Of a stretch of 46,045 bases of DNA, positions 1-46,045 are shown in pieces; the first letter of the stretch is position 1, and each line of letters begins with the position of its first letter. The position numbers were made by a program, and so were the translations under genes. Source of the stretch: a virus; the IMG/VR virus record IMGVR_UViG_3300005253_000333, positions 1-46,045 of that record; one strand, written 5' to 3'. The notes below the pieces were generated by a model. It ran no database searches. It saw nothing but the letters and a program-made list of their open reading frames with translations, and had not been told where the DNA came from.

Positions 1-3000
1 CGTCGAGGACCTCGAACGACTCGACCTGCATGTCCCCGCCCTGGCCACCGCTCCCGTCGCTGTAGATGCGCGTCGCCGAGAGGTCGGCGAACTCGGTCAG
101 GATCGAGACGAAGAGCTGCCCGACGTGGTTGATGCCCACGTCGACGTCGCTGCTCTGCGCGAACTCGGCAAGCACCGCGCGGATCGACGTGAACGCGCCC
201 TCGTTCCCGAGCATGCCGGCGCCGACATAGCCGCCGTCGATGCGGAGCGCGGTCTGATCGTCGGCCTCGTCGAAGCTGTCGAGATCGATTTGCTCCTCGC
301 CGTCGATGAGGAACGTCGGCGTTACGCCCCAGCCGCCGCTCTGATAGTTGCCGACCAGGAAGTTCGCCGCGCAGTGCTTGAACTGCTGGAGCACGCGCTC
401 GATCAGCATGCCAGAGCCGTCGCCGATGTCCTCGATGCCCAGCACGTTCGCGAGGACCCTCTCGGGCACCGGGTCCTCGGTCGTGTAGATGAGCGTGTAG
501 CGGCGCACGTTCCCGTCGGCGTCGGTCAGGTCGCGGAAGTCGTCGGCGAACGGCCAGCCGGTCTTGGCAGGGATGAGCCAGCTCACACCGATCTCGGCGT
601 CCTGGACCTGCTGGAACGTGTCGGCGTCCGGCCGCTCGCCGTCGGCGTCGACGCCGGCGCCCGCGTCGTCAGCGCGGCTCTTGAAGATCGCCTGGACCTC
701 CTTGACGGCGTGACTCGCGAGCAGGAACCGCTGGTAGCGAACGCTGCTGATGACCTCGGTCCCGACGTGGATGAGCGGCACGGCCCCGGCATTGTCGCGC
801 GCCTTCGGTGGCCTCCCTGGCTTGCCGCTCGGCAGGAGCACCGGCGGACGTTGCCGCCCGAAGACGAGCGTGTCGAGCAGCGAGAGCACCGTCGCGGCGA
901 CATCGGTCCGTTGATCGAACCAGCCCCGGTCGTCCGCGTGGAAGGCCGTCCAGCGAAAGATCGAGTAGCCGACCGCGTCCGCGAACGCGTCCCACGTGAC
1001 CCGCGCATCCCGATCGCCGTGGCGCGGCGCGAAGCTCGTCTTGTCGGAGCTGATGTCGTCCCCATCGAGGAGCGCATCGAGGATCGCTTCGCCGGGCCGG
1101 CTGAAGCCGCCGTCGGCCAGCCGCGCGTAGACGAGATACTTGACGCTCTCGCGCAGCCCGAGCGCGCGCGTCCCGCCCGTCGCGTCGTTCGCCAATTGCT
1201 CGCGCGTCTGATTCCGTGGGACGTCGTCGTCGCTGAACGACGTCGCCCCACCCGCGAGTTGCGAGAAGGCGAACTGCCGGAAGTCCTGGCGCGTCGAGCT
1301 GTAGAGCAGGATCTCGGTCGCGCTGGCGACCACGTTCCAGGTGACCGTGATCGACCGGTGCGTGTTGCTCGTCGTCGCCGAGACGCGCGTGCTGAGCTTC
1401 GTCTCCTTCCCGCCCACGATGGCGCTCACGCGGTAGTGGCGCGTGACGTCTTGGTTCTCCGGTGTCAACCCGCCGCCACCGGCGCTTGCCAGAGTCACCG
1501 AGGCCGAGGCGAACAGGAAGAAGTGATGCGTGACGCCGAGGATCGACATGACAAACTGGACCGTGAACCCGGTCCCCGTCGGGAACGGATCCACAATCCG
1601 GGCGGCGGCGTCCGCGGGCGAGCCCCAATCGCAGCTAATGTTCGTCGGGTGCGACGTGTGCTTCCACGTCGCCCCGCTTCCGGCCGCTTGTGGCCGGAGC
1701 ATCAGCCACAGCGGCGCCAGGACCGGGCTGCTGACGATCAGCGTCCCGCCCGTGCCCACGTAGGACCCCGACTCCATGAAGGCATCGAGCGCATTATTCA
1801 GGTTCTTCCACGCGAACCAGTAGAAGGTCACCGTGCTCTGGTTGACGAGAGTGTCCGCCCCGACCTGAAACCCGTCGGAGTTGAACGCCTGGATAAGGTC
1901 GGTGGTCTGCGCCGTCGACGCCAGGATCGTCGACTCGTCGCCGCTGTGCGACAGCCCGCGGTAGACGGCCGCACTGCCGGTCTCGTTCTTGACGAACAGA
2001 TAAGCCGGCTGGAAGCCCGCCGCAATCACGATGTCCCGGTCGTCGGCGCCGTCGCCGACGTAGGTGCCGTGCTTGAAGAACTCCTCCGTGCCCTTCGAGA
2101 TGCAGATCACCACGTAGACCACGACGCTCTGGTTCACCCGGACGTCGCTGCCGACCGAGAAGCCATCCGCGTCGAACGACTCGATGCCTTGCGTCGCGAT
2201 CAGCCCGCCGTTCCAGTCCTGCGAGGCGAGCCCGACATAATCTCCGGTCTTGAACGCGCTCCCGATCGCACTCCCCCCGTTGCGCGCCTTGATCATCACG
2301 ACGTCGGGCTGGAACCCGATGCCGGTGATTGCCCGGCCTGTCGTGCCGTCTCCCGTGTAGGTGATGATCTCGTGCTGATAGCCCGCCGTGAGCGTCGCGA
2401 CCGCGGTGACGCCACTCGGCGCGGCGCCGGACTGCGCGACCCCTTTCGCTGCGACGTTCGCCACCGCCAGCGGCACCGTGACGCCGGCCGGGGAGGCGGC
2501 GCCCTGCGACTCGTCCGGGAACGAGCTGAGCGAGCCATAGATGATCGGCTCCGGGCCGTCGAGATTGTCTTCGGGGCAGTCGCCGAAGAACGTCGGTGAG
2601 ATGCGGCGCCTCGGGATCTGGTCGCGGTTCCGTCCACTCCGATCCGTGCGGAGCACGGCGCCGGTCGCCTCGAACTCGAACTGGAGGTTGCTGCTCGGGT
2701 TGTAGCGCTCGACGATGCCGCGGCCGAGCGTGAACGGCTTGATCTCCAGGAAGCGGTCCCGGATCGTGTGCACCCGCAGCAGCACATCGCGCCCGATGAA
2801 GGCCCGCGTCGCCTCGGCCCGGAGCAGCTTGCGGATCTCGCGGTCGCTGTCGTTCAGCGTCCAGCCGAACGCCACATCTTCGGGCTGCCCGCCGAAGTCG
2901 GACAGGCCGCGCTCAATCGTTGAGAAGCTGAGGACGCGTCCCTCCTGAAACTCCTGCTCGGTCCGCGGCGCGTCGCCGACTGGGAGCGTCGGCTGGGCCG

Positions 3001-4219
3001 GCGGCGCCGCGACGTCCTGCGCACCCCAGACGTGCACCTGGTCGTTCGAGTCGATGAACTCGACCCACGTCATCGGGATCGTGTCGCCCCGGACCGCGTC
3101 CTCGGAGGTGAGCAGCGCCTCGGCGCGCGTGCAGAGCAGCTCTCCGATGATGGCGTTCAGTCCGAGCGTCGTCCCGGTCTTGTTCCGCAGACCCATGTTC
3201 TGCGCGTTGAACTCGGCCTCGGTCAGGTCGGCGTAGCGCGTCGCCTCGCGGAAGGTTCCCGTCGGACCGACGGTCACCAGGAACTCGACGCCCGAGATCA
3301 GGATCGCGTGCGTCTCCGTCGGGGAGGTCCCGTTGGCAACGACGTTGACCTTCCACGCCGTGACGCCCCGCACGCACATCGGTCGGTGGTGAATGATGAC
3401 CTGGTCGCCGTTCGCGGGGATGCTAACGACGTCCAGGTCGGCTAAGTCCATCGGCCGCTCGTCGAGATCGTCGCGGTCACCGGTCTGCCCGATGGACTGC
3501 GGATCGTCGATCACGTCGACCGGCACGGGCGCGACGACGGTCTGCACGGGCACCGAGAACGCGATGCCGTCATCGTGGACCTCGAAGACGATGTCGTCAT
3601 AGTCGAAGTCCACCGTCGCCACCGGCACGACGTTCGGGCTCCCGATCGCGACCGACGTTATTCGGAAGCTGACCGACGGGGATTTCTGATCAGACCCGCT
3701 CTGGACGTCGGCGCCGTGGACGCGCACGGTGACCCGGAGGAAGTCATCCGCCGCGGAACCCGACGTGTCGTCGTGGATGACGGTGTCGACCTCGACGCGA
3801 TACCACCGGTTCTTGACGACGGTCCCGATCGACGTGAAGCCGATCGCGTCGACGCTGACGAAAATCTCGGCCTCGTTCGTCGGCGAGCTGTCGATGTAGA
3901 GCCCCGCGAGGATGAAGGTCGCGTCGCCGAAGGTCCACCCGCCGACCGCGTGCTTATCAGCCGACGGGAACGCGTTGAAGCGCACCCAGAAGCGGAGCTT
4001 CCCGATGAGATCTGGCGCGCCCGGCACGGCTGGCCCAGGATTCGGGATCAGGTCGAAGCGGTAGTTCCCGCCGGCGGCTGCGATCGCCTTCAGGATATTG
4101 AGACCGAACTGCCCCGTGCGCCGCGCCGTGCGCACGAAGAAGATCAACCCCGGCGACGGCGTCCAGCCGGCGGCCTGAAGGCCCGTTTCCATCCCGGTGA
4201 AGTCGCGGAAGACTGCCAT
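1..4219 (-). CDS. Large distal tail / tail-fibre-like protein (partial, C-terminus off the left edge)
   Basis: The reading frame is open from the ATG at 4219 (sense on the minus strand) to the window edge, giving more than 1,400 residues. The N-terminal ~220 residues look like a beta-jelly-roll (LamG-like) domain. Around residues 613-715 and 715-815 two tandem modules repeat the pattern ITGIGFQPDVVMIKARN / IVIAAGFQPAYLFVKN, resembling the DUF7483 family of virion proteins, and a third, degenerate module seems to begin just after. Fibronectin-III-like segments follow. It is the gene after the tape measure protein and a small tail protein, where siphophages encode distal tail, baseplate or receptor-binding proteins. 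Host binding is inferred from position and modular build. Only two bases separate its start from the preceding stop. Confidence 0.85.
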   Translation of the reverse strand, partial: MAVFRDFTGMETGLQAAGWTPSPGLIFFVRTARRTGQFGLNILKAIAAAGGNYRFDLIPNPGPAVPGAPDLIGKLRFWVRFNAFPSADKHAVGGWTFGDATFILAGLYIDSSPTNEAEIFVSVDAIGFTSIGTVVKNRWYRVEVDTVIHDDTSGSAADDFLRVTVRVHGADVQSGSDQKSPSVSFRITSVAIGSPNVVPVATVDFDYDDIVFEVHDDGIAFSVPVQTVVAPVPVDVIDDPQSIGQTGDRDDLDERPMDLADLDVVSIPANGDQVIIHHRPMCVRGVTAWKVNVVANGTSPTETHAILISGVEFLVTVGPTGTFREATRYADLTEAEFNAQNMGLRNKTGTTLGLNAIIGELLCTRAEALLTSEDAVRGDTIPMTWVEFIDSNDQVHVWGAQDVAAPPAQPTLPVGDAPRTEQEFQEGRVLSFSTIERGLSDFGGQPEDVAFGWTLNDSDREIRKLLRAEATRAFIGRDVLLRVHTIRDRFLEIKPFTLGRGIVERYNPSSNLQFEFEATGAVLRTDRSGRNRDQIPRRRISPTFFGDCPEDNLDGPEPIIYGSLSSFPDESQGAASPAGVTVPLAVANVAAKGVAQSGAAPSGVTAVATLTAGYQHEIITYTGDGTTGRAITGIGFQPDVVMIKARNGGSAIGSAFKTGDYVGLASQDWNGGLIATQGIESFDADGFSVGSDVRVNQSVVVYVVICISKGTEEFFKHGTYVGDGADDRDIVIAAGFQPAYLFVKNETGSAAVYRGLSHSGDESTILASTAQTTDLIQAFNSDGFQVGADTLVNQSTVTFYWFAWKNLNNALDAFMESGSYVGTGGTLIVSSPVLAPLWLMLRPQAAGSGATWKHTSHPTNISCDWGSPADAAARIVDPFPTGTGFTVQFVMSILGVTHHFFLFASASVTLASAGGGGLTPENQDVTRHYRVSAIVGGKETKLSTRVSATTSNTHRSITVTWNVVASATEILLYSSTRQDFRQFAFSQLAGGATSFSDDDVPRNQTREQLANDATGGTRALGLRESVKYLVYARLADGGFSRPGEAILDALLDGDDISSDKTSFAPRHGDRDARVTWDAFADAVGYSIFRWTAFHADDRGWFDQRTDVAATVLSLLDTLVFGRQRPPVLLPSGKPGRPPKARDNAGAVPLIHVGTEVISSVRYQRFLLASHAVKEVQAIFKSRADDAGAGVDADGERPDADTFQQVQDAEIGVSWLIPAKTGWPFADDFRDLTDADGNVRRYTLIYTTEDPVPERVLANVLGIEDIGDGSGMLIERVLQQFKHCAANFLVGNYQSGGWGVTPTFLIDGEEQIDLDSFDEADDQTALRIDGGYVGAGMLGNEGAFTSIRAVLAEFAQSSDVDVGINHVGQLFVSILTEFADLSATRIYSDGSGGQGGDMQVESFEVLD

Positions 4220-4220
4220 G

Positions 4221-5057
4221 CTACTGGCTCGAACTGTAGAGCGTCAGCCCGCGGCTGACCTCCTCGGTCACCCAGGGCCACCGGTCCCGCCGGGAGCCGA
4301 GCCGCTGGCGCGCCGCCGTCACTGAGTCGCCGCCGAAGCGCACCCACCGCGCATCGTTCACGGCCGGGTCGGGAATCTCCAGCCACGCCTGGGCGATCCC
4401 GTTCGCGTCCCGGACGAGCGAGAGGAAGTCGGCGAAGTCGACCCCGCTGTCGCCGCGGAAGAACGACGCGTTCCGCGTGCGCCACTTCGAGCCCAGGCGG
4501 TAAGCCCAGGGCACGCCGAGGTCGGTCGTGTTCGCGCGCGCCGGCAGAATCTCGCCTTCGCTCGACTCGAACAGGACGTTCCGACCGAACGAGCGCAACG
4601 CCCCCGAGAGGATGACCTGGCCGAGCGCGGGGAACTCGGTGTTGGCGCCGACGATCTCCACGGCCCAATACTGGAACGTCCGCGGGCTCACGCCAGTCAG
4701 GTCGACGAACGGGTTGACGCTGAACCGGTCGAGGTCGAACGCCGGGATCGTGATCGCTTCGTCGAGCGGCGGCGCACCCCAGGTCGCCGCGACCGAGTTG
4801 CCCTGGATGCGCACGCCCAGGCCCGCGTCGAAGTTGTGATGGATGAGCGCGACGAGGTTGATCTCCTGCGCGCTGCCGAGGTCGATCTCCCACCGGCCGC
4901 TCGTCGACGTGAGCTTCGCCGGCTTCGCCACGTTCAGGTCGCCGATGTTCTCGGCCGGGAACGCGCCATCCTCGCCGCCGCTCTCGACGGTGAACGCGCT
5001 GGCCAGCAGCGCGCCGACCGGGTTGTCCGACGGCCTGATGTATTGGAGCTTCGCCAC
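4221..5057 (-). CDS. Minor tail protein, 278 aa, discoidin-like beta-sandwich
   Basis: It starts with GTG at 5057, one base after the tape-measure stop codon, so the two are probably translationally coupled. Residues ~45-130 (SGRWEIDLGSAQEINLVAL and following) read like the beta-sandwich of discoidin / F5-F8 type C domains, which pack a carbohydrate or protein surface. The gene sits between the tape measure and the large tail protein, the usual place of the distal-tail protein or a tail-tip adaptor. No enzymatic motif is visible. Tail function is inferred from position; the fold call is tentative. Confidence 0.75.
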   Translation of the reverse strand: MAKLQYIRPSDNPVGALLASAFTVESGGEDGAFPAENIGDLNVAKPAKLTSTSGRWEIDLGSAQEINLVALIHHNFDAGLGVRIQGNSVAATWGAPPLDEAITIPAFDLDRFSVNPFVDLTGVSPRTFQYWAVEIVGANTEFPALGQVILSGALRSFGRNVLFESSEGEILPARANTTDLGVPWAYRLGSKWRTRNASFFRGDSGVDFADFLSLVRDANGIAQAWLEIPDPAVNDARWVRFGGDSVTAARQRLGSRRDRWPWVTEEVSRGLTLYSSSQ

Positions 5058-5058
5058 G

Positions 5059-8000
5059 CTAGCGCTTCTCCTCGTTGACGTTCATCGCGTCGCGGATGTC
5101 GGACCGTCCGTGTGCCCGGTTGCCGCGCAACGTCTTCACGAGCAGCGGCATGATCTTCCGGTCGAAGACCCGCTTGACATCTGCGCCATCGAGCGCGCTG
5201 ATGTTGATCTCGACGTTCACCTCGCCGGCGCCGCCGCCACCGCCACCGCTGCCGTCGAGTGGGATGACTGCCTCGGGTCCGGCTTCACCGAGCAGCGCGA
5301 GCGTCGGCCGACGCACGATGCCGCCGCGTTGAAGCCTTTCGACTTCGCTTGAGAGACGGCCCGGCAAATTCGGGAACTTCCCCACGTCGAAGGAGACATC
5401 GATCACGACATCCTGCGCGTCGAGCGCCTGGATCTTCGCGAGCAGCTCGTCGGAGAGCTGCCCGGTCGAGCCGATGGCGCCCTGCACGGCCTCGAACTCA
5501 CCCTGCGCGCCGCCGCTCATCTTCTCGATGCCCTGAAGCAGCTCGTCCGACGACATCTTCACGAGCCCGAGCCCGACCTGAATCTCGCCCGTGCCGGCGA
5601 CGAACGTGTCGGTCGCCAACTGCGCGTCCTTGCTCATCCCCGCCGTCACGTCGGCCGTCGTCTTGCCGACCTCCAACATGTTCTCGCCCACGGCGGCGAC
5701 CGCCTCGGCCATGACGCCGGTCGCTTCCTTCGTCGTCTCGCCCGTCGCGACGATCGCATCGCTCATGCCGACCATCGCCTCCACTGACTGCGCGAGCGCC
5801 TCGGGGATCTCCGTCCCGAATCGCTGGTTGAGCACCTCGGCGGTCGACACGCCGCGCGTCTCCGCGTCCATGATCGCGTCCCGGAGCGCCTGCACGCTCG
5901 GCGCGCCGACGGTCTCGGCGAGCTGGAGCGCCTCGGTCATCGGCCCCATGACCTTCTCGACGGCCGCCTGCGTCGCTTCCGGCCCCTTCGCGGTCGCGTC
6001 CCAGATCGCCTCGACGTCGGCCAGGGCTTGCGTTTCTGACAGGCCGAGCGCGAGGTAGGCGTCGCGGACGGCGATGACGTCGATCTTCCAGGCTTCGTTC
6101 CCCGCTTCGATCCGCGCCGTGTCGTTCAGCATCGACCCCGCGGTGGCCGTGAACTGCTCCGCGATCTCGCGCCCGGCCAGCTCGGCGGCGTTCGGCCCGC
6201 CGAAGATGCCCTTGAAGAAGCCGCCGATCTTCTTCAGGCCACCCCAGACGGCCTTCCCCAGCGGCACCAGCGCCTTCGCCGCGAGCGGCGCGAGCGCGAG
6301 GAGCCCGCCCGTGATCGCGGTCCCCGCGAGCCCGCCGAACGCGCCCATGATTCCGGCGAGCTTGCCGCCCTCCTTGAACACGCCGCCGAAGATGCTGCTG
6401 ACCCCACCGCCGCCGGTCAGTGCCGTCGACGCCGTTCCACTCAGTGACGAGAAGCCCTGGTTCATGCCGGGGATGAACTTCCCGAGGAACCCGCCGAGCA
6501 TCTCCGTCAGGCCGCCAAGGAAGCCGGCCTTCAACGAGTTCCAGATGTCGCTGAACGCGTCGGCGAAGCTCTTCGTCCCCGCGGTCATCTGCGCGAAGCT
6601 CCCCTCGATCGCCGTCGCCATCGTCCGGAACGCCTGGCTGCCGAACGTCGCCGCCCGTCCGGTCTCGGCCTTGACCGCGTCGGCGAGCGCCATCATCGCG
6701 ACCTCGACCTCCTGCCTGGTGGCCGTGCCGCTCTCCTTGATCAGGGTGAACGCTTCCTGGGCCGCGATGCGCGCCTCGGTCAGGGACGACGTGGTCGTCA
6801 CCCCCAGCAGCTTGTAGGCGTCGGCCATGTCCGCCGCCTTCTGCCGCGCGTCGAGCACCGACTCGCTCAGCCCCTCGACGTTGCCGGCACTTCCCTGCAT
6901 CGCAACCCCGAACACGCCAGCCCCGACCGCCGCGACGTCAATCACTTCGATGGTCTGCTGGATCGTGCCCCGGTTCCGGTCGACGGCGGCGGTCAGCGCG
7001 TCGATGCCGAGACCCGACGCCTTCGCCCGGTCCGCGAGTTCGGTGTAGGCATCCGAGAGAAGCGCCGCGACGTCCCGCTCCGACGTGCCGGCGGCGATGG
7101 CCTTCCGCTCGACCGCTTCCAGCAATCGGAGTTCCTTCGTGACCTCCGGGATCGTCGTGAAGCCCAGCTCGGTGAACGCCGCGTTGATCGCCGTCTGGCT
7201 TTTCTCCAGCTCTCCCGCGGCCTTGGCGGCATCGGCCGACGCCTGCTTCTCGCGCACCAGGGCCGCCCCCGCCTTGTCGGCGCTGAACGCCTGGCGATCC
7301 ATCTCGGCGACGACACGCGCGAGTCCCGTCGTCAACTCCTGGCCGCCCGCCTGGAGGTCCTTCGCGCGATCGGCGAGCGTCTTCATCGCGGCGGCGTCCA
7401 GCAGGCCCGCCTGGGCGAGGTTGATCATCAACCCTTCGAGCATGCTCATGTCGCTGATGAGCCCGGCGCCGCCGAGCTGCGTCGCCAGGCGTTCGGCGAC
7501 GGTGGCCGTGCTCCCCAGGCCCTCGGCGAACGCCCGCGCCTCGCGCGTCGCGGCGAGTTCGGCGTCCGTGACGCCCGCCATGCTCGCGGCCAGACTCTCG
7601 ATGGAATCACTCAGAAAATCGACCAGGCCGATCCACTCCAGGAACTTGAACAGGGCGAACGCGGCAGCGGCGATCGCGACGACGGTGGCGAGCGGGATGA
7701 GCACGGCGGTCAAGCCTGCGAACGAGAGACCGCCCGCGGCGGTCGCGACCCCGAGGCCCTGCATGGCGAAGCCGACCACACGGATCGCACTGCCGAGCAC
7801 GATGAGCGCCGGCGCCGCCACGGCCCCGAGCGCCACGAGCCCAGCGACGACGTTCTTCGCCGTCGGCGAGAGCACTTCGAGGACGTCGACGGCCCGCTGG
7901 AGCGCCCCGACGATCGTCGTGAAGCCCTCGATGATGAACGCGAACTGCCCCTTGAACGCCTCGAAGGTGGAGATGGCCGTTGTCTGGAGATCCGTCAGGG

Positions 8001-9039
8001 CCTTGTTGAACTTGAAGTCGACGGTGTCGGCGACGGTCGCGAAGCCTTCGGCGAGCGCGTCGTTCTCGCTGGCGATCGACTTCGCGATCTGGAGGAACGA
8101 CTCGCTCTGCGACCCGGCGACGCCGAGCACGGTCGACAGCGCGCGGACGTTCGGGATGACGCCGGCGAGCGCTTCGGTGTTGCCCTTGAACGCCTTCGAC
8201 AACCCGACCAGGGTCGCAGGCAGCCCCTCATCCTTGATCTGTTTGCGGAGCCCCTCGGCCGAGAGCCCCACCGACTCCAGGACCTTCGCCGCTTCCGTGG
8301 TCGGCGCCAGCAGCCCCGTCAGCACGGACCGCAGGCCCGTCGTCGCCTCTTCCGCGCTGACGCCCAGGCGGGTATAGGTCGCGACCACCGCGCCGACGTC
8401 GGCGAACGACACGCCCATCTCGGCCGCGACACCGATGACGCGACCGAGCGAGCTGGCCAGCTCTCCCGCGTTGAGGTTGCCTTCGCGGACCGTCTTGAAG
8501 AGCACGTTCGTGGCTTGGGACGCGCTGAGGTTCTCGCTCCCGTAGGCCGTGAGCGCCGACGTGACCGCGCGCGCAATATCTTCGGTCGCCCCGAGGCCGA
8601 CGGCCGACGCCTTCGCCGCCGCCTCAAGAATCTCCAGCGCCTCGGCCCCACGCGCGCCGGCCGAGGTCACGACGAAGAGCGCGTCGGCGAGTTCCTGCGG
8701 CGCCTTCGCCGTCGCGCCGGCGAGATCGAGGACGGTCTTCCGCATCCCGTCGACCTCGGTCGCGCCGATGCCGACCAAGGTGATGATCTTGGTCATCGAC
8801 ACGTCGAAGTCGTTCCCGAACTTGAACGCGGCGATGGCACCGGCGGCGAGCGCGGCCGAGAACGGCAGCATCGCCGACCCGGCCGACTGCACCTTCGTCC
8901 CGACTGTCTCGAATTGTCGACCGACGTCCTTGGCGGTTTTCCCGGCTTGACGGAGCTCGACCACGACGCGCTTCAGCTCCTTCGTGAGCTGATCGCGCAT
9001 CTTGAAGATGGCTTCGATCTCGCCGGCAGAGAACGCCAT
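5059..9039 (-). CDS. Phage tail tape measure protein, 1326 aa
   Basis: This is the longest complete gene in the window. The N-terminal third contains the classic tape-measure region (TIGR01760-like): a coiled-coil start, then residues ~75-320 with patterns such as VVTSAGARGAEALEILEAAA and AVVATYTRLGVSAEEATTGL. Hydrophobic segments lie near residues ~385-470, a second glycine/alanine-rich hydrophobic stretch near ~870-960, and the C-terminus has a glycine run (GSGGGGGGAG). Proteins of this family set tail length and are ejected ahead of the DNA; 1326 residues would fit a long flexible tail. It lies directly downstream of the frameshifted chaperone pair, as in nearly all siphophages. The start at 9039 is an ATG just after the chaperone T stop. 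Confidence 0.95.
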   Translation of the reverse strand: MAFSAGEIEAIFKMRDQLTKELKRVVVELRQAGKTAKDVGRQFETVGTKVQSAGSAMLPFSAALAAGAIAAFKFGNDFDVSMTKIITLVGIGATEVDGMRKTVLDLAGATAKAPQELADALFVVTSAGARGAEALEILEAAAKASAVGLGATEDIARAVTSALTAYGSENLSASQATNVLFKTVREGNLNAGELASSLGRVIGVAAEMGVSFADVGAVVATYTRLGVSAEEATTGLRSVLTGLLAPTTEAAKVLESVGLSAEGLRKQIKDEGLPATLVGLSKAFKGNTEALAGVIPNVRALSTVLGVAGSQSESFLQIAKSIASENDALAEGFATVADTVDFKFNKALTDLQTTAISTFEAFKGQFAFIIEGFTTIVGALQRAVDVLEVLSPTAKNVVAGLVALGAVAAPALIVLGSAIRVVGFAMQGLGVATAAGGLSFAGLTAVLIPLATVVAIAAAAFALFKFLEWIGLVDFLSDSIESLAASMAGVTDAELAATREARAFAEGLGSTATVAERLATQLGGAGLISDMSMLEGLMINLAQAGLLDAAAMKTLADRAKDLQAGGQELTTGLARVVAEMDRQAFSADKAGAALVREKQASADAAKAAGELEKSQTAINAAFTELGFTTIPEVTKELRLLEAVERKAIAAGTSERDVAALLSDAYTELADRAKASGLGIDALTAAVDRNRGTIQQTIEVIDVAAVGAGVFGVAMQGSAGNVEGLSESVLDARQKAADMADAYKLLGVTTTSSLTEARIAAQEAFTLIKESGTATRQEVEVAMMALADAVKAETGRAATFGSQAFRTMATAIEGSFAQMTAGTKSFADAFSDIWNSLKAGFLGGLTEMLGGFLGKFIPGMNQGFSSLSGTASTALTGGGGVSSIFGGVFKEGGKLAGIMGAFGGLAGTAITGGLLALAPLAAKALVPLGKAVWGGLKKIGGFFKGIFGGPNAAELAGREIAEQFTATAGSMLNDTARIEAGNEAWKIDVIAVRDAYLALGLSETQALADVEAIWDATAKGPEATQAAVEKVMGPMTEALQLAETVGAPSVQALRDAIMDAETRGVSTAEVLNQRFGTEIPEALAQSVEAMVGMSDAIVATGETTKEATGVMAEAVAAVGENMLEVGKTTADVTAGMSKDAQLATDTFVAGTGEIQVGLGLVKMSSDELLQGIEKMSGGAQGEFEAVQGAIGSTGQLSDELLAKIQALDAQDVVIDVSFDVGKFPNLPGRLSSEVERLQRGGIVRRPTLALLGEAGPEAVIPLDGSGGGGGGAGEVNVEINISALDGADVKRVFDRKIMPLLVKTLRGNRAHGRSDIRDAMNVNEEKR

Positions 9040-9042
9040 CAG

Positions 9043-9674
9043 TTAGCCTCGACGCCGCGCCTGCATCTTCGCCCGCTCGTTCGCGGCTTGCTGCCGGCGG
9101 TCGTCTTCGTTGAGCATCTCGATCGCCTCGTCGTAGTAGTCGAGGGGCAAGGCCATCAGCTCCGGATAGGAGCAGCGCATCCGTTGCATGAGCCGCAGGT
9201 CGGTCAGGCGCTCAGCTTTTTTGCGCTCGTCTCGATCGAGCTGCTCCCCACTTTTTTTAGCGGCTCCTCCGCCGCGTCTCGCGCCTCGATGAACGCCGTG
9301 ATGGCATCCTCCATGACGTCGGTCAGGGCCGAGTCGAGCGCTTCGAGCTGCCCGCGATCCTTCGACGGGATCGGGAGCTTGACGCCCGCGTCGGTCGCAA
9401 GCGACCACTCGACGATGTAGGTCTCCAGCCGGGTGTAGCCGGCGAGCTTCCAATTCAGGAGCAGCTCGGGGTCGACGTCCTTCGGGTCCTGCCCTGGCTT
9501 GGCGAAGCCGCGCATCCCGTGGATCGCCGCGCCGCGCACGGCCCGGTCCTCCCCGGTGTTGAGCCGCTTCTTGATCAGGATGTAGAACGCGCGACCGCGC
9601 CATTCGAGGTCGAGCTGGACGGTCTCGGGCTGGCAGACCCACGGATTAAAGTCATCACTGCGCTGTGTGGACAT
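9043..9674 (-). CDS. Tail assembly chaperone GT (predicted -1 frameshift fusion), 210 aa
   Basis: The second frame is open from upstream of 9258 down to a stop at 9043 and has no convincing start or ribosome binding site of its own. A -1 slip at the A AAA AAA heptamer (9252-9258) joins the first ~142 residues of G to a charged tail containing LMALPLDYYDEAIEMLNEDD and ending in a basic stretch. The expected product is 210 residues. In siphophages the GT form is made at a low ratio to G, and the T part contacts the tail tube protein. The T frame ends three bases before the tape measure start, which agrees with this model. Confidence 0.82.
9204..9674 (-). CDS. Tail assembly chaperone G (short, unshifted product), 156 aa
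   Basis: The ATG at 9674 is preceded by a near-perfect ribosome binding site (GAAGGAGG, four bases upstream), which fixes the start. The protein is small, has no catalytic motif and ends SSIETSAKKLSA. It lies between the tail tube gene and the tape measure gene, the position of lambda gpG and its analogues, which bind the tape measure protein and recruit tube subunits. An A7 run at codons 140-142 allows a -1 shift into the overlapping T frame. The assignment rests on position plus the frameshift architecture rather than on sequence identity. Confidence 0.85.
   Translation of the reverse strand: MSTQRSDDFNPWVCQPETVQLDLEWRGRAFYILIKKRLNTGEDRAVRGAAIHGMRGFAKPGQDPKDVDPELLLNWKLAGYTRLETYIVEWSLATDAGVKLPIPSKDRGQLEALDSALTDVMEDAITAFIEARDAAEEPLKKVGSSSIETSAKKLSA
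9252..9258 (-). other. Programmed -1 ribosomal frameshift site (A7 slippery heptamer)
   Basis: On the coding strand the sequence is CCG CTA AAA AAA GTG in the G frame, i.e. A AAA AAA in correct X XXY YYZ register. After a -1 slip the reading becomes GCT AAA AAA AGT and continues in the T frame. No other seven-base A run occurs in this gene pair, and it lies near the 3' end of G as expected. Confidence 0.85.
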
Positions 9675-9964
9675 GGAACCTCCTTCAAGGTGAACGGACG
9701 ATCGAGCACTTGCAGCAGCACGTTGTCGGGCAGACGGTCGCGAAGCTGGGTCTGCGCAGGTGCCCAGACCCAGCTCTCACGACCCATGTAGAGAATGAGC
9801 GCGACGGGTTGCGTGATCCAGTAGGCGTCGACGTCGTAGACCTGCGCACTCACCGCATAGCGGCGCACCGGCAGAGTCAGGATCGACTCCATCGTCCACC
9901 GACCGAGGCGAGCCGCGACGTGATAGCTGGCGCGCAGCTCGCCAGTGATCCCCTGCGCGCGCAT
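9575..9964 (-). CDS. Small protein between tail tube and chaperone genes, 129 aa
   Basis: The ATG at 9964 lies 9 bases past the tail-tube stop. The protein begins MRAQGITGELRASYHVAARL and contains a plausible folded core (YDVDAYWITQPVALILYMG). It runs 100 bases into the start of the chaperone gene, and its last ~30 residues, encoded opposite the chaperone N-terminus, look low in complexity (SSSTSNGAVARSTS). The core looks like a real protein of the kind that pairs with tube proteins, but I do not recognise the family. The C-terminal end is the doubtful part. Confidence 0.6.
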   Translation of the reverse strand: MRAQGITGELRASYHVAARLGRWTMESILTLPVRRYAVSAQVYDVDAYWITQPVALILYMGRESWVWAPAQTQLRDRLPDNVLLQVLDRPFTLKEVPCPHSAVMTLIRGSASPRPSSSTSNGAVARSTS

Positions 9965-9972
9965 CGAGACGC

Positions 9973-10374
9973 CTACGGGTTCGTGGCGAGCTGTCCCTGC
10001 CCGTCGAACGTCACCGCGAAGGTCACCCGCCCACCCGTGCCGCCCGAGATCGACACAACGGGGAAGATGTCTCCGTAGTAGTAGCGCGTCACCGCGCTCA
10101 CCGCGGGGTAGAGATAGAACCCAACGGCGTCGTCGTCTGCGTCGACCGCGTCGAAGACGACCTTCTGCGCGTCGTCGAAGTTCCCGTTGAACGATCCCGA
10201 GAAGCGCTTCAGCCCCTTGAGCTTCGTCTCCCACTCGTCCCCGAGTGCGGGATCCGGATCGAGGTCACGGTCGGTGTCGATCGTGAACTCGGCCGCCTCC
10301 GCGATCTGCACGGCGTTCCCGGCTGCGGTCCCCGCCATGTAGAGCACGGCGTTTTTTCCGTGAATGGTCCCCAT
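9973..10374 (-). CDS. Major tail tube protein, 133 aa
   Basis: The start ATG is preceded by GGGAGGAG at good spacing. The sequence opens MGTIHGKNAVLYMAG, carries alternating beta strands with FTIDTDRDLDPDPALGDEW and KRFSGSFNGNFDD, and ends in a glycine-rich strand region. Compact all-beta proteins of this type (TP901-1 / HK97 tube family) polymerise into the tail tube. It sits just upstream of the chaperone pair, where tube genes normally lie, but is separated from the connector genes by the sugar/sulfate-modifying cassette. The family call is by pattern and position. Confidence 0.8.
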   Translation of the reverse strand: MGTIHGKNAVLYMAGTAAGNAVQIAEAAEFTIDTDRDLDPDPALGDEWETKLKGLKRFSGSFNGNFDDAQKVVFDAVDADDDAVGFYLYPAVSAVTRYYYGDIFPVVSISGGTGGRVTFAVTFDGQGQLATNP

Positions 10375-10390
10375 CGGTCTCCTCCCTCTC

Positions 10391-11422
10391 TCAGACGGCG
10401 ACGCTCTCGCGCCGTCGCTCGAACGCCTCCATCAACGTCGCCACCCGCACATCGAACGTCTCGCCCTGCACGCACTTCCGCGCCTGCGCGGCGTGACACC
10501 GCCGCCGCTCGTCGGCGGCGAGATACTCGCGGATCAAGGTCTCCAGGCTCTCGCTGTCATCAAAGGTCGGGATGACCGGCGCCATCGGCGGCCACGATCC
10601 GCCCCACTGGAACATCTCCCTCATCTCTGCGCGCGCATCGCTGAGCTGGAACGCGCCGCACGCCGCCGCCTCGACCACGCGCGGGTTGACACTCTCGGCG
10701 CCGTCGCCGGCGCGGTGAGAGTTCAGGCAGATCTTCGCGCTCGCGTAGTAGCGCGGGACGTCGAGATTGCTGATGGCCTTGTCCACCACGAACGGCAGCA
10801 GCGGGCTGTCCTTGCCGAGGAACCCGGCGGCCTGCCAGAAGCCGAGCAGCCGGAGCTTGATGCCCGTCCAGTCGACGCCTTCGAGCAGCCGGATCCGCTC
10901 CTTCCAGCCCGTGCCGATCATCAGCACGTCGCACGCCTGCTCGGGGTCCGCAGCCACGGGCTTGTGGATGTCCGCGTCATAGGCGGGCCGGAGATAGGTC
11001 CAGCCGTAGCGCGCGGCCGACGTGCGCTCGTTCGTGGCGCAGATCATCTCGGGGTAGACCTGGGCGAACTTGGCCTGACGATCATCGCAGTAGGGCGACT
11101 CGGTGAAGATGACGGCCGTCGGCAGCGCGCAGCGCGCCAGGAACCAGATCCCGTCGGGATGGAAGTAGAGCGCCGCGACGATGATGACCAGGTCGACCTG
11201 GTTCCGGATCGCTTCGAGCAGGACGTTCTCGCTCGCCAGACGCGCGACCAGCCCCATGTCCTGCGCCTTCTTCTCCCCGAGCGCGCGGACGTGATACATG
11301 AACCGCCGCGAGAGGCGATAGTCGGCGACGTCGTGGCCCGCCTTCGTCAGCGCGAGCCGGTAGCCCCGCGCCACATCCGCGACGGAGAACTCGGCCGCCG
11401 GCCACACGAACAGGATTTTCAT
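10391..11422 (-). CDS. GT-B glycosyltransferase, CgeB-like, 343 aa
   Basis: The frame is open further upstream, but MKILFVWPAAEFSVADVARG at 11422 is the sensible start: it is a Rossmann-type first strand, and the ATG overlaps the preceding stop as ATGA. Residues ~1-160 form the N-terminal half. The C-terminal half has the donor-binding signature NPRVVEAAACGAFQLSD (residues ~246-262), typical of the glycosyl transferase family 1 / CgeB group. Members transfer activated sugars to proteins or polymers. The gene is the last of a coupled set with a sulfotransferase and a methyltransferase, embedded between connector and tail tube genes, so a virion or surface glycan is the likely target (inference). 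Confidence 0.8.
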   Translation of the reverse strand: MKILFVWPAAEFSVADVARGYRLALTKAGHDVADYRLSRRFMYHVRALGEKKAQDMGLVARLASENVLLEAIRNQVDLVIIVAALYFHPDGIWFLARCALPTAVIFTESPYCDDRQAKFAQVYPEMICATNERTSAARYGWTYLRPAYDADIHKPVAADPEQACDVLMIGTGWKERIRLLEGVDWTGIKLRLLGFWQAAGFLGKDSPLLPFVVDKAISNLDVPRYYASAKICLNSHRAGDGAESVNPRVVEAAACGAFQLSDARAEMREMFQWGGSWPPMAPVIPTFDDSESLETLIREYLAADERRRCHAAQARKCVQGETFDVRVATLMEAFERRRESVAV

Positions 11423-12027
11423 ACCGCGACCGCCTGGACCCGACCATAGATCCGGTCCTCGATGTCCACCCACTGCGGGTTCTTCGCGTAGAGCGCATCG
11501 ACCTGCGCCCGCGTGAACCACTGCCGTAGATCGTGGTCGTAAGTCATCGCGTTGACCCGCGGGAAGCTGCTCAGGCGCTGCCGCCGCTGCTCACGCGCCA
11601 GCACGTCGACCGGCTCGACCTCGGCCAGCAACCGGAGCAGATCGCTCGCGAGCACCTCGGTCCGGAGCCAGCGGTTCACGGCGGTGCGTCCGTCGTTCGT
11701 CAAGAGCCCGAGCCGCTCGTCCCCCCAGCCGCCCTCGATCGCTTCCTCGACCGAGACCGCGCGCGGGCTGGCGTCCGGCGGGAACCAGCCGAAGACCCGA
11801 CGGTGGACGAGCACGCTGATCGTCCAGGCCGGCAGCCGACGGATGTTGGCGGCATAGATCCGGTCCTTGCCGTCGGGGTCCAGATGCGTGCCGAATGGGC
11901 TGTGCTTCTCGCGCTCCGCGGCCGGCGTCAGCTCGACGTCCAGCCCCAGCGCCGTGACCATCGCGCGGGTCGCGTCGCCGCCCGTCTTCGGGATGTGGCC
12001 CCAGGCCCAGGTCCGCCCCACAATCAC
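11419..12027 (-). CDS. Sulfotransferase-like protein, 202 aa
   Basis: It starts with GTG at 12027 in a GTGA overlap with the upstream stop, and its own stop overlaps the glycosyltransferase start as ATGA. Near the N-terminus is HIPKTGGDATR (residues 11-21), matching the PAPS 5'-phosphosulfate-binding loop HIPKTGGT of the sulfotransferase superfamily. A following region (ISVLVHRRVFGWF, ~70-82) is where the 3'-phosphate-binding R-x-P motif should be, and here it is imperfect. Known enzymes move sulfate from PAPS to sugars or proteins. At 202 residues it is shorter than most. Pairing with a glycosyltransferase suggests sulfation of the sugar that enzyme adds; this is inference. Confidence 0.7.
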   Translation of the reverse strand: MIVGRTWAWGHIPKTGGDATRAMVTALGLDVELTPAAEREKHSPFGTHLDPDGKDRIYAANIRRLPAWTISVLVHRRVFGWFPPDASPRAVSVEEAIEGGWGDERLGLLTNDGRTAVNRWLRTEVLASDLLRLLAEVEPVDVLAREQRRQRLSSFPRVNAMTYDHDLRQWFTRAQVDALYAKNPQWVDIEDRIYGRVQAVAV

Positions 12028-12278
12028 GAGTCGTCCTCCCCGATGTCCCCCCCGCCAGCGCCGCCGTCAGGCGTCGCCGGCGCCAGGGTCGGCTCCTGGG
12101 CCGCGGAGCCCTCCGATCGCCTCGTGGCGCCCCGCCTGGCCGGCCTGTGGGCGGGTCTGGGCGCCGCCGCCGGCGGGGCCGGCTCCCGGCTGCCCTGGCA
12201 GAAGACGCAGAGCCCGGCCGCGTCGACGTCAGCCTCGAACCCCGCCCGGTGGCACTTCTGACAGGTCGTTCCCGCCAT
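12024..12278 (-). CDS. Zinc-ribbon protein with proline/alanine-rich tail, 84 aa
   Basis: The ATG at 12278 shares one base with the methyltransferase stop (TGATG). The first ~30 residues hold two Cys pairs (TCQKCHRAGF and LCVFCQG), a treble-clef or zinc-ribbon arrangement. The rest is a disordered Pro/Ala/Arg tail ending in an acidic stretch (GGDIGEDDS). It is coupled to its neighbours on both sides, so it probably works with the transferase cassette, possibly as an adaptor. No specific family is recognised. Confidence 0.7.
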   Translation of the reverse strand: MAGTTCQKCHRAGFEADVDAAGLCVFCQGSREPAPPAAAPRPAHRPARRGATRRSEGSAAQEPTLAPATPDGGAGGGDIGEDDS

Positions 12279-12910
12279 CACTTCCTCCCCGTGCAGAGAT
12301 AGGCCGTGGCCGCCTGCACATTGGCCGCGTTGCCCCAGCACTCGAAGCGACGCAGTAGGTCGTAGAGCTGCGCGCCCTCGACGGTCCACTGGCACGGCTC
12401 GATCGTCACGTCATGGAACGGGCGCAGCAGCAGCGCCCAGCCCTGGTCGGTGAACCGCCAGAAGTCGTTGTAGTCGCGCGTCGCATGCTGCGGCCAGAAG
12501 AACGGCGACGTCACGAGCAGCAGGCCGCCCGGCTTCAGCACCCGGTAGATCTCGCGCATCGCCCCGAACGGATCCTCGCAGTGCTCCAGGACCTCAGTGA
12601 CGATCATCGCGTCGAGTTCGTCGCTCGCCACCGGAAGCGCGCGCAGGTCCGCGTGCAGGTCCTCGCCGTTGAGTCCGACCGTGCGGTAGTGCGGCCCAAT
12701 CCAGCGGCGCGCGTTCTGGACCCCGACGTCCAGGACGCGACCGCGCAGATCCCCCCGGCGGTCCCAGATCCAGCGTTCGAGCTGGAGCCGGTGGTAGTCG
12801 GGCATGAACGCGTGCAGGTCCGGGCAGTTCGTCATCCAGTGCGCGAGCTGCGCGTTGCGCCCGTCGTTGCTCCCGCCGAAGAGGAGAATGTCTCGAGCCT
12901 CGGCCGTCAT
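12278..12910 (-). CDS. SAM-dependent methyltransferase (Methyltransf_11 type), 210 aa
   Basis: Class I methyltransferase motifs are in order: motif I as GRVLDVGVQN (57-66), an acidic region DLHADL near 84-89, AMIVTEVLEH (101-110), and LKPGGLLLVTSPF (125-137). The third glycine of motif I is replaced (VGVQN instead of VGCGxG), which some small-molecule methyltransferases tolerate. The aromatic-rich C-terminal half (HATRDYNDFWRFT) resembles enzymes in sugar or polysaccharide clusters. The start overlaps the previous stop as ATGA. It is the first gene of the transferase cassette, and the substrate is unknown. Confidence 0.85.
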   Translation of the reverse strand: MTAEARDILLFGGSNDGRNAQLAHWMTNCPDLHAFMPDYHRLQLERWIWDRRGDLRGRVLDVGVQNARRWIGPHYRTVGLNGEDLHADLRALPVASDELDAMIVTEVLEHCEDPFGAMREIYRVLKPGGLLLVTSPFFWPQHATRDYNDFWRFTDQGWALLLRPFHDVTIEPCQWTVEGAQLYDLLRRFECWGNAANVQAATAYLCTGRK

Positions 12911-13311
12911 AGAATCGCCTGCCGTTCCGCCTGCGCGCTGAAGCCCTGAATCATCCGGTCATTCTCATCGCGCTCGATGAGCCCCGGCTGCTGGATCAGG
13001 TTCACGCTCCGATAGTAGGTGCCCTCGATCGTCTGGTTCGCGACCTTCCCGAGCGCACGCGCGGCAGCGTTCGCCTTCGCGACCGCCGTGGCGTCGTCGG
13101 TGTTGCGCACGCGCACCTGGACGTTCGGGAACGTGAAGCGCACGTCGCTCGTCCCGTCCATCCGATGCTCTGGCGGCGCGCCCGGATAGGTGACGATGAG
13201 CAGCGAGTTGACCGCGCCCAGCGGCTGCTTGTCGACGAAGATGTCCGTGCCGACCGTGCCCACGCCTTCATCCTCCAGATACTCGGCCAGCTCAACGCTC
13301 GCGCTGCTCAT
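12907..13311 (-). CDS. Minor capsid / tail completion protein, 134 aa
   Basis: The ATG at 13311 overlaps the preceding stop as ATGA; the much longer upstream extension of this frame is only a shadow of other genes. The sequence has LAEYLEDEGVGTVGTDIFV, then a mixed alpha/beta region with RFTFPNVQVRVRNTDDATAV, and ends QGFSAQAERQAIL. This matches the pattern of phage proteins annotated as minor capsid or tail terminator, which cap the tail tube before it joins the head. It is the last gene of the connector run. Confidence 0.7.
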   Translation of the reverse strand: MSSASVELAEYLEDEGVGTVGTDIFVDKQPLGAVNSLLIVTYPGAPPEHRMDGTSDVRFTFPNVQVRVRNTDDATAVAKANAAARALGKVANQTIEGTYYRSVNLIQQPGLIERDENDRMIQGFSAQAERQAIL

Positions 13312-13688
13312 CGCAATCCCAGCTCCGCGGCCCAGCGCCGCCCGACCCGATCGGCCGCGTGCGGGATGAACTCCAGCACGACGCTCTCGACATACTTCGC
13401 CTGGCCCGTCGTGTGGAACGCCCCGAGGTTCTCGTGCACCGCGATGGCGTAGTCCTTCGCCGCGCCACCGAAGACCCACTTGATGCCGAGCGGCGGGATC
13501 GGTTCGACTCGGCCGCTGTCCTGGAGCGTGCCGACATCGACCGGCGTCCGCTTCTTCATCTCCGTCATCTCGATCTCGGCTTCGCTGACGAGCGCCCGCT
13601 GCGCGACGCGCGGATGCTGCACGGCGAGGTTCCCAATGCGCCGCTCCATCTCGCGCAGCCCCCGGAACTGGAGTGACATCAGCGCCAT
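13308..13688 (-). CDS. HK97 gp10-like neck / head-tail joining protein, 126 aa
   Basis: It starts with an ATG behind AAGGAG. The sequence shows an N-terminal helix (FRGLREMERRIGNL), then AEIEMTEMKKRTPVDVGTLQDSG, the hallmark of HK97 gp10-type proteins (a helix followed by TPVDTGxL), and a beta-rich C-terminal part. These proteins help close the neck or form the tail attachment site. The following gene, coupled by ATGA, is the putative tail completion protein, as is usual. Confidence 0.82.
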   Translation of the reverse strand: MALMSLQFRGLREMERRIGNLAVQHPRVAQRALVSEAEIEMTEMKKRTPVDVGTLQDSGRVEPIPPLGIKWVFGGAAKDYAIAVHENLGAFHTTGQAKYVESVVLEFIPHAADRVGRRWAAELGLR

Positions 13689-13700
13689 CGCTCTCGCTCC

Positions 13701-14045
13701 TTACGCCGCACGTGCGCTCACCCGGAGCACCACGTGATGATCGCCCTCCTGGTCCGGGTAGCGCTCGACCCGGATGATGGGCGGTTGGGTCGGCGTGTAG
13801 CCCGCCGGCATCGTGAGCCTCGCCGCCGGCGTGATCACGGTCGTCGTCGCCAGCCAGATCGAGAGCCGCGAGACGCGCTCCTGTCCCTCGTCGTCGATCA
13901 CGTTCTCGTTCTTCTCGACGATGCGCCCGGTGAACGAGACGTCGGCCGCGAAGTTCGGCTTGCCGCGATCGCTGAACGAGCCATCGGGCAGCGCGATCAG
14001 CACCGTGTGCGGCATGCAGTCGAGGAAGTCGTTCTCGAAGCTCAC
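13701..14045 (-). CDS. Head closure / stopper-like connector protein, 114 aa
   Basis: It starts with GTG at 14045 in a GTGA overlap with the previous stop. The protein is small and beta-rich (FAADVSFTGRIVEKNENVIDD, then an exposed loop and LATTTVITPAARLTMPAGY). The composition and the position between an adaptor-like protein and a gp10-like protein are those of head-closure or stopper proteins. No motif is decisive, so the role is inferred from synteny. Confidence 0.65.
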   Translation of the reverse strand: MSFENDFLDCMPHTVLIALPDGSFSDRGKPNFAADVSFTGRIVEKNENVIDDEGQERVSRLSIWLATTTVITPAARLTMPAGYTPTQPPIIRVERYPDQEGDHHVVLRVSARAA

Positions 14046-14488
14046 GGCAACACCTGATGCTCGTGGTCGTGATGCCCCCGCGCCACCGTGCGCGCCCGCG
14101 GGTCACGATGCAGGCCGCGGAAGAAGTCCGGCGCGACCGCATCGTCGTCCTGCTCGATCGTGCGCTTGTCGGAGATGCTGATCCCGCCGGCCGTCGGGAT
14201 GCGGTAGCCCTGGCCGCGCCCGCGCAGCCACTCGGCCAGCGCCTTCCACATCTCCGCGCCGAACGTGATCGTCAGGTCGCCGACCTTCTTCGTCTTCACG
14301 TTGTGCGAGCGGCCGGCCAGGAGCAGCGCGCCCGCCGCGGCCGACGTGTAGATGTTCTCCTCCTGCGTCAGCAGCCAGGTGATCTCCTCGTCCTGGAGGA
14401 ACTCGCCCGGCGTCGACGTGTCCTGGATCAGGAACCGAACCGCGTCCAGATCGCTCGCCGACGGATCGCCCGAGTAGCTGAAGCTCAC
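14042..14488 (-). CDS. Head-tail connector / adaptor protein, 148 aa
   Basis: The GTG at 14488 overlaps the previous stop as GTGA. The N-terminus (SFSYSGDPSASDLDAVRFL, then DTSTPGEFLQDEEITWLL) and the helical middle (AGALLLAGRSHNVKTKKVGD) match the pattern of phage adaptor proteins that bind beneath the portal (HK97 gp6-like). The last ~30 residues are rich in His, Arg and Asp. It is the first of four coupled connector genes. Confidence 0.72.
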   Translation of the reverse strand: MSFSYSGDPSASDLDAVRFLIQDTSTPGEFLQDEEITWLLTQEENIYTSAAAGALLLAGRSHNVKTKKVGDLTITFGAEMWKALAEWLRGRGQGYRIPTAGGISISDKRTIEQDDDAVAPDFFRGLHRDPRARTVARGHHDHEHQVLP

Positions 14489-14907
14489 CGATGCGCCACC
14501 GCTTCGATGGCGAGCGTCGTCACGCCGGTATAGGTGCCCGTCGAGACGACCTTCGCGCGGACGCGGTCGCCGATCAACCCGTTCACGACGACGTCGTTCG
14601 TCAGGCTGCCATCGGTCGGCGTGATCGCCGCCGCGAGCGGCGAGTCGCGATGCGCCGCGCTCACCTTCGTCGCGGTCGACGTCGTGAAGCGCAGGTTCAT
14701 AATGTCGATCCAGGTCACGCCGGCGTCGAGGCTGGTCTGGATGAACACCTTGACGTCGGTCCCGCCGGCGGCCCGGACGAACACGGCCTGGACCTGGAGA
14801 TGCTTGACGTCGCGCAGCGGGATCGGGATGCCGGTGACCGTGCCGGCGGCGCCGATCGTCGTCGACGGCAGCATGTTGAAGCCGTAGCGCGGCAGCGTAG
14901 GTGCCAT
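14485..14907 (-). CDS. Probable virion structural protein, 140 aa
   Basis: An ATG at 14907 follows a purine-rich AAGGGGA. The protein is beta-rich with a regular spacing of strands (KHLQVQAVFVRAAGGTDVKV, then RVRAKVVSTGTYTGVTTLAI). I see no enzyme motif. Its place between the beta-helix protein and the connector genes suggests a head or neck structural component; the family is not recognised. Confidence 0.6.
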   Translation of the reverse strand: MAPTLPRYGFNMLPSTTIGAAGTVTGIPIPLRDVKHLQVQAVFVRAAGGTDVKVFIQTSLDAGVTWIDIMNLRFTTSTATKVSAAHRDSPLAAAITPTDGSLTNDVVVNGLIGDRVRAKVVSTGTYTGVTTLAIEAVAHR

Positions 14908-14928
14908 CTGAACGTCCCCTTAAATAGC

Positions 14929-14975
14929 GACAGGCCCCCGGCCAGCATGACGCCGGCGAATCGCAGGAGCCTGTC
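14929..14975 (-). repeat. Inverted repeat / hairpin in the 14908-14993 intergenic space
   Basis: GACAGGC at 14929-14935 is the exact complement of GCCTGTC at 14969-14975, and a second inner pairing (GCCGGC with GCTGGC, one wobble) can form between them. It lies in the 86-base gap after the beta-helix gene. There is no U-run on either side, so it is not a standard intrinsic terminator. A processing or structural RNA element is possible. Confidence 0.4.
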
Positions 14976-14993
14976 AGCCCTTCCCGGTTCCGG

Positions 14994-16022
14994 TTACGAC
15001 GCTGCGGCCACAATGCCACGCCCGACGTCGTCGCCGGCGTGATTCGTGGAGCCAGCCGAGGCTCCTCCGACGAAGATCTGCGCGTTCGAGGTCGCGTCCG
15101 TCCCCCAGTCGGTGATCCGGATGCGCGTGCAGTCCTTGAAGATCAAGTCACCGTTCGCCGCTGCACTGGTGAAGGTCGCCACGGCGGCCTGATCCGCCCC
15201 GCTGTGCCGCACGTTGTAGAACAGGCACCGCTCGAAGAACTGATAGCGGTCGACCGCGTTCGCCCCGTCAACGAGGATGACGAGCTGGTCCTGACCGGCG
15301 TCTCCCCAGACCGGGAAGATGCACTCGGTGAACCGGTTCCGCGGCGTGCCGTTCTGGAACTCCAGGTTGGCGTTCACCACGGAGCGCTGGATCGTGTCGA
15401 GCCCAATCGTGCACCGGACGAACGTGTTCTCCCCCTTGCCGGAGGCGCCACCCAAGAGGAGCGATCGGCTGTCGGCGTTCGCCGCCGACTCCGCATCGCC
15501 CATGCCGCCGAGGTGGCAGTTCTCGTAGTAGTTCCGACGACCGGTATCGGTCCAGCAGATCTGAGCCGTGGTGCCGGTGTCGAATCCCTGGAAGGCGTGG
15601 ATGTTCGAGAAGATGCACCCATCCACGCTGACCGTGACGAAATTCGCGAACGCCGTCGTCGCCAGCGTCGGCGCGATGCGAGCCCGTCCTGCGAAGCTCG
15701 TGGGCGCACCGATCCCGATGAGATGCGTGGCGTGCTTGTTCCACGCAAAGTTCTCGGTCAGGCGCGCGGCCCCGCTGGATTGCCCGTTGCCCACCAGGAA
15801 CATGAAGTCGTTCTTCCCGGCCGTCATCAGCGCATAGGCCGCCGGCATCGTCTGCATCGCCTGCGCCAGGGTGCGCCCCGACAAGAGGTCGCTCCCGTTC
15901 GCCGGGTCGCAGAAGACCGACTTGCCCGTCAGGAACGGAAGGATCGACGCTCCGGCGACCTTCAGCGAATCGGTCTCAATCCCACCGAACAATCCCACGT
16001 CGTGCGTAAACCGTTGGGTCAT
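14994..16022 (-). CDS. Right-handed beta-helix virion protein, 342 aa
   Basis: It starts with an ATG behind AAGGGAG. The sequence lacks long helices and shows many short strands with Asn, Gly and aromatic ladders (CIFSNIHAF, NTFVRCTIG, NRFTECIFP, YQFFERCLF, LIFKDCTRI), the repeat of parallel beta-helix (pectate-lyase-like) proteins. In each coil a Cys recurs next to the strand. Phages use this fold for head fibres, tailspikes and depolymerases. Its place just after the capsid genes suggests a head-associated fibre rather than a tailspike (inference). No catalytic set is identifiable. Confidence 0.7.
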   Translation of the reverse strand: MTQRFTHDVGLFGGIETDSLKVAGASILPFLTGKSVFCDPANGSDLLSGRTLAQAMQTMPAAYALMTAGKNDFMFLVGNGQSSGAARLTENFAWNKHATHLIGIGAPTSFAGRARIAPTLATTAFANFVTVSVDGCIFSNIHAFQGFDTGTTAQICWTDTGRRNYYENCHLGGMGDAESAANADSRSLLLGGASGKGENTFVRCTIGLDTIQRSVVNANLEFQNGTPRNRFTECIFPVWGDAGQDQLVILVDGANAVDRYQFFERCLFYNVRHSGADQAAVATFTSAAANGDLIFKDCTRIRITDWGTDATSNAQIFVGGASAGSTNHAGDDVGRGIVAAAS

Positions 16023-16050
16023 GTCAACGTCTCCCTTGGCGCTAGTGGCG

Positions 16051-16656
16051 CTAGGCCGATCGGCTCGCGGCCGTGTTCTCCAGGTTCAGCGGGTGCACAG
16101 CGTCGGCCTGCGTGTCTTCCCGTTCGATCTGCGCGTCCGTCGCGGCGCCGGCTTGAATCGCCCACTGGTCGAGTCGCGCCTGATACGCGACCTCCGTCTC
16201 GTCCCCCATCCGCATCGGCGGCGGCGGCCCGACCCGCGCCGGCTCGTGTCGGCGCCGGCCGTGCCCTTCGAGCGAGCCGAGATCCATGAACGCGGCCCCA
16301 CACGCCCGACAGGGGTAGCGGTCGCTCGTGCGCACCGGCTGGCAGTAGTCGAGATCGACGAGGAGCTTGTCGTTGCGCAGGCCGACGAGCCGAAACACTT
16401 GGCCCCGATCGAGGTCGACGTTGCCGTAGCCCATCGGCCGCGTCGCCCAGTAGTCGATGTTGGTCTGCGGCGCCTCGCGCTCGGGTCCGGACCCTCCCGG
16501 CTCCGGGCCAGCGATCTGCCGCCCGATGGCCTGGGCGGCGTCGTCCGTCATCTCCGGCACCGGCACCGGCACCGGCGCTCGCGTCGGCGCCGCCTTCCGG
16601 CGTCGGACAGGTTGCCGGCGGCGAGTCTTCGCCGCCTTGCGCTTGCGTGTCGCCAT
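16051..16656 (-). CDS. Zinc-finger protein in the capsid operon, 201 aa
   Basis: The start ATG follows GGAGGA. A basic N-terminus (ATRKRKAAKTRRRQPVRRRK) leads into a proline-rich linker. Residues ~83-140 carry a module with GQVFRLVGLRNDKLLVDLDY followed by a C2H2-like finger (PCRACGAAFMDLGSLEGH, then RRRH). The same module, divergent, appears in the Tat-signal protein at 29505-29840. The basic tail suggests nucleic acid binding. Its position between the major capsid and the beta-helix gene hints at a virion or DNA-packaging role, which is unproven. Confidence 0.7.
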   Translation of the reverse strand: MATRKRKAAKTRRRQPVRRRKAAPTRAPVPVPVPEMTDDAAQAIGRQIAGPEPGGSGPEREAPQTNIDYWATRPMGYGNVDLDRGQVFRLVGLRNDKLLVDLDYCQPVRTSDRYPCRACGAAFMDLGSLEGHGRRRHEPARVGPPPPMRMGDETEVAYQARLDQWAIQAGAATDAQIEREDTQADAVHPLNLENTAASRSA

Positions 16657-16683
16657 ACCGATCCTCCGTGCCGCCGCTCGCCG

Positions 16684-17664
16684 CTAGGCGACGAGAGCGG
16701 ACATGAACAAGCCGGAGCGCGCCGAGGTGATCTTCTGGTCGAACCAGGAGTTCGCCTCGATGATGTCGACCTCCCGCTCCTCGTCCCGCATGCGCTTGAT
16801 GAATTGCAGCGCATTCGCGACGACCTGCCACACGAAGGTATAGCCCGCGGCCGGGGTCAGCAGCGACGCCGCCGGCGGCACGAAGAGCATCAGAGCGTTC
16901 TTGCCCCAGATGCGGCTGTAGCTCACCGATCCCTCGGCCGTGCCTTCCGGGTCGGTCGTCTGAATCGACCGGCCGACCAGGAGCTTCTGGAACTCGAACA
17001 GCGACGCCACGAGGTCAGTCGTGAGCTGCGCCCGCTGCGTGTATTTGATCCGGTCGATCAGCGTCGGGTGATTCTTCACCTGGACCCAGGGCTGCTTGCC
17101 CATCACGAAGAAGTTCGGCTCCACGCCCGAGAGCGCCTCGACCTCGTCCTTGAAGGTGTCGATGTCGACCACCGGCGTCGATCCCCCGAAGTCCGACCAC
17201 TTCGTGAAGTCCGTGGTCCCGACCTTGTCGGTCGTCCACTTGCCCGTCGTGAAGAAGTCCGTCGCGAACGCAACCTCCCGCCGCATCATCATGCGGTCGG
17301 TGACGAACCGCGTGCCGTCGCGGTCGAGGTTGTAGGGCAGGTCGGCGTTCCGGCGCACCTCGTCGGGGATCTCGAAGCCGCGCGAGAACCGGTCGGCGAA
17401 GTAGATGGCCGAGTTGTCGACGTCGAACCCGCCCCGGACCGACTTCTGGCCAGGCGCCCGCACGCGCGGGTCATCCCGATACCAGAAGCTCTGGTTGAAG
17501 AGCGGGATCCGGTCGCTCTGCTTCTGCACCGGGACCATCGGGAAGATCTGGTCCGCGATGTAGGCCGTGTTCATGTAAGCGATCGAGATGTTCGTCAGCA
17601 GCCGATCGATGTGTAGGTCGGACGCCGTCGGCTGAGCCTTGCGTAGCAGACTGGGAACGAGCAT
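16684..17664 (-). CDS. Major capsid protein, HK97 fold, 326 aa
   Basis: It starts with an ATG behind AAGGAGAGAGG. The length and pattern fit HK97-fold capsid proteins: an N-terminal arm (TASDLHIDRLLTNISIAY, then IADQIFPMVPV), an E-loop region, the spine helix and P-domain (FKDEVEALSGVEPNFFVMG), and a late A-domain (NALMLFVPPAASLLTPAAGY). It directly follows the protease, scaffold and decoration genes, the canonical order. No delta domain is visible, in keeping with a separate scaffold. Confidence 0.88.
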   Translation of the reverse strand: MLVPSLLRKAQPTASDLHIDRLLTNISIAYMNTAYIADQIFPMVPVQKQSDRIPLFNQSFWYRDDPRVRAPGQKSVRGGFDVDNSAIYFADRFSRGFEIPDEVRRNADLPYNLDRDGTRFVTDRMMMRREVAFATDFFTTGKWTTDKVGTTDFTKWSDFGGSTPVVDIDTFKDEVEALSGVEPNFFVMGKQPWVQVKNHPTLIDRIKYTQRAQLTTDLVASLFEFQKLLVGRSIQTTDPEGTAEGSVSYSRIWGKNALMLFVPPAASLLTPAAGYTFVWQVVANALQFIKRMRDEEREVDIIEANSWFDQKITSARSGLFMSALVA

Positions 17665-17728
17665 GGTGTCCTCTCTCCTTCAATGCCGCGTGTTGCCTCC
17701 TTCAGTCAGCAACGCGCCGCGCTCAGCA

Positions 17729-18109
17729 CTAGGTGCCGAAGTAGCCGCCGCCGGTCAACAGCACTTCGACGATCTCGCCGTTGTCGCCAGCGGACAACGC
17801 GATGCCGTTGAACCAGTCGTTGTTCGCCGTCTTCACCACGGCCAGCCCGGCGCTGGTCGTCCCGACGCGGGCGCCGACCGTGATCGTGGCTCCGGCCTTC
17901 CACTTCGTGATGCCGAACTGACGCACCTCGGCCGCGCGGCCCGCAGCGGCCGGCTTGTTCTGAAGAATCCCGACCACGATGTCGGCGGCGCTGTCCGGGA
18001 GGTCGACCTGGAACGCGCCCGACAGCTCCATCGCCTTGAACTGATGGGACGAGAGATCCTTCTCGGCCTTCAGGCCGGGAATGGTGTAGAGATTCGAGTC
18101 GATTGCCAT
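17729..18109 (-). CDS. Head decoration / capsid cement protein, 126 aa
   Basis: It starts with an ATG behind AAGGAGAG. The small beta-rich protein (LSSHQFKAMELSGAFQVDLP, then ATITVGARVGTTSAGLAVV and a glycine-rich end) resembles DUF2190-type decoration proteins, which bind the expanded capsid lattice and stabilise it. Its position between scaffold and major capsid genes is the usual one. Confidence 0.8.
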   Translation of the reverse strand: MAIDSNLYTIPGLKAEKDLSSHQFKAMELSGAFQVDLPDSAADIVVGILQNKPAAAGRAAEVRQFGITKWKAGATITVGARVGTTSAGLAVVKTANNDWFNGIALSAGDNGEIVEVLLTGGGYFGT

Positions 18110-18167
18110 CGTTGCTCTCCTTCAGAGTGGCCGGGGTAGACGAGCGCAGCCGCGCATCGCGGCTCGG

Positions 18168-18818
18168 CTACACGCGAACCTGGTTCTCCTTGCGATACTT
18201 CTCGTAGAGCGCCGGGTCCTCGCGCATGATCTGATCGAGCGCCTCGTCCCGCGTCATCTTGCTGTTCTCGGCCTTCGCCAGGATCGCAGTGACGCGCTTC
18301 TCGATCTCCGCATCGGCATCGCCCGCCGGGACGCCGACGCTCCGGGCGCCCAGCTCGGCGAACACCTTGCCGGTCTCGATCGTGCTGTCCGCGCTCTTGA
18401 AGATCTCGCGGACGCGATCGGCCTCTTCCTTCGAGAGCCCGCCGACGATCTTCGAGAACAGGGCCGCGTCCTTGGTCGGATCGATTCCCATGCTCTTGTA
18501 GGTCTGGAGTTCCGCGGTGACCGCGGCCAGGGTGCGCTCCTCTTCGAGCTTCGCGACGCGCTTCTCGGCGGCCTCGCGCTTCGTGACTTCGGCCGCGGCG
18601 GCGACCTTGGTCGCCGCGTCGGTCGCTTCGATCCGTGCACGGAGCTGCGGGCTGACGCCCTTCCAGACGTCCTCGTCGCCGCTCGACGGATCGAACTTGC
18701 TGACGTCGTCCTCGGTGGCACCCATCAGCCGCGCGAACCCGGCGAACATCTTGCGGAGCGCGCCCATGTCGGCGGCCGGCTTCTTGCCGTCGTCGGTCTT
18801 TTTCTTCGTGTCAGTCAT
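18168..18818 (-). CDS. Nested in-frame scaffold product (internal start), 216 aa
   Basis: The ATG at 18818 is preceded by GGAGGAGAAC at suitable distance, a better site than the GTG of the full-length gene. The product would start MTDTKKKTDDGKK and contain the whole coiled-coil and C-terminal part but not the protease-like N-terminus. This mirrors lambda C/Nu3, where the scaffold is translated from an in-frame start inside a larger gene. Its existence is inferred from the ribosome binding site only. Confidence 0.55.
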   Translation of the reverse strand: MTDTKKKTDDGKKPAADMGALRKMFAGFARLMGATEDDVSKFDPSSGDEDVWKGVSPQLRARIEATDAATKVAAAAEVTKREAAEKRVAKLEEERTLAAVTAELQTYKSMGIDPTKDAALFSKIVGGLSKEEADRVREIFKSADSTIETGKVFAELGARSVGVPAGDADAEIEKRVTAILAKAENSKMTRDEALDQIMREDPALYEKYRKENQVRV

Positions 18819-19382
18819 CGTCGGTTCTCCTCCACGAATGAGCTTCGCCACGTCTTCCAGACGCTCGCGATCCTGCTTCGACATCCCGCCCATCTCAGCG
18901 TCGACGAACTTCGGCAGGTCAGCCTTGACGGCACGCACGAACGATTCGACCGCGTCCTTCAGCAGCGTCTTCCTGTCGCCGTCCTTGTGCTGCGCGTTCC
19001 CGTCCGCGATGCGGGCGATGGTCTCGTCCAGGGCCATCGCGAACTCCTGGACGCGCATCATCACCTTCCGGGCGCCGCGGCGCGCCATCACGTCGTTGAA
19101 CGTGCCGTCGCGAGGGCCGTCGGCCTCTTGCTTCTGCACCACCGACGCGAGGCCCTTGTGGACGTCATCGATCCAGTCGAGTGCCTTCCGGAGTTCCCGA
19201 TCGTCGCCTGCGTGGGTGCGCGCCAGCGTGAGGTCGAATTTCATGTCAGGCTCCTTCGGCGGCGACTTCTTGTCGTCGCGCTTGAACAGCAACACGTCGG
19301 CGTCCTGGTTCGCCCCGCGGTCGACCAGGTCGACGCGGGTGATGCGCAGCTTCCGCAAGTGCTTCGGCTTCGGCTTCGCCAC
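18168..19382 (-). CDS. Scaffold-type protein carrying an XkdF C-terminal motif, 404 aa
   Basis: It begins with GTG at 19382, sharing one base with the TAG of the protease gene (TAGTG). Residues ~10-36 read LRITRVDLVDRGANQDADVL, the motif that normally closes XkdF-type phage proteases. The rest is helical and charged, with a coiled coil near residues ~260-300 (ATKVAAAAEVTKREAAEKRV) and a C-terminal helical end ending QVRV, as in capsid scaffolds. The gene thus looks like the protease tail joined to the scaffold. Two internal ATG codons at 19244 (residue 47) and 18818 (residue 189) each have a strong ribosome binding site, suggesting nested products. Confidence 0.82.
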   Translation of the reverse strand: MAKPKPKHLRKLRITRVDLVDRGANQDADVLLFKRDDKKSPPKEPDMKFDLTLARTHAGDDRELRKALDWIDDVHKGLASVVQKQEADGPRDGTFNDVMARRGARKVMMRVQEFAMALDETIARIADGNAQHKDGDRKTLLKDAVESFVRAVKADLPKFVDAEMGGMSKQDRERLEDVAKLIRGGEPTMTDTKKKTDDGKKPAADMGALRKMFAGFARLMGATEDDVSKFDPSSGDEDVWKGVSPQLRARIEATDAATKVAAAAEVTKREAAEKRVAKLEEERTLAAVTAELQTYKSMGIDPTKDAALFSKIVGGLSKEEADRVREIFKSADSTIETGKVFAELGARSVGVPAGDADAEIEKRVTAILAKAENSKMTRDEALDQIMREDPALYEKYRKENQVRV

Positions 19383-19879
19383 TAGGCTGCCTCTTCACGT
19401 TCCGCAGACCCCTGAATCGAGAACATCGGCAGCTTGCCTTCCTTCACTTGCTTGAAGACAGCCGCGTCGGTGATCTTCACGCCGATCCACCAGCCCAGCG
19501 GGAGCGCGTCCTTGGCCAGGCCCATCACGGCGAGCTTCTCCGGTGTGAACACGACGCTCTCGACGATCTGGCCCTGCTCGTCGCCCTCGTGCTGGACGCC
19601 GGAGCCGCGGAAGTTCAGGACGAAGTCGTAGGCCGCCTTCTCCAGCTCGTCGGGTTCGATGATGTCGCCCTGCCGATCGACGATCAGCTCGCCGTCGACG
19701 CGCATCGAGACGCTGGCCCAGCCGAACACGAGCTGCTGTTCGTCGTTGAACTTCTTGATCTGGAAGTAGCCCTCGTCGGGCCGAAGGTCGGCGGGGAGAT
19801 GGACGTCTGGATCCGGACCGAGGATCTTGGCGAGCCCGGAGAACAGCTCGCGGACGGCGCCGAGGCGGTCCTTGCTCAT
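19382..19879 (-). CDS. XkdF-like prohead maturation protease (Peptidase_S78_2), 165 aa
   Basis: The sequence carries the XkdF pattern: FGWASVSMRVDGELIVDRQG (52-71), DIIEPDELEKAAYDFVL, GVQHEG with His97, IVESVVFTPEKLA, GWWIGVKI, and GKLPMFSIQGSAERE near the C-terminus. His97 and a Ser in FSIQGSA (154 or 158) are the likely catalytic residues. These serine proteases remove scaffold during head maturation. At 165 residues it is shorter than typical XkdF proteins, because the usual closing motif is encoded at the start of the next gene. The ribosome binding site is weak (GAGCAGCAG). Confidence 0.85.
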   Translation of the reverse strand: MSKDRLGAVRELFSGLAKILGPDPDVHLPADLRPDEGYFQIKKFNDEQQLVFGWASVSMRVDGELIVDRQGDIIEPDELEKAAYDFVLNFRGSGVQHEGDEQGQIVESVVFTPEKLAVMGLAKDALPLGWWIGVKITDAAVFKQVKEGKLPMFSIQGSAEREEAA

Positions 19880-19992
19880 CTGCTGCTCTATCGCGCCGCA
19901 GATGCGACGCGCTGATTCTTGGCCCCGGCCACGCCGGCGCTGCGAGGCGACTCATTCCCCGAACGTGGCATACGGTCCGACCGGCATGGGCC

Positions 19993-20038
19993 AAAAAAAA
20001 GGACCCGGCCCCCGAGCGGTGTGCTCGGTTGCCGCGTC
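19993..20038 (-). terminator. Strong rho-independent terminator
   Basis: On the minus strand an outer stem GGAC-CGG / CCG-GTCC encloses an inner stem CCGAGC / GCTCGG with loop ACACC, and is followed immediately by eight T residues. This is the only textbook intrinsic terminator I find in the window. It separates the portal/head-protein genes from the protease and capsid genes. Confidence 0.88.
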
Positions 20039-20113
20039 CATGCTGTCGCGGTCCAGAAATAATAGGCCGGCGACTCAGGTCCCCCGACGACCTGGCGCCG
20101 ACCTGCTTGTCAA
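19993..20113 (-). ncRNA. Candidate short RNA or leader attenuator (~120 nt)
   Basis: A sigma70-like promoter at 20120-20148 would start transcription near 20113, and the intrinsic terminator ends at 19993. The intervening ~75 bases contain no ORF with a ribosome binding site. The transcript could be an independent small RNA, or an attenuated leader controlling entry into the capsid operon. No known RNA family is recognised, and the start site is inferred. Confidence 0.45.
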
Positions 20114-20119
20114 TCGAAT

Positions 20120-20148
20120 ACTGTAGGCGCCTCGAATCCCGGTGTCAA
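20120..20148 (-). promoter_or_regulatory. Putative sigma70-type promoter
   Basis: A perfect -35 box TTGACA (20143-20148) is followed after exactly 17 bases by TACAGT (20120-20125), which matches four of six -10 consensus positions. The -35 overlaps the stop codon of the 56-residue gene. A second TTGACA at 20108-20113 has no matching -10. Confidence 0.5.
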
Positions 20149-20315
20149 CCCTTCTCGACAATCGTCGTCGAGAACTGGATCTGCGGGGGGAACTGGCCCG
20201 GCTTCATGCGCACGGTCACGACCACGGCGCGCAGGTCGGTGGCGCGGTCGATCTCGTCGCGCCGCTTCTCGACCTTCCCGATGATCTCCTTGAGCACCAG
20301 CGTCGTCGTGTTCAC
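20145..20315 (-). CDS. Small conserved-looking protein, 56 aa
   Basis: A GTG start at 20315 overlaps the previous stop as GTGA. The product (NTTTLVLKEIIGKVEKRRDE, then LRAVVVTVRMKPGQFPPQI) has one charged helix and a short beta segment. It is the last gene before the terminator. The function is unknown. Confidence 0.6.
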   Translation of the reverse strand: MNTTTLVLKEIIGKVEKRRDEIDRATDLRAVVVTVRMKPGQFPPQIQFSTTIVEKG

Positions 20316-20581
20316 GGTGTCTCGTCGGCGAACACCGCCCGGAGATAGGCGCTGAAGAACTCGAACGGGAGCGCGTCGAGGAACTTCCGGCCATCCTTCG
20401 GGAAGACCTCGCCGCGGTCGGCGTGCTTGCCGAGGATGCCGTCCTCGTGCAGATTTGCGACGAACGTCTCCGACAGTCCCTCGAAGCGGATCCGGCCGTC
20501 GACCAGGCGCACGCGACCATCGAGCCGGTCTTCTCCCGTGTCTTCCGTCAGCCGCCAGATCTCGACCACGTTCCCAGCCAT
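20312..20581 (-). CDS. Hypothetical protein in the portal operon, 89 aa
   Basis: The sequence opens MAGNVVEIWRLTEDTGEDRL and is mostly short strands followed by a helical end (KFLDALPFEFFSAYLRAVFA). It lies four bases after the minor head protein stop and is coupled to the next gene by GTGA. I do not recognise the family. Confidence 0.65.
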   Translation of the reverse strand: MAGNVVEIWRLTEDTGEDRLDGRVRLVDGRIRFEGLSETFVANLHEDGILGKHADRGEVFPKDGRKFLDALPFEFFSAYLRAVFADETP

Positions 20582-20584
20582 CGC

Positions 20585-22483
20585 TTACTCCCGCGGCACT
20601 CCTGCGCGCCAGCCGCCAAGCCGCCCATTGTAATCTCGAAAGACCACGTCGAAGTCGTTCCGCTGGAGCCGCTGCTCCAACCACTTCAAGCGCCACCGCA
20701 TCGCCGAACGCTCCCTCGCGTCCAGGCCGCCCATCAGATCCTCCCAGTTGGTCTCCTGGAGATTCTTCAGCAGCGTCCGCCGCATCCCCTCGGGCATCTT
20801 CTCCGTGAGACTCACGCCGGCGGCGGGCCTTGATCGGAACTCGCGGAAGCCACCGGGATCGCGCGGGGTCCCAAACGGGAACGAGTAGCCGTGATCGATG
20901 GCGACGGCCGTGCCTCTCTTGGCACCGCGCGTGATGCGCATCCAGTTCTTCCGATGCCGGTCCGTGTTCCCGATGGCGACGTCGAGCACGACCATCTTGT
21001 AGCGTTCCTCGACCGTCAGCGCGCGTCCTTGCCAGGCGATCTGTGGCGTGGTGTTCGGCACCCAGCGCTGGAGCGATCCCGGTTCGCCGTCGAGGTTACG
21101 CCAGACGGTCTGCGGCACGTTGTTCGTGCCGAGGGCGCGGTCGACCTTCCAGGCCAGGTCCTCGCGACGGGCGAGGCGGAACTTCTCGTTCGTGATGGAG
21201 CGGCGCGTGCCGCGGAACCGCTCGCCGGCCTCCGGCTTGAAGATCACCGTGTCCGTCTTCCCGGTCGCTGTCCGCAAGCCCACCTTCCTGGTCTCGTTGA
21301 TATTGTCGCCACCCACAAGCGGCACGTCCGAGGTCTTCGCCCCGCTCCGGAGCGGCGACTTCTCCGGGACGCCCCGGACCACTCGGCCCCGCGCAGGTCT
21401 CGGCGCACGCCCGCTGGGAACCGCAGGCGGCGGCGCCGGCCCGATCACCGGTGGCCCCGGCCGAGTGAACGGCAGGCGCACGCGCGCGGGTGACACGACC
21501 CGTCGAGGCCGCGGACGCGGTGGCGGACGCGGCGCCGGCGGCGCGATCTGGGCGCGTGGGTTCGCCAGCCCGATCGCGCAGCGGCAGCTCGGATGCGCCG
21601 GCGGCCCGCGGCGACGTCCGACCGCCGTATCGAACAGCCCGTCGACGTCGGCCTGAACATTCGCCAGCGGCGCACAGATCGGACAGAGGCGATCGTCCGG
21701 TGTGACGATCCATTCCTTGACGAGCTGCCGCGAGATGATGCGGGCGTCCCGGTTCTGCTGCCAGGCTTCGAGCTGCCCCTCGACGCTCGCGCGGATAGTC
21801 TCGGTGCGCGCGATGTTCTGCGTGCGATACCGCAACAGCCGGGCGGCGTAGCGATCGACCAGGCGCGTGACGCGCTCGGCACTCAGCCCGGCGGCGATGA
21901 GGTCGCCCCGCCGCTTGACGACGGCACGCGCCAGCCGGGAGTTCAAGCCGACGATCTGCTTGAGGTCGCGAGCCAGCACCCGCGGCGGGATGCCGATCTC
22001 GAACCCGTCGACGACCGCGGCCCGGATCCCTAACTTCGTCTGTTCGGTGACCTCGACGACCAGCTCGGCCGCGTTGCCCCCCGCCCAGCGCGAGGCGCGC
22101 GGGTGGCCTACCTCGAACACCGCCCCGACCTGCTTGAAGATCAGCCTGGTCGCGCGCTTCCCGATCAGCGGTTGGAGCTGACGTGCGGCGAGCTGTCCGG
22201 TCCGCGCGAACGTCATCTGGAAGAGGTTGGTCAGCGGATTCATCAGCGCGTCGACGCCGACCGAGTCCCAGGGGATCAGCCGTTCGATCTCGAGGTTGCC
22301 CGAGGCGAGCCGCTCTTCGACGTCGTCCCAGGGCGTCGCCAGCGACACCGCGCGCACGGCCCGCTCGAACACGCTGCGCACCGCCGGCACCATCGCGTCG
22401 CTCTGCCGATGGACGAGGCGCCAGTCCGCCGACGGAGCGTCGACGTCGACGAACTTCGCCTTCGCGATGGCGGCGAGGATCAC
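20585..22483 (-). CDS. Minor head protein (Mu gpF / SPP1 gp7-like) fused to a HipA/PI4-kinase-like domain, 632 aa
   Basis: The GTG at 22483 overlaps the portal stop as GTGA. Residues ~1-305 are a head morphogenesis domain: a helical region with ARTETIRASVEGQLEAWQQ, then the zinc-type pair CPIC (267-270) and HPSCRC (298-302). A Pro/Arg-rich linker (~310-375) leads to residues ~385-605, which match the bacterial PI3/4-kinase-like and HipA-like fold: VIFKPE with Lys416, GSLQRWVP (469-476), a catalytic loop IGNTDRHRKNW with Asp508 and Asn513, and metal-binding AIDHG with Asp530. All key kinase residues appear intact. The domain may phosphorylate a virion or host protein; this is inferred. Confidence 0.82.
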   Translation of the reverse strand: MILAAIAKAKFVDVDAPSADWRLVHRQSDAMVPAVRSVFERAVRAVSLATPWDDVEERLASGNLEIERLIPWDSVGVDALMNPLTNLFQMTFARTGQLAARQLQPLIGKRATRLIFKQVGAVFEVGHPRASRWAGGNAAELVVEVTEQTKLGIRAAVVDGFEIGIPPRVLARDLKQIVGLNSRLARAVVKRRGDLIAAGLSAERVTRLVDRYAARLLRYRTQNIARTETIRASVEGQLEAWQQNRDARIISRQLVKEWIVTPDDRLCPICAPLANVQADVDGLFDTAVGRRRGPPAHPSCRCAIGLANPRAQIAPPAPRPPPRPRPRRVVSPARVRLPFTRPGPPVIGPAPPPAVPSGRAPRPARGRVVRGVPEKSPLRSGAKTSDVPLVGGDNINETRKVGLRTATGKTDTVIFKPEAGERFRGTRRSITNEKFRLARREDLAWKVDRALGTNNVPQTVWRNLDGEPGSLQRWVPNTTPQIAWQGRALTVEERYKMVVLDVAIGNTDRHRKNWMRITRGAKRGTAVAIDHGYSFPFGTPRDPGGFREFRSRPAAGVSLTEKMPEGMRRTLLKNLQETNWEDLMGGLDARERSAMRWRLKWLEQRLQRNDFDVVFRDYNGRLGGWRAGVPRE

Positions 22484-23823
22484 TCGTCCTCGTCATCAGG
22501 GTCAGGGAGGCCCGGCTCTGGCTCAGGCTCGGGGTCCGGTTCCGGTGGTGCGTCGACGCCTTCCTCGGGTGGGGGGAGATTCCCCTGGGCGCGCAGATGG
22601 CGTTCGAGTTCCTTGTCGGGGAAGAGCAGCCCGGCGCCGGAGATGTCGGTGATGTATTTGCCGAGTTCGGCCAGGTCGACCGTCTCGATGTCGCCGAACG
22701 CGAGCGTCGGGCTCAGCTCCTCCGCCCAGCCGTTGAGCGTGACCAGCTTCGGGATCGCGTGCCGGTTGATGACGTCCCGGATGCCGGCGAGGAACCCGGA
22801 GAGCGCCGTCGCGAAGAGCTTCGTCTTGCTCGACGCCAGCGCGAAGCTCCCGACCTTCTGGTGCCCGATGAGCAGGAAGTCGGCCATGACCGACATCGCG
22901 ATCCGCTGGTCGTAGCGGGTGATGATGGCGTTCGTGTCGAACTGGCGCCGGCCGCCGGTCGTGAGCAGGTCCAGCGTCCAGCCGTACGGCTTGACGATGC
23001 CCTCCTGCTCGTCACGCCGAATCGATCGGACGAGGCGCTCAGACTCGCCCTTCAGCGTGACCATCTTCGCGTCTTTCGTGTTCCAGATGTCGACCTTCTC
23101 GGGCGGCGTCAGCATCGGGAGGCCCGCGAGATCGCGCTCGACGCCGATGCCCTCGATCTCCTGGATGCGCCGCTTGAAGTAGTAGCTCCGATACGCCGTG
23201 CGCAGGATGCTCCGACCCTCGGGGTTGTTGCGCTCGGTGTCGGTCCGAAACAGGAGCGCCTTCTGGATCGGGATGAAGACCTGCTTGAAGGTCGGGAACG
23301 CCTGCTGGAACATGCCGTTGATGCCGTCGTGGTCGTCGAGGTCCCAGCGCACGAGCGAGTCCTGGCCCCGAATCGCCCACTTGCGCCAGCCGATCTTCCC
23401 GTCGGTGAACCGCGATCGCTGCGTCGCATCGAGGACCGGCCCGCCGCGGCGCTTGTAGACGACCTCGAAGTAGGCCCAGCCGTAGACGAGCATCGAGAAG
23501 ATCTCGTTGAGCGTCTCCCACCAGGACCAGCTCATATCTTTGAAGAGCGCGCCGTCGATGAAGTCGGCGACCTCCTCGCCCTTGGTCCCGGTGTCCGGCG
23601 CCGGGTCGACGCGCCACGTCACGGGACGTGTCAGGTATTTGAAGGCGAACAGGATGGCGCCGATGGTCGCGTCGTTCAGGCTCATCTCGCGGTAGGTGAG
23701 CATCCCGCGGCGGCCTTGCAGCTCGCGCAGGAACTCCTCGGCGATGAACCCGCCCCACTGGCTGAGGCCGCTGCGCCCGAGTTCGGCGAAGCCGATGCGG
23801 CCCGTGTCGGTGTCGTCGGCCAT
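22480..23823 (-). CDS. Portal protein (Mu gp29 / DUF935-like), 447 aa
   Basis: The N-terminal half shows EMSLNDATIGAILFAFKYLT, TWRVDPAP and LNEIFSMLVYGWAYFEVVYK, the pattern of portal proteins in the DUF935 group. A long central helix region and a late hydrophobic stretch complete the ring subunit. The last ~25 residues are an Asp/Glu/Pro repeat (PEPDPEPEPEPG), probably disordered. The portal forms the DNA gate at one capsid vertex. It is followed by the minor head protein gene, the usual partner. Confidence 0.87.
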   Translation of the reverse strand: MADDTDTGRIGFAELGRSGLSQWGGFIAEEFLRELQGRRGMLTYREMSLNDATIGAILFAFKYLTRPVTWRVDPAPDTGTKGEEVADFIDGALFKDMSWSWWETLNEIFSMLVYGWAYFEVVYKRRGGPVLDATQRSRFTDGKIGWRKWAIRGQDSLVRWDLDDHDGINGMFQQAFPTFKQVFIPIQKALLFRTDTERNNPEGRSILRTAYRSYYFKRRIQEIEGIGVERDLAGLPMLTPPEKVDIWNTKDAKMVTLKGESERLVRSIRRDEQEGIVKPYGWTLDLLTTGGRRQFDTNAIITRYDQRIAMSVMADFLLIGHQKVGSFALASSKTKLFATALSGFLAGIRDVINRHAIPKLVTLNGWAEELSPTLAFGDIETVDLAELGKYITDISGAGLLFPDKELERHLRAQGNLPPPEEGVDAPPEPDPEPEPEPGLPDPDDEDE

Positions 23824-23841
23824 TGTTAGACGTCCAACAGA

Positions 23842-24063
23842 TCAGAGGAACCAGTGCACGAACGCACCGACCACGGCGATCATGCTCACGACGATCAGCA
23901 CCGCGAACATCGAGACCAGCGCCATGATCGACGTGCGGAGCTGACGCAGCTCGTCGAGCAGCGCATGGAACTGGAGATACTCCCAGGAGATCGGCACTAC
24001 GGGATCCGAGGCCGGTCGCTTCGTCGTCCGAGGCGTGGGCCTCTGGTCGGTTGCTAGGGTCAC
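23842..24063 (-). CDS. Small single-span membrane protein, holin candidate, 73 aa
   Basis: A polar N-terminal half is followed by one hydrophobic helix (IMALVSMFAVLIVVSMIAVV, ~46-65) close to the C-terminus. The size and topology fit a class III holin or a small inner-membrane anchor. It stands between the portal gene and two envelope proteins, and no endolysin is adjacent, so a lysis role is only a possibility. Confidence 0.6.
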   Translation of the reverse strand: MTLATDQRPTPRTTKRPASDPVVPISWEYLQFHALLDELRQLRTSIMALVSMFAVLIVVSMIAVVGAFVHWFL

Positions 24064-24064
24064 G

Positions 24065-24601
24065 TCATCTCCCGATGACGAAGCCGACGAAGAACTGCAA
24101 TTCCTCCCGCGTGACGAACGCGAGCTGGCTCGTCGGTGCCTCGAAGCCGTCGATGTAGTCGGGATGCAGGCGCGTGACGTCGAAGTCGAGCAGCCCGCCG
24201 ATGATCAGGTTGAACGACGTCGGTCCTTCGCCCAACTCGAACAGCAGCCCGCCGCCGGCCGCGGTGAAGAGATTCCCGCCCGGCTGGACGAACATCACCG
24301 GGCCGACGCCGAGCGAACCATTGATCAGGCGGAACGTGTAATGGCTCTCCAGGATCAGCCGCGACTTGACGTCCCGGAACCGCGTGACGCGCACGATGTC
24401 GTTGCCATCGATGAACGCGTCGCCCTCCTCGACGAGCGGGTCGCCGATGAAGTTGTCCGACAGGCCCATGCCGGCGCCCCAGCCGAGCCCGAAGGGATTC
24501 GGCAGCGCCGGGAGTTCCGCGCGTTCCTCCGGAACGGGATCGTCTTGCGCCCAGGCCGGCACGGCGACGAGGACGAGCAGCGTGATCAGCAGCGCCCTCA
24601 T
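24065..24601 (-). CDS. Secreted outer-membrane-type beta protein, 178 aa
   Basis: A Sec signal peptide is clear: RALLITLLVLVAVPAWA with cleavage after AWA (residue 18). The mature part is rich in alternating strands ending in aromatic positions (LILESHYTFRLINGSLGVG, TSFNLIIGGLLDFDV, ELQFFVGFVIG), a pattern of small eight-strand barrels or periplasmic beta-sandwich proteins. The C-terminal strand is not a perfect barrel signal because the last residue is Arg. Phage-encoded surface proteins of this kind often change the host surface or block superinfection; that role is inferred. Confidence 0.62.
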   Translation of the reverse strand: MRALLITLLVLVAVPAWAQDDPVPEERAELPALPNPFGLGWGAGMGLSDNFIGDPLVEEGDAFIDGNDIVRVTRFRDVKSRLILESHYTFRLINGSLGVGPVMFVQPGGNLFTAAGGGLLFELGEGPTSFNLIIGGLLDFDVTRLHPDYIDGFEAPTSQLAFVTREELQFFVGFVIGR

Positions 24602-25038
24602 GGATCCACGACCCAGGTGAAGGTGATCGAATCGGAGAGCTGGCCATCGGAGACCGCGACGATGCTGGCGAACGGACTGTCGGCCGCCGACGACGGCGAG
24701 ATCATCCCCGAGATGATCCCGGTGTCGTCAATCGTCAGGGTCCGCGGCAGCCCGCCGGCGAGCCACGTGACCCGGTCGCCGTCCGGGTCGATGACGGTCA
24801 GGCTCAGGACGACCGCATCCCCGGCGGTGTTCTGCTGGTCGCCCGGTGCCGTCAGTCGCGGCGCCTGGTTCGTGATGCCACTGCCGCCGCGGTCGCCGAC
24901 AGGGTTGGCCGTGATCGTGATGTCGATGTCGACCTCTTGGCTGTCGTCGCCGGACGGTCGAAGTGGGGATTGTGGGTTGCACGCGGTCAGGAACAAGACG
25001 AGCACCACGAGCGCGACACTGCCGAGGAGTCGGATCAT
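24598..25038 (-). CDS. Lipoprotein with an Ig-like (He_PIG / cadherin-like) domain, 146 aa
   Basis: A lipoprotein signal peptide ends in the lipobox LTAC with Cys20. After a ~25-residue linker comes one Ig-like domain: NQAPRLTAPGDQQNTAGDAV, then VIDPDGDRVTW, GLPRTLTIDDTGIISGMIS and a final DSITFTWVVDP. This is the bacterial putative-Ig / cadherin-like pattern. Asn21 after the lipidated Cys makes outer-membrane retention plausible. The stop overlaps the next start as ATGA, so it is coupled to the secreted beta protein. It may act as a surface exclusion or adhesion factor (inference). Confidence 0.75.
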   Translation of the reverse strand: MIRLLGSVALVVLVLFLTACNPQSPLRPSGDDSQEVDIDITITANPVGDRGGSGITNQAPRLTAPGDQQNTAGDAVVLSLTVIDPDGDRVTWLAGGLPRTLTIDDTGIISGMISPSSAADSPFASIVAVSDGQLSDSITFTWVVDP

Positions 25039-25066
25039 CGAGGTCCTCCTGAAAGAAGGGACGCTG

Positions 25067-26086
25067 TCAGCCGGCGAGTGTAGCAGAAGCCTTGCTGGGG
25101 GTCACGGCTTTCTCGGCCGGATACTCCCGCACGCGCAGCTCCGGCGGCCACTCGTCCGGGTCGCTGCCCCGATGACTGACGAGCGGCGCGAAGTCTGGGA
25201 CCTGGTCGATCGACGTTCGAGGATCGGCGCCGAGCTGCTTCACGAAGCACGGCACCGATGCCTCGCGGCACTGTCGGATGAGGCCCTCGACCCAGTCCAC
25301 GCGACACCGTCTCGCCTTCGGTCCGCTCTCGCCGCCGACGATGACCCAGTCCACATCACCGAACCTGCTGCTCGTCGGCCACTCTGTCGTCCGGATGTCG
25401 CCGACGTCCTCGAAGTCGATGCCGTCAAGCGCGTCGACGGTCCCGTCTTTCACATTCTTTAGATCGATAGGCCCGAGCAGCGGCTCGCACGATAGGAACC
25501 GCAGGGCGGCCGGCGTCTCGAGTAGCAGCGGGATGCGCTCGTCGGCTGTCGCCTGGTTCTCGACGCTCACGCCGAGCCAGACGTTCGGGAGCGGCCAGTT
25601 GGCACAATAAGATGGCGTGCGCCACCGCTTGAACTGCGGATAGAGCATCGTCGCCTCCACGGCCGATCGCCCGCTATCCTCGAACCATTGAAGCATCCGC
25701 TCGGCCCGCTTCGTGAGCACCTGGAACGTGTGCCGCGGCGAGAGCGCCATCACCGCGAACACCTGATCGATGAACTCATCCGGCACGTCCTCATGGAAGA
25801 GGTCGCTCATCGAGCAGACGAAGATCCGCCGCGGCCGAGTCCAGCGCAACGGCTGGTCGAGGCGGTCGGGGTGGACCTGCACATCGATAAACTTCCGGAC
25901 GCGCAGGTCGCTGACTTGCGAACTGATCGTCGGGTCGTGATAGGTGAACTCGACCGGCGGATACTGCGTCGGCCAGAGCCGCGCGGCCACCCGCTCGGCG
26001 TAACAGTGCGCGCACCCAGGCGACACCTTCGTGCAGCCCGTGACCGGGTTCCAGGTGTCGTCGGTCCACTCGATCTTGCTACCCAT
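25067..26086 (-). CDS. Phage Gp37/Gp68 family protein (DUF5131), 339 aa
   Basis: The frame extends further upstream, but MGSKIEWTDDTWNPVTGC at 26086 is the conserved N-terminus of this family. The Cys cluster CTKVSPGCAHC (residues ~18-28) recalls the CxxxCxxC of radical-SAM enzymes, to which the family is distantly similar. Further motifs are FVCSMSDLFH, AVMALSPRHTFQVLTKR, NVWLGVSVENQ, RFLSCEPLLGPID and WVIVGGESG. The family is widespread in phages and plasmids, and its reaction is unknown to me. The start overlaps the preceding gene by eight bases. Confidence 0.88.
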   Translation of the reverse strand: MGSKIEWTDDTWNPVTGCTKVSPGCAHCYAERVAARLWPTQYPPVEFTYHDPTISSQVSDLRVRKFIDVQVHPDRLDQPLRWTRPRRIFVCSMSDLFHEDVPDEFIDQVFAVMALSPRHTFQVLTKRAERMLQWFEDSGRSAVEATMLYPQFKRWRTPSYCANWPLPNVWLGVSVENQATADERIPLLLETPAALRFLSCEPLLGPIDLKNVKDGTVDALDGIDFEDVGDIRTTEWPTSSRFGDVDWVIVGGESGPKARRCRVDWVEGLIRQCREASVPCFVKQLGADPRTSIDQVPDFAPLVSHRGSDPDEWPPELRVREYPAEKAVTPSKASATLAG

Positions 26087-26480
26087 GTCGCAACCGCAGT
26101 CGTCGACTTGGTCGCACGACGCGCTGCGCCTCTCTGAGCGACGGTCGACGTCGACGCTCGTCATCCGACCGACGGGACTGATCGATCTTGCGTTCGGCCT
26201 CCAGGATGAAGCCGAGACCGACGTTCGTGCCGAGCCACTGAATCACCGAGGCCGCGACCGCCGCATCGCGTCGAGAGATCGGCGTCGGCTGCTTTCCGTC
26301 GGCACAGAGGATCCACTCGACATATGAATGCCCCTGGTTCACACCAGCCGATCGCCGGTTCGCTCTCTTCCAGGCCGCAGCGTAGATCCGTTCAGGGTTC
26401 GTACGATCGTACTTCCCCAAGCGATGACGCTGGAGGCTCGTGTGATCGGGAGGAAGCAGTTCTTGCTGGGTGGCCGTCAT
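26079..26480 (-). CDS. Hypothetical basic protein, 133 aa
   Basis: The ATG at 26480 overlaps the upstream stop as ATGA. The sequence (MTATQQELLPPDHTSLQRHR) has a central part WILCADGKQPTPISRRDAA and an Arg-rich C-terminus. It may bind nucleic acid. No family is recognised; upstream coupling supports it as a real gene. Confidence 0.6.
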   Translation of the reverse strand: MTATQQELLPPDHTSLQRHRLGKYDRTNPERIYAAAWKRANRRSAGVNQGHSYVEWILCADGKQPTPISRRDAAVAASVIQWLGTNVGLGFILEAERKIDQSRRSDDERRRRPSLREAQRVVRPSRRLRLRHG

Positions 26481-26749
26481 ACGTGGAGCCCTGTCAGCGC
26501 TTCGTCGACGCGCTTCCGCCACTCGTGACGCGGGAACGAACTCGCATAGAGGAACGCGATTAGCTCACCCGTGCTGAACCCACCGCGACAGTCGCCGGTC
26601 ACCAGCCGTGGCTGCGGGCTCCACACTAGCGAGTAAACCTCGTAGGCTTTCAGATACACCGACTCGCGGACCGTTGCTCGCTGGTGATCGCCTGGTCGGA
26701 GGGTCGCTTGCACCGGAAACAATTTCGGCTGCTCCTCGTTCTTATCCAT
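26477..26749 (-). CDS. Hypothetical protein, 90 aa
   Basis: It starts at MDKNEEQPKLFPVQATLRPG, behind GAGGAGAAG, with its ATG overlapping the previous stop (TGATG). The second half (GGFSTGELIAFLYASSFPRH) is helical. The function is unknown. Confidence 0.65.
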   Translation of the reverse strand: MDKNEEQPKLFPVQATLRPGDHQRATVRESVYLKAYEVYSLVWSPQPRLVTGDCRGGFSTGELIAFLYASSFPRHEWRKRVDEALTGLHV

Positions 26750-26910
26750 CAGCTTCTCCTCGCCCAGATGTGCCACATGCCGCAGCGCCGGCACCGCTTC
26801 TGCTCGTGGGTCCGCGCCATCTTCTCCGCCCACCGATGCCACGGGACGTAGCCTTCCGGTTCAGCTTTCCGCGGTCGGCACTTCGGGATCATGTCGCGAC
26901 GCCAGGTCAT
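26749..26910 (-). CDS. Cys-pair miniprotein, 53 aa
   Basis: ATG at 26910, stop at 26749 in a TGATG overlap with the next gene. The product contains RCRRCGMWHIW with one CxxC pair and a very basic N-terminal half (MTWRRDMIPKCRPRKAEP). A second metal-binding pair may be formed by Cys11 with a His. The function is unknown. Confidence 0.6.
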   Translation of the reverse strand: MTWRRDMIPKCRPRKAEPEGYVPWHRWAEKMARTHEQKRCRRCGMWHIWARRS

Positions 26911-26917
26911 CTTCCGT

Positions 26918-27076
26918 TCACCAGAGCAGCACGACGAGCCCGACGACGACGCACGCGACCATCGCGAGCGCCCAGCGGTTCGCCCTCTTCCGGTGATACG
27001 TCGCGCGCGCGGCGTAGCGATCAGCGAGTCGCCGCAGCGAATCGTGCCCGTTGCTAGTCGCGTGGGTCGTCGTCAT
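26918..27076 (-). CDS. Small membrane protein, 52 aa
   Basis: It reads MTTTHATSNGHDSLRRLADR, then a basic stretch and one C-terminal transmembrane helix (WALAMVACVVVGLVVLLW). It overlaps the upstream gene by 23 bases in another frame. The topology (basic cytoplasmic part, C-terminal anchor) would fit a small phage membrane factor; no family assignment. Confidence 0.55.
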   Translation of the reverse strand: MTTTHATSNGHDSLRRLADRYAARATYHRKRANRWALAMVACVVVGLVVLLW

Positions 27077-27362
27077 CGTCGAAGCCTTCCTCGCAGGGGA
27101 TCACCTTCCCGTCGACCACCTTGAGAATCCCAATGTAGGCGCCATCCTCGAACTCCTCAGCCTCGGCCCAGCGATAGTCGTAGCGAGGCATCCACAGTTG
27201 ATGCTCCGGGTAGTCGGCTGGACGTTCGGCCTCTCCCGCCCCCGTAAAGATCTGACACGGACGCCCATCACCGAACGCCGGCCCGTTCGTTGGAATGTGG
27301 ATCATGGCGCCGCCGCTCACAGCGACCGTCAGTGTCTGCAAGAGCAACAAGAAGATCGTCAT
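27054..27362 (-). CDS. Exported or membrane-anchored small protein, 102 aa
   Basis: The conserved-looking start is MTIFLLLLQTLTVAVSGGAM at 27362, coupled to the previous stop by ATGA. The hydrophobic N-terminus works as a signal peptide or anchor. The mature part has YPEHQLWMPRYDYRW, then an acidic end (GFDDDDDPRD). The function is unknown; it belongs to the run of envelope-directed proteins. Confidence 0.6.
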   Translation of the reverse strand: MTIFLLLLQTLTVAVSGGAMIHIPTNGPAFGDGRPCQIFTGAGEAERPADYPEHQLWMPRYDYRWAEAEEFEDGAYIGILKVVDGKVIPCEEGFDDDDDPRD

Positions 27363-27619
27363 CGTCTCACTCTCCCCTCCGGTGTCCCGTTCGCGCGCCC
27401 GCGCAAATCGGATCTCGGTCGCCCGGTTGTCGACAGGAGTCCCAGTCGGACGTGCCGATGATAGCCGCACACTGGACACACGAGCGACGGCGACAGCCGA
27501 CCCTCGTCGTCGACGGCATGGTCGCACCCGAACTCCCGGTCGCAGCTCGGGCACGTGACCAGCAGCCGGCCTCGCCAGTGTCGCCAGAGGACCGTCTGAA
27601 GTTCGTCGTCACTGCTCAT
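27359..27619 (-). CDS. Zinc-ribbon protein, 86 aa
   Basis: Two Cys pairs, TCPSCDREFGC and CPVCGYHRH, are spaced 25 residues apart as in a zinc ribbon. The ATG at 27619 lies inside the end of the upstream gene (11-base overlap). The C-terminus is basic. The function is unknown. Confidence 0.65.
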   Translation of the reverse strand: MSSDDELQTVLWRHWRGRLLVTCPSCDREFGCDHAVDDEGRLSPSLVCPVCGYHRHVRLGLLSTTGRPRSDLRGRANGTPEGRVRR

Positions 27620-27797
27620 GAGACGTGCCTCTCGCCCATGCCAACAACAGCCAGCGCCGGACCCTGGCTGCCTCCTGCACGTGTCCGCCTCGCTCGCACA
27701 CTTCGAGAAGCGCTCGCAGTTCGATCGGCTCTGGCGTGCAGTCGCCCGCGGCGATGGCCTGGCCTAACTCGATGATCATTTGGCGGAAGTCAGTCAC
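27609..27797 (-). CDS. Small helical protein, 62 aa
   Basis: The GTG at 27797 overlaps the previous stop as GTGA, which defines it. The sequence (TDFRQMIIELGQAIAAGDCT, then PIELRALLEVCERGGHVQEA) is entirely helical, like a small dimerising module. The function is unknown. Confidence 0.6.
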   Translation of the reverse strand: MTDFRQMIIELGQAIAAGDCTPEPIELRALLEVCERGGHVQEAARVRRWLLLAWARGTSHEQ

Positions 27798-28027
27798 GTT
27801 CGCAGCCGCCGCGCCCGGCCGTCGTCGAGGTTCGGCCGCTCGATGCGCTCCTCGTGGACGTGCACGCTCAGGCACTTGGCGACGCGGCGCATCCCGACGG
27901 CGCAGGGGTCGCAGTAGGTGACCGGCCCGTCCACCCACTGCATCAGGACCGTCGCCGGGACCGGGACCAGATGCTGCTTCGAGATGCAGAGCGGCCCGAC
28001 GTCGTCACTTCGTCGACCGCAGGACAA
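27794..28027 (-). CDS. Cys-containing small protein, 77 aa (start uncertain)
   Basis: I place the start at the TTG at 28027, because AAGGGG lies at good distance; another TTG at 28057 has no such site. The core is LCISKQHLVPVPATVLMQWV followed by TYCDPCAVGMRR, with a CxxC and upstream Cys residues that could bind zinc. It is coupled to the next gene by GTGA. Confidence 0.55.
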   Translation of the reverse strand: MSCGRRSDDVGPLCISKQHLVPVPATVLMQWVDGPVTYCDPCAVGMRRVAKCLSVHVHEERIERPNLDDGRARRLRT

Positions 28028-28196
28028 TCGGATCCCCTTCGACCTTCTTCTCGACAAGCGAGACCACGGCGCCCTGCCGGTCGAACAGCTCCATCACGAA
28101 CACGCGGAAGCTCAGCTCGTCGAGGTCGAACACGTCGACGGCGTCCCACTTGCCGTCGCGTCGTTGCGCGCGAACGAAGATCTGTCCTCGTTTCAT
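28005..28196 (-). CDS. Hypothetical protein, 63 aa
   Basis: It begins MKRGQIFVRAQRRDGKWDAV with a GGGGGAC purine run upstream, and its ATG overlaps the previous stop as ATGA. It is a compact alpha/beta protein (DVFDLDELSFRVFVMELFDR, then VVSLVEKKVEGDPIVL). No family is recognised. Confidence 0.65.
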   Translation of the reverse strand: MKRGQIFVRAQRRDGKWDAVDVFDLDELSFRVFVMELFDRQGAVVSLVEKKVEGDPIVLRSTK

Positions 28197-28393
28197 ACCG
28201 TCCCCCTGACTGATCGGAGCGCCCTCTCGGTCTTCCGGCTGTCGCCAGGATGCCAGCCCAGCGGCTTCGTATGAAGATAGCAGATCCAGCACGCCCGAGC
28301 CGTGCGCCCGCCGACGATGAAGGCGCGACAGTTCCCGAACGCGCAGCCGCTGAACGCAGGCCGACGGATACGCCGGCGGCGTGGATCACCCAC
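28193..28393 (-). CDS. Cys-rich miniprotein, 66 aa
   Basis: Starts with GTG at 28393, inside the end of the upstream gene. Four Cys residues occur as GCAFGNC and CWIC, followed by YLHTKPLGWHPG. The arrangement suggests a single zinc site. The function is unknown. Confidence 0.55.
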   Translation of the reverse strand: MGDPRRRRIRRPAFSGCAFGNCRAFIVGGRTARACWICYLHTKPLGWHPGDSRKTERALRSVRGTV

Positions 28394-28655
28394 GCGACTC
28401 CTCCTCGGGCTCGGGGTCGGTCTCCGGGATAACGATCGTGACCTGCGCCTCGGGCAGAAGCGCGAGCAATTTGACGCGTTGCCCCGCCGCGCAGTAGAGC
28501 GTCACGGTCGTCGGCTGCTCGACTCCCGTCTTGATCTCGACGCCGCGCAACAGCTTGCTCAGGTCCACACCGTCGAGCTTGACGGTGCCCCCGCGGCCTG
28601 ACGGCTCCAGGTTCATCTCGAACGAGCGCACCCGCGTCTCCTTGGGGTCAGCCAT
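28386..28655 (-). CDS. Hypothetical phage protein, 89 aa
   Basis: ATG at 28655 in a TGATG overlap. The sequence (ETRVRSFEMNLEPSGRGGTV, KLDGVDLSKLLRGVEIKTG, VTLYCAAGQRVKLLALLPEA) is a small beta-sandwich-like protein of a type common among small phage proteins. It ends in an acidic tail. The function is unknown. Confidence 0.7.
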   Translation of the reverse strand: MADPKETRVRSFEMNLEPSGRGGTVKLDGVDLSKLLRGVEIKTGVEQPTTVTLYCAAGQRVKLLALLPEAQVTIVIPETDPEPEEESRG

Positions 28656-28975
28656 CACGTCACCACGAGCGCGACGCCCCTCGCCTGGGCGTCGCTACGC
28701 GCCCCGCAGTATCGACAGGGGTCGTCATACGGGAACCGACGGCAGAGGCCCGGACGGTCATCGTAGGCGCGGCACGTCCCGCTCTCCTGATCGAACTCGT
28801 TGCACGCGAACAGATTGCGCCGCCCGATGACCGGGATGAGGATCTGTCGGATCCGTGTCCACTCCGGGCTCTGGTCCTTATTCCCCACGATGAACGATCG
28901 GAGCCGCCGGCCCTGCCAATACCAATCGTGCGAGACCGGAAACTGCTGACAGCATCGACCATCGCACAACCTCAC
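28655..28975 (-). CDS. YkgJ-type zinc- or iron-chelating protein, 106 aa
   Basis: Starts with GTG at 28975 in a GTGA overlap. The Cys pattern CDGRCC at the N-terminus, then LFACNEFDQESGTCRAYDDR and PGLCRRFPYDDPCRYC, is that of the YkgJ / PF03692 family, whose members bind a metal or cluster through a conserved set of Cys residues. The biological role of the family is not established. An almost complete set is present here. Confidence 0.78.
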   Translation of the reverse strand: MRLCDGRCCQQFPVSHDWYWQGRRLRSFIVGNKDQSPEWTRIRQILIPVIGRRNLFACNEFDQESGTCRAYDDRPGLCRRFPYDDPCRYCGARSDAQARGVALVVT

Positions 28976-29508
28976 GGACAGGTCGCCGTCATCGTGTCGA
29001 GCGCGCGGCGTTCGGCGTCCGTCATCGTCAGGCCGTAGCGGTCCTTAATGAACCGCCAGTTCGCCGCGTAGAAGCACCAGCCGCCCTCGTTCGGCGGGCG
29101 CCAGTTCTCCGGACCGCGCGCGCCCTTCGCTCGGTTCAGGCTCCGATGGACGACGAGCAGATGGCCGGGGTCCGTGCGGTCGTTCGCGTAGGTCCGCTTC
29201 TCGTCCCGCGTCCAGGCCCAGGCGCCCGAGGCGTGCGCGTTGCCGAGCGGCACCATATGGTCGATGTCCAGCCGGCTCGCGTCGGTGTGCCACGTCCCGG
29301 AGAACAGGTCGAGCCAGAGCCCGCTGTTCACGACGCACTCGCGCGACGTGCGGAAGACGACCTCGCGCCAGCTCCGCTCGATGAGGACCTCGGCCCGCGT
29401 GTTCTGACAGTCCCGGTCGTCGTCGATCCAGTGCCGCCACTCGGATCGGTCGTAGTCGGGAATCGGTTGCGCCAGCAGCGCGAAGAGCAGCGCGGTGATC
29501 TTTATCAT
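28972..29508 (-). CDS. Secreted HNH nuclease (DUF1524 / GmrSD-C type), 178 aa
   Basis: A hydrophobic leader (MIKITALLFALLAQPIPDYD) suggests export. The catalytic core has LDIDHMVPLGNAHASGAW (81-98) with the DHxVPL motif, then NDRTDPGHLLVVHRSLNRAK and RGPENWRPPN, the pattern of DUF1524-type HNH nucleases. Secreted relatives act on DNA outside the cytoplasm. Two Cys pairs could make disulfides in the periplasm. It could degrade DNA from lysed cells or from a competing phage at entry (inference). Coupled on both sides by ATGA and GTGA. Confidence 0.82.
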   Translation of the reverse strand: MIKITALLFALLAQPIPDYDRSEWRHWIDDDRDCQNTRAEVLIERSWREVVFRTSRECVVNSGLWLDLFSGTWHTDASRLDIDHMVPLGNAHASGAWAWTRDEKRTYANDRTDPGHLLVVHRSLNRAKGARGPENWRPPNEGGWCFYAANWRFIKDRYGLTMTDAERRALDTMTATCP

Positions 29509-29840
29509 CTGCGGGCCTCTCGGTGACCATAACGGAGCAGGTGGTTGTCGAAGTGCTGCCGCTCAGTGAACATCCGCCCGCACGTGCACCGGAGGAGCAC
29601 GGTATCGACGACGACGACCTTCACGAGTCCGGTCGAGAGCAGTAGGTCATCGTTCTTCTGCCCCGTGAGCGCGAAGACTTCCCCGACCTGTAGGTGTGTG
29701 AGTCGGCCGTAACCGAACTCCTCCCGCGCCGTGACGACCGTCGCCGGATGCTGGTCCGCGCCCACGCGAGGCGCCACGATGCTCGCGCCTGCACCGACTG
29801 CACCGCTCAACACTGTCCCGAAGAACTTGCGCCTCTTCAT
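29505..29840 (-). CDS. Tat-signal zinc-finger protein, 111 aa
   Basis: The N-terminus MKRRKFFGTVLSGAVGAGAS has a twin arginine, a hydrophobic core and a likely cleavage after RVGA (residue 28). The mature part reads HLQVGEVFALTGQKNDDLLL and ends in a C2H2-like finger: RCTCGRMFTERQHFDNHLLR then YGH. This module is related to that of the 16051-16656 protein. Tat export would fit a protein that folds with its metal before export. The function is unknown. Coupled by ATGA to the hydrolase. Confidence 0.72.
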   Translation of the reverse strand: MKRRKFFGTVLSGAVGAGASIVAPRVGADQHPATVVTAREEFGYGRLTHLQVGEVFALTGQKNDDLLLSTGLVKVVVVDTVLLRCTCGRMFTERQHFDNHLLRYGHREARR

Positions 29841-30565
29841 AGGATCCGTCCGGTCTTCACCGAGACATTCTCGGGCGCCGGCGCGAACCGGCAACCTACG
29901 AAGCCTTGCAGTCCGCGAATGATGCTGAGCGCGTGGTCGATCTGCGGGATGTGCTTGGCCTTCCGGAAGACCCCCGAGTGCCCGCCCTTCACCGCGTAGT
30001 TGTGAAGGAGCCAGGGCATCTTCCGCCGGAACCGGAGCCGCTGGCCCGCGAAGCGAACCCACGACCTCAGCCCGGTCCCGTAGAGATGGATGTGCAGCAC
30101 GATGGCTTCTTCCGCCAGCGCCCACACGGGGTCGAGGTCTCGGCGGAGCGGCGTGCCCATCGTGATGACCGCACGCACGTGAATCATCGGCCGGCCGGCG
30201 AGCGCGTAGGCGATCACCGCGCCGCCGTAGCTGTGCCCGATCAGCACGACGTCCACGACGCCGTCGACGACGGGCAGCGTCCCGAGGAACTCCCGGAGCT
30301 GCTCGCCTCCGAAGATCCACGGCTGGTGACCCGAGAAGGTGAACCAGGTCCCCGCGAGCGCGGCGCTCCAGAACCGCAGCTCCTCGGCGCGTCGCTCGAA
30401 GCCCTGGGCGGCGAGATGCCGGTCGAACAGCGAGCTGGCGTCGACCCACGAGCGGCCGTGCTTCTCGTTCGTGCCGGCGATGGGCGTGTAGAGGATGATG
30501 TCATCCGGTCGATCGGTGACTGCGCGGGCGGCAACGATGTCGTCTTCTGTTTCGGTGTTCTTCAT
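29837..30565 (-). CDS. Alpha/beta hydrolase, lipase/esterase-like, 242 aa
   Basis: The nucleophile elbow LIGHSYGGAVIAYALAG (108-124) with Ser112 is typical. His196 in GGHSGVF is a candidate triad histidine, and an Asp between them is not certain. Early strands (DDIILYTPIAGTN) form the oxyanion side. No signal peptide is seen. Phage hydrolases of this fold can be lysins acting on lipids (LysB) or can remove surface esters. As it lies among export proteins, an envelope substrate is plausible but unproven. Confidence 0.75.
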   Translation of the reverse strand: MKNTETEDDIVAARAVTDRPDDIILYTPIAGTNEKHGRSWVDASSLFDRHLAAQGFERRAEELRFWSAALAGTWFTFSGHQPWIFGGEQLREFLGTLPVVDGVVDVVLIGHSYGGAVIAYALAGRPMIHVRAVITMGTPLRRDLDPVWALAEEAIVLHIHLYGTGLRSWVRFAGQRLRFRRKMPWLLHNYAVKGGHSGVFRKAKHIPQIDHALSIIRGLQGFVGCRFAPAPENVSVKTGRIL

Positions 30566-30870
30566 AACCTCACTCCCCAGCGGTGGTAGCTATCGAGCCG
30601 CAACGACCGCGCCTTGGCGTCGGCCAGAATCAGATCGGCCTCGCGACGGCACGCCTCCCGGACGGCGTCCTGCGACACACCGCGGAGTCTCTCCAGCCGA
30701 CCGATCATCACCTTGATGCTTCTCGTCTTCTTGTCGTAGCTGTAGCGCAGCTCCTCGTTGCCGGCGAACAGGCCCCAGGGATCGAGCGCGCCCGACGCGG
30801 CGATGCCGAGCCCGAGGAAGACGAAGTGGCGCCGCGAGTAAAGCTGCACCGGCTCGACACGGGTTGGCAC
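30562..30870 (-). CDS. Small Tat-type signal protein, about 102 aa (start uncertain)
   Basis: The start is either the GTG at 30870 (AGGT upstream) or the GTG at 30849. Both precede YSRRHFVFLGLGIAASGALD, a Tat-like leader with a twin arginine. The rest is a helical domain (TRSIKVMIGRLERLRGVSQD, AVREACRREADLILADAKAR). The function is unknown. This is the second Tat-type leader in 1.4 kb. Confidence 0.6.
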   Translation of the reverse strand: MPTRVEPVQLYSRRHFVFLGLGIAASGALDPWGLFAGNEELRYSYDKKTRSIKVMIGRLERLRGVSQDAVREACRREADLILADAKARSLRLDSYHRWGVRL

Positions 30871-30967
30871 GGGTTGACCTATGTCAGAACGACGCGGTGC
30901 GCCCTGCCACACACCGCTCTCCGGGCTCCCGGCGGCATCCTCCGCTCCGCAGGACCGAGGTCGTATG

Positions 30968-31237
30968 TCACGCATGCGGCAGATTCTCCGCTTCCATCTG
31001 GAGCTTGCAGCAGGCGACACAGATCTTCCGCGGCGTCTTCGGCACGTAGGGTCGGTGAACGATCGCGGCGCCGCAGTGCGAGCACTTCGTGTGGATGTCG
31101 TCGTCGAAGAAGCTGTCGACCCCGCAGATCACGAAGTCGGCCTCCTCACACTCGGCCGTGGTGCCCACCCGCCCGATCCGATCGATCAGCGCCTTTAGAT
31201 CAGGATCGATTGGGCAGTGTCGCTTCGAGCCATTCAT
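30968..31237 (-). CDS. Zinc-ribbon protein, 89 aa
   Basis: Cys pairs KCSHCGAAIVHRPYVPKTPR then ICVACC form a zinc ribbon of the kind found in DksA/TraR-like or small phage regulators, without the long coiled coil of DksA. The N-terminal half is acidic (ECEEADFVICGVDSFFDDDI). No good ribosome binding site is seen; it overlaps its upstream neighbour by 38 bases. Confidence 0.6.
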   Translation of the reverse strand: MNGSKRHCPIDPDLKALIDRIGRVGTTAECEEADFVICGVDSFFDDDIHTKCSHCGAAIVHRPYVPKTPRKICVACCKLQMEAENLPHA

Positions 31238-31421
31238 ATTCGCACCGTTGACAGATCCGATGCAGATGCGGCGTCGGCGGCCGGCTCATCGCCGAGGCGC
31301 CGGCGTCGAGCGCGCCGGTCCCGTCGTCCTTGCAGTCGTGCACACAATACCGATACTTCGCCCCGACGAACCCGCACATCGGGCAGATGGTCCCGCTATA
31401 GGGCGGGAGCTGATTGTCCAA
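31200..31421 (-). CDS. Double Cys-pair protein, 73 aa
   Basis: I choose the TTG at 31421, which has GGAG eight bases upstream. The protein has TICPMCGFVGAKYRYCVHDC and, near its end, RICQRCEYEWLEA, so it can hold one or two zinc ions. It overlaps the upstream gene by 26 bases. The function is unknown. Confidence 0.55.
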   Translation of the reverse strand: MDNQLPPYSGTICPMCGFVGAKYRYCVHDCKDDGTGALDAGASAMSRPPTPHLHRICQRCEYEWLEATLPNRS

Positions 31422-31644
31422 GCTGGGAACTCCGGCGCCGCCGACACGTCGATCGACAGCGCACCGCGACGAAGCGAACGGTCCATCCGGTCTGCTCGAT
31501 CTGTTTGAGCAGCGCGCCGGGCAGATAGAACCAGTTGTCATCCTCTCGCGACGTCGCCACTCGCAACACGAAGCCGCAACGTGTGCAACGCTGCCTGCCG
31601 GCCTTGGCCTCGCCCGCGATGTGGACGACGATCTGGCCTAACAT
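31396..31644 (-). CDS. Cys-containing small protein, 82 aa
   Basis: A strong ribosome binding site (GGAGGACC) precedes the ATG. The sequence MLGQIVVHIAGEAKAGRQRC followed by TRCGFVL has one CxxC pair and a later CRSTC pair in a basic tail. Most of it looks like a small sheet with a helix (FYLPGALLKQIEQTGWTV). The function is unknown. Confidence 0.6.
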   Translation of the reverse strand: MLGQIVVHIAGEAKAGRQRCTRCGFVLRVATSREDDNWFYLPGALLKQIEQTGWTVRFVAVRCRSTCRRRRSSQLGQSAPAL

Positions 31645-31823
31645 CTCGGTCCTCCTTCAGTCCGGACGGCGGCCTTCTCTCGGCGCCGCTTGCACTCAGG
31701 CTCGCGCGCGATCGCCGCCGCTCTGTCGCCGGCCAGCGCCGTCTCCTTCCGACGTTCCTCGTCGAGGAGATGCGCCAGGGCCGGCCGGGACAGCGGAGAC
31801 GGAAGGAAGTCGCGTTCGCGCAC
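31638..31823 (-). CDS. Small charged protein downstream of the terminase, 61 aa
   Basis: GTG at 31823 with AGGA upstream. The sequence (RERDFLPSPLSRPALAHLLD, then EERRKETALAGDRAAAIARE) is helical and highly charged, and overlaps the next gene start by seven bases. It lies just after an AT-rich spot with a motif repeated at 41078-41090, so it may head a new transcript. The function is unknown. Confidence 0.5.
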   Translation of the reverse strand: MRERDFLPSPLSRPALAHLLDEERRKETALAGDRAAAIAREPECKRRREKAAVRTEGGPRC

Positions 31824-31830
31824 GGTGCTA

Positions 31831-31843
31831 ATCCTATTACGAA
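31831..31843 (-). promoter_or_regulatory. Copy A of a 13-bp intergenic motif (ATCCTATTACGAA, plus strand)
   Basis: This AT-rich element sits eight bases upstream of the gene starting at 31823, in the 43-base gap after the large terminase gene. It differs from copy B at 41078-41090 by one base. It may be a phage promoter element or an operator. There is no further evidence. Confidence 0.35.
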
Positions 31844-31866
31844 TCCACCCAAGATGCCAAGCCGAC

Positions 31867-33300
31867 CTATGGTCTGCGCCAGTAGCTTCTCCCCCCGCCC
31901 ACACCGAACGGCACGGCCCCGAGATTCGGCGCGTTTCCGACGACCCGCCACGCCAGGGCGCCGGCGACGACCGAGTCCGGGGGATGGCCGCGGCCACGGG
32001 CGGCCAGGTCCTCGTGTAGGCAGAACTTGTGCTCGCGATAGGCGAACTCGATGCGCGGGCTCTTGATGTCGCCGTGCTCGATGGCCGCGATGTAGTCGCT
32101 GAACAGCTCGGAGCGCGTCCGTCCGATGAGGACGACGTCCTCGACCGGGACGGTGAACATATTCGAGACGACGGTGCCGAGCCCGGTGTGGTCGTGCGCC
32201 GCCTCGCCGCCGTAGCGCTCGACGCGCTTGTTCAGGCGCTCGACCATCTGGTCCCACTCCATCCGCCCGAGGCGCTCGAACGCGACGAGCCTCGCCGGGT
32301 CGACGTCATAGCGGATCGTGGTGATGACGGTCCAGTTCACCGTCTTCGCCCAGTCGGCGCCGTGCGCGTAGCGCCCGCCCTTCGCCGGCTTCTCGAACTC
32401 CAAATACTCGCCGTTGTCGCCCTGCGCCATCCCGAGCGCCGGGTCGAACATCTCGTCGACGGCTTTCGGCGTGATGGCGCGTCCGCCGGCGTGCGGTTCC
32501 TGGTTCTCGATCTCGGCCTCCCACATGTCGGCGGGGATCTCGAGCCGCTTGCGCTCGACGTCGCTCTTTGGGAGCCAGCCATGCGGCTCCAGCGTCTCCC
32601 GGTAGCACCAGGTGTAGATCGGCCAGCCGCCCGTCGAGGCGCGCCGCAGCATCTCGGTCATCGTGCCGTCGGCATATTGCCGCGTCGAGCTGAGCACGGT
32701 CTGCGCAGGGATGCCGGGACGCGAGAGCGTCTGCCCCAGCGCGGCGTTGATGATGGCTTGGTCGGCCTCGTCGATCTCATCGAAGCGGAGCCGCTCGGGA
32801 TGCAGCCCGCGGACTGAGGTCTGCGACGCCCGGAGCGCGCGCACGGTGGCCCCGTTCGCGAACCGCGTCCGCCGGCTGCTGGGATCCGAGCGGAGGAGTT
32901 CTCGCGGCGCGCCGGGGTGCGCCCAGAACTGGCCGAGATACTCGTGGATGCGCTCGGCCTGTTCACCCGAGCCGCCGAGCAGGCTGACGTTCGCGCCGAT
33001 CTTCGCCGACTCGGCCGCGGTGAGCAGCGCCAACATGAACGTCTTCCCACCGAACCCGCGCGACGCGTGCCAGATGCAGATCGGATGCTCGGCGAAGTAG
33101 GCCGCGCAAAACGCCGTCCACGGCGCGACGTGTCCTGGGCAGACGCGCTTCGCTGGGATCCGCACACCGAACGACTCCAGGAGCCACGCGGCCAGATCCT
33201 TCCGGGTCTTAACCGTGATCGATGACCGCGGCTTGGAGGACCCGAGTCCCTGAAGGAGCAAGTCGCTCCATGCGCGATGTAATCCGCTCGATGATGGCAT
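31867..33300 (-). CDS. Terminase large subunit, 477 aa
   Basis: The ATPase part has Walker A HASRGFGGKTF (78-88) and Walker B RLRFDEIDEAD (170-180). The nuclease part shows Asp316 (HGADWAKTVNW), Asp370 (AAHDHTGLGTVVSN) and Asp442 (PPDSVVAGALAW), the three-acid arrangement of terminase RNase H-like domains. The enzyme packages DNA into the prohead through the portal. The start is uncertain: the ATG at 33300 gives a 92-base overlap with the small subunit gene, and a TTG at 33261 is also possible. Confidence 0.92.
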   Translation of the reverse strand: MPSSSGLHRAWSDLLLQGLGSSKPRSSITVKTRKDLAAWLLESFGVRIPAKRVCPGHVAPWTAFCAAYFAEHPICIWHASRGFGGKTFMLALLTAAESAKIGANVSLLGGSGEQAERIHEYLGQFWAHPGAPRELLRSDPSSRRTRFANGATVRALRASQTSVRGLHPERLRFDEIDEADQAIINAALGQTLSRPGIPAQTVLSSTRQYADGTMTEMLRRASTGGWPIYTWCYRETLEPHGWLPKSDVERKRLEIPADMWEAEIENQEPHAGGRAITPKAVDEMFDPALGMAQGDNGEYLEFEKPAKGGRYAHGADWAKTVNWTVITTIRYDVDPARLVAFERLGRMEWDQMVERLNKRVERYGGEAAHDHTGLGTVVSNMFTVPVEDVVLIGRTRSELFSDYIAAIEHGDIKSPRIEFAYREHKFCLHEDLAARGRGHPPDSVVAGALAWRVVGNAPNLGAVPFGVGGGRSYWRRP

Positions 33301-33787
33301 CGACGATCCGCTGGTCCTGGATCTCGGACTGGATGATGTGCACGATCTCGGTCGCCGTGCGGAGAATTTCTTCGATTGCCGGGGCCGTCTGTTGTGCGTC
33401 GAGCCCGAGCAGCTTCGCGCGCCGCGCGCTCACGTGCACCGCGATCTCGATGGCCCGGAGTTTCAGCGTCGAGTTCGTGCCGGCGATCACGTCTTGCAAC
33501 CCGCGCAGATACCGATCGAGCCGTTCGAGTTCGACCGCGCGGAGTTCCTCGGCGTGTTCGGTACTTAGGGCGTTCGTCTCGGCGATCGAGTCCTGGACAT
33601 CATGCCACGCCGTGTCGAGGCTGACGTTCAGCTCGGTGGCGATCTGCCGATAGCGGGCGCCGCCGATGCGCAACCGCAGCGCCGAGCTGCGGCGTTCGAC
33701 GACCAGCGCGTCATGCCCGGCTCGGTTCGCGATGCCGCGCTTGCGCGTGGCCCGGCCGCGCTTCGCCTTCTTCTTCTTCCGCGGCAT
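33209..33787 (-). CDS. Terminase small subunit, 192 aa
   Basis: A very basic N-terminus (PRKKKKAKRGRATRKRG) precedes a helix-turn-helix (GARYRQIATELNVSLDTAWH, ~43-62), followed by long helices that would form the oligomerisation core (ELRAVELERLDRYLRGLQDV). This is the pattern of small terminase subunits, which recognise the packaging site and stimulate the large subunit. It directly precedes the large subunit gene. It begins right after the methyltransferase stop. Confidence 0.85.
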   Translation of the reverse strand: MPRKKKKAKRGRATRKRGIANRAGHDALVVERRSSALRLRIGGARYRQIATELNVSLDTAWHDVQDSIAETNALSTEHAEELRAVELERLDRYLRGLQDVIAGTNSTLKLRAIEIAVHVSARRAKLLGLDAQQTAPAIEEILRTATEIVHIIQSEIQDQRIVDAIIERITSRMERLAPSGTRVLQAAVIDHG

Positions 33788-35029
33788 CTAGGACGCCGGG
33801 CGCCGCTTCGCCTCAACCGCTCCAATCTTCGTCGCCTTCTTGCCGGTGAACTGTTCCCAGCGATCGATCGTCACCTGGCAATACCGCGGCTCGACCTCGA
33901 TGCCGAGACAGGCGCGCCCGAGCTGCTCGGCGGCGATGATGGTCGACCCGGACCCGAGGAACGGATCGAGAATCTCGATGGTGTGCCGCTCGGCGTGACA
34001 CGCATCGCCGGTCAGAATCTCCGTCAGGAGCTGCACCGGCTTCTCGGTGTAGTGGTGCACGTTGCCAGAGCGGCTGACGCGAAGCACGTTGCTGTTCGCC
34101 GGCTGGCCTTTCCTCCGCTTGTTGCTCTTCCGGGAGCCGAACATGATCAGCTCATGCTGCGAGCGCCAGAGGGCTCCGAGCCCAGGCGTCTCCTTGTCCC
34201 AGACGATCATCGTGCGCACCGCGAGGCCCGAACCCTCGACGACATCGAAGAGCGTGTTCCACATCCGCCAGTCCGTGAAGATGTAGATCGTCTGCGGGTG
34301 GCACGCGAGCAGGGCGTCCTTGATGAGCGCCACGTAGCCGCGCGTCGAGAGATTGTCGGCGGCGATGTCCCCGAACGTCCCGGCCGCGCGACCGGCTTCC
34401 TGGAACCCGCCGGAACAATACGGCGGGTCGGTCAGGACGAGCGGGACCGTCGTGTGCTCCGCCACGCTGGCGATGACGTTCGCATCGCGACAGTCGCCGC
34501 AGACGAGGCGATGGGTTCCGAGCTGGAAGATGTGGCCGGCCTTGATCGAGGTCCGCCGCGCTTTCGGGATCTTCTCTGGGTCCGCCTTGCCCGGCTTCGG
34601 CTTCACCACGACCGCATCGTCGAGCGCCGCCAGTTCGGGTTCGTCGAAGAACGCGGACAACTCGATCCCCTCCCCCGCGAACGCGCGCACCCGGTCGCCA
34701 TCGAAGCTGGAGAGATCGCTGGTCCGGTTGTCGGCGATCCCGAGCTGCACCTTCTGGGATCGGGTCAGGCCCGTGCGCCGCACGGCGACGAGTTCTTCCC
34801 CGGTAGCGTCGACGACCTTGACGCGCAGAACGCCGGCCTTGGCCGCGGCTTCGACCGTCGCGTTCCCTGCGAGCACGCGGCCTCGTTCGTCGATTACGAT
34901 CGACCGCGCCGCGCCGACAGCCTTCAACGAGCTAACGATCGTCCCGACGTTGCGCGGCGTGTGGCGGCGCGCGTTCTTCGGGTCGGCGGTCAGGTGGCTG
35001 AGCTTCGTCGGGGTCCGCTTCCTGGTCAC
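33788..35029 (-). CDS. ParB-domain DNA methyltransferase fusion, 413 aa
   Basis: The GTG at 35029 overlaps the previous stop as GTGA. Residues ~8-115 form a ParB/Srx-type domain (PKNARRHTPRNVGTIVSSLK, ERGRVLAGNATVEAAAKAG, KVQLGIADNRTSD). Residues ~160-395 form an N4/N6-methyltransferase: HRLVCGDCRD, LVLTDPPYCSGG with DPPY (201-204), and ILDPFLGSGSTIIAAEQLGR (354-373), the beta-class order. The architecture is common in phages and modifies the phage DNA. No restriction enzyme is nearby, so protection of the phage genome is the likely role (inference). Confidence 0.9.
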   Translation of the reverse strand: MTRKRTPTKLSHLTADPKNARRHTPRNVGTIVSSLKAVGAARSIVIDERGRVLAGNATVEAAAKAGVLRVKVVDATGEELVAVRRTGLTRSQKVQLGIADNRTSDLSSFDGDRVRAFAGEGIELSAFFDEPELAALDDAVVVKPKPGKADPEKIPKARRTSIKAGHIFQLGTHRLVCGDCRDANVIASVAEHTTVPLVLTDPPYCSGGFQEAGRAAGTFGDIAADNLSTRGYVALIKDALLACHPQTIYIFTDWRMWNTLFDVVEGSGLAVRTMIVWDKETPGLGALWRSQHELIMFGSRKSNKRRKGQPANSNVLRVSRSGNVHHYTEKPVQLLTEILTGDACHAERHTIEILDPFLGSGSTIIAAEQLGRACLGIEVEPRYCQVTIDRWEQFTGKKATKIGAVEAKRRPAS

Positions 35030-35274
35030 GGTTGCGCCTCGATCTGCGCCTGACGTTTCCGTAGCGCCTTCAGACAGCGCGGGCGCTCCTCGTCGGTCGG
35101 CTTCCGGCTGAAGAGCCAGTTCTGCCCACACCGCCCACACCGGAAACACCCGGTGACGATCGGCTGCTCGCGCCAGCTCGTATCGGGTCCGGTCGTCAGG
35201 ATCTCCTTCGTGAGCACGAGCCGGCCTTTCCTGGGGCAGTCGCAGACCTTCTTCTCCCAGGCGGCGGCGTTCAC
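35026..35274 (-). CDS. Zinc-binding small protein, 82 aa
   Basis: GTG at 35274 in a GTGA overlap. Cys residues occur as VCDCPRKGR and, 30 residues on, GCFRCGRCGQNW. The two groups can form a zinc ribbon. It is coupled to the methyltransferase gene on its downstream side. The function is unknown. Confidence 0.65.
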   Translation of the reverse strand: MNAAAWEKKVCDCPRKGRLVLTKEILTTGPDTSWREQPIVTGCFRCGRCGQNWLFSRKPTDEERPRCLKALRKRQAQIEAQP

Positions 35275-35534
35275 GTCTGCACTCGAAGCCGTCGCGTGCC
35301 GGCGTCCGGGATGGTGAGCGTGTTCAGCACGTCCGACGGCCGCGGTTCCGGTGCGCCGGTCGCGTGGAACGTCATCTCGATCGTGCGTGACATCAGACCG
35401 TCCTCCTTAGACACCGAGGTCTGGACGTTGACCTGGACGGGGATGATCCGCTGGCGCTCCTCGCCCATCGCCAGGTAGAGCTGCCCCGCCTCGTCGATGT
35501 CCAGCCCCCAGCCGCCCTCGAAGTCCGTCCGCAT
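35271..35534 (-). CDS. Hypothetical protein, 87 aa, with internal start
   Basis: The N-terminal half reads MRTDFEGGWGLDIDEAGQLY, then GEERQRIIPVQVNVQT. An in-frame ATG at 35393 (residue 48) is preceded by AAGGAGGAC and would give a 40-residue product (MSRTIEMTFHATGAPEPRPS onward). Whether both forms are made cannot be told from the sequence. The family is not recognised. Confidence 0.6.
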   Translation of the reverse strand: MRTDFEGGWGLDIDEAGQLYLAMGEERQRIIPVQVNVQTSVSKEDGLMSRTIEMTFHATGAPEPRPSDVLNTLTIPDAGTRRLRVQT

Positions 35535-35744
35535 CTAGCGCCTGCCTCGCCGATGGCGCAGACCGTGGTGCGTCTCGTCGAGCTGCCGCATCAGCCTGAA
35601 CCACGCCTCGCGCATCACCGGGTGCCGGTCGATCCCGACGCACCACGACAGCGCGAATATGACGTAAGCGGCGGTGGTGAGCAGCGGGAGCGCGACCCAG
35701 TCGCAGGCCCACACGACCGCGGCGGTGCGAAGCTGGCTCATCAT
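35535..35744 (-). CDS. Small membrane protein, 69 aa
   Basis: It starts ATGATG at 35744 and has one hydrophobic helix (WVALPLLTTAAYVIFALSW, ~17-35) with a basic C-terminus (HHGLRHRRGRR). The size would suit a membrane anchor or holin-like protein. The stop is directly followed by the next gene. The function is unknown. Confidence 0.6.
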   Translation of the reverse strand: MMSQLRTAAVVWACDWVALPLLTTAAYVIFALSWCVGIDRHPVMREAWFRLMRQLDETHHGLRHRRGRR

Positions 35745-35764
35745 GGTCGGTGCAGACTGCCCGT

Positions 35765-36076
35765 CTACGCGCCCCCGCCCTGCCCGGAGGCCCTGGGAGA
35801 CGCGGACGGGGTCGGGACGCGCACCTTGGGCCGCCTGCCCAGCCCTAGCGCCCTTCTCGCGGCCACCGGCGGGAGTGGCCCGGCCCACCAGCGTCTGAAC
35901 CGCTCGACCGGCTTCGGTGGGCTGTCCGAACTCATGGCGACCAGCTTCCCGCCGTAGGTGAGGCCCCGCTCTTGTCGCCAGACGTCGCAGTGGTAGACGC
36001 GAGAGCTGCCGATCTGGGTGAACCAGTAGAGCCCCGGCTCGGTCGGCGGCGTCTGGCTGAACGTCAGGCGGTCCAT
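35765..36076 (-). CDS. Hypothetical protein, 103 aa
   Basis: The ATG overlaps the previous stop as TGATG. The start MDRLTFSQTPPTEPGLYWFT resembles small phage proteins with a PPxxPGxYW segment, sometimes annotated DUF551-like. The rest has a Trp-rich core (FRRWWAGPLPP) and a Pro/Arg-rich end. The function is unknown. Confidence 0.65.
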   Translation of the reverse strand: MDRLTFSQTPPTEPGLYWFTQIGSSRVYHCDVWRQERGLTYGGKLVAMSSDSPPKPVERFRRWWAGPLPPVAARRALGLGRRPKVRVPTPSASPRASGQGGGA

Positions 36077-36312
36077 CAGTCGGGAGTCTTCCCGCCTCCG
36101 TTCGCGAGCCGCCAGGCATCCATCGTGTTCGCGTGTTCCATCGCCGCCTTGATCTTCTCGTCTCGCACCCCAGCCCGTTGAGCGCGCCCGGCCCAGTCGC
36201 GGACCGTCTCGGCCGCGACCTGGTCGTGTGCCACGAGCACGAACACCGGCTCGTCATCCGCCGCGCGCCCCAGGCATCCCTTGCCGGCGCGTTCCTCTGC
36301 TGCTGTTCCCAT
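36076..36312 (-). CDS. Hypothetical protein, 78 aa
   Basis: The ATG at 36312 has GGAGAAAC upstream and overlaps the previous stop. The sequence contains DDEPVFVLVAHDQVAAETVR and is mostly helical (DWAGRAQRAG, KIKAAMEHANTMDAW). No family is recognised, but the coupled position between genes supports it. Confidence 0.65.
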   Translation of the reverse strand: MGTAAEERAGKGCLGRAADDEPVFVLVAHDQVAAETVRDWAGRAQRAGVRDEKIKAAMEHANTMDAWRLANGGGKTPD

Positions 36313-37019
36313 CACGTTTCTCCTTTGACGCGCAGCCGGCGCGTCCGCAGGTCCTTCGGTCGACCTCGTTCTTTATCTCTCGCCTCGAACGCCCGAACGG
36401 GCTCGCTCAGGTGCGTCAGGATCTCCGCGCCGCCGTAGTAGCGCGGCATCTCGGAGGTAAAGTTCCGCGACGATTCCATCAGCGCTTCCTCGGCTTGCTG
36501 CGGCGTGAAGGTCGCAGAGCAGCTCAGGCAGAGATGGTGCCCGTTCTCCTCTCGCCGCATCTGGCGATGGAAGCACCGCGGGCACCTGATCAGCAGGACA
36601 CCGCCGGCGTCCAGCCGAGCGCGCGCGTCCCACCCGTCGCCTCGTTCTCCAACTGCCGTGACGATCCCAGGTCCCCGGCTCCCTGGCTCCTGGCGCGGGC
36701 GATGGTCTCGCTCCCAGTTGTGCAGCGTCTCGCCCGTCACGACCACGCCGCACGACGGGCAGGTATACTCCTCGCGGATCGGGTCGTAGCCGAAGTCGCC
36801 CACGTTCTGACACGGCTGGCACGTCGCCCGATGCCAGTAGCGCAACGTCGGCATCGGCCCATACGGGTCGCCGGCTCTCACGTTCGTCAGCGCCGTCCCG
36901 AACTCCTCGGCCGAACGCGCCGCGTCGACGGCCTTCGCGCCGACTTCCCGGACCGCGTCGGTCATCGCGCGCACCAGGGCCGCAGCACGACGACCACGCC
37001 GAACGCGAGTGTGCGACAT
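36312..37019 (-). CDS. Three-ribbon zinc protein, 235 aa
   Basis: Three Cys groups are visible: TCQPCQNVG, YTCPSCGVVVTG and IRCPRCFHRQMRREENGHHL followed by CLSCSATF. They would form up to two zinc ribbons. The C-terminus (RAFEARDKERGRPKDLRTRR) is strongly basic. It may bind nucleic acid, perhaps as a phage transcription factor, but there is no direct evidence. Confidence 0.65.
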   Translation of the reverse strand: MSHTRVRRGRRAAALVRAMTDAVREVGAKAVDAARSAEEFGTALTNVRAGDPYGPMPTLRYWHRATCQPCQNVGDFGYDPIREEYTCPSCGVVVTGETLHNWERDHRPRQEPGSRGPGIVTAVGERGDGWDARARLDAGGVLLIRCPRCFHRQMRREENGHHLCLSCSATFTPQQAEEALMESSRNFTSEMPRYYGGAEILTHLSEPVRAFEARDKERGRPKDLRTRRLRVKGET

Positions 37020-37024
37020 CCGCC

Positions 37025-37303
37025 TCAGTGCACCGTGCGGTGGCCGGCCGTTTTCTTCGCGGCCTTCTTCTTCTTCGCCGCGGCCTTCTTCTCCGGCGCG
37101 ACCTTGTCGAGCAGCGCGAGCAGCGCCTCGGCGACGTCCCTGATCTCTGCGCTGCCGGCGCGTCCTTCGATCGCTCGGTCGCGGACCGCCTCCAGCCGTT
37201 TGCGTGTCTCTCTCACATCGTCCATCAGCTCCTCCTTGGTTCTACTTCGCCACCGCCTCGGCCGCACCGCCAGGCCCGACCCGGTTCGATGTGGCTTCCC
37301 CAT
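37025..37303 (-). CDS. Histone H1-like basic protein, 92 aa (or 66 aa)
   Basis: A TGATG overlap with the preceding stop and AAGGAG upstream support the ATG at 37303; an in-frame ATG at 37225 with GGAGGAG is equally good and gives 66 residues. The middle is a helix (RKRLEAVRDRAIEGRAG, EIRDVAEALLALLDKVA), and the C-terminus is EKKAAAKKKKAAKKTAGHRT, typical of H1-like proteins. It may bind DNA nonspecifically. A similar tail occurs in the protein at 39654-40463. Confidence 0.65.
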   Translation of the reverse strand: MGKPHRTGSGLAVRPRRWRSRTKEELMDDVRETRKRLEAVRDRAIEGRAGSAEIRDVAEALLALLDKVAPEKKAAAKKKKAAKKTAGHRTVH

Positions 37304-37983
37304 CAGAATGCTCCTTCTGCGCTGACGACGTCGTCCTGTTTCTCGTCGGCCATCCGAGCCGGGCACTCCTGGATGTCGCACCACGAGCACTCGTTCGGGC
37401 TCGGCGTCTTCGGCGGCTCGTCATCATCCGTCGCGCTCTGCGCCTCGCGCCAGACGCGCGCGATCATCGACTCGTCGGCAGGCACCGGCACGATGGTCGC
37501 GTTCTTTAGATCGACGCGCCCCTTGTCGTCGGGCTTCAGATAGTAGACCTCGCCCATGAACTCATCGATGGCGCGCACCTCGGGTCGCGTGTAGGGCAGC
37601 ACCGCGAGATAGATCTCGACCTGCCACTGGTCGCTGTCGCGCGGCTTGCCGGTCTTCACGTCGATGACCCGGACGCGGCCCGGCTTGGCCGCGACGAGAT
37701 CCGGCTGTCCGCTCAGCACCCCGTGCTCGCCCTGCATCCGGAACTTGTTCTGGCTCTCGCGCTGAACCAGCCAGCCCTGGTGGTCTTCGAGATCGTCGGC
37801 GACGGCCTGGACGACGTCCGCATGCTCGCCCTTCCACTTCACAAGGTTGAACGTGCTCGGCGCCTTCACGTAGCCCTGGAAGTGCGTGCGGAACCAGGGC
37901 GCCCATCGGCAGACGGCATCGCCCGAGAGCAGCCGCGTCAACCAGGTCACCCAGCAGTAGGGTTCTCGGCGTTCGATCGTCAC
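37303..37983 (-). CDS. Cas4/RecB-like PD-(D/E)XK nuclease with Cys cluster, 226 aa
   Basis: The GTG at 37983 overlaps the previous stop as GTGA. The nuclease core has SGQPDLVAAK (91-100, Asp95), RVIDVKTGK (105-113, Asp108 and Lys110) and QVEIYLAVLP (121-130). One Cys at residue 10 (EPYCWVTW) plus CSWCDIQEC (199-207) fit the Fe-S cluster arrangement of Cas4 and AddB-like nucleases. A 5' exonuclease in DNA end processing is likely. No Cas1/Cas2 or repeat array is near. Confidence 0.8.
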   Translation of the reverse strand: MTIERREPYCWVTWLTRLLSGDAVCRWAPWFRTHFQGYVKAPSTFNLVKWKGEHADVVQAVADDLEDHQGWLVQRESQNKFRMQGEHGVLSGQPDLVAAKPGRVRVIDVKTGKPRDSDQWQVEIYLAVLPYTRPEVRAIDEFMGEVYYLKPDDKGRVDLKNATIVPVPADESMIARVWREAQSATDDDEPPKTPSPNECSWCDIQECPARMADEKQDDVVSAEGAF

Positions 37984-38234
37984 TGCTTCCCTTTCGGTGG
38001 CGCCACGAGCCGGCCCTCGGCCTCCGCGATCCATTCCTTCAGCGCCGGGATCATCGTCTCTCGTGACGCGTTCGAGATCCAGGCCATGAAGCCGCAGTCG
38101 CCCGTCTCCTTGTCGCCGTAGTTGAACAGGAACAGCCCGAAGCCGATGTCGGGCGGCAGGTCCTTCCCGATGAGCGTCCCGATCTTGCGGCCGATGCTGT
38201 TCAGTCGTTCCTCGCTCGTCACAACTTTCGGCAT
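37980..38234 (-). CDS. Conserved-type phage protein, 84 aa
   Basis: The sequence PPDIGFGLFLFNYGDKETGD, then CGFMAWISNASRETMIPALK and EWIAEAEGRL, matches a small phage protein seen often in replication modules (pattern LFxFG...YISNAxRxxMIxALKE). Its biochemical role is not known to me. It is coupled to the nuclease gene by GTGA. Confidence 0.75.
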   Translation of the reverse strand: MPKVVTSEERLNSIGRKIGTLIGKDLPPDIGFGLFLFNYGDKETGDCGFMAWISNASRETMIPALKEWIAEAEGRLVAPPKGKQ

Positions 38235-38396
38235 CTACTCCTCCGGTTCGTCCCGTGCCCCGAGTTTCCGGCGTTCGTGAATCTCTCGAAGCTGAGCCTT
38301 CGAGCGCCGCCGCTGACGACGTGCCCACTGTTCCGGCTTCATCTGATCGTGGCGCTTCACGGCCACCCGCTGATAGTGCTTCCCCCTAGCGGCCAT
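38235..38396 (-). CDS. Small basic protein, 53 aa
   Basis: The sequence MAARGKHYQRVAVKRHDQMK continues with RRQRRRSKAQLREIHERRKL and ends EPEE. It lies in a TAGATG junction with the next gene, and its start lies within the end of the upstream one (11 bases). The composition suggests nucleic acid binding. The function is unknown. Confidence 0.55.
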   Translation of the reverse strand: MAARGKHYQRVAVKRHDQMKPEQWARRQRRRSKAQLREIHERRKLGARDEPEE

Positions 38397-38583
38397 CGAC
38401 TACGGTCTTCACCCCTTGCCCGCACCAGTCGTCGGGAGACACCAGCGGCCACGCTCCCACCCAAGCCCTCTCGCAATCTACGCCTTGCGGCGGCGCGATT
38501 CGACACAGGCCACGATCTCCGTCTTTCAGCCTGTCGAAATAGCGGCAGGTCCCGCAGATAACTTCCATGACGTCATCAGCCAT
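38386..38583 (-). CDS. Cys-rich small protein (CxxCxYF type), 65 aa
   Basis: The residues ICGTCRYFDRLKDGDRGLCR and, later, LVSPDDWCGQG match a common small phage/bacterial protein with four Cys residues (CxxC ... C ... C). The start overlaps the previous stop by eight bases. It probably binds one metal ion. Confidence 0.68.
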   Translation of the reverse strand: MADDVMEVICGTCRYFDRLKDGDRGLCRIAPPQGVDCERAWVGAWPLVSPDDWCGQGVKTVVDGR

Positions 38584-38815
38584 CACGTCGTCCCTCCGGC
38601 GCCGCGGTCTCCCCCTGTTCGACGACACGGACCTCGATGGCACGCGGACCCTTCGGCGCCTGGATCGCCGTGAACACGACCTCGGTGGCCGTCTTCAAGT
38701 CCTCGAACTTCCAGGTCGTCATCTCCAGGCCCGTCCGGTGGAAGAAGTAGTCGGTCCCGTCGGCGCCGTGGATGAACCCGTAGCCGTTCTTCAAGAGTCG
38801 AATCGTGCCGCGCAT
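38576..38815 (-). CDS. Cold-shock domain protein, 79 aa
   Basis: I use the ATG at 38815 behind GGAGGAAC. Residues MRGTIRLLKNGYGFIHGADG, then TDYFFHRTGL and ATEVVFTAIQAPKGPRAIEV form the five-strand cold-shock (CspA) fold. The RNP1-like region is GYGFI and the RNP2-like region is DYFFH. These proteins bind single-stranded RNA or DNA; host-like cold-shock proteins occur in many phages. The C-terminal ten residues are acidic and basic and disordered. Confidence 0.82.
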   Translation of the reverse strand: MRGTIRLLKNGYGFIHGADGTDYFFHRTGLEMTTWKFEDLKTATEVVFTAIQAPKGPRAIEVRVVEQGETAAPEGRRDG

Positions 38816-38816
38816 G

Positions 38817-39095
38817 TTATTTAGTTCCTCCAAGCGACCCAGAGACCAGCGGGGATCCGCGATCGAGCGCCTCGATCATCGCCACCGCGACGGCCGCGAC
38901 GTGGGTCAGTTCGAGACGCACGCCGGAGCGCCGGCGTTCGTTGATCGCCTTGGCGACTTCGCCGACCTCTTCGCCGAGGATTCGGTAGCCCGTCTCGGCT
39001 GTGCGGATCGCGATCGCCGGCGCGCCCCACTCCGCGTCCTGGCGGTTGCGCTCGGCCGCGACCTCGTCCAGGATGTCCATCTGTTTCCTATCCAT
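38817..39095 (-). CDS. MazG-like NTP pyrophosphohydrolase, 92 aa
   Basis: The ATG at 39095 overlaps the previous stop (TGATG). The all-helical sequence contains ILDEVAAERNRQDAEWG, GYRILGEEVGEVAKAINERR and LELTHVAAVAVAMIEALDR. The EExxE and ExxxD acidic pairs match small all-alpha NTP-PPases of the MazG type. They hydrolyse noncanonical or excess nucleotides. Short phage forms like this are common. Confidence 0.78.
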   Translation of the reverse strand: MDRKQMDILDEVAAERNRQDAEWGAPAIAIRTAETGYRILGEEVGEVAKAINERRRSGVRLELTHVAAVAVAMIEALDRGSPLVSGSLGGTK

Positions 39096-39337
39096 CAGCT
39101 CTCCCGCGGAAGCACGCGCCGGTCGCCGGCCGCGACGCCAGGCTTCGCCGGCTCCGCGACCTTCGGGAACCTGATGATCTCGGTCTCGCATTCCGCGCAC
39201 TGGATCTCCAGGTCCCCGTTCGTGTGCAGGACCGCCCAGGTCTTCGCTTCCGGATGACACAGCCCGTGCATGTAGAGCGGCCCGGTGCCGCCGCAACACC
39301 CGCAGGCGCGGTCGCTTTCGTCCACTCGATCTCCCAT
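39095..39337 (-). CDS. Zinc-binding phage protein, 80 aa
   Basis: Cys/His residues in CGCCGGTGPLYMHGLCHPEA and IQCAECETEIIRF give two metal groups. The CHPEAKTWAVLHTNGDLEI segment belongs to a pattern I have seen in many small phage proteins. The start and stop are coupled to neighbours. The function is unknown. Confidence 0.72.
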   Translation of the reverse strand: MGDRVDESDRACGCCGGTGPLYMHGLCHPEAKTWAVLHTNGDLEIQCAECETEIIRFPKVAEPAKPGVAAGDRRVLPRES

Positions 39338-39900
39338 CAGTGCCTCCCCTCCCAGATCCGCCGGAACGTCTCGCGCTGCTTGGCGCGCCGGCTGTCAGTC
39401 GACGCGAGCAGCTCGTGACCGCGCGGTGTCAGCAGGAACCGGATCGGTCCGCGCGTCCCGCGCCGCTTGTCCGTGAGGACCGCCTCGATGTAGTGGCGCG
39501 TGAAGTAGGGATGCTCCCTCGGCGTCAGCGCGATGCAGCACGCCGGGTCGAGCGGGTCGCCGCCGAGCGCACGCGACGGGATCTCGTGCACGTGACACGT
39601 CAGCGGCCCGAGCGGCGCGCCCGAGAAGCGCGATCGGTTGCCGTCGAGTCGGATCACTTCGAGGCGGACCTTCTTCCGCGTTTGCGTGTCCCCTTTCGCT
39701 TCTGCTTTCCTCTCGTCTTTGCGGCTGCGGCCTTTCGGGCACCCGAGGCCCGTCGTGTAGTCGATCGCCGGACCGGGCTTTTTCGCGCGGCCCGTTTTCG
39801 GGAGCGCGAAGCCCGAGTAGTCGATGCCCGAGCGGCGGCCCTCTTCCGGGTGCCCTTGCGCGCGCGCTTTTGAGCGGTTCGAGATTGTTCTTCGTGCCAT
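39337..39900 (-). CDS. HNH-type endonuclease-like protein, 187 aa
   Basis: I use the ATG at 39900, since the upstream extension is not conserved-looking. The basic N-terminus carries SGIDYSGFALPKTGRAKKPG, a pattern of phage HNH proteins, and the catalytic-looking region is CHVHEIPSRALGGDPLDPAC (~103-122). The usual zinc Cys pairs are reduced. It overlaps the next gene upstream by 247 bases in another frame. An endonuclease is likely, but the active-site set is not fully clear. Confidence 0.65.
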   Translation of the reverse strand: MARRTISNRSKARAQGHPEEGRRSGIDYSGFALPKTGRAKKPGPAIDYTTGLGCPKGRSRKDERKAEAKGDTQTRKKVRLEVIRLDGNRSRFSGAPLGPLTCHVHEIPSRALGGDPLDPACCIALTPREHPYFTRHYIEAVLTDKRRGTRGPIRFLLTPRGHELLASTDSRRAKQRETFRRIWEGRH

Positions 39901-40463
39901 GCCTTCCCCCTCCCCTTCGTCACCGGCTTCGCGATGCGGCCCTCGCCCTGCATGCGTTCGAGGAACCTCTCCTGATCCGCCGCGCTCTTGCACTGCACGA
40001 TCACGTAGAAGGTCGCCGCCGGTCCGCCGCGTTCCTCCTGGTGCATCTCGGCTGTTAGACGTCTAACACTCCAGGGCACGCCGTCGTCGCCCTGGACCGC
40101 CCGCGCGAGCCAGGTCCGCTGCGACCGCGTGTCGAGCGCCGCGACGACCTGGTGGTGCCCGAACGAGAGATCCGCGCGGCGGGTCTCGGGCGTGACGCGC
40201 TCGCAGACCCACTGATTCACCCGGAGCGTCGACACACTCCAGGCGGTCATCTCCCGCGCGTCACCGTGCAGGACCTGCGCCGCTTCTTCCGACCAGTTGT
40301 GCTCGCCGTAGTTGACGGCGTCGCCAATCCACCATTCGATCGACCGCTTGTGGCCGCGCAGATAGGTGATCAGCGTCCCAAAGTCATCGAGCGTCGGATC
40401 CTCGCGCGCGTCGAGTGACGTCTCGTGCAGGTCCCACTTCCCGAACGCGATCGGTTCTGGCAT
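39654..40463 (-). CDS. ParB-related phage protein with histone-like tail, 269 aa
   Basis: Residues ~5-150 show FGKWDLHETSLD, EWWIGDAVNYGEHNWSEEAA and LSFGHHQVVAALDTRSQRTW, followed by WSVRRLTAEM. This is a common phage pattern related to ParB-like or replication-associated proteins. From ~195 to the end there is a long Arg/Lys/Ala/Ser tail (ARASTTRASRSRKRAARKSP, GARKAAAAKTRGKQKRKGTR), like H1/HU-type tails. The tail overlaps the N-terminus of the HNH gene. It may compact or tether DNA; the function is inferred. Confidence 0.7.
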   Translation of the reverse strand: MPEPIAFGKWDLHETSLDAREDPTLDDFGTLITYLRGHKRSIEWWIGDAVNYGEHNWSEEAAQVLHGDAREMTAWSVSTLRVNQWVCERVTPETRRADLSFGHHQVVAALDTRSQRTWLARAVQGDDGVPWSVRRLTAEMHQEERGGPAATFYVIVQCKSAADQERFLERMQGEGRIAKPVTKGRGKAWHEEQSRTAQKRARKGTRKRAAARASTTRASRSRKRAARKSPVRRSTTRRASGARKAAAAKTRGKQKRKGTRKRGRRSASK

Positions 40464-40847
40464 CTAGTCGCGTCTCTCTGGTGATTGAAACAGCACGCCG
40501 GGCTCCAGCTTGCCCAGCAAGATCCGGAGGATGCGCAGGCCGTCGCCGCTCGACACCATCGGGCTCGTCACCAGCGCGACGCGCCAGCCGATCGCGACCG
40601 CCGCGTTCAGCTTCTCCGCGTCCTGTTCGATGCCGCGGCCCGACCCGTGATAGCCCGCGCTGCCCTTGGCGACCCACGTCCCGCCCTGGATCTCGACGGC
40701 CACGAGCGCATCGGGCCACGCGAAGTCGAAGCGCCACATCCGCGCCGGCCGGCCGTCGACGTGCGGCGCGAAGTGGTATTCCGCTTCGGGCTTCGGCAGC
40801 CCGATCGTGATGATCTGGAGCAGGAAGCGATCGGCGAGGTCGCTCAT
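40464..40847 (-). CDS. PD-(D/E)XK endonuclease, 127 aa
   Basis: The ATG at 40847 has GGAGG eight bases upstream and overlaps the preceding stop as ATGA. The core is RFDFAWPDALVAVEIQGGTW with Asp41, Glu52 and Gln54, then GRGIEQDAEKLNAAVAIGWR. This is the pattern of small phage nucleases that can act as Holliday junction resolvases or structure-specific nucleases, encoded near replication genes. The exact substrate is unknown. Confidence 0.78.
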   Translation of the reverse strand: MSDLADRFLLQIITIGLPKPEAEYHFAPHVDGRPARMWRFDFAWPDALVAVEIQGGTWVAKGSAGYHGSGRGIEQDAEKLNAAVAIGWRVALVTSPMVSSGDGLRILRILLGKLEPGVLFQSPERRD

Positions 40848-41059
40848 TCCTTCGGCCTCCATCCGTCACGAAGCAAATGCGCGAAGGCAGTCAGCCACGC
40901 GGAGGTGTTGGCTTGATAGCCTTCTCCCGTGGCGAGACGCTTCGCGTCCGGCAGCGTGCGAGCGCGGCGAATATAGCCTTGCAGCTTTCGGAGACGCTCG
41001 CGGCGCTCCGCCGGCGTGTAATTGCTATAGCGTCGTCCCGCCGATCCTGCTCGCGGCAT
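40844..41059 (-). CDS. Small hypothetical protein, 71 aa
   Basis: The ATG at 41059 follows GGAGG. The sequence PRAGSAGRRYSNYTPAERRE, then LRKLQGYIRRARTLPDAKRL is helical and basic, ending HLLRDGWRPKE. It is coupled to the endonuclease gene. The function is unknown. Confidence 0.6.
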   Translation of the reverse strand: MPRAGSAGRRYSNYTPAERRERLRKLQGYIRRARTLPDAKRLATGEGYQANTSAWLTAFAHLLRDGWRPKE

Positions 41060-41077
41060 CAAGGGCCTCCGCGGAAT

Positions 41078-41090
41078 ATCCTAATACGAA
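41078..41090 (-). promoter_or_regulatory. Copy B of the 13-bp intergenic motif (ATCCTAATACGAA, plus strand)
   Basis: It lies in the 55-base gap between the replication protein gene and the gene starting at 41059. It matches copy A at 31831-31843 at 12 of 13 positions. Both copies are in short AT-rich gaps in front of a downstream operon, which suggests a shared regulatory or promoter role. Confidence 0.35.
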
Positions 41091-41114
41091 GTAGCGCCAT
41101 CGTCCAGCCCGTTC

Positions 41115-41993
41115 TCATCTCTCGATGCCGAGGACGCCGTCGACGAGCCGATCGAAGTGCTCGTCCTCGTCCCCGCACGCCGGGACGTGCCGACACTGGC
41201 CGCGCGTTCTCTCGATCACCGCAAGCGCGCGCTCCTCGGCCTGCGGGAAGTCGCCCCGCTTGTTATCGTGCACGCCTTCGAGGATCTGGACCGCGTTGTC
41301 CTTCGAGAGCAGCCAGTTGAACGTCATCGCCCAGCCCTTCGCGCCGCGCAGAAACCGCGAGCGGTAGGCGCGAGCGATCACCGATCGCCACCAGTCCGCC
41401 TCGGGATGAAGCTGCCAGGCGCGGGCCGCGAGCTTCTTCCGGGTCGGCGTCAGCTCCTGGATCGGCTGCACCTTTCCGCCGGCGCCGTCGTTCCAGAGCT
41501 GGGCCAGGAACTCGGGCGCCGCTACGCGCCCAGCGCGTACCTTCTCTCTCGTAAGAGAGAGATCTTCTTCATGCCTCATCGCGGGTGATGAGGCCCCCTT
41601 CTCACGGGTGACCACCCCCCTCTCCACGGGTGATGAGGCCCCCTCCTCACCCGTGGGTAGGGGTGTCTGCACCGGTGAGTAGGGGTCCCGTTGTCGGAGG
41701 AAATACTCGTTCGTGGTCCGGCTGCCATCTTGCCGGCGCCGTTCACGGATCGTGATTGCCTGGAGGCGCTGGAGTTCGAGCAGGGCGCGGTCGACGGTTG
41801 CCGTCGAGATACGCATCCGTTCGGCAAGTTTCTTGCGACCGGGGAAGCTCGGCGTGTCACGTCCAGCGTGGTCGGCGAGGTTCGCATAGACGGCGGTTGC
41901 GGCCATCGACGCGCGCAGCATAAGCCAGCGCGGCACGATGGCGTAAGGCCCGATGTCGGAGTGCAACCGTCGAGGCGAACGCAGCGAAGACAA
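41115..41993 (-). CDS. Winged-helix replication initiation protein, 292 aa
   Basis: I use the TTG at 41993 because GGAGGG lies five bases upstream. The N-terminal ~100 residues contain a helix-turn-helix (FPGRKKLAERMRISTATVDR then ALLELQRLQAITIRERRR). A low-complexity middle region (TGEEGASSPVERGVVTREKG) includes iteron-like DNA. The C-terminal part (GRVAAPEFLAQLWNDG, then AKGWAMTFNWLLSKDNAVQI) is the pattern of phage replication proteins that load the host helicase. No helicase or polymerase is recognised here, so the phage probably uses host replication enzymes (inference). Confidence 0.75.
   Translation of the reverse strand: MSSLRSPRRLHSDIGPYAIVPRWLMLRASMAATAVYANLADHAGRDTPSFPGRKKLAERMRISTATVDRALLELQRLQAITIRERRRQDGSRTTNEYFLRQRDPYSPVQTPLPTGEEGASSPVERGVVTREKGASSPAMRHEEDLSLTREKVRAGRVAAPEFLAQLWNDGAGGKVQPIQELTPTRKKLAARAWQLHPEADWWRSVIARAYRSRFLRGAKGWAMTFNWLLSKDNAVQILEGVHDNKRGDFPQAEERALAVIERTRGQCRHVPACGDEDEHFDRLVDGVLGIER
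41582..41644. repeat. Iteron-like direct repeats inside the replication gene (candidate origin)
   Basis: The 18-mer CGGGTGATGAGGCCCCCT occurs exactly at 41582-41599 and 41627-41644. Its core CGGGTGA occurs a third time at 41605, so cores start at 41582, 41605 and 41627, about 22-23 bases (two helical turns) apart. A region of inverted and degenerate copies extends to about 41686. Phage origins inside the initiator gene are known from lambda O. Confidence 0.5.
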
Positions 41994-42060
41994 CGACCCT
42001 CCGACGAGCGACGAGGTTGCCGGGGTGCTACCTGGGACGCCGACTCTACACCTCGCGGGC

Positions 42061-42828
42061 TCAGCCCGCCAGCTTTTTATCGCAGACCGCGACCAGCCCA
42101 GGGAACACCGTCGCGAGGCGTTCCTGATGCTGCGACGCGAGCTTGTTCAGCTCGATCTGCTTGAACTCGATCATCGTCGACGGGAGCTTGCCCTCGGCGA
42201 GGAGCTTCAGCACTTGCCCGACATGATCGACGTGCCCGGTCCAGGGTGCGCGCCGCGCCGTGCCGGGGATGCGCCGGTAGGTTGAGCCGACCGGCGCCGC
42301 GCCGGCGACCTCCAGCGGAGCCTTCTCGACAGCCTTCGCCTGGCGCTCGATGCGCTTCTGTTCGGTCTTCGTCTTCGCGGCCTCGGCCGTGCGACGCATC
42401 TCCTCGACCTGGGCGGCGCGGTCGGCTTCCGCCTGACGTTCCACTTCGGCATCGGCTTCCTTCTGACGTTCCTCGGCGAGACGGTCCTCCTCCAGCTCCC
42501 AATCGAGCAGCTTCTGGCCGACGTGCGAGACGAAGTAGTCGGCCGCTTCGAGCTTCTCGCGTTCGATCGTGCGGTGCGCCTTCTCGGCATCGATGATCGG
42601 TTGGCGCATCTCCTTGAACAGCACGCGCCAGTGCTTCAGCCGCGCGATGACCCAGCGGCGCGTCTGGCCGATCGTGTCGTGATTCGACGTCGTCACGACC
42701 AGCCGGTCAGCCGCCCCGTGCCCGTAGGGGTTCAAGTCGGTGATGCCGGCCGGCGCCGCGAGCACCACCATCCGCGTCTCTTCCTTCTGCGGTTTCTTCT
42801 TTGCCGTCTGCTCTTTCGTCTTTGCCAT
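42061..42828 (-). CDS. Coiled-coil phage protein in the recombination module, 255 aa
   Basis: I use the ATG at 42828, which follows GGAGGAAC. After a basic N-terminus there is a region resembling DUF1351-like recombination-associated proteins (LFKEMRQPIIDAEKAHRTIE). A long charged coiled coil follows (ERQKEADAEVERQAEADRAA then QVEEMRRTAEAAKTKTEQKR). The C-terminal ~80 residues form a globular part. It lies next to an exonuclease and an annealing protein, so a role in recombination is inferred. Confidence 0.6.
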   Translation of the reverse strand: MAKTKEQTAKKKPQKEETRMVVLAAPAGITDLNPYGHGAADRLVVTTSNHDTIGQTRRWVIARLKHWRVLFKEMRQPIIDAEKAHRTIEREKLEAADYFVSHVGQKLLDWELEEDRLAEERQKEADAEVERQAEADRAAQVEEMRRTAEAAKTKTEQKRIERQAKAVEKAPLEVAGAAPVGSTYRRIPGTARRAPWTGHVDHVGQVLKLLAEGKLPSTMIEFKQIELNKLASQHQERLATVFPGLVAVCDKKLAG

Positions 42829-42878
42829 TCCGTTCCTCCTGTTCTTCATACGATGTTACCACGTCCCGCATGCTGACA

Positions 42879-43445
42879 TCAGAGCCGCACGCCCCGCGCG
42901 CGCGCGCGGTCGATGAACTCCGCATAGTCTCGTCGGTTCGAGTGGGTCAGGTAGCGATAGCGCGTCGGGCTCAGGTAGAGCGCGACGCGCCCGCGGACGC
43001 GAGGGGGGAGATCGTCGTGCAGCAGATCGTAGCCGGCCGTCTGCCACGCGTGCCACTTCGCGAAGACGCCGCTCTTGATGTCCAGGACCTTTTCGAGCCG
43101 GTCGATGAGCCCGAGGCGATCCGCGGTTCCCCCGAAGCCGGCCGGCGAGACCCGCGGTTGTTCCAGGCGCGTCCAGCGACACCGGTGCGTCGCGAGGAAT
43201 TGCTTGTAGACGACGATGTGCGGGTCGACGAACGCCGGGTAGTCGTCCGGATGATAGGCGTCGAGGTCGAGCGCGAGCGTGGCGTGGTGAATGGCCTGGC
43301 CGCGTGCGCTGGCCCGCTCGCCGTAGGCAATCGGGATCTCGTCGCAGATGTCCGTGACGCTCGGCACGATCGCGCCATCGAACGAGTAGGTGTGCAACGA
43401 GGCGTTGAAGCTCCACCGGTTACGCGGTAGCCGTCTGGATGTCAT
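42879..43445 (-). CDS. PD-(D/E)XK exonuclease, YqaJ/RecB-like, 188 aa
   Basis: The residues GTADRLGLIDRLEKVLDIKS (106-125) hold Asp109, Asp122 and Lys124, and GVFAKWHAWQTAGYDLL (126-142) holds Gln135. This is the pattern of phage 5'-3' exonucleases that work with a single-strand annealing protein. It overlaps the annealing protein gene by 26 bases at the 5' end, so the pair is likely one unit. Confidence 0.8.
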   Translation of the reverse strand: MTSRRLPRNRWSFNASLHTYSFDGAIVPSVTDICDEIPIAYGERASARGQAIHHATLALDLDAYHPDDYPAFVDPHIVVYKQFLATHRCRWTRLEQPRVSPAGFGGTADRLGLIDRLEKVLDIKSGVFAKWHAWQTAGYDLLHDDLPPRVRGRVALYLSPTRYRYLTHSNRRDYAEFIDRARARGVRL

Positions 43446-44508
43446 TGATGATCTGGTCGTAGCGGCTGCGCGTGATGGCGGCGCAGAGATGCCAGAGGTC
43501 GTCGGCCTTCCCTTCGGCCGGCTTCAGCTTGCAGTCCTCACGCAGGAACCGGAGCAGCTCGTGCTTCTTCCAGCCGATGCTGTTGGCGATCTTCAGGAGC
43601 CGCTTGACCTGGAGGTCCGAGATCAGGCGTGCGCCCGTCGCGCTGGTCGAGCCCGCCCGCGGCGCCGCCCCGCTTCCCGCCGGCGGTGTGGTCCCGCCTC
43701 CCGCCGGCGGCGCCTGGCGGCCTTGATACTTGTCGGCGTTCGGACTGTCGGGATGGATCCCCTGCTCGCCCAGGAACGGCTCGCGGTCGAGCGTGCGCCA
43801 GTGGAGCTTCGTGCCGTCGTTCGTATTGTCGTAGACGAGGACACACTGCTCGCGCTTGAAGCGATCGTTGTGCCGGCGGTCCCAGCACTGGCCCGCCATC
43901 GGGATGTCCTTGCAGAGCCGCGCGAGCGCGTCGCTCTTCGTCGTCTCCAGCGCATCGGACCACGAGGCCCGCGGGTTGTTCGCCTGGTAGCGCGCGCCGC
44001 CCCAGGTCCAGCTCACGGCCTTCCCACGGATGAAGAGCGCCCAGGCCATGACCATCCACTGTCCCTCGTGCACGGTCGGCTTGCCCATCGGCTGCATCCC
44101 CCAGGCGCCCGGCCCGAGGACGACGCTCAGTTGCCGGCGGAGATGAATGTGCGCGACGTAGCACTCGCCGGTCGGCTTGATGTCGACCTGGTCGGGCGGG
44201 AAGTCGGCCATCAGCGCCTTCCGTTCTTTGGCCGTCGTGTCGAGCTGCGAGAGGCCCGTGAGCGCGATGATCGGCTGCTCGGGGAGCATGAGCGCGCCGG
44301 CCGCGGGCAGGTTCGCGGTGACGTCACTGGGTGCCGGCGGGAGCAGCCCGACCGGCGCACGGATTATGAGGCTTTCCGGCACCTGGACCAGGCGGCGCGG
44401 GCGCCGCTTCGGACCTGGTGGCGGCGTCGGCGCCGGCCCGCGTGGACGCGTGGTCGGTTTCTTCGGGCGATGGGATCGCTTCTCCGGGGCCTTGCGCTTG
44501 GCGGGCAT
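43420..44508 (-). CDS. Rad52/Mgm101-like single-strand annealing protein, 362 aa
   Basis: The start ATG has GAGGAGAG upstream. After a ~45-residue Pro/Arg/Lys region, the core (~105-235) contains IKPTGECYVAHIHLRRQLSV, LGPGAWGMQPMGKPTV and SWSDALETTKSDALARLCKD, the pattern of Mgm101/Rad52-fold annealing proteins. After a Gly/Pro linker the C-terminal part (KRLLKIANSIGWKKHELLRF) resembles a small helical domain seen in phage annealing proteins. It would pair with the exonuclease next to it. Confidence 0.75.
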   Translation of the reverse strand: MPAKRKAPEKRSHRPKKPTTRPRGPAPTPPPGPKRRPRRLVQVPESLIIRAPVGLLPPAPSDVTANLPAAGALMLPEQPIIALTGLSQLDTTAKERKALMADFPPDQVDIKPTGECYVAHIHLRRQLSVVLGPGAWGMQPMGKPTVHEGQWMVMAWALFIRGKAVSWTWGGARYQANNPRASWSDALETTKSDALARLCKDIPMAGQCWDRRHNDRFKREQCVLVYDNTNDGTKLHWRTLDREPFLGEQGIHPDSPNADKYQGRQAPPAGGGTTPPAGSGAAPRAGSTSATGARLISDLQVKRLLKIANSIGWKKHELLRFLREDCKLKPAEGKADDLWHLCAAITRSRYDQIINDIQTATA

Positions 44509-44580
44509 GGCGCTCTCCTCATGGCGCCGGCGCTTGCAGAATTAACGAGAGCCCTGTAGTGTGGGGGATGCCATTCCGTT

Positions 44581-44637
44581 CCGAACGCTCGGGCCGACGG
44601 TCGCCGGCATAAGGTCCGCCGGTCCCGAGCATTTCGG
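44581..44637. repeat. Inverted repeat with nested hairpin in the 44509-44643 gap
   Basis: CCGAACGCTCGGG (44581-44593) pairs with CCCGAGCATTTCGG (44624-44637), leaving one bulge, and CCGGC (44604) with GCCGG (44618) pairs inside the loop. The element lies in a 135-base gap between the small basic protein gene and the annealing protein gene. No T-run follows on either strand. It may be a leader structure or a regulatory binding site. Confidence 0.45.
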
Positions 44638-44643
44638 TCCCAC

Positions 44644-44868
44644 CTACAACGGCCGCTTCCGACGCGACAACTTCCAGACGATGTCCTCGAACCAGACGGA
44701 CACGTTCGTCGACTTCCCGCGCTTGACCAGCGCGCCGACCTGATCAGAACATTCGCGCGTCACGCTGAAGGAGCGCACGACCTTCGGCCTCTTCGAGCGG
44801 AACGGGCTCCGTCGCCCGAGCGGCTGCGCTGCGGTCTTCCGTTTTCGGGTCGCGTGGGGAGTCGGCAT
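44644..44868 (-). CDS. Small basic protein, possibly ribbon-helix-helix, 74 aa
   Basis: The ATG at 44868 follows AGGA. A basic N-terminal half (PHATRKRKTAAQPLGRRSPF) precedes VVRSFSVTRECSDQVGALVK, with one strand and two helices ending EDIVWKLSRRKRP. This fits an Arc/MetJ-type fold. It stands ahead of the recombination genes and could regulate them. The fold is inferred. Confidence 0.55.
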   Translation of the reverse strand: MPTPHATRKRKTAAQPLGRRSPFRSKRPKVVRSFSVTRECSDQVGALVKRGKSTNVSVWFEDIVWKLSRRKRPL

Positions 44869-44894
44869 GGTTCCTATGATAAACGTCCCACCGG

Positions 44895-45221
44895 TCAGCC
44901 GCCAGCGTTTTCTTCTGGCCGCCTCGGCAGGACGGGCATCCCCGTGAAGTCCCGGTCGTGTCGCTTGCCGGGATGTTCTTGCTCGACGTGATCGATGAGG
45001 AGGCTGCGCAGGAAGTGCGCCTCCTCGACGACCGTGTCGAGACCCGGCGGGATCCAGCTCCAGGTCCAGGAACAATAGTGACAGTGTGCGACGGCCATCG
45101 GTTCCCCCTTTCGTTGATTGCCGACCTGCGGCTTGCCGCAGAACAGCCAGGCGATCCAGTTGGCGAACGCAAGGCAACAGCCTACCGCGGCGATGGCGAG
45201 GAGGACGTAGGCGATCGCCAT
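44895..45221 (-). CDS. Membrane-anchored zinc-finger protein with internal start, 108 aa
   Basis: The ATG at 45221 follows AAGGGGGC. Residues 1-29 form a transmembrane helix (AIAYVLLAIAAVGCCLAFAN), then a short polar linker. An in-frame ATG at 45098 (residue 42) is preceded by AAAGGGGGAAC and starts AVAHCHYCSWTWSW, with CHYC and two later His (DHVEQEH), a C2H2-type finger. The zinc part could thus be made with and without its anchor. The stop is followed by a small gap before the next gene. The function is unknown. Confidence 0.6.
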   Translation of the reverse strand: MAIAYVLLAIAAVGCCLAFANWIAWLFCGKPQVGNQRKGEPMAVAHCHYCSWTWSWIPPGLDTVVEEAHFLRSLLIDHVEQEHPGKRHDRDFTGMPVLPRRPEENAGG

Positions 45222-45418
45222 CAGCCCCCCTTTTGTTTCAGCGCCGCCCGCCGCCCTTTGGAGTAGCCCTCCCTCCGCGCCTGGGCGACAGCGGCGATCA
45301 GGATTCTGGTCGCTTCGTTCTCTTGCAACATCGGCCCGGTGCCGTGATGCCATCGGTCCTGCGCTGCGAGTAACTTTTCCACCGCCGTCTGCACGGCGCG
45401 TGTTGGCGTTGGCGACAT
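45221..45418 (-). CDS. Small helical protein, 65 aa
   Basis: The ATG at 45418 follows AAAGGGGAAG and overlaps the previous stop as TGATG. The sequence (SPTPTRAVQTAVEKLLAAQD, then ENEATRILIAAVAQARREGY) is helical with a basic end (KGRRAALKQKGG). The function is unknown. Confidence 0.6.
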   Translation of the reverse strand: MSPTPTRAVQTAVEKLLAAQDRWHHGTGPMLQENEATRILIAAVAQARREGYSKGRRAALKQKGG

Positions 45419-45705
45419 CACTTCCCCTTTCGTTGCGTGCCGAGCTGCGGGACCACGCGCCCGCAGCCGCAGACCGTGCAGCACATCGTGCGCCGCGTCG
45501 TCGGCTTGGTCGTGGCGCGTCCGTAGTGCCGAACGCCGCAGGCGCAGACGTGCACCACTCGCCGCATCTGCTTCCCTCTCCATCGGCGCGCCTCGACTTG
45601 GTCCCCGCGTGCCCGACAGATCGTCGCCAGGTGCCGGTCCGAGTAGGGCTGGGCGGCCCGCAGGAGTTCGTGCAGCGCGTCCCGCTCGTTCGCTCGCTTC
45701 GTCAT
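45418..45705 (-). CDS. Zinc-binding small protein, 95 aa
   Basis: An N-terminal helical half (RANERDALHELLRAAQPYSD) is followed by a ribbon with HVCACGVRHYG and MCCTVCGCGRVV. The start is coupled to the previous stop by ATGA. The function is unknown. Confidence 0.6.
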   Translation of the reverse strand: MTKRANERDALHELLRAAQPYSDRHLATICRARGDQVEARRWRGKQMRRVVHVCACGVRHYGRATTKPTTRRTMCCTVCGCGRVVPQLGTQRKGK

Positions 45706-45977
45706 CGTCCGATCCAGCAGAGGAACTCTCGCTCGTCGGCGCCGGCGATCTCGACGAGGCCGATCACGCCGCGCCCGACCGAGCCGTCAGCATCTTTCCA
45801 GGGGAGCGCTTCGTCGCGACTCGACACGGTGCCGGCCCAGTGAACGCCGCCGGTCAACCGGGCCGCGGCCGACGGCTCCAAGAAACGCTTGAACCGCTGG
45901 GCCGCCACCGCCAACTTGTCCGCCGCGATGAACGTCGCCGAGTCCTTCAGCCAGCTCATCGATCGGGTCGTCGTCAC
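45702..45977 (-). CDS. Hypothetical protein, 91 aa
   Basis: The GTG at 45977 has GGGAG upstream and overlaps the previous stop as GTGA. The sequence (SMSWLKDSATFIAADKLAVA, then RLTGGVHWAGTVSSRDEALP) has a helical first half and a beta-rich second half. The function is unknown. Confidence 0.55.
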   Translation of the reverse strand: MTTTRSMSWLKDSATFIAADKLAVAAQRFKRFLEPSAAARLTGGVHWAGTVSSRDEALPWKDADGSVGRGVIGLVEIAGADEREFLCWIGR

Positions 45978-46045
45978 TGTGTGCTCCCTTCTCGGACGCG
46001 CAGCGCCCGACGCGCCGGCCGGCTGAGCGGTGCGCGGTCCTGATA
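45974..46045 (-). CDS. C-terminal fragment of a gene cut by the right edge
   Basis: The last 72 bases form an open frame (YQDRAPLSRPARRALRVREG and three more residues) that ends in a TGA overlapping the next start as GTGA. The overlap suggests a real upstream gene, but nothing else is visible. Confidence 0.5.
   Translation of the reverse strand, partial: YQDRAPLSRPARRALRVREGSTQ

Follow-up and report, generated by a model that had tools for sequence, protein, structure and literature searches.

A putative modular glycosylation island with a predicted sulfotransferase ahead of the gene for the major tail protein in a phage from IMG/VR

Gene content of the locus

The window that we analysed, the 46,045 nucleotides of IMG/VR record IMGVR_UViG_3300005253_000333, carries four genes for predicted modification proteins within a run of structural genes (Table 1). 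In transcription order, a gp10-like neck gene is followed by genes for a tail terminator, a class I SAM methyltransferase (MT), a small zinc-ribbon-like protein, a predicted PAPS-dependent sulfotransferase (ST), a GT-B glycosyltransferase (GT) and the major tail (tube) protein (MTP). The tight coupling claimed in the initial annotation can be read directly in the sequence, where stops and starts overlap as ATGA (terminator/MT), TGATG (MT/zinc protein), GTGA (zinc protein/ST) and ATGA (ST/GT). That annotation had placed the four genes between a "tail completion gene" and the tail tube gene; the tail tube border stands, and the other is a tail terminator by its match to PF12691, with homologues (30-54% identical) at the same position in the closest relatives. 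At about 0.91, the GC3 of each of the four genes resembles that of the flanking structural and tail genes.

Table 1. Positions of the genes at the locus and of compared features in other phages (positions without a prefix refer to the window)
Feature	Position	Strand	Length (aa)	Basis or remark
gp10-like neck gene	13688-13308	-		First in transcription order of the set described
Tail terminator	12907..13311	-		PF12691, E 1.2e-15; left island border
MT, class I SAM methyltransferase	12278..12910	-	210	PF08241, E 2.1e-12
Small zinc-ribbon-like protein	12024..12278	-	84	CxxC..CxxC; disordered-looking tail
ST, predicted PAPS-dependent sulfotransferase	11419..12027	-	202	Motifs and predicted fold
GT, GT-B glycosyltransferase (CgeB-like Glyco_trans_1_2)	10391..11422	-	343	PF13524, E 1.4e-21
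MTP, major tail (tube) protein	9973..10374	-	133	PHROG phrog_1407, E 6.2e-11
Fused family-2 GT + CxxC..CxxC zinc ribbon + GT-B	L160:1191-3095			Single ORF directly before MTP
Fused family-2 GT + CxxC..CxxC zinc ribbon + GT-B	L162:643-2412			Single ORF directly before MTP
Fused family-2 GT + CxxC..CxxC zinc ribbon + GT-B	L164:1956-3755			Single ORF directly before MTP
ST-like ORF of LR756511.1	about 70092-70751 (L003:8001-8663)			Unannotated

The ORF list started GT at a GTG at 11521, which makes the protein too long; the ATG at 11422 agrees with relatives. Antisense ORFs, 10364-11449 (+) for example, resemble the shadow frames expected in a high-GC genome and were set aside. A second IMG/VR contig (L002) matches the window over 20.6 kb at 99.99% identity, the four genes included, so a chimeric assembly is unlikely. 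A blastn search of the cassette region against isolated phages gave no match. Elsewhere on the minus strand, the window encodes a GmrSD C-terminal nuclease domain (28972-29508, E 4.8e-6) and an Mgm101-like recombinase (43420-44508, E 2e-27).

Profile searches bore out the annotation of both a class I methyltransferase and a GT-B/CgeB-type glycosyltransferase. MT scored 47.9 bits against Methyltransf_11 (PF08241; gathering cut-off 21.2). Its motif I reads DVGVQNARRW, with the D-x-G start present and GxG absent, and the corresponding stretch is DVGVESPRRW in L036. Members of this methyltransferase subfamily were found again upstream of GT in other phages. GT scored 77.4 bits against PF13524 (Pfam gathering cut-off 25), the match covering the C-terminal donor-binding domain with the N-terminal half lying outside it. 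Neither GT nor MT had a relative in tblastn searches of isolated phages. Sequence searches of the PDB returned one unrelated chance match for GT alone (E 0.086), nothing for the GT alignment (A2) and chance matches only with alignment A1.

The glycosyltransferase, the major tail protein gene and their exchangeable partners

To place the four genes in context, we compared the locus with 25 other phages related through the capsid protein and five more related through MTP, and a GT-based scan of IMG/VR found 199 viral relatives. The neighbourhood survey covered the best 80 of these 199, which contain 59 GTs distinct at 90% identity, and the downstream gene was scored for the 55 of the 59 with at least 500 bp of downstream sequence. 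An MTP gene adjoins GT in 53 of the 55, mostly within 30 nt; the scan query was the GT sequence alone, and most of its rows had been obtained through MTP or capsid, so the sample may favour an MTP context. L181, one of the two misses, does have an MTP ORF, an overlapping one that escaped our start-codon rule, leaving L169 as the sole real exception in this set. The MTP homologues beside GT in relatives are 40-68% identical to that of the window. GT belongs to a subfamily of its own within Glyco_trans_1_2, tied to phage MTP genes, and is the conserved core of the island.

The genes around this core vary. L036 has the order terminator, zinc protein, MT, GT, MTP, with MT 56% and GT 53% identical to those of the window, and L011 has the same order with another methyltransferase (MT') in place of MT. 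In L163 MT' stands between terminator and GT, with MTP after GT, and L160, L162 and L164 carry, after the terminator, a zinc protein and then a single fused protein (family-2 glycosyltransferase, zinc ribbon and GT-B) ahead of MTP. L008 has only GT between terminator and MTP, with a possible remnant containing one CxxxC before GT. In L020 and L021, which are close to the window phage by capsid, MTP follows shortly after the terminator and GT is missing, so the proposed modification is dispensable.

Across the best 80 of 199 GT relatives, the genes upstream of GT include about 17 methyltransferases, 9 family-2 glycosyltransferases, 3 radical SAM proteins, 2 DegT sugar aminotransferases, a short-chain dehydrogenase, a GNAT acetyltransferase and a GT9 glycosyltransferase. 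Judged by its predicted gene products, this make-up is that of a sugar-tailoring island. A fixed four-gene cassette, as the initial annotation had it, does not fit these data: no relative contained the whole set of MT, zinc protein, ST and GT, and order and partners vary. L192 and L213 each have another GT-B from the family of GT (355-1449 in both), beside a family-2 glycosyltransferase domain and several kb before the GT that is linked to MTP. Methyltransferase matches between portal and protease in L009, L013, L015 and L016 were rejected as island members, as they fall in large multidomain ORFs elsewhere. These very long portal-capsid ORFs (L009:651-4361 and L016:4877-8662, also L013 and L015) combine methyltransferase-like, apparent uracil-DNA-glycosylase-like and protease-like parts, and a portal-adjacent MuF-like ORF in L013 (24-1685) has an apparent intein-like insertion (CVTGDTHV...TPNHPIL).

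The zinc protein had been labelled correctly, and the label understated it, as the CxxC..CxxC pattern proved to be a conserved part of the island. It had no family match, and its signature is approximately CxxCxRx(7)DVDxxxGxCxxC. Nine free-standing proteins at the locus, from the window and 8 other phages, have in common the form CxxCxR....D(V/A)D...GxCxxC. A version one residue shorter sits between the two glycosyltransferase domains of the fused proteins in L160, L162 and L164, and because of these fusions the zinc protein probably serves GT as a partner or a docking module. Among the sequence comparisons, the fusions are the best evidence that the zinc protein works with GT. Its exact role might be to bind MTP or to hold the enzymes together.

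Taken together, the tight GT-MTP link, the swapped tailoring enzymes and the zinc-glycosyltransferase fusions point to an island for virion glycosylation whose likeliest acceptor is MTP. We consider it fairly probable that the island acts on a virion protein, and the idea that these enzymes serve a virion glycan is supported by the adjacency to MTP and by the exchange of tailoring enzymes. A search of the MTP alignment for acceptor residues found Y89, P90 and G101 invariant in 53 GT-linked MTPs; with a single usable GT-less sequence for comparison, none of them is put forward as the acceptor.

Two other targets for the enzymes were weighed against this neighbourhood. Sulfation, methylation and glycosyl transfer are frequent in bacterial surface polysaccharides, and the cassette might alter the host cell surface during infection, blocking superinfection or changing a receptor, rather than modify the virion. 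We consider this improbable, as the genes lie in a late structural operon, GT adjoins MTP in 53 of the 55 relatives scored and a membrane-anchored partner of the Gtr type was not recognised. To our knowledge, morons that act on the host surface are usually not bound to one structural gene. Phage glycosyltransferases that change host serotype are nonetheless known (quoted in PMC10955285). Phage glycosyltransferases that modify DNA are also well known (quoted in PMC12619734), and it is conceivable that the target of GT is phage DNA and that MT and ST hypermodify its bases further, a reading with which the N6/N4 DNA methylase of the window phage would agree. Against this, no gene for hydroxymethyl-pyrimidine synthesis was recognised in the window ORFs scanned, and the GT family is tied to a tail protein gene and not to DNA metabolism; we regard DNA as a very improbable substrate.

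A divergent predicted sulfotransferase

ST had no match in Pfam, PHROG, NCBIfam or the PDB sequences, a finding about databases and not about biochemistry that makes it a divergent family member at best, and searches of bacterial genomes and of plasmids gave no relative. The initial annotation had pointed to a PAPS-loop-like HIPKTGG in this protein, and further landmarks of sulfotransferases accompany it. The HIPKTGG at residues 11-17 corresponds to a 5'-phosphosulfate-binding loop of the K-T-G-G/T type near the N-terminus, an arginine and a serine of the 3'-phosphate site are present eight residues apart (R63 and S71), and H42 is a likely further landmark; the protein also contains WLRTE (120-124). 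The closest relative in the collections searched is an unannotated ORF of the 595-kb uncultured phage LR756511 (tblastn, 29% identity, E 6e-19, 97% of the query). Common to the two proteins are AWGHIPKTGGD, NIRRLP, the residues R63 and S71, and the C-terminal part.

When IMG/VR was scanned with a codon pattern for HIPKTGG, at least 120 stretches were recovered, and from 80 loci among them we built a profile HMM of 47 full-length non-redundant viral proteins, with ST and the LR756511 protein excluded. Against this profile ST scored E 2e-4 and the LR756511 protein 2e-6, compared with 0.09 for the best of 2000 shuffles, with part of the signal coming from HIPKTGG itself, the motif by which the set was chosen. 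Profile-profile comparison (hhalign) of ST with the viral HIPKTGG set gave a probability of 95%. In a 37-row alignment (A4) assembled from HIPKTGG proteins, the motif itself, R63 and S71 show no variation, and H42 is almost invariant.

An AlphaFold2 model of ST computed with this alignment reached pLDDT 79.9 and pTM 0.77, and is biased toward the sulfotransferase fold because that alignment consists of sulfotransferases; the single-sequence model was uninformative (pLDDT 39.8). In a Foldseek search of the PDB with the alignment-based model, the top 25 matches were all enzymes of the sulfotransferase fold, though of moderate quality (probability up to 1.00, E approximately 6e-3, TM approximately 0.5), and the named viral matches near the top were mostly sulfotransferases of phages and giant viruses. 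The 202-residue protein is thus modelled with the PAPS-binding fold whose absence would have counted against the original suggestion. From its motifs and model, ST is very probably a divergent PAPS sulfotransferase.

ST resembles the HIPKTGG sulfotransferases of cyanophages P-SSM7 and ACG-2014f, Ralstonia phage RSL1 and pithoviruses in the loop, the arginine and serine, the conserved histidine and the predicted fold. It differs from the aligned viral proteins in being only 12-21% identical to them, in its lack of a Pfam match and in its place in a tail-gene cassette, and its 3'-phosphate motif reads NIRRLPAWTIS where theirs is VRNPxxRxxS. The number of HIPKTGG stretches in IMG/VR, some of them beside head-closure genes, speaks against the earlier view that sulfation machinery in a phage, there noted within the structural module, is unusual; sulfotransferases are common in phages. 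Head-closure genes and homing endonucleases are frequent neighbours of viral HIPKTGG sulfotransferases (L037-L116), the commonest families having 6 members. Others neighbour genes for APS kinase, epimerase, FkbM methyltransferase or glycosyltransferase. The function of sulfotransferases in phages has been described as unclear (PMC10580990, published in 2023), and the interest of ST lies in its placement within a measurable virion-modification set and not in any rarity of such genes.

A 203-kb contig (IMGVR_UViG_3300031857_024884) and a 67-kb near-copy (L004 and L005) likewise have sulfotransferases together with methyltransferases in a phage. Several sulfotransferase-like ORFs lie there with methyltransferases, an epimerase-like ORF and an APS kinase (PF01583, E 4e-68), and this phage may make its own PAPS. 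The cluster differs from that of the window in this APS kinase and in the number of sulfotransferases, and the short stretch examined contains no tail gene. Among the window ORFs scanned, none was recognised as a gene for making PAPS.

Absence or scattering of the cassette in close relatives, which would have counted against the original suggestion, is half borne out: GT, the zinc protein and MT keep their place there, and ST is absent from the other islands. Among the best 80 of 199 GT relatives, the 77 other GT loci, with up to 6 kb upstream of each covered, yielded no sulfotransferase. By sequence, ST is private to the window phage among the islands compared. It may therefore be a recent passenger with another substrate, in which case GT, the zinc protein and MT would form a tail-glycosylation island and ST would be an unrelated moron that sulfates, for example, a small molecule or a glycan on the host surface. 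In keeping with this, ST is the sole member missing from all the other islands, no GT or MT was found among the flanking ORFs read around its LR756511 relative, and viral sulfotransferases occur in many contexts, homing endonuclease neighbours included. Its position argues otherwise: the ST gene stands immediately between those of the zinc protein and GT and shares 4 nt with each of them, the same slot is filled by sugar-tailoring enzymes in other phages, and some phage sulfotransferases sit with glycosyltransferase, epimerase or APS kinase genes. On balance an unrelated moron seems to us rather unlikely, while the narrower proposal that ST acts on the same glycan as GT, which we draw from its placement, falls a little short of an even chance.

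A possible decorated tail tube

The explanation that we prefer, with a probability of roughly 55%, is that the region is a local version of a modular glycosylation island for the virion, probably its tail tube, found immediately upstream of the MTP gene across a broad range of uncultured tailed phages, with ST and MT as its finishing enzymes in the window phage. GT would attach a sugar to MTP, or to a neighbouring tail or head protein, during virion production, with the zinc-ribbon protein as its partner or docking module. The slot upstream of GT would hold exchangeable finishing enzymes; in the window phage MT would cap the sugar and ST, if active, would add sulfate from host PAPS. MT may act on the same glycan, and the decoration might shield or alter the tail surface. 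A bolder version is tentative at most: the product could be a methylated and sulfated tail-tube glycan, the first sulfated glycan of a bacteriophage virion, made by an exchangeable slot on a widespread GT-MTP island, with the zinc-ribbon subunit as the dock for the enzymes.

A related kind of modification is known from mycobacteriophages Che8, Corndog and Myrna, in which phage-encoded glycosyltransferases glycosylate capsid and tail-tube proteins (Freeman et al. 2023, as cited in PMC12363180, PMC12619734 and PMC12894461), and a methyltransferase is mentioned in connection with this process (PMC12894461). The window island would resemble this system in role, and its phage-encoded glycosyltransferase is linked to a virion structural gene. 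The arrangements differ: in mycobacteriophage Maravista (F1, a relative of Che8) the glycosyltransferase genes lie near the 3' end of the genome, whereas GT of the window phage directly precedes MTP. Islands of the window type also differ in their exchangeable partners, the zinc ribbon and sulfotransferase included. Virion glycosylation by phage glycosyltransferases is thus of a known kind, while we found no description in the literature of the gene arrangement, the zinc partner and a sulfotransferase in such an island.

Independently of ST, the link between GT and the MTP gene in more than 50 distinct phages, with changing partners, suggests that glycans on the tail surface are widespread among environmental phages, and the exchange of enzymes beside GT suggests that these glycans diversify by swapped finishing enzymes. 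The predicted sulfotransferase of the window phage belongs to a gene set that probably yields a decorated tail tube, a product measurable directly on virions, and this makes the question of what phage sulfotransferases do testable.
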